The notes under the pieces were generated by a model, which searched no databases, had not been told where the DNA came from, and saw only the letters and a program-made list of their open reading frames with translations. A stretch of DNA of 35,135 nt from Candidatus Gastranaerophilales bacterium (GTDB taxonomy: Bacteria > Cyanobacteriota > Vampirovibrionia > Gastranaerophilales > Gastranaerophilaceae): assembly GCA_944324435.1 (NCBI GenBank), contig CALUWH010000022.1, positions 1-35,135 on the forward strand. The letters are read 5' to 3'. Below are positions 1 through 35,135 of the stretch, one piece after another. How positions within the stretch are numbered: position 1 is the first letter of the stretch; the number at the start of each line of letters is the position of its first letter. Position numbers and translations under genes: made by a program.

Positions 1-30
1 CAGTTATATATGGTATCATGAATGTCGTGG

Positions 31-77
31 CGCTCTCATGTAACACAATATGTATTGTGTTACATGAGAGCGTTTTT
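31..77 (+). terminator. Intrinsic terminator of an upstream gene
   Basis: Positions 31-50 are perfectly complementary to 53-72, giving a 20-bp stem, and five T follow at 73-77. The T tract lies only on the + strand side, so it should end a + strand transcript from a gene left of the window. The stem is unusually long for a simple terminator. Confidence 0.75.
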
Positions 78-79
78 AT

Positions 80-175
80 GGTTAGTGAAGGGTGAAGGGT
101 GAGGCGTGAAGGGTGCGCTTTCGCGATTTGTGGATAGAGTTTTAATTTCTTCTCAACTTCTCAACGTCTAAGCCG
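80..175. repeat. Low-complexity repeat spacer (GTGAAGGGT and TTCTCAAC words)
   Basis: The stretch holds four near-copies of GTGAAGGGTG between 86 and 117, then TTCTTCTCAACTTCTCAAC at about 148-166. The same words recur in the spacer at 10728-11112: CCCTTCACGCC in the opposite orientation, and TTCTTCTCAACTCCTCAAC in the same orientation. It therefore looks like a partial copy of one dispersed repeat family. No ORF with a start and ribosome site is seen here. Confidence 0.5.
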
Positions 176-179
176 GTAG

Positions 180-206
180 GTTTAGGTAATCTCTGATTAC
201 CTAAAC
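180..206. other. 11-bp hairpin downstream of the HD-GYP gene
   Basis: GTTTAGGTAAT at 180-190 pairs with ATTACCTAAAC at 196-206 around a 5-nt loop. No T tract follows on the minus strand, where the neighbouring gene ends at 256, so it is a poor terminator. It may be an mRNA 3' stabiliser or part of the adjacent repeat. Confidence 0.4.
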
Positions 207-255
207 ATTTTCATGTTTAAATTATTAAAGAATTTTTGGAACGGAAAGTTCGACT

Positions 256-1629
256 TTATCCGTTAACTACTTCAAACAGAGCGTTTACAACTACCGGGTC
301 CCATTTTATTCCGGCTTCCTCTTTTATTATTCTTAGCGCTTCGTCCTTATCCATAGCATTTCTGTACGAACGGTCGGAAGTCATTGCGGTATAAGCATCA
401 GCAACTGCAATAATTCTTGACCCGAACGGGATTGAATTTCCCTTCAAGCCTTCGGGCTCACCGCCGCCGTCCCAGCGTTCTTTGTGATAATGGATATATG
501 GAATGACCTCTGAGAGGAAGTTTATGTTCATCAAAAGATTTACGCCAACGTTCGGGTGGTTTTGGAGTTTTTCCCATTCCTCTTTTGAGAGCTTACCCTT
601 GTTTGCAAATAATGATTCCGGAAGTGTAATCTTTCCTATATTCTGCAGTAGTCCTGCGTAATAAACCAAATCCGTTGTTTTTTCGTTCAAACCAAGCTGT
701 TTGCAAAGCTTCTTTGATAAATCTGCCGTGTTCTGAGAATGCGCAACCTTGTATTGACCTTTCTCGTCAACCGCTTTTGCAAGCTTTTCAACAAATGCCT
801 GCTGCTGAATGCCCAAATCTCCTATCAGGGCTGTCAGTTCGGCTCTGGCATGCTGCAGTTCTTCTGCAAAAATAGAATCTTCGGCGATTAATGCTTCTGT
901 TTTTTCGATGGCTTTTTGAAGGTGCATTGATGTACCGAAAAGTCTGCCGATTGTCTCCAAAAGGTTCATATACGCACGCTTAATTGTTTTTTCTTTGTAA
1001 TTTTCAATAACAATTACGCCGACGACATAAGCGTTATTGTGCATCGGAACAACCGCAAGTGATTTTACATCAAATTCTTTCAACTCGTATTTGGGGATAA
1101 AATTATCTATCTGTGATACATCCTTTATCTGGATTTTTTCCAGAGTTTTAAATGCCTTGAGAACAATAGACTTATCATCCTCGGTATAGCCGAGCTTTTT
1201 GGCATAAATATCTTCATCAAAGTCTATTGATGAACCTACAAGCGCAAGCGCCTTGTTATCATCCACATTCAGACCTTTGGTAAAATCTTTTGTAAGGTAT
1301 ATATGACACGCATCAACATCAAGAATCTGCGTAAGAGTTTTGGCAATAGAGTTATAAACCACGTACTCATCCTGAGAACTGAAGCCCAAAACACACAGCG
1401 TATTATCAAGAGAATAAATAGATATCAGTTCTTTTAACTGTGATTTAAGTTTAGTTGTCTTATCCTTGACATCTTTTCCGATTTTATTCGCCAAATCCTC
1501 GGATATCAAATATTCAGATATAAAGTCGCCTAAATTGAGAGCAAAGATTTCTTCAAGTGGGTCATCTTCCATCAGGTCTAATGAACGGCTGAAAAGTGAT
1601 GCTCCTAATTCTTCTTTATCTTCTGTCAT
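256..1629 (-). CDS. GAF + degenerate HD-GYP domain protein, probably catalytically dead
   Basis: A 457-aa soluble protein. Residues about 75-240 look like a GAF-type sensor region, a short coiled segment follows (about 240-275), and residues 280-457 form an HD-GYP domain. HD-GYP proteins are di-iron phosphodiesterases for cyclic di-GMP. Several metal or signature positions are changed: the HD pair is Q329-N330 (GLLQNIGK), the usual HHE is H382-K383-E384, and the GYP motif reads G390-E391-P392. H297, H358 and D411 remain. I infer a binding or scaffold role rather than hydrolysis. The start has a good ribosome site (GGAAGGA) and an AT-rich -10 (TATAAT). It is divergent from the small ORF and ahcY; the 194-bp gap holds both promoters. 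Confidence 0.85.
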   Translation of the reverse strand: MTEDKEELGASLFSRSLDLMEDDPLEEIFALNLGDFISEYLISEDLANKIGKDVKDKTTKLKSQLKELISIYSLDNTLCVLGFSSQDEYVVYNSIAKTLTQILDVDACHIYLTKDFTKGLNVDDNKALALVGSSIDFDEDIYAKKLGYTEDDKSIVLKAFKTLEKIQIKDVSQIDNFIPKYELKEFDVKSLAVVPMHNNAYVVGVIVIENYKEKTIKRAYMNLLETIGRLFGTSMHLQKAIEKTEALIAEDSIFAEELQHARAELTALIGDLGIQQQAFVEKLAKAVDEKGQYKVAHSQNTADLSKKLCKQLGLNEKTTDLVYYAGLLQNIGKITLPESLFANKGKLSKEEWEKLQNHPNVGVNLLMNINFLSEVIPYIHYHKERWDGGGEPEGLKGNSIPFGSRIIAVADAYTAMTSDRSYRNAMDKDEALRIIKEEAGIKWDPVVVNALFEVVNG

Positions 1630-1788
1630 AATATTCCTTCCTACAATTTCTTCTATATTATATATAACGGCATAAATTTCAAAAACTTTAACGATTTTTA
1701 CAAATTTTATACTTTAGTTGGAGAAATCTTATACTTAACGCCGAAAACAGTGGGTTTGAACGCTTTACAAAATGTAATAAAATTTGAA

Positions 1789-1817
1789 TTGCAAATTTCT
1801 TTTTATTTCCGTACAAT
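1789..1817 (+). promoter_or_regulatory. Sigma-70-type promoter of the small ORF-ahcY operon
   Basis: -35 TTGCAA at 1789-1794, a 17-nt spacer, and -10 TACAAT at 1812-1817. The ATG of the next ORF begins 6 nt after the -10, where transcription should start, so the mRNA is predicted to be leaderless. Confidence 0.7.
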
Positions 1818-1823
1818 TCTTAT

Positions 1824-3264
<1,441 letters not shown>

Positions 3265-3290
3265 AATCTATAAGATTTTCTGAAATAAAA

Positions 3291-3325
3291 AGTGGCGGTT
3301 GAAATATCAATCCGCCGCTTTTTTT
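3291..3325. terminator. Bidirectional terminator between ahcY and pflA
   Basis: A GC-rich stem pairs 3291-3302 with 3307-3319 (one bulged T) around an AATA loop. T runs lie on both sides (3319-3325 on +, and complementary to the A run at about 3286-3290 on -). The T tract overlaps the pflA stop codon, so it serves both convergent genes. Confidence 0.8.
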
Positions 3326-4076
3326 ATTTATTCTTTTCTCTTGTCTCTTTGTAAGCCTTCATGATAATGTTTCTTGCTTCAAGCGCCTGTTCGTGGGTTA
3401 GAGGCGGAACCCCTTTTAGCGGATATTCAATCCCCAGGTTTTCATATTTAGGTATTGCCATATCGTGATAAGGCAGTACATCCAGCGCAGCTATGTTATG
3501 CAGGCCTGCCAAAAATTGTCCCAGCCTTGTAAGATATTCTTCTTTGAATGTAATTCCCGGAACAACAACGTGTCTTACCCACATCGGCTTTTTAATATCC
3601 GAAAGATACCGTGCGAATTCAAGAATATTTTTATTAGAATGTTTTGTAAGCTTTTTGTGTTCTTCATCATCAATATGTTTGATATCAAGAAGCACAAGAC
3701 TTGTATATTTCAATAACTCGTCGACTTTTTCGGTATCATTTTTATTAAACAGGACTCCTGATGTGTCGAGTGCTGTATGAATACCGTGTTCCTGAGCCTT
3801 TCTAAATAATTCTGTTACAAATTCCATTTGGCACATAGGTTCTCCGCCTGTTACGGTTATTCCGCCGGCACAAAACTCTTTCACGCCTTCGTATTGTTCT
3901 AAAATCGCATCAACGGACATTTTTTCATTCTCTTTGAACTCCCAGGTATCGGGATTATGGCAATACTGACACCTGAGCGGACAGCCTTGAGTAAAAACAA
4001 CAAATCTGATTCCCGGCCCGTCAACAGTGCCGCAGCTTTCTACTGAATGTATATTTCCAAAAACTTGTTCTGACAT
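3324..4076 (-). CDS. pflA: Pyruvate formate-lyase-activating enzyme (radical SAM)
   Basis: A 250-aa radical SAM protein. The [4Fe-4S] motif is CPLRCQYC (CxxxCxxC, residues 32-39), preceded by the activase signature GTVDGPGIRFVVFTQGC. GGEP of the SAM site is at about residues 77-80. The enzyme installs the glycyl radical on pyruvate formate-lyase, an anaerobic route from pyruvate to acetyl-CoA and formate. Length and motif order fit PflA rather than larger glycyl-radical activases with extra ferredoxin domains. No pflB is in the window. The start is preceded by GAGGTG at good spacing. The gene runs alone and ends inside the shared terminator. Confidence 0.9.
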   Translation of the reverse strand: MSEQVFGNIHSVESCGTVDGPGIRFVVFTQGCPLRCQYCHNPDTWEFKENEKMSVDAILEQYEGVKEFCAGGITVTGGEPMCQMEFVTELFRKAQEHGIHTALDTSGVLFNKNDTEKVDELLKYTSLVLLDIKHIDDEEHKKLTKHSNKNILEFARYLSDIKKPMWVRHVVVPGITFKEEYLTRLGQFLAGLHNIAALDVLPYHDMAIPKYENLGIEYPLKGVPPLTHEQALEARNIIMKAYKETREKNK

Positions 4077-4241
4077 AATTTCACCTCACTAATCTATATA
4101 TTATTACAAAAGTAAACCGTATTCCAGACGGTATCTTAAAGCTTATATTTTTTTAGAATTTCAGTTTCCCACCGTTTATATGAAATTTCAGCAAAACCTT
4201 CATTCAATCGTAGGATATTTTCCAAATTATTATTGATATTG

Positions 4242-4286
4242 TGTTACAAATTGTTACAATTGAGGTAACTTGAGTTTGTATATATT
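4242..4286 (+). promoter_or_regulatory. Putative promoter with tandem TGTTACAAWT operator-like repeat
   Basis: Two adjacent decamers, TGTTACAAAT at 4242-4251 and TGTTACAATT at 4252-4261, lie upstream of a -10-like TATATT at 4281-4286, and the first gene of the fimbrial locus starts at 4298. The tandem arrangement is visible; that it binds a regulator is inference. The -35 (TTGAGG at 4260-4265) is poorly spaced, as activated promoters often are. Confidence 0.4.
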
Positions 4287-4297
4287 TTGGATTTTTC

Positions 4298-5155
4298 ATG
4301 AAAAAAATTTTGTTCGTATTCTTAATTCTGTTTTTGTGCAGGCCTTCGGAAGCATCGATGGTTATAATTGACTATCAGGGGGATACCGTTGTAAGGCAGC
4401 AGAGTATTGAGCGCAATTTGCTTATTAACAGTGATGACGGAGGAGTGTACGATATAGCAGTCAGGCCTCTTGAGGACTGTATGCGAAGTGCTGACGGCAA
4501 AGTTGAGATTCCGCTTGACAAGGTTTATATCAACAATACAAAAGAAGATGTGTTTTTGCGGTACAACGACTATTCCAACCTGTTTTACAGTATAACCATG
4601 GGCGGTGTACCTAAGAATATGACTGCAAAGGTTCGGGATTTTGGAATGGTTCCTGCAGGTATTTACAGCTTAAATTTAGAAGTTCAGGCAACTGACGTTG
4701 AAAGCGGCACAATTGCTTCGATGACAACATTTAATCTGCAGTTTATAGTACCTGCTTCGCAGGAAATAAGCCTTCACGGAGAAATTCCAAAGATAGTCGT
4801 AAGTGCGTCAGATGCATTTGACAAGTCCAAAAAAGTTTCTAATGAAACCTCGCCAATGATTTATATAAATTCCAATTGTGACTGGGAATTGTGCGTAAAT
4901 GCGGACAATTTTGGCGAGGGAGCAGGAAATTACTATGTAAGAACTATAACCGCTTCCGCAAATGTTTCGGAACGGCTTCAGGAAAGAGTTTTGCTGGAAC
5001 CGGGGAAGGAAATAATCCTTGCAAGGGGCAAAGCACCTGCAAATAATGAGTTTGTATCTGTGGAATATTCTCTTGAAAACAGAGACAAAGGATTTCTTCC
5101 GGCAGGCAATTACGATAATCGGGTAAGGTACATATTGAGAGAAGAAGGAAGGTAG
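4298..5155 (+). CDS. Secreted two-domain beta-rich protein, likely fimbrial subunit or tip adhesin
   Basis: A 285-aa protein with a clear signal peptide (MKKILFVFLILFLCRPSEA). The mature part is strand-rich and splits into two halves, each ending in the motif typical of fimbrial and spore-coat-U-like subunits: PAGIYSLNLEV near residues 124-134 and PAGNYDNRVRYIL at the C-terminus. No membrane segment follows the signal. It opens the chaperone-usher-like locus, 61 bp before the chaperone gene. A two-domain subunit that is not the major pilin is the usual form of a tip adhesin, so I infer that role. The ligand cannot be guessed. There is no strong ribosome site, and the leader is only about 5-10 nt. 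Sequence similarity to described adhesins is not evident by eye. Confidence 0.55.
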   Translation: MKKILFVFLILFLCRPSEASMVIIDYQGDTVVRQQSIERNLLINSDDGGVYDIAVRPLEDCMRSADGKVEIPLDKVYINNTKEDVFLRYNDYSNLFYSITMGGVPKNMTAKVRDFGMVPAGIYSLNLEVQATDVESGTIASMTTFNLQFIVPASQEISLHGEIPKIVVSASDAFDKSKKVSNETSPMIYINSNCDWELCVNADNFGEGAGNYYVRTITASANVSERLQERVLLEPGKEIILARGKAPANNEFVSVEYSLENRDKGFLPAGNYDNRVRYILREEGR

Positions 5156-5160
5156 TTTGA

Positions 5161-5194
5161 TGAGATTGTAAGAGAGATGTCACAAGCAATCTCA
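5161..5194 (+). other. Intercistronic hairpin before the chaperone gene
   Basis: TGAGATTG at 5161-5168 pairs with CAATCTCA at 5187-5194 (8 bp, 18-nt loop). No T run follows, so it is not an intrinsic terminator. It could stabilise or process the mRNA and set chaperone dosage relative to the upstream gene. Confidence 0.4.
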
Positions 5195-5216
5195 ACCAAG
5201 TGAGAACGAGGAATAG

Positions 5217-6056
5217 ATGAATTTAGAGAAAATTAAAACAAAAATACTGGGAACTATAATCGCGCTGGGTATTGCGGTACCTGCGTTTGCGTCAGTTGCG
5301 GTTTCACCTACGAGAATCGAGATTAACGCAAACAAAATCAAAACGAATTACATAACGACAGCAATCGAGGTCAAAGGGGATTCTAAGGAGCCGATGAGGT
5401 TTAAGGCTTATCCGGGATTTTTTACTATTGATGAGAAGGGCGAGGTTGTGATGAAAGATAAAGCCTCGGATCCGCATGACTTGTCGAATAAAATTCGTTT
5501 TGTTCCGTCCGAGTTTACTGTGGCGCAGGGAAAATCCCAAAAACTCAGGATTAATATCGCAGGTATAAATCAGCTTCCTGACGGGGAAAACAGAACAATG
5601 CTTTATATAGAAGATGTTAACCCGAAAGAGATGAACATTCCAACCGGGCAAAAAGGAATCGGCGCGCAATTAATCGTTAAAACGAGAATAGGTGTCCCGA
5701 TTTATATAGACAAAGGCAAAGTCAACAAAATTGCTGATATAGAGTATTTGAATATAGTAAAGGAAAAAGACGGACTCTACACAGATATGAAAGTCGTATC
5801 TCAAGGCAACAGTAAAGTCAGATATACGGGCCGTGCACAGATTATTCAGGATAAAAAGCTTATTGATGAGTATGAGCTCAAAGGTAAGGTTGTCGGGGAT
5901 AACAATTATCATATTGCCAAACAAAAAATAGTAACGGACAAGATTGAAAGTCCCGGAGAGTACACGCTCAGAGTGGTTCTTTTCTATCTTGACGAGAACG
6001 GAAAAAAGAAAAATATCAAAAAAGAAGCAAATTTACATATAACAGGTAACGTGTAA
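5217..6056 (+). CDS. PapD-like periplasmic fimbrial chaperone
   Basis: A 279-aa protein with a signal peptide (residues 1-25, cut after PAFA) and two immunoglobulin-like domains. The first begins SVAVSPTRIEI and carries the landmark run of pilus chaperones: a proline segment (RFVPSEFTV), the G-x-x-QKLRI strand that donates to pilins, and LPDGENRTMLYIEDV, matching the usual dREs-x-f/l-x-i. The second domain runs from about residue 155 to the end. Such chaperones fold subunits in the periplasm and deliver them to the usher. It lies between the putative adhesin and the pilin-like genes, with ribosome site GAGGAA before ATG. The divergent sequence suggests the archaic/alternative branch. Family confidence is moderate to high from pattern and context together. 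Confidence 0.7.
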   Translation: MNLEKIKTKILGTIIALGIAVPAFASVAVSPTRIEINANKIKTNYITTAIEVKGDSKEPMRFKAYPGFFTIDEKGEVVMKDKASDPHDLSNKIRFVPSEFTVAQGKSQKLRINIAGINQLPDGENRTMLYIEDVNPKEMNIPTGQKGIGAQLIVKTRIGVPIYIDKGKVNKIADIEYLNIVKEKDGLYTDMKVVSQGNSKVRYTGRAQIIQDKKLIDEYELKGKVVGDNNYHIAKQKIVTDKIESPGEYTLRVVLFYLDENGKKKNIKKEANLHITGNV

Positions 6057-6086
6057 AAAGAAAAAAAAGAAAGGAAGGTTTACCCT

Positions 6087-6740
6087 ATGAAAAAATCAAA
6101 AATCACAAAACTGCTTCCTGTAGCAATGGCACTAATGCTTTTTTGCCCGGCGTTTGCAGCCACAAATAAAGCAAGTTCCGATCAGGTAATTACTGTGCCG
6201 AAATTCATTAATATCACACATGATGAATCATCAGTGGAAGAAACATCGGCAACATTTAATGATGAGTATACAACTATTACCCTTGATGCAGCAATGAATA
6301 CAAAGTTTAAGGTTATAACTAACAATCCGGATGAAGTAATAAAACTCACGGCTACAGCTTTAGCCGACGGAGGTCAGGTTAATGCAATATACGGTGATGA
6401 CACAGATAACTTGAGACTCGTATTTACAAATAACGGTTCAGATGCAAGAGCAGCCACACAATCAGCTGTAACGAATATTACAGGCGGTACTGCTGCTCCG
6501 GCTCAAAATGCCAATGCAATAGCGTTTACTTTAACACCTACTATCACACCAGATGATAATTCAGGCGCACAAGAAGCAACTCCTACAAAAGAAGCCGACG
6601 GAGTTAAGTATGAGCTCAGCAATGGTATTTATGAATTTAATTACACACTTGCTCAAACCGCTGTAGCAAACACATTCTCAACTCATGATACAGACGGTAC
6701 ATACAAAGCAACACTTACTATGTCACAAGTTAGCCCATAG
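6087..6740 (+). CDS. Pilin-like secreted subunit 1
   Basis: A 217-aa protein with signal peptide MKKSKITKLLPVAMALMLFCPAFA. The mature part is rich in T, N, A and D, lacks Cys, and is predicted all-beta. It ends GTYKATLTMSQVSP, very like the closing strand of fimbrial subunits (aGxYxxxxT). The end and the midpoint motif (ALADGGQVNAIYG against KILTDGGEVSAYG) match the next gene, so the two are diverged paralogues. The ribosome site GGAAGG is strong, consistent with a major subunit. I infer it is a structural fimbrial subunit handled by the upstream chaperone. Confidence 0.6.
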   Translation: MKKSKITKLLPVAMALMLFCPAFAATNKASSDQVITVPKFINITHDESSVEETSATFNDEYTTITLDAAMNTKFKVITNNPDEVIKLTATALADGGQVNAIYGDDTDNLRLVFTNNGSDARAATQSAVTNITGGTAAPAQNANAIAFTLTPTITPDDNSGAQEATPTKEADGVKYELSNGIYEFNYTLAQTAVANTFSTHDTDGTYKATLTMSQVSP

Positions 6741-6750
6741 TTAGGAAACA

Positions 6751-7368
6751 ATGAATAAAACAAAATCATTAAAATTATTAATATCAATAATGTCCGTACT
6801 TTTATGTACGGTAAAAGCTTATGGTTACGCAGAAGCTGAACAGTCAATATCAACGACTGTTCAGCCTTCCGTTGCCATAGAAAAACAAACAACATCAATT
6901 GAAGCTGCAACTGCAGACGCTCAAACCGGAACTCATACAGGTCTGCAGTCAGTTTTCAGTATTCAGACAAATGGGAATGACGAAGATTATGACTTTATTG
7001 TTACATCAAAAATATTAACAGACGGAGGGGAGGTATCTGCATATGGAAACAATGGTAGTATTCTCTTTGGCAACACATTCACAACACCAACCGCGGAAGC
7101 AATTGAAAATGCCAAAGCCGGAGGGAATCAGAACAAAAATGTTATTGCATATCCGGTAACCGCAGTAATAACAGAACCGATGACGGTCGGTTTTGAACAA
7201 AACTACGGCTTATACGGAGACTGCTATGTTGTTAAGGTTAACGGGGGCGGAGAAGGAACTCTTACGCATACCGTTGGTCAAACACCTGTTTCAGGGACTT
7301 ACAATATCGGTCAAGACCCAGCAGGAACTTATCAAACCGTAGTAACTTTTTCTGCGGTTAGTAAGTAG
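6751..7368 (+). CDS. Pilin-like secreted subunit 2 (paralogue of the preceding gene)
   Basis: A 205-aa protein with signal peptide MNKTKSLKLLISIMSVLLCTVKAYG. The mature part is beta-rich and Cys-poor and ends AGTYQTVVTFSAVSK, paralleling the preceding gene's GTYKATLTMSQVSP. The shared internal LTDGGEVSAYG / LADGGQVNAIYG block supports duplication. It starts 10 nt after the previous stop with AGGAAA as ribosome site, so both belong to one transcript. Likely a minor or alternative fimbrial subunit; function is inferred from locus and fold only. Confidence 0.58.
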   Translation: MNKTKSLKLLISIMSVLLCTVKAYGYAEAEQSISTTVQPSVAIEKQTTSIEAATADAQTGTHTGLQSVFSIQTNGNDEDYDFIVTSKILTDGGEVSAYGNNGSILFGNTFTTPTAEAIENAKAGGNQNKNVIAYPVTAVITEPMTVGFEQNYGLYGDCYVVKVNGGGEGTLTHTVGQTPVSGTYNIGQDPAGTYQTVVTFSAVSK

Positions 7369-7603
7369 AGTTTGATAATCAAACAATTTTATTGATAGGG
7401 TAAAACGGATTGCTGCGGCTTTGATTAGTCTTGAAATAACAGCCGCTTACAATCACAAAATATAAAAACGTTAAATAGAAACAAAACTCCGCTTTCAAGG
7501 TTGCGGAAAAATAAAAGGGTCGGACAAGGGATGTCCGTTAGTGGAACAAAAGCTGTGCCCGGGGGTAAATAAGGCATAAGCTTAAAATATTTAAAAATCT
7601 TGA
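7369..7603 (+). promoter_or_regulatory. Structured 235-nt spacer ahead of the usher gene
   Basis: No ORF is supported here. Three hairpins can be drawn on the + strand: GCGGCT 7415-7420 with AGCCGC 7441-7446; TCCGC 7488-7492 with GCGGA 7503-7507; CGGACA 7521-7526 with TGTCCG 7532-7537. GC-rich, purine-rich segments around 7515-7570 stand out from the AT-rich surroundings. No T tract follows, so they are not terminators. It could be a riboswitch-like leader or processing region lowering usher expression relative to pilins. I compared it mentally with cyclic di-GMP and ZTP riboswitch cores and saw no match. Confidence 0.45.
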
Positions 7604-7618
7604 ATGTTAAATAGAATC
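7604..7618 (+). repeat. 15-bp inverted repeat, left copy (usher start codon)
   Basis: ATGTTAAATAGAATC begins exactly at the usher ATG. Its perfect reverse complement lies at 10641-10655, and a near copy (13 of 15) in the same orientation lies at 7468-7482. Confidence 0.6.
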
Positions 7619-10600
7619 AAATACAATTTAATAATGCTTATAACCGGCATGTGTTTACTAGGCTTACCGGTACTTGCTGATGAGTCAACAGTTTCATACA
7701 TTACAATAAATAATCTTGCCTATGAAGATGTTGAGATAGTGGTAACCGATAAGGCGGAAATTCTCGTGCCGTTCAAACAGCTTGCCGATATTTTTAACAT
7801 TCAATATTCTGCCAACCGTGTCGATAAAATGATTAGCTTTAAAACCCACGACGGCAAAGAAGGTATGGTTAATACAAACGGCGTATTTGTTCAGGATTAT
7901 CCAGTGTCAAAACGCCCTACAGTTTTTGTAAGTCAGGGAATTATGGACGGCGTATTCAATGAAGCCTATATTACAGCAGAAGCCGCCTCAAAGATTATGG
8001 GTATTAAACTCGATACCGATTTTGAAAATTTGACCCTCACCGCGGAAGTTCAGCGCGATATTCCGCTTCTTCATAATTTAAACAACGTTGTTGAGGCCGA
8101 AAATAAGGGGCCCAAAGCTTATCAGGACGTAGTAGTCCCTAAAAGAACAGGCAAAATTACTCTCAACAAAATCGGACTTCGCACAAACCTCCTGAGTGAT
8201 AACATGTCAATAAGAGGAAATAATTATCATACAATTAACGACACATTCTCAGGCAGTACACAGGGAAGTATCAGTGGTAATATCTTTGGCGGAAAATATA
8301 GGGTAGAAGCTAACGAATACCACTACCGCTCTGACGCATTTATGTTCGGAGGACTCACCGCAACTTATCAAAATAAATTTAAGGATAAATATTACTATGA
8401 ATTGGGAAAAGTAAAAGGCAGAACCGATGTGGATGCCTCTATCGGTACAAATATTTTCGGTGCTCAAATCTGGAATTACAACTACGATAAAGAACGCCCG
8501 AGCGAAATCAAAGGTTATGTAAAGCCGACCAGCCTTGTAAGACTTACCGTTAATGATCTTGAACCCATACTATTGAGCACTTATGCAGGATACTACACCC
8601 TTAAAGATGTTCAGCTCCCGAATCCTGTTAAAAGTATTAAGCTGGAAGAGGTTAACGAAGACGGCTCCGTAGAACTTATCAAAGAAGAAAGATATTCAAT
8701 CTACGGAGATAAACCTTTTGAAAAAGAACAAAGAGCCTCCGCTTTTGCAGGTGTCTGGGGGTACCAGAACAGATTTTTCCGCGAGGGGTCAAATATTTAC
8801 CGCGGAAACAATAAAAAAGTTACTGCCGGAATTGACTATCAATACGGAGTAAAAGATAATATTACCTTTGAATCACGGCTTACCGGAGACAAAATATATG
8901 ACAAGAACGGCTCCAGCGTTATATATCGCGTCCCTACAAATGATGCCCTCCTCGTAAGCGGCACGCAAAAAAGCGTTAACTACCTTGAAGGCGCAACTTC
9001 TCTCAACAGCCTTGAATGGGTTAAGCCTGACAACAAAAATATCAAAGCACGGCTAACCGCCGGCGCTAGTGTTGCACACGACGTAAGAGAAGAACATACC
9101 CACGCAGGATACATTGTTAAGGCTGCAGGCGAATACGAAAAAGATTTGGAGAAATATAAAAAAGGTATTTTCAAACCTAAAAAACTGAACGGGAAAATTG
9201 AATTATTCCAAACCTCTCCTGATTTCTATATAGCAAGTTCAGATACCACTTCCAAAAACGACCGCACGGGAGGAAAAGTCTCCGGCGGCATAAGCTTTAA
9301 TTCTACAAGTGCAAGCGGAAGCTACAGCAGATATTATTCAAACATGAACCACCGCTACAGAGGCGGAACAATTAAGTTTGATGAAGCAAGTATCAATGCC
9401 TCCACTAAGATTCCTAAAATAGCAATGCTTAGATTTAATAGTTACTACAGACGGGGGGAAAATGAACTCGGACGGAATAAAAATTACTTCTATGATGCAA
9501 ACGCCTCAAGAGATATAAAACGCTGGGCACGAATTCAGGCAGGACGCAGAGAAAGCCTGTATGATACGGAGTACGAAAATCCTGGAGCTCTTGACAGGAA
9601 TTATTACTCTAAATATGCAGATAATTACGCCCAACTGGATGTCCCGATACCCGGTAATCACGGGAAATTTACACTTGGACATAATGTTATAAGGTACAAT
9701 ACCGCGACTTATAAAAACGGTTACAACATGTTCCGCTTCGGCTATACATTCCCGACCTGGAAAAGACTTACCCTCGGTCTTGGTTACGGTTTCCGATACT
9801 ACGGGCAGGGCGGTAATGATTTTAATGTTAACCTCTCATACCGAGCTAAATCAGGCCAAACAATGACCGTAGGATACCAATATTCCGAAAACGGCGGATA
9901 TTTTATTGATAACATGTTTACTCCTATGACAAACAGACATTCAATAAATTTTATGTTTAACGACGCATTCCAAATCTTTAACCACGGTCTTAAATCCGTC
10001 GGAGATGAGGATTTGGATAAAGGTATATTTGAGGCGGTTGCTTTTGTCGATAATAATAAAAATGGCAAATATGACAAAAAGATTGATATTCCGATAAAGA
10101 ACGTTCCGCTGATTACAAGCTGGTCAGGAGAAACCTGTATAACGAATAAGCGCGGCAAAGTCTACTCTTCCAGCTTAACAGAAGGAATTTATACCGTATC
10201 AATCGATATGAATTCTCTTCCTATCACGGTAGCGCCTCTAACCAATGATTTAATTCAGAAAAAGGTTAAAATTGACGGAGGCGCGACAACCCTGCTGGAG
10301 ATTCCGCTTGTAAGTACGGTAGGTTCTGTTTCAGGTGTCCTTAGAATCACAGACGACTTTGAACGCAACCTCAAAATAACGGACTTTGTCGTGGTACTGC
10401 TTGATGAAAACGGCGAAGAAGTAAACTATTCAACCGTTGGTGTATCGGGAGAATTCTATATTTCGGGACTTGCACCGGGGAAATATACGTTAAAGCTGGA
10501 TGATAACTTTATTAATTCATACGGACTTGAAGAACTTCCGGAAAAGAGTGAAATAAGTATAGTTATTCCTTTCGATTATGAAAACCCGACCGATTTGGTC

Positions 10601-10636
10601 GAACAAAACTTAGAGTACAAGACATTGTCTCTATAA
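7604..10636 (+). CDS. Usher-like outer-membrane beta-barrel protein
   Basis: A 1010-aa protein with signal peptide (about residues 1-25). Residues 28-155 form a small strand/helix N-domain (ILVPFKQLADIF, AYITAEAASKIMG) comparable to an usher N-terminal domain or a stalk-like domain. From about 180 to 800 it is a strand-rich barrel full of aromatic girdle residues. Residues about 298-390 fit the plug of fimbrial ushers: GYVKPTSLVRLTVND, a YTLKDVQLP turn, then VNEDGSVEL and a Y-S-I segment. The C-terminal region holds VFVDNNKNGKYD-like residues near 812-826 (SdrD-B/Ca-binding style) and two Ig-like domains ending GLAPGKYTLKL. Ushers translocate and polymerise chaperone-subunit complexes. Context with chaperone and pilins supports this; sequence is remote, so identity as a true FimD/CsuD homologue is inferred. 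No clear ribosome site precedes the ATG. Confidence 0.65.
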   Translation: MLNRIKYNLIMLITGMCLLGLPVLADESTVSYITINNLAYEDVEIVVTDKAEILVPFKQLADIFNIQYSANRVDKMISFKTHDGKEGMVNTNGVFVQDYPVSKRPTVFVSQGIMDGVFNEAYITAEAASKIMGIKLDTDFENLTLTAEVQRDIPLLHNLNNVVEAENKGPKAYQDVVVPKRTGKITLNKIGLRTNLLSDNMSIRGNNYHTINDTFSGSTQGSISGNIFGGKYRVEANEYHYRSDAFMFGGLTATYQNKFKDKYYYELGKVKGRTDVDASIGTNIFGAQIWNYNYDKERPSEIKGYVKPTSLVRLTVNDLEPILLSTYAGYYTLKDVQLPNPVKSIKLEEVNEDGSVELIKEERYSIYGDKPFEKEQRASAFAGVWGYQNRFFREGSNIYRGNNKKVTAGIDYQYGVKDNITFESRLTGDKIYDKNGSSVIYRVPTNDALLVSGTQKSVNYLEGATSLNSLEWVKPDNKNIKARLTAGASVAHDVREEHTHAGYIVKAAGEYEKDLEKYKKGIFKPKKLNGKIELFQTSPDFYIASSDTTSKNDRTGGKVSGGISFNSTSASGSYSRYYSNMNHRYRGGTIKFDEASINASTKIPKIAMLRFNSYYRRGENELGRNKNYFYDANASRDIKRWARIQAGRRESLYDTEYENPGALDRNYYSKYADNYAQLDVPIPGNHGKFTLGHNVIRYNTATYKNGYNMFRFGYTFPTWKRLTLGLGYGFRYYGQGGNDFNVNLSYRAKSGQTMTVGYQYSENGGYFIDNMFTPMTNRHSINFMFNDAFQIFNHGLKSVGDEDLDKGIFEAVAFVDNNKNGKYDKKIDIPIKNVPLITSWSGETCITNKRGKVYSSSLTEGIYTVSIDMNSLPITVAPLTNDLIQKKVKIDGGATTLLEIPLVSTVGSVSGVLRITDDFERNLKITDFVVVLLDENGEEVNYSTVGVSGEFYISGLAPGKYTLKLDDNFINSYGLEELPEKSEISIVIPFDYENPTDLVEQNLEYKTLSL

Positions 10637-10640
10637 AACA

Positions 10641-10655
10641 GATTCTATTTAACAT
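10641..10655 (-). repeat. 15-bp inverted repeat, right copy (just after usher stop)
   Basis: GATTCTATTTAACAT is the exact reverse complement of 7604-7618. It begins 5 nt after the usher stop codon, so the pair brackets the whole ORF. Confidence 0.6.
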
Positions 10656-10673
10656 AAACACATTAATGTGAAC

Positions 10674-10700
10674 AGCTGCGAAAACCCGCAGCTTTTTTTT
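10674..10700 (+). terminator. Intrinsic terminator of the fimbrial locus
   Basis: AGCTGCG at 10674-10680 pairs with CGCAGCT at 10687-10693 around a 6-nt loop, followed by an 8-T run at 10693-10700. A palindrome CACATTAATGTG (10659-10670) precedes it. Confidence 0.9.
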
Positions 10701-10727
10701 GCCCCGAAGACAATAAGCAGTGGGAAA

Positions 10728-11112
10728 GTGGTTTATGGTTTAGAAGAAGTTATAAGGGTTGATAAGTTGAACAGTTGAAGGGTGGTTTTATGGTTTAGGA
10801 GTTGAGAGGTTTAGGAGTTGAGGGGAAGTTATGAGTGTTGATAAGTTGAGTAGTTTAGAATAAGTTAAAATCTATTCACTAATCACTATTCACCATTCAC
10901 TAAAAAATACTCCCTTCACGCCCTTTGAACGTATTCAGCCGTTTTGAGAACACTTCATTCTGCTTATCAAGCTGTTTCTGAAATTCCTCAATTGTCTTTT
11001 GCTGAGTGATGTAGGGCGGATTGACTAATCCGACAATAATAAATTTAGAGTTTTTGTGATAGTAAGTAGATTTTAAATTTCTTCTTCTCAACTCCTCAAC
11101 TTATAAACCATC
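10728..11112. repeat. Repeat-rich, MITE-like spacer without a supported gene
   Basis: The left part has direct repeats: GGTTTAGGAGTTGAG at 10792-10806 and 10808-10822, and GTTATAAGGGTTGATAAGTTGA at 10749 against a 20-of-22 copy at 10828. The right end (11086-11111) carries the inverted version (CTCAACTCCTCAACTTATAAACCA), so the ends form imperfect terminal inverted repeats (TGGTTTAT). Between lie TTCACTA-type words (10873-10901) and a perfect hairpin CGGATT-GACT-AATCCG at 11017-11032. A 63-codon minus-strand frame at 10900-11091 uses a TTG start inside the repeat and is doubtful. The rest of the 613-bp gap (11113-11249) holds only the promoter of the next gene. Confidence 0.5.
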
Positions 11113-11208
11113 TTTATAGTGTTGCGATTGCTTCTTGAATTCCCCCAAAGATGAAGTATTAACTTTTGTAACAATTTATCAACTCAATAAAATTTTTAAA
11201 TTTACAAA

Positions 11209-11223
11209 TACTTTATATATATG
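11209..11223 (+). promoter_or_regulatory. Shared promoter block, copy 1 (before the 130-aa gene)
   Basis: TACTTTATATATATG lies 26 nt before the ATG at 11250. It nearly matches blocks upstream of the lysozyme-amidase gene and of the 604-aa gene. TATATA may act as the -10. No good -35 is visible, hinting at an activator or an alternative sigma factor. Confidence 0.55.
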
Positions 11224-11249
11224 TAAGACATAAGAGCAAAGAGTATAAT

Positions 11250-11642
11250 ATGGGTTTTTACAGAGAAATAAGTAATAGTGAACATGCTGCAAAAGATACT
11301 GCATTAATAAACCGCATGCAGAATAATGACAACCACAGTGTTGCCGGAGTTCTGCTTGCAACTAATGCCGGCAATATTCTTGATGCCGGGTTGAGTATTT
11401 TTGGCAAACTTACTGCTAGGAATGAGGTGCCGGCAGAAGAGAATCCACAGTCTGTAGATGATAGAAAAACCAGTTTGTCCGAATTTAACGATTTACGCAG
11501 AAATTTTCTGAGCAACCCGACAAAAGCAAATGCATTAGCTTTACAGGACTTTTATCTGGAGAATTCTTCTGATTCAACAATACATAACGGATACAGGTAT
11601 ATCAAAGATAAAGTAGAGAAGTACATAAAGAAGAGTGCATAA
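11250..11642 (+). CDS. 130-aa hypothetical protein of the shared-promoter set
   Basis: I do not recognise this protein. It begins MGFYREISNSEH, has no signal peptide, and has one short glycine/alanine-rich hydrophobic stretch (AGVLLATNAGNILDAGLSIFG, about residues 33-53) too polar to be a sure membrane helix. The C-terminal half is helical and charged (FNDLRRNFL, DKVEKYIKKSA). It stands alone between the repeat spacer and a bidirectional terminator facing rpsO. The ribosome site is weak (AAAGAG). Its promoter block equals those of two larger proteins, one of them a peptidoglycan hydrolase, so a common condition or process is likely; that is inference. Confidence 0.65.
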   Translation: MGFYREISNSEHAAKDTALINRMQNNDNHSVAGVLLATNAGNILDAGLSIFGKLTARNEVPAEENPQSVDDRKTSLSEFNDLRRNFLSNPTKANALALQDFYLENSSDSTIHNGYRYIKDKVEKYIKKSA

Positions 11643-11646
11643 AAAA

Positions 11647-11668
11647 GGTCTCAAAAGAGACCTTTTTT
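11647..11668. terminator. Bidirectional terminator between the 130-aa gene and rpsO
   Basis: GGTCTC (11647-11652) pairs with GAGACC (11657-11662) around AAAA. A6 precedes and T6 follows, so it works for both convergent genes. Confidence 0.9.
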
Positions 11669-11678
11669 CTTGCTATAA

Positions 11679-11942
11679 CTAACCTCTGATATTGAGTTCT
11701 TTTATCAAACTTCTGTAACTTTCCAAATTTTTCTCTTTTAAGAAAGACAAAAGTCTTTTTCTCTTACCAACCATCATAAGAAGTCCGCGTTTTGTTGCGA
11801 AGTCTTTTTTATTTGACTTCATGTGTTCGGTAAGCTCAGAAATTTTCTTAGTTAACATTGCAATTTGTACTTGTGCAGATCCTGTATCTTTCGCATTAGC
11901 ACCAAATTTTTCAATAATTTCTTGTTTGTTTTTCAAATTCAT
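11679..11942 (-). CDS. rpsO: 30S ribosomal protein S15
   Basis: 87 aa, the usual S15 length. It binds 16S rRNA at the central three-way junction early in 30S assembly. Family landmarks are visible: DTGSAQVQIAMLTKKISELTEHMK near 18-42, KKDFATKRGLLMMVGKRKRLLSFLK at 44-69, and YRSLIKELNIRG at the end. The start has ribosome site AAGGAAG. It is transcribed alone from its own promoter with a leader of about 135 nt that could carry S15 autoregulation. No pnp gene follows, unlike many bacteria. Confidence 0.97.
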   Translation of the reverse strand: MNLKNKQEIIEKFGANAKDTGSAQVQIAMLTKKISELTEHMKSNKKDFATKRGLLMMVGKRKRLLSFLKEKNLESYRSLIKELNIRG

Positions 11943-12111
11943 AATTTTCTTCCTTTTCTATTTGCTCCTTAGTAAGGCAATAGGCAGTGATTTAGTGTTA
12001 TACTAACAATGAGCTTTTCACTTTACCACGCCCTCACCGGGCACGCAGAACGCTTTTTCGGCACAAGCATTCTACAAAAGCCAATATAATACAGAGAAAA
12101 CTAAAAATCAA
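11943..12111 (-). promoter_or_regulatory. rpsO promoter and structured leader
   Basis: On the minus strand: -35 TTGATT (12111-12106), 17-nt spacer, -10 TATATT (12088-12083), start near 12076. The leader of about 135 nt holds a hairpin CGTGCCC-GGTGA-GGGCGTG around 12052-12034 with consecutive G-U/G-C pairs. S15 is known to repress its own mRNA through structured leaders with such pairs. Autoregulation here is inference. Confidence 0.5.
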
Positions 12112-12149
12112 GAGATAGACTTATAAATGTAAAGTTTGTTATCAATATT

Positions 12150-12803
12150 TTATTTATGTCTACCCCGAAAACGTGCCCAAAAGCTTTTAGACGGCTGGCT
12201 TTCAAGAGTTTCTATACGCTTTGATAACTCTTTATTATGTTCCAAAAGTTCCTGAACCTGCTTTGCGAGGATCTCATTATCTCTCTTATATCCGCCGGCT
12301 TCAATAAGACGAGTTGCTAGGTCAGAATTTGTTATATCATCACTAATTTTTTTAGCAACAGCTTCTGCAAGCATTTGAAGCGTTCTGCTTGATACGTCAA
12401 GAGTAAAGCTTTTTCCTTGAGGAATTACGCTTTGCTGAGATTCCTCAGATTCGGCAGGGGGCTGAACTTCCAAAATTTCTGCAGCAGATTCTACAGCCTG
12501 TTCTATAGGCTCTGGAACAAATGTTTCTTCTGCTATAGGCTGAATCGGCGTTTCCTTTTTCTCTACCTTTGCCTCCATCCTTGAAAGCTTTGCAATAATC
12601 TGTTCATCGCTGTAGCCCTGCGCTTTTAAAGATATCCCTTTTTTTATTTTCTCCAAAGCTAAATCGTCATAAAACTCCAGCCCATCTTCGTCTTCATATA
12701 TTGATTCTATCTTCCAATCTTCCAAAAACAAGTCCAGAGAATGCTTATCAATATAATAATTCTCAGAATTTAAACTTTTCAAAATTGATTCTCTATTAAA
12801 CAT
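12150..12803 (-). CDS. MerR-like N-domain with C-terminal coiled coil, unknown role
   Basis: From ATG at 12803 the protein has 217 aa (an in-frame GTG 21 nt upstream is possible, but GAGG/GGGGA spacing favours ATG). Residues about 3-70 resemble a MerR-type winged helix: a YYIDKHSLDLFLE opening, then EDGLEFYDDLALEKIKKGISLKAQGYSDEQI, which parallels the GyRlYd...I..lk.lGfs.eeI motif. A Pro/Glu-rich linker follows (about 75-135), then a coiled coil (about 170-205) and a basic tail FWARFRGRHK. No effector-binding Cys motif is seen. It lies 43 bp downstream of smpB in the same direction. A DNA-binding or chromosome-associated role is plausible but unproven. Confidence 0.6.
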   Translation of the reverse strand: MFNRESILKSLNSENYYIDKHSLDLFLEDWKIESIYEDEDGLEFYDDLALEKIKKGISLKAQGYSDEQIIAKLSRMEAKVEKKETPIQPIAEETFVPEPIEQAVESAAEILEVQPPAESEESQQSVIPQGKSFTLDVSSRTLQMLAEAVAKKISDDITNSDLATRLIEAGGYKRDNEILAKQVQELLEHNKELSKRIETLESQPSKSFWARFRGRHK

Positions 12804-12846
12804 TCCCCACACCTCTTTCTGCACAAAACAAAGTTATCTATTCTCA

Positions 12847-13299
12847 TTAACCCCTTTTTCCGCTTAATCTTGCGATATCGCGTTCTTGAGTTCTTTTTGC
12901 AATTGATTCTCGCTTATCGTATAGCTTCTTACCCTTTGCAAGACCCAGCTCTATTTTAGCAAAACCATGAGTTAAAAACAATTCCAAAGGAACAATTGTT
13001 ACACCGTCCTTTTTAACTTTGTCTTGAATCTTTAAAATCTCACGTTTTTGCAGCAGTAATTTCCGCACCCTTTCCGGCTTATGGTTAAAACGATTACCCT
13101 GTTCATAAGGCGAAATGTGCATTCCGTATAAAAAAACTTCATTATTTTCAATTTTTGCAAAAGAATCTTTAAGATTAATTGTCCCTTTTCTGATTGACTT
13201 AATCTCAGTTCCTGTAAGAACAATTCCTGCTATGTACTTATCAAAAATCAAAAAATCGTGAAAAGCTTTTCTGTTTGTTGAAATTACTTTCTTATCCAT
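12847..13299 (-). CDS. smpB: SsrA-binding protein SmpB
   Basis: 150 aa from ATG at 13299; a longer TTG-started frame (to 13317) is rejected because its first codons contain the -10 TATAAT. SmpB binds tmRNA and brings it to stalled ribosomes for trans-translation. Landmarks: NRKAFHDFLIFDKYIAGIVLTGTEIKSIRKG at the N-terminus, the GMHISPYEQGNRFNH segment, then RKLLLQKREI, the basic tail KKLYDKRESIAKRTQERDIAR. The gene has no Shine-Dalgarno and starts 6 nt after its -10. No tmRNA gene was recognised in this window. Confidence 0.95.
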   Translation of the reverse strand: MDKKVISTNRKAFHDFLIFDKYIAGIVLTGTEIKSIRKGTINLKDSFAKIENNEVFLYGMHISPYEQGNRFNHKPERVRKLLLQKREILKIQDKVKKDGVTIVPLELFLTHGFAKIELGLAKGKKLYDKRESIAKRTQERDIARLSGKRG

Positions 13300-13305
13300 A
13301 GCTGT

Positions 13306-13334
13306 ATTATAATTCAAATTTGCATCCCTGCCAA
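13306..13334 (-). promoter_or_regulatory. smpB promoter overlapping the upstream stop codon
   Basis: -35 TTGGCA (13334-13329), 17-nt spacer, -10 TATAAT (13311-13306), then 6 nt to ATG. The TAA that ends the upstream radical SAM gene (13309-13307) lies inside the TATAAT. A leaderless mRNA is predicted. Confidence 0.75.
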
Positions 13335-14233
13335 GAGTTCCTCCTCAAAAACTCCCTGTCTATTTTATTAAGGCAATCCAATTTTTTTCCAATCCACCTT
13401 GGAGCAACAAGTTCCGTCCGAAGGCCGTTACCTGCAAGCCGATGAATTGTAGTATTTGGAGGTAAATATTCCAAAAAATCACATACTGTACTTACGTATT
13501 CGTCTTCACTCATGAAACTTAATTCTCCGTTTTCATACATTTTAGCAACTTTTGTTCCTTCAAGAGCACACAGCATGTGAATTTTCACCCCTTCAGGCTC
13601 AATTTTAGCAATAGTTTTTGCGGTCTGCATCATCTCTTCATAAGTCTCAAACAGGTTCAGTATCACATGAAGACAAATATTGATTCCCATATCTTTTGTT
13701 TTTTCATACATTTTGAGAAAACAAGCGTAATCGTGTCCTCTGTTGATTTTTTTTAAAGTCTTGTCATGCACAGACTGCAGACCATATTCAATCCAGGTAT
13801 AATAATCAGGCGTGAAAGAGGATATCAGCTTAAGTTTATCATCATCCACACAGTCCGGACGAGTACCTATTGAAATGCCGACAATGTCAGGATGGTTAAG
13901 AGAGTCTTTATAAATCTTTTCCAGTTCGCCAACAGGTTTATACGTATTTGAAAAAGCCTGAAAATATGACATAAATTTTTGGGCCTTGAAACGTTTTGCA
14001 AGAGTTTCCGCCCCGACTCTAACCTGCTCTTCAACACTAAGCCTATTTGAATGCGCCTGCGAGAAACTGCCTCCGTCATCACAAAAAATGCATCCTTCGG
14101 TAGAAATCCGCCCATCACGGTTCGGGCAGGAAAATCCGGCATCAATTGTAATCTTATAAACTTTTGCGCCAAATTTATTTTTTAAATGCTGGCTGTATTG
14201 ATTATAGCGTTTATCCGTTCCATTAAATTCCAT
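13307..14233 (-). CDS. Radical SAM protein, YhcC/TIGR01212 type
   Basis: A 308-aa cytosolic protein. The cluster motif has the wide spacing typical of this family: CPNRDGRISTEGCIFC (C-x11-C-x2-C, near residues 31-46). Further family blocks are GISIGTRPDCVDD, the WIEYGLQSVHDKTLKKINRGHD segment, and NICLHVILNLFETYEEM. The catalytic target of this family is, to my knowledge, unsettled. It is upstream of smpB, with no Shine-Dalgarno at ATG 14233 and a -10-like TAGACT 6 nt before it. It is divergent from ribH. Confidence 0.88.
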   Translation of the reverse strand: MEFNGTDKRYNQYSQHLKNKFGAKVYKITIDAGFSCPNRDGRISTEGCIFCDDGGSFSQAHSNRLSVEEQVRVGAETLAKRFKAQKFMSYFQAFSNTYKPVGELEKIYKDSLNHPDIVGISIGTRPDCVDDDKLKLISSFTPDYYTWIEYGLQSVHDKTLKKINRGHDYACFLKMYEKTKDMGINICLHVILNLFETYEEMMQTAKTIAKIEPEGVKIHMLCALEGTKVAKMYENGELSFMSEDEYVSTVCDFLEYLPPNTTIHRLAGNGLRTELVAPRWIGKKLDCLNKIDREFLRRNSWQGCKFEL

Positions 14234-14239
14234 ATAAAA

Positions 14240-14268
14240 AGTCTAATACAATAATTAATTGTAAACAA
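14240..14268 (-). promoter_or_regulatory. Promoter of the radical SAM gene, predicted leaderless
   Basis: -35 TTGTTT (14268-14263), 17-nt spacer, -10 TAGACT (14245-14240), 6 nt to ATG at 14233. The -10 is weaker than in the other cases. Confidence 0.5.
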
Positions 14269-14337
14269 CTCTTAATGTTCCGCCCAAAAAGTTAAAACAT
14301 GGTGTATAATAAGTTTATAGATATAGGAGAAGGTATT

Positions 14338-14802
14338 TTGAAAGTAATAGAAGGTTTGCTAACTGTCACAAATGAAAAATTTTGCATAATAGTATCACGT
14401 TTTAATGAGTTTATATGTTCCAAATTATTGTCAGGCGCCTTGGATGAACTTCGAAGACACGGCGTCAATGACGATAATATTGATGTAGTGTGGTGTCCCG
14501 GAGCTTTTGAAATACCGCTTATTGCTAAAAAGTGTGCTAAAACTGGTCAGTACAGTGCTATAATAACGCTGGGAGCAGTTATTAAAGGTTCAACATCACA
14601 TTATGACTACGTATGTGCAGAAGTCTCCAAAGGTGTAGCTTCTGTTGGTCTTGAAACAGGTGTTCCTGTTATATTCGGAGTGTTAACAACCGATAATATT
14701 GAGCAGGCAATAGAAAGAGCCGGAACAAAAGCCGGTAATAAAGGTTCTGATGCTGCTAAATCTGCAATCGAAATGGCAAATTTAATAAACAAAATAGGTT
14801 AA
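14338..14802 (+). CDS. ribH: 6,7-dimethyl-8-ribityllumazine synthase
   Basis: 154 aa from a TTG start at 14338, which has a strong ribosome site (AGGAGAAGG) just upstream. An ATG at 14299 in the same frame is rejected because TATAAT (14305-14310), the likely -10, falls inside it. RibH condenses the ribityl-uracil with dihydroxybutanone phosphate in the penultimate step of riboflavin synthesis and usually forms icosahedral shells. Landmarks: [36 protein letters not shown] with the catalytic His, and [17 protein letters not shown]. No other rib genes are nearby. murQ follows 56 bp later on the same strand. Confidence 0.95.
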
Positions 14803-14858
14803 TAGTGTAAATAATGTCTCATTCAACTGCGGCATTATTCAGGTAAAGGAGCGTGTGT

Positions 14859-15752
14859 ATGAGCGAAAATATTACAGAGTACAGAAATGAAAACACTAAA
14901 AATATCGACTTGTTATCAACAATAGATATTGTAAGAAAGATTAATGAAGAGGATAAGCTCGTAGCACTGGCAATAGAAGACGAACTTCCTAATATTGCAA
15001 AAGCCATTGATATGATTGCAAAACAATTTTTGATGGGCGGTAGATTATACTACTTTGGAGCCGGAACATCAGGAAGAATAGGAGTGCTTGACGCATCTGA
15101 ATGTCCGCCGACATTTGGAGCGCCTGCAGATATGGTAACAGGTATAATTGCAGGCGGAGATACTGCTCTTAGAAATGCAGTAGAAGGGGCTGAAGATAAT
15201 TTTGATCTAGGAGTAAAGGACGCCTCATGCCTTACTGATATGGATGTTTGCATTGCAATATCAGCAAGCGGAAATCCTAAATATCTTTTGGGAGTTCTAT
15301 CTCAAGCAGAAAAAGCCAACTGCAGAACAATTGCTCTTACCTGTAACCACAATGCGGCTATTCTTGAAGAAGCAGGACTTGGGATTTGCGTAGAAGTCGG
15401 CCCGGAAGTTATTGCAGGTTCAAGCAGAATGAAAGCAGGTACCGTGCAGAAAATGGTACTTAATATGCTTTCAACAGGCGCTATGATAAAAATCGGCAAA
15501 ACTTATGAAAACTTTATGATTGACTTAATGCCGACAAATGAAAAACTAAAAGATAGAGCCATCCGAATTGTTGCTGAGATTGCAGAGGTTAATCATGCAA
15601 CAGCCCTGCAGACGCTTTTAGATTGCGGCTGGGAGGTTAAAACAGCTATTCTTATGCTCAAATGCAAGCTTAATAAAGAGCAGGCTGAAACTGTTTTAAA
15701 GAAAAACTGCGGTGTATTAAGAAGAGCTTTGAACAGTCTTACGAAAATTTAA
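14859..15752 (+). CDS. murQ: N-acetylmuramic acid 6-phosphate etherase
   Basis: 297 aa from ATG 14859, which has AAGGAG 7 nt upstream (an in-frame GTG 6 nt earlier is less likely). The cytosolic SIS-fold enzyme cleaves the D-lactyl ether of MurNAc-6-P to give GlcNAc-6-P, so that cell-wall sugars can be reused. Landmarks: FGAGTSGRIGVLDASECPPTFG near 64-85, AGGDTALRNAVEGAEDN with the catalytic-region Glu, ISASGNPKYLLG, and GSSRMKAGTVQKMVLNMLST. Its stop overlaps by 3 nt the stop of the convergent lysozyme-amidase gene. A peptidoglycan hydrolase and a MurNAc recycler side by side form a plausible functional pair, though they are on separate transcripts. Confidence 0.95.
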   Translation: MSENITEYRNENTKNIDLLSTIDIVRKINEEDKLVALAIEDELPNIAKAIDMIAKQFLMGGRLYYFGAGTSGRIGVLDASECPPTFGAPADMVTGIIAGGDTALRNAVEGAEDNFDLGVKDASCLTDMDVCIAISASGNPKYLLGVLSQAEKANCRTIALTCNHNAAILEEAGLGICVEVGPEVIAGSSRMKAGTVQKMVLNMLSTGAMIKIGKTYENFMIDLMPTNEKLKDRAIRIVAEIAEVNHATALQTLLDCGWEVKTAILMLKCKLNKEQAETVLKKNCGVLRRALNSLTKI

Positions 15753-18346
15753 CTAAAATAATCAATAACAGATTTAGTCATTATATCTGCATAATTTTCC
15801 ATAGTTTCAGGATTATTCATCCGCTCTCTGCCTTTGGGTGAACACATAAACGCTACTTCCCAAAGTACGGATGGGATATTCATGTTATTTTCGGCTTTTC
15901 TCATTACTAAATAATTAGCCTTGAGGTTTTGTGCGCATTCTTGGTCACTATCAGCTTTAAAGTTGTTCACCATTATCTCTGCAAGCTTTTTACTGTTATT
16001 CTTTTTGCCTGTAAAGTAAATTTGTGTTCTGTCTTTTGGCGGCTCACCATTTACCCAGTTTTTCTTATCCTGATTATTTACATGCACAGAGATAAACATA
16101 TCAGCTTTGTTATTCTTGTATCCGAGTTCTTTTGCAATAAGGTTAACGTGGCCTTGCAGAAAAATAACTTTGGCACCTTGAGCACAGAGGCGGTCTTTGA
16201 GCCTGATGGCATTATCATAATTTATTAACCACTCATCTTCAAGCCCTTTTTGGCCTTCTGTTCCGACATCTGTTCCTGCTTGTGAATAGCCATGACCTGC
16301 GTTTACTATAATTGTCTTGCCATTAAGCTTTCCTGATGCAGTGGGGGTAAATACAGCCCTAGTTGCAGCCACCATACCGTTAATTTTATGCTTTTGTCTT
16401 AACAATTCTCTGTTTTGAAGATTTGCAGTTCCACGCATATCTACAATCTCTGTTGTAACTTTATTTTCATCATCATAAATAACTTTTTTCTTATCTGCAG
16501 AAATAGCATAATCCGAGTCATTATACACCACCTTTATTCTTTGACCGGGTTCGATTAAGTCCGATTCCAGTCCGTTTATGTTCTTTAAATCTTCAAGCTT
16601 TACACCGACTTGTTTTGAGATTTTATAAAGTGTATCTTTAGGCTGGACTGTATAAATGTAGCCGGGGATTTCGATAATATCTCCTGCATTAATTTTGTCA
16701 ACATCTTCAATATTGTTTAAGTCCTTTAAAATTTCTACAGTAAGCCCAAATTTCTTTGCAATCCTGAATAGATTGTCTCCCGGCTCAATCTTATATCCAA
16801 GTTTTTGAATTTTAAGCTTTTGTCCCAGCTGAATTTTATTCTTGTCTTGAATATTATTATTTTTACAAATTATATCCTCTGTTGTACCGAAAGTACGAGC
16901 AAGCCTCCAGATACCGTCCCCTTTTTGGACTTCGTGTTCGTACGTTATCACCTGAAACATTCCTTCCTGCTCAATTTTTGTTTTAGGGCTGGATAACAGA
17001 CCTTTAAACTCGGACAAATCCTCTGATTCTACCTCTGCAATTTCATCTTCCTTAGGGCCGCTGCAGCTTCTAAAAAGATTAAATATAAAATTACCGATAG
17101 CCGCAAAACCGGCTTTTATTCCATCCCATACTCTTGACCAGAAGCCTTTCTTTTGAGGTTTTGTTTCATTGTTTTCAGTCTTAGGTACTTGAATTGTATC
17201 TGCAGGTTGTACAGATATTGTATCACTAGTAACTATCGGTGCTACAGAAGAAGTTTTCTCTATAGTAGAAGATTTAATATTCTTTAAGAACGGTACATTC
17301 AAGCTGCTTCCGATAGAAATTGACTCCGGATTCCGATTAACTCGTTTAAATTCTTTATAAAACTCTTTAAACGTAACATCATAAGTATTATCAAGTGAAT
17401 CATATATTTTTTTTGCAACAGCAAAAACTCCCTTACCTTTAAAAGAATCATCTACTGTAAATTTCCAAGAGCCGGCACTTTTTGGCTCAGAGGAGATTTC
17501 ACCTTTTGTAAATTGTTCATATATTTTATCAAGCTCTGTTGTATCTTTCTTATTCTTTTTATGGCACTCAACTGCTTTGTTATAGCAGGATTTAATAGCT
17601 TCTTTTGCCTCATCCAATTCTTTACCTGTTAAGTCTCTTGATGCCAGAATCATTCTATTTAAACTTCTTCGGTACAAACCAGGATCTTCAACCTTGTCAG
17701 CGTCAGACTTGCCTGAATATACATAGGCTAAATTCGCAATAACAGTAGAATAATCCTTGTTTTTTATGGCATTCATCAATACTTTATTTTTGCTAATTTT
17801 ACTTAAACCCTTGTTATAATTAAGATCAATTAATCCCTCTTTGATTGAGGATGGTAAGTTTTCATAAGTATTTTTGCCAATCCTTCTGTTCAGAAGATTC
17901 TTTACTTCTTTAGAATAATTTTGGAGTTTTTTGCAGAAATTTGAATAAGCAGTTTCCTGTGTTCTTTTATTTTTAGTAAGTTCGCCAAAACCATTGGTGT
18001 AAGTGCCGAATTTATCTTTATACGGCACTGTAATAGCTTCATAGTAGTAATACGGGTCGCCCTCGTAATATTTCATCAAATCTATAAGATGGCTCTGTGC
18101 CTTTTTAATAGCAGTATTGTCATCTTTAAGAAGCGACGGAGAGTATGATTTTATACCCATTTCATCAGCAGTACAGCGCAGGGTATCGATAATATCCTCC
18201 GTAAGAAGCTGCTTTTTCACAATGCTGTCTGCAGGAGCTTCAAGAGTATATTCAAAAGTTTTTATGCTGTCAGGTTTTGTTGTTGCAGCTGTTGAAAAGT
18301 TTGTAGTATCTTTTATCTCATATATATTATGAACAGAAATACTCAT
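15749..18346 (-). CDS. Bifunctional GH24 lysozyme - LysM - amidase_3 peptidoglycan hydrolase
   Basis: 865 aa from ATG 18346; an in-frame ATG at 18364 lies inside the shared promoter block and is less likely. Domains, numbered from 18346: GH24 lysozyme about 82-238, with E95 (YYEGD), D111 and T117 (DKFGTYTNGFG) matching the E-D-T triad, then NYNKG and GLYRRSLNR; a possible LysM-like segment about 295-355; a linker with a hydrophobic patch (about 400-430); three LysM about 469-608; amidase_3 about 676-864 with zinc/catalytic H685, E703, H755 and E830. It should cut both glycan strands and the MurNAc-L-Ala bond. There is no signal peptide, so export is unexplained. The GH24 domain has a longer E-to-D spacing than usual. 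Confidence 0.88.
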   Translation of the reverse strand: MSISVHNIYEIKDTTNFSTAATTKPDSIKTFEYTLEAPADSIVKKQLLTEDIIDTLRCTADEMGIKSYSPSLLKDDNTAIKKAQSHLIDLMKYYEGDPYYYYEAITVPYKDKFGTYTNGFGELTKNKRTQETAYSNFCKKLQNYSKEVKNLLNRRIGKNTYENLPSSIKEGLIDLNYNKGLSKISKNKVLMNAIKNKDYSTVIANLAYVYSGKSDADKVEDPGLYRRSLNRMILASRDLTGKELDEAKEAIKSCYNKAVECHKKNKKDTTELDKIYEQFTKGEISSEPKSAGSWKFTVDDSFKGKGVFAVAKKIYDSLDNTYDVTFKEFYKEFKRVNRNPESISIGSSLNVPFLKNIKSSTIEKTSSVAPIVTSDTISVQPADTIQVPKTENNETKPQKKGFWSRVWDGIKAGFAAIGNFIFNLFRSCSGPKEDEIAEVESEDLSEFKGLLSSPKTKIEQEGMFQVITYEHEVQKGDGIWRLARTFGTTEDIICKNNNIQDKNKIQLGQKLKIQKLGYKIEPGDNLFRIAKKFGLTVEILKDLNNIEDVDKINAGDIIEIPGYIYTVQPKDTLYKISKQVGVKLEDLKNINGLESDLIEPGQRIKVVYNDSDYAISADKKKVIYDDENKVTTEIVDMRGTANLQNRELLRQKHKINGMVAATRAVFTPTASGKLNGKTIIVNAGHGYSQAGTDVGTEGQKGLEDEWLINYDNAIRLKDRLCAQGAKVIFLQGHVNLIAKELGYKNNKADMFISVHVNNQDKKNWVNGEPPKDRTQIYFTGKKNNSKKLAEIMVNNFKADSDQECAQNLKANYLVMRKAENNMNIPSVLWEVAFMCSPKGRERMNNPETMENYADIMTKSVIDYFS

Positions 18347-18358
18347 TCTTTTTATATC

Positions 18359-18376
18359 CCTCATTTATATAAAGTA
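18359..18376 (-). promoter_or_regulatory. Shared promoter block, copy 2 (before the lysozyme-amidase)
   Basis: Reading on the minus strand, TACTTTATATAAATGAGG. It differs by one base from the copy at 24798-24815. The terminal GAGG may also serve as ribosome site. Confidence 0.6.
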
Positions 18377-18426
18377 AATATTTTTTTATTAATTGACTTA
18401 ATTTTACAAATATTTACAAAAGAGGG

Positions 18427-18525
18427 TTTGAAAAACCCAAAAATTGACAAATTTTTGAGGTTTTTCAAATCCGACCTTCGGTGTGTGAACCTCAGGTCGT
18501 GTGCGAGATAGCACACAACCTTTTT
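18427..18525 (+). ncRNA. Candidate structured small RNA of about 99 nt
   Basis: -35 TTGACT (18393-18398) and a weak -10 TACAAA (18415-18420) predict a start near 18427. Three structures follow: a 19-bp hairpin with one bulged A (18427-18445 with 18450-18469); a symmetric hairpin CGACCT...AGGTCG (18472-18499) with inner GGT/ACC; and a terminator hairpin GGTCGTGTGC...GCACACAACC (18495-18520) followed by T5. The last two share bases 18495-18499, so they are alternatives, as in an attenuator. No coding frame fits. The family is unknown; it lies in the divergent gap between the lysozyme-amidase gene and gpsA (18365-18719). Confidence 0.45.
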
Positions 18526-18590
18526 AGCTTTACTTTCCAATTTGTAGTTTATGCTATTGGCAAAAATTTTACCCCTGAAACCGTTCCAAT

Positions 18591-18627
18591 GAGTTTGCGA
18601 GAAAAATGTGAATTTTTCCGCAAACTC
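18591..18627. other. Long hairpin (16 bp, one bulge) in the gpsA upstream region
   Basis: GAGTTTGCG (18591-18599) pairs with CGCAAACTC (18619-18627), and GAAAAAT (18601-18607) pairs with ATTTTTC (18612-18618), with one bulged A and a GTGA loop. No T tract lies on either side. It resembles the hairpin at 18427-18469 in layout. Confidence 0.5.
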
Positions 18628-18719
18628 AAAAGAGGAGGGTTTAATCTTAATTCTTCCTCAAACTTGCAGTTTTGTAGTATAATGAAAAAAAGCGCTGACA
18701 TAATTAAGGGGAAAAGCGA

Positions 18720-19721
18720 ATGAAATTAACTGTACTTGGGCCGGGTTGCTGGGGTTTGACATTAGCTTGGTTATTGAATGATAACTTTGAAGACATAACT
18801 GTATGGGGAAGAGAGTGCGACCTATATGAAGACTTGGTCGTTAATAAACATTGCTCTAAACCTCTTGAAGTTCAGCTGGATAAAAAGGTTGAAATTACGT
18901 CAGACCTTAAAAAAGCTATAAAAGATGCTGATATAATCCTTTCTGTTGTAGCTACATCCGGCGTAAGAAGTGTTTGTGAACAGCTTAAACAGGCAGGAAT
19001 TAAACCCGAACAGCCTCTTGTTAACGCTTCAAAGGGACTGGAACTTAATACTCTTATGAGAATGTCGGAAGTTATTAAAGATGTGCTTCCCGAACAAAAA
19101 GTCGTTATACTTTCAGGCCCTACGCTTGCAAAAGAAGTTCTTATGGGTAAACCGACTGCAGCTTCAGTTGCTTGCGACGATATGGAAACCGCAGAGTTTG
19201 TTCAAAGGGCATGCAATGTTCCGAACCGTTTTAGGTTGTACACTAATTCTGATGTAATAGGTGTTGAACTTGGCGGAAGCCTTAAAAACGTAATTGCAAT
19301 AGCGTCAGGCTTTGCTCACACGATGGATTTGGGCGACAATTGCATGGGAACGCTGCTGACCAGAGGTATGGCAGAAATTGTAAGACTTTCCGTAAAACTT
19401 GGCGCGAATCCGTCTACTCTTTACGGTCTATCCGGCATGGGGGATTTGATTGCAACCTGCTCAAGCCCGATGTCAAGAAATTACACTGTAGGCGCTATGC
19501 TCGGAAAAGGTAAAAAAGTTGATGATATTCTTAAAGAACTCGGCTCAGTTGCGGAAGGGGTTAAAACTTCTAAGGCTGTTTGTGACTTAGCTAAAAAGCA
19601 TGGAATTGAAGTGCCCGTATCAAGCGCTATATATGAAGCGGTTTATACGGATATTACACCACAGGAAGTGTTATCAAAACTTATGAACAGAAAGCTCAAA
19701 AAGGAAGAATGTTATGATTAG
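18720..19721 (+). CDS. gpsA: Glycerol-3-phosphate dehydrogenase [NAD(P)+]
   Basis: 333 aa. The cytosolic enzyme makes sn-glycerol-3-phosphate from dihydroxyacetone phosphate for phospholipid synthesis. Visible: Rossmann motif GPGCWGLTLA near residue 7, NASKGLE, LSGPTLAKEV, the catalytic-Lys region GGSLKNVIAIASGF, and GLSGMGDLIATCSSPMSRNYTVG. The length is typical. Ribosome site AAGGGG precedes ATG, and a TATAAT (around 18679-18684) is the likely -10. The 3' end overlaps the next gene by 8 nt, so it heads a three-gene operon. Confidence 0.95.
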   Translation: MKLTVLGPGCWGLTLAWLLNDNFEDITVWGRECDLYEDLVVNKHCSKPLEVQLDKKVEITSDLKKAIKDADIILSVVATSGVRSVCEQLKQAGIKPEQPLVNASKGLELNTLMRMSEVIKDVLPEQKVVILSGPTLAKEVLMGKPTAASVACDDMETAEFVQRACNVPNRFRLYTNSDVIGVELGGSLKNVIAIASGFAHTMDLGDNCMGTLLTRGMAEIVRLSVKLGANPSTLYGLSGMGDLIATCSSPMSRNYTVGAMLGKGKKVDDILKELGSVAEGVKTSKAVCDLAKKHGIEVPVSSAIYEAVYTDITPQEVLSKLMNRKLKKEECYD

Positions 19722-20649
19722 GTATGCCGTAAAATATCTAAAGAATGTTTTTGTTCCTCTCAGGTGTCCTGATAACGTCAATCTGGATGACGGTGCACTT
19801 GTTCTTGTGCGTACCGAAAAAGGGGAAGAAGTATTAAAGGCTTTTCTGGTAAATAAGGATGTCGCCGAACGTTTTGAAAGATGTCCAAAAACCCCTGAGC
19901 CTTTTGACTTTATCAGAGTTATGACCCAGGAAGATATGATGATTCTTGAAGAATTAAAAAAGGAAGAAGTAACTTCATTTTTTAAATGCAAGGATTTGGT
20001 AAAAAAGCATAATTTGAATATGAACCTTGTTCAATGCAGGATTACGTTTGACAGAAGAAAAATTTCTTTTTATTATACAGCGCCGGAACGAGTTGATTTT
20101 AGGGAGCTTCTTAAAGATCTGACACAGGTCTTTAAACGAATGCGCATAGATTTAAGGCACATTGGAGTAAGAGATGAGTCATCAATTATGGACGGAGCAG
20201 GAATTTGCGGTAAGCCTTTTTGCTGCGCATCATATCTCAGAAAATTTGAATCAATAAACGTAAAGCTTGCCAAAGATCAGGGAATGCCGATTGCTCCGTC
20301 AAAGATATCAGGTACATGCGGACGGCTGCTTTGCTGTCTTACTTATGAATATTCAAACTACATAGAGGCTGCAAAAGGTATGCCGCCTGTAGGCTCAACT
20401 GTTATGACACCAACAGGGCTCGGTAAAGTCTGCTTTATACAATTTCTCAATAACTCTGTTGCTGTTAAGTTTGAAGACGGTAAGATTAAAGAATTTAATA
20501 AAAATGAAATAGAAATGGTTGACGCTGATGTCAATGTTGATATTGAAGTTTCAAGAATTACGAACTATTCGACAGATGACGAAAAAGTTGATGCTAAACA
20601 GCTCAAACAGCTTGAAGATGACAGAAATAGTTCAACAGGGAATGTTTAA
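19714..20649 (+). CDS. PSP1-domain protein, RicT/YaaT-like
   Basis: 311 aa. The PSP1 C-terminal domain is marked by cysteine-rich blocks, CGKPFCC near residues 166-172 and CGRLLCCLTYEY near 203-214, with DLRHIGVRDESSIMDGAGICG between. In Bacillus, RicT (YaaT) forms a Fe-S complex with RicA and RicF that affects RNA processing and development; no partners are seen here. The 70-residue tail after the core is acidic and variable. It overlaps gpsA by 8 nt and is followed 15 nt later by the SIMPL gene. Confidence 0.85.
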   Translation: MIRYAVKYLKNVFVPLRCPDNVNLDDGALVLVRTEKGEEVLKAFLVNKDVAERFERCPKTPEPFDFIRVMTQEDMMILEELKKEEVTSFFKCKDLVKKHNLNMNLVQCRITFDRRKISFYYTAPERVDFRELLKDLTQVFKRMRIDLRHIGVRDESSIMDGAGICGKPFCCASYLRKFESINVKLAKDQGMPIAPSKISGTCGRLLCCLTYEYSNYIEAAKGMPPVGSTVMTPTGLGKVCFIQFLNNSVAVKFEDGKIKEFNKNEIEMVDADVNVDIEVSRITNYSTDDEKVDAKQLKQLEDDRNSSTGNV

Positions 20650-20664
20650 TATAGGAGTTTTATT

Positions 20665-21390
20665 ATGATGTTAGAAAAAATTGAAAGACTACAGGTTATT
20701 TCTTTGGGGTTACTTATCGGTATTGCGCTGGTAATCTCAACTCAAATGGTATCATCTTCGATATCAAAAAATGTTATTTCCGTTACAGGTTCAGCTTATG
20801 AGATTGTAAAATCAGATTCCGGAACGCTTAATTTTGATATTGTTGTAAAAAGGGCTAATAAAAAAGAGGCGTATCTTGCAGTGCAAGAGCAAACAAAAAT
20901 TGTAGAAAAGTATTTGAAAGATAAGAATATTAACAATATTGAAAGAAAAACAGTACATGGATTCTTTACATACAAAAGAGATCCGAGAACAGGCGCTTAC
21001 ACTGACACTCCGGAAGCCTATAACATTCTACAGCCGATTGCAATCAGTTCTGATAATGTAGAGTTAATCAAAGAAATCTCTACAGATATTACAGGTTTAA
21101 TTAATCAAGGGGTTGATATAAACGTATCTGTACCGTCTTATGATTATTCAAAACTGCCTGATTTAAAAGTAAGTTTACTTGAAAAAGCTTCAACAGACGC
21201 TAAAAACAGGGCTGCATCAATGCTAAAACCGACCCATAACTCTGTAGGGCAGATTCAATCTGTAAGAATGGGCGTTTACCAGATTACACCGGTTGATTCA
21301 ACAAATGTATCTGATATGGGCATAAATGATACATCTACAATTGACAAAAAAGTTACAGCAGTTGCAAATGTGTCGTTCAGAATAAAGTAA
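20665..21390 (+). CDS. SIMPL (DUF541) domain protein with N-terminal membrane anchor
   Basis: 241 aa. The N-terminus has a hydrophobic helix (VISLGLLIGIALVISTQMV, about residues 10-28) acting as anchor or uncleaved signal. The rest reads as a SIMPL domain: ISVTGSAYEIVKSDSGTLNFDIVVKRANKKEAYLAV, a central helix-strand region, and the closing VTAVANVSFRIK. The family is periplasmic or surface-linked and its function is poorly defined. Start is ATG ATG with ribosome site AGGAG. It is the last gene of the gpsA operon and ends only 9 bp from the convergent TonB-domain gene, with no visible terminator. Confidence 0.85.
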   Translation: MMLEKIERLQVISLGLLIGIALVISTQMVSSSISKNVISVTGSAYEIVKSDSGTLNFDIVVKRANKKEAYLAVQEQTKIVEKYLKDKNINNIERKTVHGFFTYKRDPRTGAYTDTPEAYNILQPIAISSDNVELIKEISTDITGLINQGVDINVSVPSYDYSKLPDLKVSLLEKASTDAKNRAASMLKPTHNSVGQIQSVRMGVYQITPVDSTNVSDMGINDTSTIDKKVTAVANVSFRIK

Positions 21391-21399
21391 AAGCAGATT

Positions 21400-21750
21400 T
21401 TAATTTTCGGTATTATGTAAATATCTCAGTTCAACCTGAGTTTTAACGCTTTTCCCGGTAAACTTTGCCGGGAGAGGTGCGTATGGTGCACCGGATTTTA
21501 CTGCGTTTATAACCGAGGTATTAGCGGCCTCGTTTGTGGATTTCACAATCTCAAGGTCAGAAATTTCTCCGTTTTGCATAACTCTAAATTGCACAGAAAC
21601 TTCGTAATCTTTGTCTGATTTATATGGTGTCCAATTTTTGTGTACTTCATTTGGAAGATATTGAAAATATTCATTCAGGTTTGCAAACGTTGTTTGTTCG
21701 GCGAAAACCGGAAGCGTAAATAAAGCTAACAATATTAAAAACTTTTTCAT
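21400..21750 (-). CDS. Small secreted TonB C-terminal-domain protein
   Basis: 116 aa with signal peptide MKKFLILLALFTLPVFA. The remainder matches a TonB C-terminal fold: VSVQFRVMQNGEISDLEIVKSTNEAANTSVINAVKSGAPYAPLP and a closing VKTQVELRYL strand. Unlike classical TonB it lacks an inner-membrane anchor and a Pro-rich periplasmic spacer, and its signal appears cleavable. It is probably a free periplasmic TonB-like domain. It follows alr by 11 bp with ribosome site AGGAGGG, so the two are one operon. Confidence 0.8.
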   Translation of the reverse strand: MKKFLILLALFTLPVFAEQTTFANLNEYFQYLPNEVHKNWTPYKSDKDYEVSVQFRVMQNGEISDLEIVKSTNEAANTSVINAVKSGAPYAPLPAKFTGKSVKTQVELRYLHNTEN

Positions 21751-21761
21751 ATAACCCTCCT

Positions 21762-22883
21762 TTATCTGGTATATATTCTTGGCAGCCTTACTTTTAGCCT
21801 GCAGGTAAGTTCATAATTTATAGTATCCAATATTTGCGCCCAAGTATCAAGAGATAAATTTTCGCCGTCCAAAAGAGTTATCACATCACCAACCTGGGCT
21901 TCGACTCCTGATATATCAAACATCATCTGATCCATTGTAATGTTGCCGATTTGACGGACCTTTTGCCCGTTAAGAATCCCGTAGATTTTATTGGACAAAT
22001 TTCTGGCGACTCCATCTGCATAACCAACAGGAATCGTTGCAGCCTTTACCGGCTCAAAGGCAATAAATTTATGCGAATAACTTACACCCTCACCGGCCTT
22101 AACTTCATGGATGTTTGTTATACGCCCCTTTAGGCTCATTATTTGTTTTAATTTAGGCTTGTAATTCACTTTGGGCGGTAAATCCGGATAAAGTCCGTAT
22201 AAAGAGATCCCCACACGCACCATATTAGATTTTATGTCATACGCAAATGTCGCTGCCGTGTTTTGGATATGAATTAAAAGCCCTGTTGTATCAATATTAT
22301 CAATAACGCTATTCCATCTTGCAATCTGTTTTGAAGTCTCTTCCTGCTCTTCAGCAGAGGCAAGATGGGTAAATATTCCCTCAAAATTAAGATAATCCGC
22401 TTTTTTGACCTTATCTATATAGTCCTTTGCGCTTTCTGAACGCACTCCGATTCTATTCATGCCCGTGTCTATTTTGACGTGAACTTTAGGTTTTATTCCT
22501 GTTCTTTCAAAAACATCCTTGCAGGCATTTAGGTGTTCGTCGTTGAATATAGAGAATGCTATGTCATTTTGTGCTGCGGATTCTATTGCCCAGAGAGGAA
22601 TTGCTCCTACAACCAGAATAGGACATTTGATTTTAACATTCCTTAAATCCAGTCCTTCGTCTACAGACGAAACACCCAGTGCATCAACACCAGAGGCCAG
22701 CATCGTCTGCGCTATCATGGAAGCTCCGTGCCCGTAGGCATCCGCTTTTACAATTGCCATAAACTTTTTATTGTCAGGGATTCCCTTTTTGATTTCCTGA
22801 ATATTTTGTGCAAGCGCCTCAAGATTAATCTCTACCCAAGCATCCTTATGTATATTAACGTTTGACTGTCTTATGTTTTTCAT
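21762..22883 (-). CDS. alr: Alanine racemase
   Basis: 373 aa from ATG 22883 (a GTG at 22895 in the same frame is possible; neither has a strong ribosome site). This PLP enzyme makes D-alanine for peptidoglycan. Landmarks: AIVKADAYGHGA with the PLP lysine, VHVKIDTGMNRIG, FTHLASAEE, VRVGISLYGLYP, VSYSHKF with the catalytic Tyr region, VGYADGVAR, and MDQMMFDI. The length is normal. It is followed in an operon by the small TonB-domain gene. Confidence 0.95.
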   Translation of the reverse strand: MKNIRQSNVNIHKDAWVEINLEALAQNIQEIKKGIPDNKKFMAIVKADAYGHGASMIAQTMLASGVDALGVSSVDEGLDLRNVKIKCPILVVGAIPLWAIESAAQNDIAFSIFNDEHLNACKDVFERTGIKPKVHVKIDTGMNRIGVRSESAKDYIDKVKKADYLNFEGIFTHLASAEEQEETSKQIARWNSVIDNIDTTGLLIHIQNTAATFAYDIKSNMVRVGISLYGLYPDLPPKVNYKPKLKQIMSLKGRITNIHEVKAGEGVSYSHKFIAFEPVKAATIPVGYADGVARNLSNKIYGILNGQKVRQIGNITMDQMMFDISGVEAQVGDVITLLDGENLSLDTWAQILDTINYELTCRLKVRLPRIYTR

Positions 22884-22975
22884 ACTCTCTAACACTTCCG
22901 CAATGCATAGTGCAACTATGTAAAATTATCCGTCAAAAATCAAAATTTTCAAGAATAACAAAGCTTTATTAACCA

Positions 22976-24790
22976 CTAAACTCGTTGTTCATTATTACTT
23001 CTGATTATTTCTTTGAAACAGCTTGCAAGTGAAAGCTTTTTCAAATCATCTGAAGTTATTTCAAACAATTTGGAAGCTGCAACTGTAAGCTGTGAATTAT
23101 TAATGCTTTGAAGCAGGTTAATTCTATTAGTTTTTTGGCTTTCTACGAATGTTAAAACTCTTTGTTTAAGAGGATCAGTCAGTTTTGAGAAGTTTTTCCC
23201 GGCTTCCTTCATCGCAGTAGTGTATGAAACTCCTGAAGTTTCAATATATTCATCAAATTTTGCGGTGCTTCTCAATGCATCGTTAAGTTTTACTGTATTG
23301 TTTAACTGTGATGAAGGTTCAACAGTAAACTGCGGAGCTGCCTCATCAGAAGTCAGGGCAATTTGTTCCTGCAATGCTTGAAGCCTTGTTGTATCAACAG
23401 CATTTCTTTGAGCAAATCCGCAGTCCGGAACGCTCTGAATATCCTCTACAACAGGTTGAGCTGGAGCATTTAATTCGCTGTCACTGCCTGAAACTACTAT
23501 AGAGTAGTTGCCGTTTGTTGCTTCATCCAGGATTTTAATCAATTCTTCCTTTGGCATTGTTAAGGCTTCAGGATGCTTTTCAACAAATTCCGTAACTTCT
23601 TCGATAACTTCTTTGTAGTTTGGAAGTTTATAAGCATCTTTGTTCATAGTGCTTAAGATTTCCTGCTTAACTTCTTCTTTTACAATTTCATTAAGCGCGG
23701 TACCTGAAATTTCACCTGCTGCAACTGCTGTGAAATAGTTATCTCTTAAAAGTTTTAATTGTTTTTCTTCTTCGGTTAACGGTTCGCCGTTAGCTTCTTT
23801 TTGAGCAAGTTTTTCAAGGGCATCTTTATTTTTTTCAAAGAATTTTTCTGCCTCTGTCTGGAACTCTTCGTGATGCTCTTTGATACCCTGTTCGCTCTTT
23901 TCAGCCGTTACGCAGGCAACGCCTTCCGTAACCTCCTCCGCGTCAGGTGTGTTGCCTTCTACATCCGGTTTAGTAGCTAATCTTCTGGAATCTTCGACAC
24001 TCCATCCGTCGGCCCATTTTGTACGCTCTTTTTGGGTTTCAAAGCTAGCAAGAACAGCCTTTAAACCTTTAATTCTGTTTGAAGCTATAAGCGATGTAAT
24101 TGCCTGCTTAAATATAGCTTTTTCGCAGTCAGGAGTGTTGATTAACAACTTACCAAAGTCCTGAAGCTGCTGCCTATAAATTTTCTTCTTTTCTTCCGGT
24201 GTCTTTGCAGCCTTTAATTTTTCAACAAAAAATTCATTAAAATACCTGTCAAGATATTTCTCGATTTTTTCTTGCGGTAACTTTGTAAAAGATCCTTTTT
24301 CAAGCCCGAAGAATCTTTCCAAACGTTGAGTAAGGCTTTCTCCGCCGTTTTTGTTTGCCTTTTTGAAACCTTCAATTGTCCATCCTGTCTTTACTGCGAT
24401 ATAATAGTCTTTAGCAAGTTTTCCGACCTTTTCAAGCTCAACTTTGCCGTCAACTTCCGAATCCTTAATTGCGGTTTTAAGGCAGTCCATAATTTGCTTT
24501 AATTCTTCATCTGTTGCATTTTCAATCTGTTGCTGATTCATTCCTGTTATCTTTAACAGCAGTCCGCTGTTTTTAATTTTTTCAGGAGTTAAATCATACT
24601 TTGCAAGTTCAGCACAAAGCTTTTGAAGCATTTCATCAAGTTTTGAGGTATTTTTTTGTTCTTCTACACTTCCACCTTGAGGCTGCTCTACAGTATAAAC
24701 AGAATTAGGAGCAGAGGTTGTCTGCTCGCCCTGTACAGCTTGAGCTTGATATGTATATTCAGTTTTTACATTGCTTACATGAGTGCTCAT
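22976..24790 (-). CDS. 604-aa hypothetical helical protein of the shared-promoter set
   Basis: I do not recognise this protein. It has no signal peptide and no membrane helix. The N-terminal 50 residues are T/Q/S-rich and low in complexity (MSTHVSNVKTEY), then the protein is largely helical and rich in Lys/Glu. Residues about 60-110 (LTPEKIKNSG, ATDEELKQIMDCLK) and 370-420 (EIVKEEVKQEIL, KEVIEEVTEFVEKHP) look like small helical bundles. The C-terminal 100 residues are again helical. The start follows GAGG by 7 nt. Both the N-terminal style and the promoter block match the lysozyme-amidase gene, so the two products may work in the same process; that is inference. Confidence 0.65.
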   Translation of the reverse strand: MSTHVSNVKTEYTYQAQAVQGEQTTSAPNSVYTVEQPQGGSVEEQKNTSKLDEMLQKLCAELAKYDLTPEKIKNSGLLLKITGMNQQQIENATDEELKQIMDCLKTAIKDSEVDGKVELEKVGKLAKDYYIAVKTGWTIEGFKKANKNGGESLTQRLERFFGLEKGSFTKLPQEKIEKYLDRYFNEFFVEKLKAAKTPEEKKKIYRQQLQDFGKLLINTPDCEKAIFKQAITSLIASNRIKGLKAVLASFETQKERTKWADGWSVEDSRRLATKPDVEGNTPDAEEVTEGVACVTAEKSEQGIKEHHEEFQTEAEKFFEKNKDALEKLAQKEANGEPLTEEEKQLKLLRDNYFTAVAAGEISGTALNEIVKEEVKQEILSTMNKDAYKLPNYKEVIEEVTEFVEKHPEALTMPKEELIKILDEATNGNYSIVVSGSDSELNAPAQPVVEDIQSVPDCGFAQRNAVDTTRLQALQEQIALTSDEAAPQFTVEPSSQLNNTVKLNDALRSTAKFDEYIETSGVSYTTAMKEAGKNFSKLTDPLKQRVLTFVESQKTNRINLLQSINNSQLTVAASKLFEITSDDLKKLSLASCFKEIIRSNNEQRV

Positions 24791-24797
24791 TTTTATA

Positions 24798-24815
24798 CCT
24801 CATATATATAAAGTA
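24798..24815 (-). promoter_or_regulatory. Shared promoter block, copy 3 (before the 604-aa gene)
   Basis: Reading on the minus strand, TACTTTATATATATGAGG, 7 nt before the ATG at 24790. Here the ATG inside the block is out of frame with the gene, which shows the conservation is not coding. Its GAGG doubles as ribosome site. Confidence 0.6.
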
Positions 24816-24964
24816 TATAAATAGGTGATAATTTCATCTTTTGAAGGATTTTTTACAAAACTTAACAATGTAACAGAATGTAAATATTTGATAAAAAACC
24901 CTAAAGTTTTAGAAAAAAATGCCGATATACAATTTGTAAGTTTAATTTTTTAAGGAGTAATACA

Positions 24965-25093
24965 ATGTATACAATGTGGCCCGGATGTTATAGTTTCAGA
25001 GATGAAATAAAGTTATTTGCTCTGTGGTTCAAGGAACAGACCGAGGCATTGGTTTATAAGATTTACGAAATTGACCGTATGTTACACGGCTAA
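24965..25093 (+). CDS. 42-aa small hypothetical protein
   Basis: The ORF begins MYTMWPGCYSFRDEIKLF, ends EIDRMLHG and stops with TAA. It has a strong ribosome site (AAGGAG, 7 nt before ATG), a TACAAT -10 candidate at 24928-24933, and its own terminator 44 nt downstream, so it looks like a monocistronic small gene. The peptide is aromatic-rich with an amphipathic helix from about residue 11 to 40. It has no signal peptide or homologue I recognise. Confidence 0.6.
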   Translation: MYTMWPGCYSFRDEIKLFALWFKEQTEALVYKIYEIDRMLHG

Positions 25094-25136
25094 TATCTAT
25101 ATTAATTCTCTCTAAAATCTCTCTTTCTCAAATTAG

Positions 25137-25166
25137 CTTGTATATCTTATATACAAGTTTTTTTTT
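25137..25166 (+). terminator. Intrinsic terminator of the 42-aa gene
   Basis: CTTGTATAT (25137-25145) pairs with ATATACAAG (25149-25157), followed by nine T. It is oriented for the + strand. Confidence 0.85.
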
Positions 25167-25230
25167 GCAATATGGCATTATTTTTTCATAAACAGGAGGT
25201 ACGTTAAAAGACAAAGATTAAGCTGATTGA

Positions 25231-25782
25231 TTAATTCTGTTTAAAAATTTTCAGTGTATCACGCAATATTGAATTTTGATTAACAACAGAATCTTTCATC
25301 TGTATGAATTTTTCTGTCTGCTGTTTTATATTATCCGGCTTGTTTTTGACATAAAAAGTAATAATTCCTGCTTGTAAAGCCAGTATCAGTGCCGCAGCAA
25401 TATTGAATACATTTTTTGAGAGATTGTTCTTTTTAAAACTTGCATTTAAATCCTCTTGCTCAAAAGGATGCTCTTTATCGTAAGTCCCGACTTTTTCCGA
25501 ATATCTGTACACTGCTTGCCCACGTTCAACTCCAACGCCATTTTTCTTTAAACCATACAAAATACGCAGGGTTATACATTCATTTTCAGCACTGTCAAGG
25601 AGAAAGTCCATCCCTTTTTTAGCGCCTCTTTCTTCAAGGCTTTTGTTTTTATCATCCCTGCTCCTAAGTTTAGTTTTTATATCCTCTATTACTTCATTTT
25701 GTGTTGGAGAATATTTTTTTTAAGGGTCTCTATAAATCCCCTTAAAAGTATAAGAATTTATCGAATTTATCGGTCTGATCAT
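25231..25782 (-). pseudogene. Membrane-protein gene interrupted by an in-frame TAA
   Basis: A start ATG at 25782 has an excellent ribosome site (AGGAGGAAAG) overlapping the stop of the glutamate synthase gene. It reads MIRPINSINSYTFKGIYRDP, meets TAA at 25722-25720 next to an A8 run, then stays open in the same frame: KKYSPTQNEVIEDIKTKL and on to the end at 25231. The later part has one membrane helix (NVFNIAAALILALQAGIITFYV) and a helical tail. An internal ATG at 25611 has no usable ribosome site. One A-to-T change (AAA to TAA) explains the break. Alternatives are a sequencing error, readthrough, or two short proteins. The intact product would have 183 residues. Confidence 0.6.
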
Positions 25783-25790
25783 CTTTCCTC

Positions 25791-27416
25791 CTAGCACGCG
25801 TATTGTATATCCAGCCTGTTTGATATGTGTTTATCAACCGTAATCAAGGCATCAGAGCGCCCGACAGGAAGAGATGAGCAGCCGACAGGCGCCATAAGTT
25901 TTTTGAGCTCTATATCGGTTGCAATAATGTAATTAACCAGATTCTGCGCAACCTTATCCACATCAAGCCTCTTAACCAGACAATCTTCTTGGGCTGCAAT
26001 CCCTGCAGGACAAAGACCTGTGTTGCAAGCATTACATTTTCCGGTGTCGCTTCCCACGCACCCCGCAATTTCCATAAGCATTCTGCCTGTAAATACTCCA
26101 TTTGCACCGAGGCAAATAAGTTTAAACGCGTCTGCAGCAAAACTTCCGGTTTGTCCTAAACCTCCGCCTGCAAAGAGAGGTATCTCGCCCTGACGTCCCT
26201 GATGAACAGCCGCCAAATAACAATCTCTCAATTTGGATGTTATAGGATGTCCAGTGTGGTTCAATGATATCTCATGCGCGGCGCCGGTACCTGCAGCAAG
26301 CCCATCTATAAAGAATCCCCCGACAATATTATACGGATCTCTTAAAAGGTTGTTATAAACAGAAACGCTCGTAGAGGAAGCTGCAACCTTGATTGCTACA
26401 GGAACCTTAAACTTAAATGCAGCATTCATGGATAAAAACATCTTCTGAACACTTTCTTCTATTGAATAGAGCCCCTGATGGGTTGGAGGTGAAAGTAAAT
26501 CCGCCTTTGGAACCCCTCTTATTTCCTGAACGTATTTTGCGACTTTGCTTGCGAGCAAAAGTCCGCCGTCTCCTGGTTTTGCACCTTGTCCGATTTTAAT
26601 AAGGATTCCGGCAGGATCTTCTGTCATATCCGGCATTGCCTTTATAATCCTGTTCCAGCCAAAATGGCCAGAGGCAATTTGTAGAATCATATATTTTACA
26701 TACTTGGATTTCAAAAGCTTTGTAGGAATCCCACCTTCTCCCGTGCACATTCTGATTGGAATCCCCATTACCTCATTCAAATAAGCAGTTGCAATTGCCA
26801 TTGCTTCCCACATACGCCAAGAAACCGCCCCTATTGACATATCGCCGAAAATTATCGGATAAATCCACCTATTGGGAGGAAGTGATGTTGTTTCAAATAG
26901 TTTTCCGTCTCTTGCTTCAAGGTTAAGTTTCTCTGGAGAAAGAACTCTCCCGAAAGGAGTTTTCAACTCAAACGTGTGCCTTTGCGCATCCAGAGATGGA
27001 TCTGTCATTTGAGAAATTCGCCCGATTTTAATCTTATCAAGCGTTCTTCCTTCCGTATTAAGGTTTGAGCGTCCGCCTTTTTTGAAAGAATCAGCCTTTA
27101 TTGCCCTATACATTACGGAATATTTATCGTCCTTGTTTCTCACAGCTTTTATTGCACCGTTGGGGCAGACATTTGCGCACATTCCGCAGCCGCGGCAGTA
27201 ATTTTCAAGAGAAATGTTTTGCTTGATTACAAGAACTTTTTCTGCTTTGTTTTTTGATGTAATAGAATTAGCTTTTCTAAGCTCAACCGCAGGAGAAATA
27301 GCACCAAAGGAGCAGGCTGCAGTACATTTTCCGCATCCGATACATTTGGATTCATCATATTCAATTATCCAGGGCAAGTCCCCTTTATGAAGTTCGCTAA
27401 TTCTTACTGCTGCCAT
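25791..27416 (-). CDS. Ferredoxin-domain glutamate synthase, FMN/synthase subunit
   Basis: 541 aa. Two N-terminal [4Fe-4S] ferredoxin motifs are seen (CIGCGKCTAAC and CRGCGMCANVC with their distal Cys-Pro). A glutamate-synthase FMN barrel follows (about 165-480), with KIGQGAKPGDGG, FIDGLAAGTGA, GLGQTGSFAADAFKLICLGANGV and the 3Fe-4S region CNACNTGLCPAGI. This is the archaeal-type stand-alone synthase subunit: it combines ammonia with 2-oxoglutarate using reduced ferredoxin or a similar donor. It overlaps the upstream amidotransferase gene by 13 nt. The third usual partner (the GXGXG domain) is not in the window. Confidence 0.85.
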   Translation of the reverse strand: MAAVRISELHKGDLPWIIEYDESKCIGCGKCTAACSFGAISPAVELRKANSITSKNKAEKVLVIKQNISLENYCRGCGMCANVCPNGAIKAVRNKDDKYSVMYRAIKADSFKKGGRSNLNTEGRTLDKIKIGRISQMTDPSLDAQRHTFELKTPFGRVLSPEKLNLEARDGKLFETTSLPPNRWIYPIIFGDMSIGAVSWRMWEAMAIATAYLNEVMGIPIRMCTGEGGIPTKLLKSKYVKYMILQIASGHFGWNRIIKAMPDMTEDPAGILIKIGQGAKPGDGGLLLASKVAKYVQEIRGVPKADLLSPPTHQGLYSIEESVQKMFLSMNAAFKFKVPVAIKVAASSTSVSVYNNLLRDPYNIVGGFFIDGLAAGTGAAHEISLNHTGHPITSKLRDCYLAAVHQGRQGEIPLFAGGGLGQTGSFAADAFKLICLGANGVFTGRMLMEIAGCVGSDTGKCNACNTGLCPAGIAAQEDCLVKRLDVDKVAQNLVNYIIATDIELKKLMAPVGCSSLPVGRSDALITVDKHISNRLDIQYAC

Positions 27417-28510
27417 CTTTCCACCGTTAAATCATCCCTAACAATAACCGTTTCATGCTCATTCGGATAAATATCTTCCTCAAAATTCCTGTCAGGCATC
27501 AAATCATTTATCCCCTCAACTTCCGAAGTCATAATAACCGTATCTTCGTCTCTTCCTATTACAATCGGACGCAGCTTTTTGGAATCACAAACACAAATCA
27601 AATCTTTATCAGGCGTTACGCCCAAAAATGTATTCGGCCCGTTTATCTCCAAATTTGCAAGCGAAGCCTTAATTCTTAAAAGGATTTCACTGTCTTGGCG
27701 TTTGATTATTTCGTCATACTCCAATGGCGTAATAGTATGTTTGAAGTACCTTAGGGGCCATTTTAGAATCTTGTGTATATAATGCAGAGTATACAAAAGA
27801 CATTGAGAGTCAGATTCAAAACCCATATATCCCTTATACAGATTTACCTGATAATCCCGGTTCTTTTCGTAGAACGTATTTTCACCGTTAACAAGCCCTG
27901 TATATCCTTCCAAAAAGAAAGGGTGAGCAGCATATCTTACAATATCATAATTAGTGTTCTGTCTGCACTGCGCTGTTATAATGCTGGAAGTCAAATCTTT
28001 ATTACCTTCCCAAAGGTTAAAATATGTTCCGATATCTTTCGGGCTTCCGATTTCTTTCAGCGTAAGCGTATCCGGCCAGAAAGAATATATAAACCCGGAG
28101 CCTGACTCTTCCAGAACCTTTCTTATTTTTATTGAAGTGTCAATAAGCAGTTCTTCTTTTTCTTCCTTTGTTGCGTGCCTAAAGCTTTTCGGATACTGCA
28201 CGACCTCAAACATATAATTAGGCATCGCCTCAATTTTAAGTCCTCTTTGGTGTTTAATATCAGGCGACCACTGCATCACTCTGGTAAAACCGATTTCTCT
28301 TAAAATATCCTCGGCAAGTCTTGTTCCTTCAACGGTCGCAGCCATAGAAAGCAAAGGAAGCCCTTTATAATTTTCAAATATTCCTCCCAAATCCTGCATT
28401 ATGAATGCAAAACCGGAATCGTCATGGCCTTCCTGCTGGCTCCTCATTAGTTTCAAAGCATAAGAAGGATGCAGCTTTTTCTTTGATTTTATTGCCCCGA
28501 TTCTACACAT
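27404..28510 (-). CDS. Class II glutamine amidotransferase subunit of split glutamate synthase
   Basis: 368 aa. The N-terminus is MCRIGAI: Cys2 becomes the N-terminal nucleophile of class II (Ntn) amidotransferases, which release ammonia from glutamine. Later blocks include QEGHDDSGFAF near 26-36, AQCRQNTNYDIVRYAAHPF near 205-225 (a variant of the R-x-x-T-x-G/N-x-H-P core), and GFESDSQCLLYTLHYI near 258-273. Such a subunit pairs with the next gene's synthase as in archaeal-type split GltB. The start has no Shine-Dalgarno and follows a strong promoter by 7 nt. Confidence 0.85.
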   Translation of the reverse strand: MCRIGAIKSKKKLHPSYALKLMRSQQEGHDDSGFAFIMQDLGGIFENYKGLPLLSMAATVEGTRLAEDILREIGFTRVMQWSPDIKHQRGLKIEAMPNYMFEVVQYPKSFRHATKEEKEELLIDTSIKIRKVLEESGSGFIYSFWPDTLTLKEIGSPKDIGTYFNLWEGNKDLTSSIITAQCRQNTNYDIVRYAAHPFFLEGYTGLVNGENTFYEKNRDYQVNLYKGYMGFESDSQCLLYTLHYIHKILKWPLRYFKHTITPLEYDEIIKRQDSEILLRIKASLANLEINGPNTFLGVTPDKDLICVCDSKKLRPIVIGRDEDTVIMTSEVEGINDLMPDRNFEEDIYPNEHETVIVRDDLTVERWQQ

Positions 28511-28517
28511 AATTCAG

Positions 28518-28546
28518 ATTGTAGCGCCTTTTTAAATGAGCGTCAA
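28518..28546 (-). promoter_or_regulatory. Promoter of the glutamate-synthase operon, predicted leaderless
   Basis: -35 TTGACG (28546-28541), 17-nt spacer, -10 TACAAT (28523-28518), 7 nt to the ATG at 28510. No Shine-Dalgarno lies between. Confidence 0.8.
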
Positions 28547-28592
28547 GTTTTTACATTTTACCGTGCCTGTGGTTTACAAAAAATTATTAGTG

Positions 28593-28598
28593 TATAAT
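28593..28598 (+). promoter_or_regulatory. -10 element of uvrA
   Basis: TATAAT lies exactly 6 nt before the uvrA ATG at 28605. No clear -35 at 17 nt; TTTACA is at 28573-28578. A leaderless mRNA is predicted. Confidence 0.65.
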
Positions 28599-28604
28599 TT
28601 GGGT

Positions 28605-31481
28605 ATGTCAGACAAAATTACGATTAAGGGTGCGAGAGAACATAACCTGAAAAACGTATCGTTAGAAGTTCCCAAAAATGAACTAGTTGTGTTTACGGGA
28701 GTTTCAGGCTCGGGCAAAAGCTCTCTTGCGTTTGATACAATTTTTGCGGAAGGTCAGAGGCGTTATATAGAAAGCCTCTCAACATACGCACGCCAATTTT
28801 TGGGACAGATGGACAAGCCGGATGTAGACTATATTGACGGGCTTACACCTGCGATTTCTATTGATCAGAAATCAACAAGCAATAATCCGCGCTCAACTGT
28901 CGGTACTGTTACGGAAATCTACGATTATTTAAGACTTTTGTACGCAAGAGTCGGAACTCCGTATTGTCCGAAATGCGGAAAACCAATCAAGCCGCAGACT
29001 ATTGATGAGATTGTAAACAGTATTCTTAAACTCGATGTGGGAACAAAAATCCAAATTCTTGCCCCGATTGCCAAGGGTAAAAAAGGCGAGTTTCAGTCTT
29101 TGTTTGAAGAATTGAGACAAGAAGGCTTTGTGAGGGTAAAAGTTGACGGCGAAGTTTATAACCTTGATGAGGATGAGATTAAGCTTGCCAAAACAAAAGC
29201 GCATACAATCTCAGTCGTAATTGACAGGGTTGTGGTAAAACCGGAAGCCCGTTCTAGAATCGCAGACAGCGTCCAGATTGCGCTAAAAAAAGCGGACGGG
29301 GTTACGAATATTGATGTTATCGGTGGGGGTAAGTGTGTATCGAATGAAGGTGGGACTTCAAATAATAAGTCAGAAAGTGAAGAAATTATTTACAGCGAAA
29401 AACTTGCCTGCCCTGACTGTAACCTGAGTTTTGAAGAACTCACACCTCGCATTTTTTCATTCAATGCCCCATACGGAGCCTGCGACAAGTGCGGAGGTCT
29501 GGGGGTTGATTTTAAAATTGATCCTGATTTGGTTGTTCCTGACAGAAACAAAAGTATTAATGAGGGGGCAATTTATCCCTGGAGCAAGTCCTCAACAGGA
29601 TATTATGAGGATGTCTTAAAGGCGGTACAAAACGCTTACAACATTGATTATGACATGCCGTTCAAGGATTTGCCGCCGGAGCATCAGAGTATTATTCTTT
29701 ATGGCTCGGACGAGCGGATTCCGATGCGAATCAGGGAGTTTGGAGGCCATAGGTATAAAAATACACTACAAAAATATATTGGTGTTATTCCGTTTTTGAT
29801 GAAACATTATAATGTTGACAGCGAATACTGGAAAGCCGAGATTGAAAAATATATGGTCACAACTCCCTGCGAAAAGTGCGGCGGCGCAAGGTTGAAACCG
29901 TTTCCCCTTGCTGTCAGAATTAACGGCAAAAATATTTATGAATTTTGCCTCATGCCTGTTGATAAGGCGTACGAGTTTGTAACGGATTTGTACCTTACAT
30001 TGAGCGATTTCCAGATGAAAATCGGGAAACAGATTCTTGATGAGGTGCGCGCAAGGCTTAAGTTTTTATGCGATGTGGGTTTGAATTATCTGAACCTTGC
30101 GCGCACCTCCGGAACTTTATCCGGCGGCGAAGCCCAGAGAATCAGGCTTGCAACTCAAATCGGAAGCGGATTATCAGGCGTTTTATACGTACTTGATGAA
30201 CCTTCAATCGGTTTACACCAGAGAGATAACGACAGATTGATTAAAACTTTGCTTAAACTCCGCAATATGGGTAACTCGCTTATTGTTGTAGAACACGATG
30301 AAGAGACCATAAGAAATGCGGATTATATCGTCGATATCGGGCCTAACGCCGGAGTGAACGGCGGAAACATTATTGCACAAGGCTCTGTCGAAGATATTAT
30401 TGACTCAAAAGAGTCTATAACAGGAAAATATCTGAGCGGAGAGTATTATATTCCGATTCCGGAGAGGATTCGCCCTGGTAACGGAAACTTTCTGCAGATT
30501 AGAAATGCTTTCAAAAATAATTTGAAAAACATAGACCTTGATATTCCGCTCGGGAAAATTGTTGTTCTTACAGGTGTTTCGGGCTCCGGAAAATCAACCT
30601 TAATGCAGGAATTGATTTATGAGTATGCCGTACACAAACTCAGAAAAAACAGGCCAAAGCCTCAAGGTGTTGATGAGATTTTAGGGTTTGAACATTTGGA
30701 TAAGATTATTGATATAGACCAGTCTCCGATTGGCAGAACTCCGCGTTCCAACCCCGCAACCTATACGGACGTATTTACTCCGATTAGAGAATTATACGCC
30801 AAGACTAACGAAGCCAAAATGCGCGGTTATAAGCCGGGAAGATTCAGCTTTAATGTTAAAGGGGGCAGGTGCGAGGCTTGCGCAGGCGACGGCGTTTTGA
30901 AAATTGAAATGAACTTCTTATCCGATGTTTACGTAAAATGCGACGTATGTAAAGGAAAGCGTTACAACAACGAGACTTTGGAAGTAAAATACAAGGGTAA
31001 AACCATTTCTGATGTTTTGGAGATGAGTGTAAAAGAGGCGTATGAGTTTTTTGAGAATATTCCTCAGATTGCAAATAAGCTAAAAACGCTCAATGACGTA
31101 GGTTTGGATTACATAAAACTCGGTCAGAGTGCAACAACTCTATCAGGCGGAGAAGCACAGAGAATTAAGCTTGCCTCGGAGCTTAACAAACGCGCAACCG
31201 GCAAGACTTTATATCTGCTCGATGAACCTTCTGTGGGTCTCCACTGGCACGATTTGGATAAACTGATTAAGATAATACAGCAGCTTGCAGACAACGGCAA
31301 CACAATTTTAATAATCGAACATAATCTGGACTTAATCAAAGTGGCTGATTATATAATAGATTTGGGCCCGGAAGGCGGAAACGCCGGCGGAGAGATTGTC
31401 GCTTGCGGAACTCCAAGGGAAGTTGCAGATAATCCTAAATCATATACCGGACAATATTTAAAAGGAATGTTTAAAATATAA
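28605..31481 (+). CDS. uvrA: Excinuclease ABC subunit A
   Basis: 958 aa from ATG 28605 ([20 protein letters not shown], the family start). An in-frame ATG at 28536 is rejected because it would place the TATAAT inside the gene and overlaps the divergent promoter. UvrA is the damage-recognising ATPase of nucleotide excision repair. Visible: two Walker A motifs ([18 protein letters not shown]), two signature motifs ([24 protein letters not shown]), and zinc-finger Cys pairs [12 protein letters not shown]...CDKCGG, CEKCGG and CEACAGDG...CDVCKG. A short Ser/Gly/Asn-rich insert near residues 243-263 is unusual but lies at a variable linker. Confidence 0.97.
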
Positions 31482-31517
31482 TTATTTATGGTATTGTAAA
31501 ATAGGGGGTTGGAGATT

Positions 31518-31931
31518 GTGCTTAATACCGAATACTTGACCAAAAGTCTCGAGACATTAGAAAGGGCGTATACACTCATAAGGACAAGCAGTGAGGGCAG
31601 TATAGATTATGAGATGTACAGAAATTCTCTTGTAAAAGGTTTTGAAATGACGCTTGAACAGTGCGGAAAGCTACTTAGAAAGAGATTGACCCCGTATTTT
31701 TCAAGCAAAAAAGTCGCAGATGCTCTTACATTCAAAGACCTGTTCAGGTACGCGTATAAATACTCTCTTATAAGTGAAGAATCTTGCGTTGAGCGCTGGA
31801 TGAAATATCGCGACAACAGAAACAACACCGCGCATGATTATGGAAGAGCTTTTGTGGAAGAAACACTGTCTTTAATGGATGATTTTATTAATGATGTAAA
31901 AAATTTAAAGGCTGTTATTGAAAATGAATAA
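31518..31931 (+). CDS. HEPN-domain protein (probable toxin of a HEPN-MNT pair)
   Basis: 137 aa from GTG 31518, which has AGGGGG 9 nt upstream; a TTG at 31509, 6 nt after TAAAAT, is an alternative start. The protein is all-helical, of the HI0074/nucleotidyltransferase-substrate type. It carries the HEPN catalytic motif Rx4H as RNNTAHDYG near residues 98-106 (R, then H five positions later), preceded by WMKYRD. HEPN proteins of this type are RNases or toxins neutralised by a partner MNT nucleotidyltransferase through AMPylation or complex formation. The partner gene overlaps its end by 8 nt. The gene follows uvrA by 36 bp. Confidence 0.8.
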   Translation: MLNTEYLTKSLETLERAYTLIRTSSEGSIDYEMYRNSLVKGFEMTLEQCGKLLRKRLTPYFSSKKVADALTFKDLFRYAYKYSLISEESCVERWMKYRDNRNNTAHDYGRAFVEETLSLMDDFINDVKNLKAVIENE

Positions 31932-32226
31932 ACTGTTTCTTGATCAAAAACATTTACAGATTCTCTTAAAAATTTTTAATAGTTACTGTCCCAGAGCGGA
32001 AATCTGGGCATACGGAAGCCGAATAAAAAATGAAGCGCATGAGGCGAGCGACTTAGACTTGGTTGTTAAAAATTTTAATGATGAAAATAAAAATATTTAT
32101 GAATTAAAAGAATTAATCAATAACAGTGATATACCAATAATTGTTGATTTGCTGGATTTTAATAATATACCAGAATCTTTTCAAAGAGAAATTGTAAAGG
32201 ATTATATTATTATTTCAAATCCATAA
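31924..32226 (+). CDS. MNT-domain nucleotidyltransferase (probable antitoxin)
   Basis: 100 aa from ATG 31924, overlapping the HEPN stop by 8 nt. The Pol-beta-type nucleotidyltransferase motif is AYGSRIKNEAHEASDLDLVV (GSx...SDxD, two metal-binding Asp), with a third acidic candidate in IIVDLLDF. A minimal length without a substrate domain is typical of MNT antitoxins, which modify or bind their HEPN toxin. No separate promoter is seen, so translation is coupled to the toxin gene. Confidence 0.85.
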   Translation: MNKLFLDQKHLQILLKIFNSYCPRAEIWAYGSRIKNEAHEASDLDLVVKNFNDENKNIYELKELINNSDIPIIVDLLDFNNIPESFQREIVKDYIIISNP

Positions 32227-32245
32227 CATAATTTTATTAGACTTG

Positions 32246-32254
32246 TGCTATAAT
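32246..32254 (+). promoter_or_regulatory. Extended -10 of the M49-like gene, predicted leaderless
   Basis: TGC (32246-32248) directly precedes TATAAT (32249-32254), an extended -10. ATG follows after 6 nt (32261). No Shine-Dalgarno and no clear -35. Confidence 0.65.
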
Positions 32255-32260
32255 CTGTGT

Positions 32261-34153
32261 ATGAATATTAACCCAATTAATAGAATAAGTAGAACAAATG
32301 TTTCAATGAAAAGTAATTCGCAGGAAGATAATAAGCCTGCTTTGTGTCCTGATGAGAATAAGTTAGTAAAGGAGCTTGATAAGATGAGTATGATTAATAA
32401 TGTTAATATAGGCAAAAAAGACTATGAGCTAAATCTTTCAAAAGAAGAGCTTGAAAAACGTACACACAAGGATTATTTAACGACAAAGAAAATGCTTGAT
32501 GTTGATGCTCCTGAATACTTGGCGCTTTCAGACGGCGATAAAGAAGCTCTTAAACATCTTGTAAAGGCTGCGTCTGTTTTGGATAAGGTTAATATGCAGC
32601 TCGATAACCCGAATAATTTGCCTTTTAAAGAATATTTGGAAAAAGAGATTGAAAAGGGGAATGAGAATGCAAGACTTACCAAAATTCTTTTTGATGCGCA
32701 AAAAGGCGTCTGCTCTCTTGATAGAGAAAGCAATATGATAGAACTTGCAAAAGGAGTTTCCGAACGCCCGGGCAAAGGTGTTTATCCGCAGGATTTGAGC
32801 AAAGAAGAGTTTCATAATATTTTGATAAATATGCTTAAAGACGGAAAAGTTGATGATGTTGCAAAGATTCTGAACCAGAGAAGTGTCGTAGAGAGAGTTG
32901 GAAACGAACTCGTTGCAACAGATTATGTTGATAAGTTTAAAGAAGAATTTTCTTATATGGCCTCAGAGCTTGAAAAGGCTGCAGAAGTTTCTACAAACAA
33001 GGATTTTAACGAATTTTTGATATTGCAGGCAAAGGCTTTAAGGACTGCTGATCCTATGCTTGATGCTTATGCTGACAAGAAGTGGGCAACCTTGCAGGAT
33101 ACTCCTTTAGAGTTTACTATCACAAGAGAAAATTATTCGGATGAGTTAACAGAGACTGTTGTAGAGAATCCTGAACTTAAAAAGCTTCTGGATGAAAATG
33201 GAATAGTTCCTGTTGCTAAAGATTTTCTCGGCGGAAGAGTTGGGATTGTTAACAAGAAAGGAACTGATGCTATATTGGGGGTAAAAAATTACTTGCCGCT
33301 AATGGCACAGAATATGCCGTTTAAAGATGATTACATTCAAAATATTTCTCCTGATAAAGAGTCGAAGCAGACTATGGTAGATGTTGATTTGGTTGCAATA
33401 ACCGGCGATGTTGGGGAATTTCGTGCAGGAATCACTCTTGCAGAGAACCTTCCGAATGATGATAAACTCTCAATCAAGGAGCTTGACGGCGGAAGAAGAA
33501 ACGTTTATCACAGACAAATAAGATTAATTACATCTGATGATGCAAAAGAGAAAATGAGAAAAAGACTGGATGCGACGCTGAATCCGGAATTGCATAAATA
33601 TTATAATGATGAAGCAGACCATTGGTTTACTGTAGGACATGAAAACGGTCACTCGCTCGGCCCGAAATCAGGTACAGAGGGATTAGGCAAGTATAAATCC
33701 ATAATTGAAGAGAATAAGGCCGATATGATATCTCTTGCAATGCTTGATGTTCTGACTGAGGCAGGAATGTATACGCCTGAGCAGAGAAAACAGATTATTG
33801 TAACCTATGCAGCTGATAATATGATGACTTCAAAGCCTACACTAAGTCAGGCTCATAGGGTGCGTTCCGTTATGCAGAATTACTACTTCATAAAAGAAGG
33901 GGCTATTGAGATCTCAAAAGATGGGGTTTTGAACGTAAATATTGATAAAATGGTACCGACTGCCCGAAAGATGCTTGAAGAAATTATTCAGGTTCAGATG
34001 AAGGGTGATTTTTCAAGGGGCGAAAAGTATGTAATGGATAACTTTGTCTGGACACCTGAGATGGAAAAGATGGCAGAGAATATTAAAAAGGTTTCTAAAA
34101 CTCTTAACGGGAGAGTTGAATCTCCGCTTGCTGATAAATTAATGAATGAGTAA
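32261..34153 (+). CDS. M49 (dipeptidyl-peptidase III)-like zinc metallopeptidase
   Basis: 630 aa from ATG 32261; a TTG-started longer frame (32243) is rejected because it contains the -10. The zinc site reads HENGH at residues 460-464 within VGHENGHSLGP, and a second ligand segment EENKADM lies near 483-489, recalling HECCHGIGPH and EEAKAD of the M49-like domain of plant Nudix-3 type proteins. Classical DPP III has HEXXGH; here the shorter HExxH form is present. It has no signal peptide. The N-terminal part (about 50-250) is helical. The N-terminus (MNINPINRIS) resembles that of the next gene. Substrate unknown. Confidence 0.7.
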   Translation: MNINPINRISRTNVSMKSNSQEDNKPALCPDENKLVKELDKMSMINNVNIGKKDYELNLSKEELEKRTHKDYLTTKKMLDVDAPEYLALSDGDKEALKHLVKAASVLDKVNMQLDNPNNLPFKEYLEKEIEKGNENARLTKILFDAQKGVCSLDRESNMIELAKGVSERPGKGVYPQDLSKEEFHNILINMLKDGKVDDVAKILNQRSVVERVGNELVATDYVDKFKEEFSYMASELEKAAEVSTNKDFNEFLILQAKALRTADPMLDAYADKKWATLQDTPLEFTITRENYSDELTETVVENPELKKLLDENGIVPVAKDFLGGRVGIVNKKGTDAILGVKNYLPLMAQNMPFKDDYIQNISPDKESKQTMVDVDLVAITGDVGEFRAGITLAENLPNDDKLSIKELDGGRRNVYHRQIRLITSDDAKEKMRKRLDATLNPELHKYYNDEADHWFTVGHENGHSLGPKSGTEGLGKYKSIIEENKADMISLAMLDVLTEAGMYTPEQRKQIIVTYAADNMMTSKPTLSQAHRVRSVMQNYYFIKEGAIEISKDGVLNVNIDKMVPTARKMLEEIIQVQMKGDFSRGEKYVMDNFVWTPEMEKMAENIKKVSKTLNGRVESPLADKLMNE

Positions 34154-34179
34154 ATTGTAAAAAACTCTTAATATTTATG

Positions 34180-34213
34180 ACTTCTGATAGCAAATTTTGT
34201 TATCAGAAGTTTT
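34180..34213 (+). terminator. Intrinsic terminator after the M49-like gene
   Basis: ACTTCTGATA (34180-34189) pairs with TATCAGAAGT (34201-34210), followed by a short T4 run. Moderate strength. Confidence 0.7.
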
Positions 34214-34251
34214 ACTAACAATAAAATACACATAAAAAGTAAGGATAGGTT

Positions 34252-35135
34252 ATGGAAGTAAATAAAATTATCTCGGGAAACAGACCTCAGTACACCACTG
34301 TATTTAAAGCAAATACAACAGCTCAAACAACAGGGACTAACAGAAGAGATTTAGCAATTGGAACAGGTATAGCGGCTGCAGCAGTATTAGCGTCGTCTGT
34401 GGCTCTTATAAGAGGAAATAAAATAAATAAAGAATTAAAACAGACATTGGAAAAATTAAAAGAATCCGAAAACAAGACTAAAAATTTGGAAAATAAATTA
34501 AAAGAGGCTGAAGAAAAAGCGCAGAAAGCAATAGAAGAATTAAAAAAACAGGATAATAAACCTACAGTTAAAAAAACATCAGGTAAACAGTCTTCTTCTC
34601 CTCAGGTTATAAAACAGATTATTATTGTAAAAGAAAAAGCTCCGGAAACACCTGCTGCTCCAGAGATTTCAGAGAGGAATATTGAATCCAATGTATTAAC
34701 AGATGTAAAAAATTATATAAAGGACTTTTTTGCTAAACGTAAAGAACAAAAGCAGAGACGTAAAGGGCTTAAATTAATAGAAAAAGAAGAAGCCGCTCAG
34801 CGCAAGTTTAAAGCGGAAAGCGACGCACGCAATCAAAAATGGCTCAAAGAACAGCATAAAATTAAAGAACAGGAATACGCAAGATTATTTGATGCGGCGG
34901 AAGAAAAAAAAGAGATTGAAAAAGCAGTTAAAATGCTCGACGACGAAGCTGCGGCAAAAGATGAGTTACGCAAAGCAAGCGACGCTCGTAACCAAAAATG
35001 GCTTGAAGAGCAGCACAAAATCAAAGAACAAGAATACGCAAGGTTGTTCGATGAGGCTGAGAAAAACGAGATAGAAAAAGCAGTTAAAATGCTCGACGAC
35101 GAAGCTGCGGCAAAAGATGAGTTACGCAAAGCAAG
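34252..35135 (+). CDS. Partial membrane-anchored coiled-coil protein with tandem repeats
   Basis: The ORF starts at ATG 34252 (ribosome site AAGGATAGG) and is still open at the window end after 294 codons. Residues 1-30 are polar (MEVNKIISGN), residues about 35-53 are a hydrophobic helix (LAIGTGIAAAAVLASSVALI), then comes a coiled coil of Lys/Glu heptads (about 60-105), a S/P/T linker (108-150), and from residue 190 tandem repeats of 53 and 52 residues (SDARNQKWLKEQHKIKEQEY and following), with a third beginning at the edge. The protein is probably long and filamentous. No known family is recognised. Confidence 0.75.
   Translation, partial: MEVNKIISGNRPQYTTVFKANTTAQTTGTNRRDLAIGTGIAAAAVLASSVALIRGNKINKELKQTLEKLKESENKTKNLENKLKEAEEKAQKAIEELKKQDNKPTVKKTSGKQSSSPQVIKQIIIVKEKAPETPAAPEISERNIESNVLTDVKNYIKDFFAKRKEQKQRRKGLKLIEKEEAAQRKFKAESDARNQKWLKEQHKIKEQEYARLFDAAEEKKEIEKAVKMLDDEAAAKDELRKASDARNQKWLEEQHKIKEQEYARLFDEAEKNEIEKAVKMLDDEAAAKDELRKA
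34819..35135 (+). repeat. Tandem 159/156-bp coding repeats
   Basis: Unit 1 is 34819-34977, unit 2 is 34978-35133, and a third starts at 35134. The last 55 or so bases of each unit are identical, while the first part carries mostly synonymous differences and one codon was lost. This pattern suggests recent partial homogenisation. Confidence 0.85.

Follow-up and report, generated by a model that had tools for sequence, protein, structure and literature searches.

The window analysed here, a stretch of 35,135 nucleotides from a genome of the gut cyanobacterial relatives Candidatus Gastranaerophilales (Cyanobacteriota; 1.95 Mb in 50 contigs, completeness 98.9%), contains a real, conserved and strongly diverged chaperone-usher locus. 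I put at about 0.85 the probability that its five genes constitute a single chaperone-usher pilus operon distantly related to the archaic type, with synthesis of the usher probably limited at the RNA level, both parts taken jointly. The genes are consecutive on the + strand (positions 4298–10636), and all five open reading frames are intact. They encode a secreted protein of 285 amino acids with two pilin-like domains (4298–5155), a PapD-like periplasmic chaperone of 279 amino acids (5217–6056), the pilin-like subunits s1 (217 amino acids, 6087–6740) and s2 (205 amino acids, 6751–7368), and an usher of 1010 amino acids (7604–10636), with intergenic gaps of about 61, 30, 10 and 235 bases. A preliminary description of this DNA had read the same five genes as a two-domain secreted beta protein, a PapD-like chaperone, two paralogous pilin-like subunits with a shared C-terminal ending and an usher-like barrel with a plug-like segment, and each of these assignments is upheld by the evidence laid out below. 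Judged from the proteins, their kinship in fold and profile and the conserved gene set, all of which are directly seen, the locus is related to the archaic (sigma) pathway, though at a deep level of divergence. Chance is excluded as an explanation, because the gene set is kept in many genomes and the profile matches beat their controls.

A search of relatives found an usher homologue in 28 of 57 genomes, and genomes from across the order Gastranaerophilales carry the gene set. The ushers that are 64–96% identical to that of the window come mostly from Candidatus Gastranaerophilales, Melainabacteria and uncultured cyanobacterium entries. The order first gene, chaperone, subunit, subunit, usher, for which a neighbourhood comparison had been proposed, is shared by most of the relatives' loci that have sufficient flanking sequence. 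In some distant loci (L051, L052 and L053) the parts are all there, but one subunit gene precedes the chaperone, and in the most distant ones (L054–L056) the set is recognisable in part only. Standard annotation misses this very diverged operon. For the five window proteins, Pfam recognised only PapD_N at a sub-cut-off score in the second (E = 0.006) and, at the C-terminus of the fifth, SdrD_B/CarboxypepD_reg, and NCBIfam gave no convincing model for any of the five. The Usher model PF00577 matches none of the 32 aligned ushers at its curated cut-off; it was found in 18 of 292 genomes sampled across the phylum, and none of these 18 genomes belongs to the window's family.

The AlphaFold model of the usher shows a barrel with an interior insert (pLDDT 79.9), and at a pTM of only 0.59 DSSP provisionally assigns six strands ahead of the plug and about twenty behind it, to be set against the 24 strands of an usher barrel. 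The protein is divided into an N-terminal domain, a barrel (residues 185–792), a plug positioned after barrel strand 6 (residues ∼300–370) and two C-terminal domains. In a Foldseek search with the whole model, the top 14 PDB matches are all FimD or PapC (E 7.5e-26 to 6.8e-11), followed by SdrD-type matches that cover part of the protein, and then by other barrels (ZnuD, LptD) from 3e-06. At the profile level, hhalign matches the usher to PF00577-found cyanobacterial ushers with a probability of 98.5 and an E-value of 1.9e-15; the alignment spans 714 columns and takes in the plug, which aligns with the archaic plug. Column-shuffled and reversed profiles gave E-values of 0.08 or worse. The comparison ushers were picked through PF00577, and two of them were re-checked; as a yardstick, their profile detects FimD at a probability of 98.3. 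The Gastranaerophilales profiles gave no hhalign match to single FimD, FimC, EcpB and EcpC sequences, an outcome to be expected when the target is not itself a profile. Searching the PDB by sequence, with two single proteins and with four alignments as queries, returned no relevant match.

The preliminary description had named a TonB receptor or an LPS transporter as the outcome that would refute the usher assignment, and the model did not give that outcome. More broadly, the 1010-amino acid protein could be a different kind of outer-membrane barrel (TonB receptor, LptD, porin or polysaccharide exporter) encoded beside unrelated beta-sandwich proteins, a reading to which the missing Pfam Usher match lends itself, as does a VIA-align comparison of the barrel alone, where AlgE and OprD score level with FimD. 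The barrel alone is not diagnostic, because those two proteins rank as high as FimD there; the diagnostic features are the plug, the C-terminal domains and the gene context. I consider this reading scarcely credible, since whole-model Foldseek sets ushers ahead of all other barrels by at least some five orders of magnitude, the profile match takes in both the plug and the C-terminus, and chaperone and subunit genes are conserved alongside.

For the chaperone, PapD_N is matched at sub-cut-off scores in 11 of 23 homologues. Its profile aligns with that of archaic cyanobacterial chaperones over 216 columns (hhalign, probability 98.5, E = 1.7e-15), against E-values of 0.1 or worse for the column-shuffled and reversed controls. 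One proline is the sole invariant residue of the chaperone superfamily (PMC4654587), and P97 of the window protein, invariant in 23 of 23 sequences, aligns with it. R126, located in strand F1, is also invariant, and lies in the alignment two positions off Arg89 of CsuC, the arginine that typifies archaic and alternative (non-classical) chaperones. The two subunits, both in conserved positions, are paralogous (phmmer E = 7e-10) and end in GTYKATLTMSQVSP and GTYQTVVTFSAVSK, respectively. Their N-terminal profile matches pilins of multi-pilin loci from another order of the class (hhalign, E = 1.1e-07 over 74 columns). Antibody matches of the subunit profile in the PDB search were dismissed, their alignments beginning at the signal-peptide end of that profile.

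The AlphaFold model of the first-gene protein (pLDDT 87.1, pTM 0.75) shows pilin-fold domains. The best structural matches of domain 1 are pilins, with Z-scores of 9 to 10, and the full-length model matches CsuE, a tip adhesin of the archaic pathway, with Z = 8.1 and a fusion of CfaE with CfaB (CfaE-CfaB) with Z = 8.7; all these values are modest. Together with the conserved first position of the gene, this model points to a probable tip adhesin. It could instead be a second chaperone-like or accessory protein, as an alignment of its profile to that of the chaperone reaches a probability of 81–90 and PapD-like domains are among its structural matches. I regard that as unlikely, though not negligible: domain 1 best matches pilins, CfaE-CfaB and CsuE are the full-length matches, and the profile has no match to archaic chaperones. 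An adhesin reading was also considered for the 746–794-amino acid neighbours of the third pilin, and was rejected, as these proteins are Omp85.

With the 285-amino acid protein as the probable adhesin at the fibre tip, the pathway would run as follows. The subunits would exit via Sec, and the PapD-like chaperone would hold them before passing them to the 1010-amino acid usher; they would then polymerise into a pilus through donor-strand exchange during transit of the plugged barrel. The archaic systems studied so far form pili (PMC4654587, PMC9452303, PMC10104325), which argues against a different product of the same pathway, such as a non-pilus surface layer or short fibrils. Just two subunits are encoded in the operon, and the data presented here leave the shape of the fibre undistinguished, so that such a product keeps a small share of the probability, the pilus being the preferred reading.

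The closest likeness is to the archaic (sigma) pathway, represented by Csu of Acinetobacter and by PF00577-positive loci of photosynthetic cyanobacteria. A PapD-like chaperone, a plugged usher with C-terminal domains, pilin-like subunits and, probably, a two-domain tip-type protein are found in both, and the profile matches of chaperone and usher to archaic cyanobacterial proteins (E about 1e-15) are in line with the earlier suggestion of a perhaps separate branch of archaic/alternative systems. However, the window locus is undetected by PF00577, shows about 16% identity in the aligned profiles, and opens its conserved set of five genes with the two-domain protein. Classical FimD and PapC are alike in predicted fold and in carrying the plug within the barrel sequence, but are only 11–13% identical, and the C-terminal domains of the window usher are of the SdrD_B/CarboxypepD_reg type. 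The multi-pilin loci (L112–L116), from another order of the class, likewise encode an usher-like protein (888–1006 amino acids), a PapD-like chaperone and pilins of 200 amino acids; in contrast to the window locus they have three to five pilins and no recognised counterpart of the first gene, and the usher match is limited to the C-terminal half.

The usher gene is framed by a short repeated element. Copy B (ATGTTAAATAGAATC; 7604–7618, + strand) covers the start codon and codons 2–5 of the usher, and copy C (10641–10655, − strand), located four bases past the stop codon, is its reverse complement; the two form a perfect 15-bp inverted repeat around the usher open reading frame. Copy A (7468–7482, + strand; core 7470–7480) is a shorter direct repeat in the leader between s2 and the usher. 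The 11-mer core, GTTAAATAGAA, has three occurrences in the whole genome, all at the usher locus. Because the core is absent elsewhere in the genome, the element is unlikely to serve a genome-wide regulator. Copy C is followed by a palindrome (10659–10670; CACATTAATGTG, CACATATGTG-like in relatives) and an intrinsic terminator (10673–10700, + strand).

This frame is kept in 19 distinct loci, all of the window's usher clade, and the element was not found in other usher clades. In the 19 loci, the 3′ arm TTCTATTTAACA lies a few bases past the stop codon, and is followed by the palindrome (degraded in L038) and the terminator. Codons 2 to 4 of the usher are fixed as TTA-AAT-AGA, whereas invariant Leu, Asn and Arg residues elsewhere in the gene almost never hold one codon. 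For the first 26 nt of the 3′ UTR, the best duplex target in the usher message is the start codon in 17 of the 19 loci and copy A in the other two; when the scan reaches deeper into the 3′ UTR, terminator stretches score better on other targets in the window and in L013. Copies B and C show no covariation outside the core among the compared loci, which are related, and further loci fetched for the element mostly repeat genomes already included and so provide no independent test. Rfam gave nothing at gathering score in the window, and a match in the leader is only at chance level.

Between copy A and the start codon sits a hairpin with GGA in its loop (CGGACA-AGGGA-TGTCCG; 7521–7537, + strand). 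A hairpin of this kind, with a stem of 5 or more, is present in 12 of 19 leaders (shuffled mean 0.73, maximum 4), and in 0 of 19 cases in a stretch inside the usher gene and 0 of 13 leaders in other clades; the scan rules were tuned after the first examples and the loci are related, so that these counts are not independent trials. The stems vary by species, with GGA constantly in the loop. The whole leader has no stability excess over shuffles (z = −1.0), and the local GGA hairpins alone stand out. The CsrA consensus is RUACARGGAUGU (PMC7652899); the window site, ACAAGGGAUGU, is one base longer than the core of this consensus and lies inside a 6-bp stem. CsrA is encoded in the window genome, and in 30 of 31 genomes searched. 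The leader hairpin is thus, from its sequence, likely a CsrA site.

The framing repeat and the CsrA-type hairpin suggest RNA-level control of usher synthesis. While the sequences of the element, its uniqueness in the genome and its conservation are directly seen, it would have to act as RNA, and to repress. Usher synthesis would then probably be restricted post-transcriptionally: copy C, in the 3′ UTR, could pair perfectly with the start codon (copy B), leader copy A would be a rival pairing partner, and the GGA hairpin a likely site for CsrA. The complementarity seen in the window locus, between the 3′ UTR of a message and the place where translation of that message starts, is also a feature of OppZ/CarZ in Vibrio cholerae, which are processed sRNAs, and of icaR in Staphylococcus aureus, where it works in cis. 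Unlike in these systems, the window complementarity spans the start codon itself, and the leader holds an additional, third copy.

The same 15-bp inverted repeat might be a recombination site, at which the usher segment inverts as a DNA on/off switch; its arms bracket exactly the usher open reading frame, and are identical in the window. However, among 49 distinct ushers from all clades, the adjacent genes for pilins or chaperones, 80 in total, are all upstream and on the same strand, with none on the other strand, a count that may leave room for a rare flipped state. In addition, no recombinase is found among the window ORFs scanned, and copy C is unchanged where copy B differs. I therefore hold DNA inversion to be improbable, and favour control at the RNA level.

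The relatives of the usher vary in the plug itself. In plugged ushers, 85 to 90 residues separate barrel strands 6 and 7; in 13 distinct ushers of 902 to 921 amino acids, just 18 to 23 residues are found there, leaving no plug domain, and the remainder of the protein is alignable throughout with plugged ushers. In the L024 and L025 ushers, this region is 44 residues long. The 13 plugless ushers form a single clade (SH-aLRT 100), and are found within complete five-gene sets in L048, L049, L058, L124, L125, L126 and L129 (usher at 7613–10366 in the last). In genome G044, both listed matches are fragments of a single plugless usher, which is the sole homologue found there. A second usher of the window genome, on contig 45, falls inside this clade; it ends at the contig edge ahead of the plug region, and its placement in the tree suggests that it is plugless too. 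In ushers of P and type 1 pili, the plug closes the resting pore and aids subunit recruitment (PMC3960871). My literature search on ushers without a plug found none, which is weak evidence of novelty. The proposal that this paralogous clade, probably in the window genome too, exports pili with the pore closed in some other way, jointly with a three-copy RNA switch that sets the dose of the framed usher, in which copy A as a decoy and the CsrA hairpin decide which pairing wins, I put forward tentatively, at somewhat less than even odds. The plugless clade and the usher-framing element are what would surprise a specialist.

These results add a likely surface organelle to a lineage of gut bacteria in which I found none described before. 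The preliminary description had supposed that such an organelle would be little described in its lineage, provided its taxonomic guess was right; the lineage is Gastranaerophilales, and my literature search found no paper that links this name to chaperone and usher, nor one that links Melainabacteria to both pili and usher. The locus shows that chaperone-usher systems reach beyond Pfam detection. Because related genomes hold both plugged and plugless ushers, what the plug does can be tested with natural variants, and, if the proposed control is true, the framed usher gene would be an unusual example of an assembly platform whose dose is set by its own 3′ UTR.

Downstream of the window's usher, an CACATATGTG-like palindrome is found at 10659–10670, between copy C (10641–10655, minus strand), the 3′ arm of the 15-bp inverted repeat framing the usher, and the terminator (10673–10700). 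This palindrome is conserved in nearly all loci of the window's usher clade, in which 19 distinct loci possess the framing element. Past the usher, the intergenic region 10738–11123 contains imperfect repeats of 28–39 nt, both direct and inverted. Further along the window, residing at 15752–18364, is a gene encoding an 871-amino-acid protein in which a phage-lysozyme-like domain occurs together with three LysM domains and one domain of the amidase_3 type.

The same genome encodes a second usher copy (contig 45, L057 2724–4286), cut by the contig end, and this partial sequence was placed in the plugless clade, a group of thirteen related ushers with 18–23 residues where plugged ushers have 85–90. 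One genome carries an additional pilin gene that lies 3′ of its usher gene and is read in the same direction (L072 737–1375). A third pilin-like gene, apart from the operon, was also observed in the window's own genome and in relatives, immediately 5′ of a BamA-like Omp85 gene (L123 5880–6494 and 6525–8804 on contig 24 of this genome; L044 3504–4094 and 1245–3482, respectively, in a relative).

Adjoining the first gene of the operon, which encodes a two-domain pilin-fold protein, I identified a divergent two-gene unit at one locus (L129 13465–13947 and 13952–14680), and comparable gene pairs at three others (L124, L125 and L126). One member of the L129-type unit is a weakly pilin-like protein of ∼160 amino acids, and the other a secreted-looking protein of ∼245 amino acids, without a family.

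Finally, in a different order of the same class, loci (L112–L116) were seen in which genes for a usher-like protein and a PapD-like chaperone are accompanied by three to five pilin genes. These apparently represent a second, so far undescribed branch.
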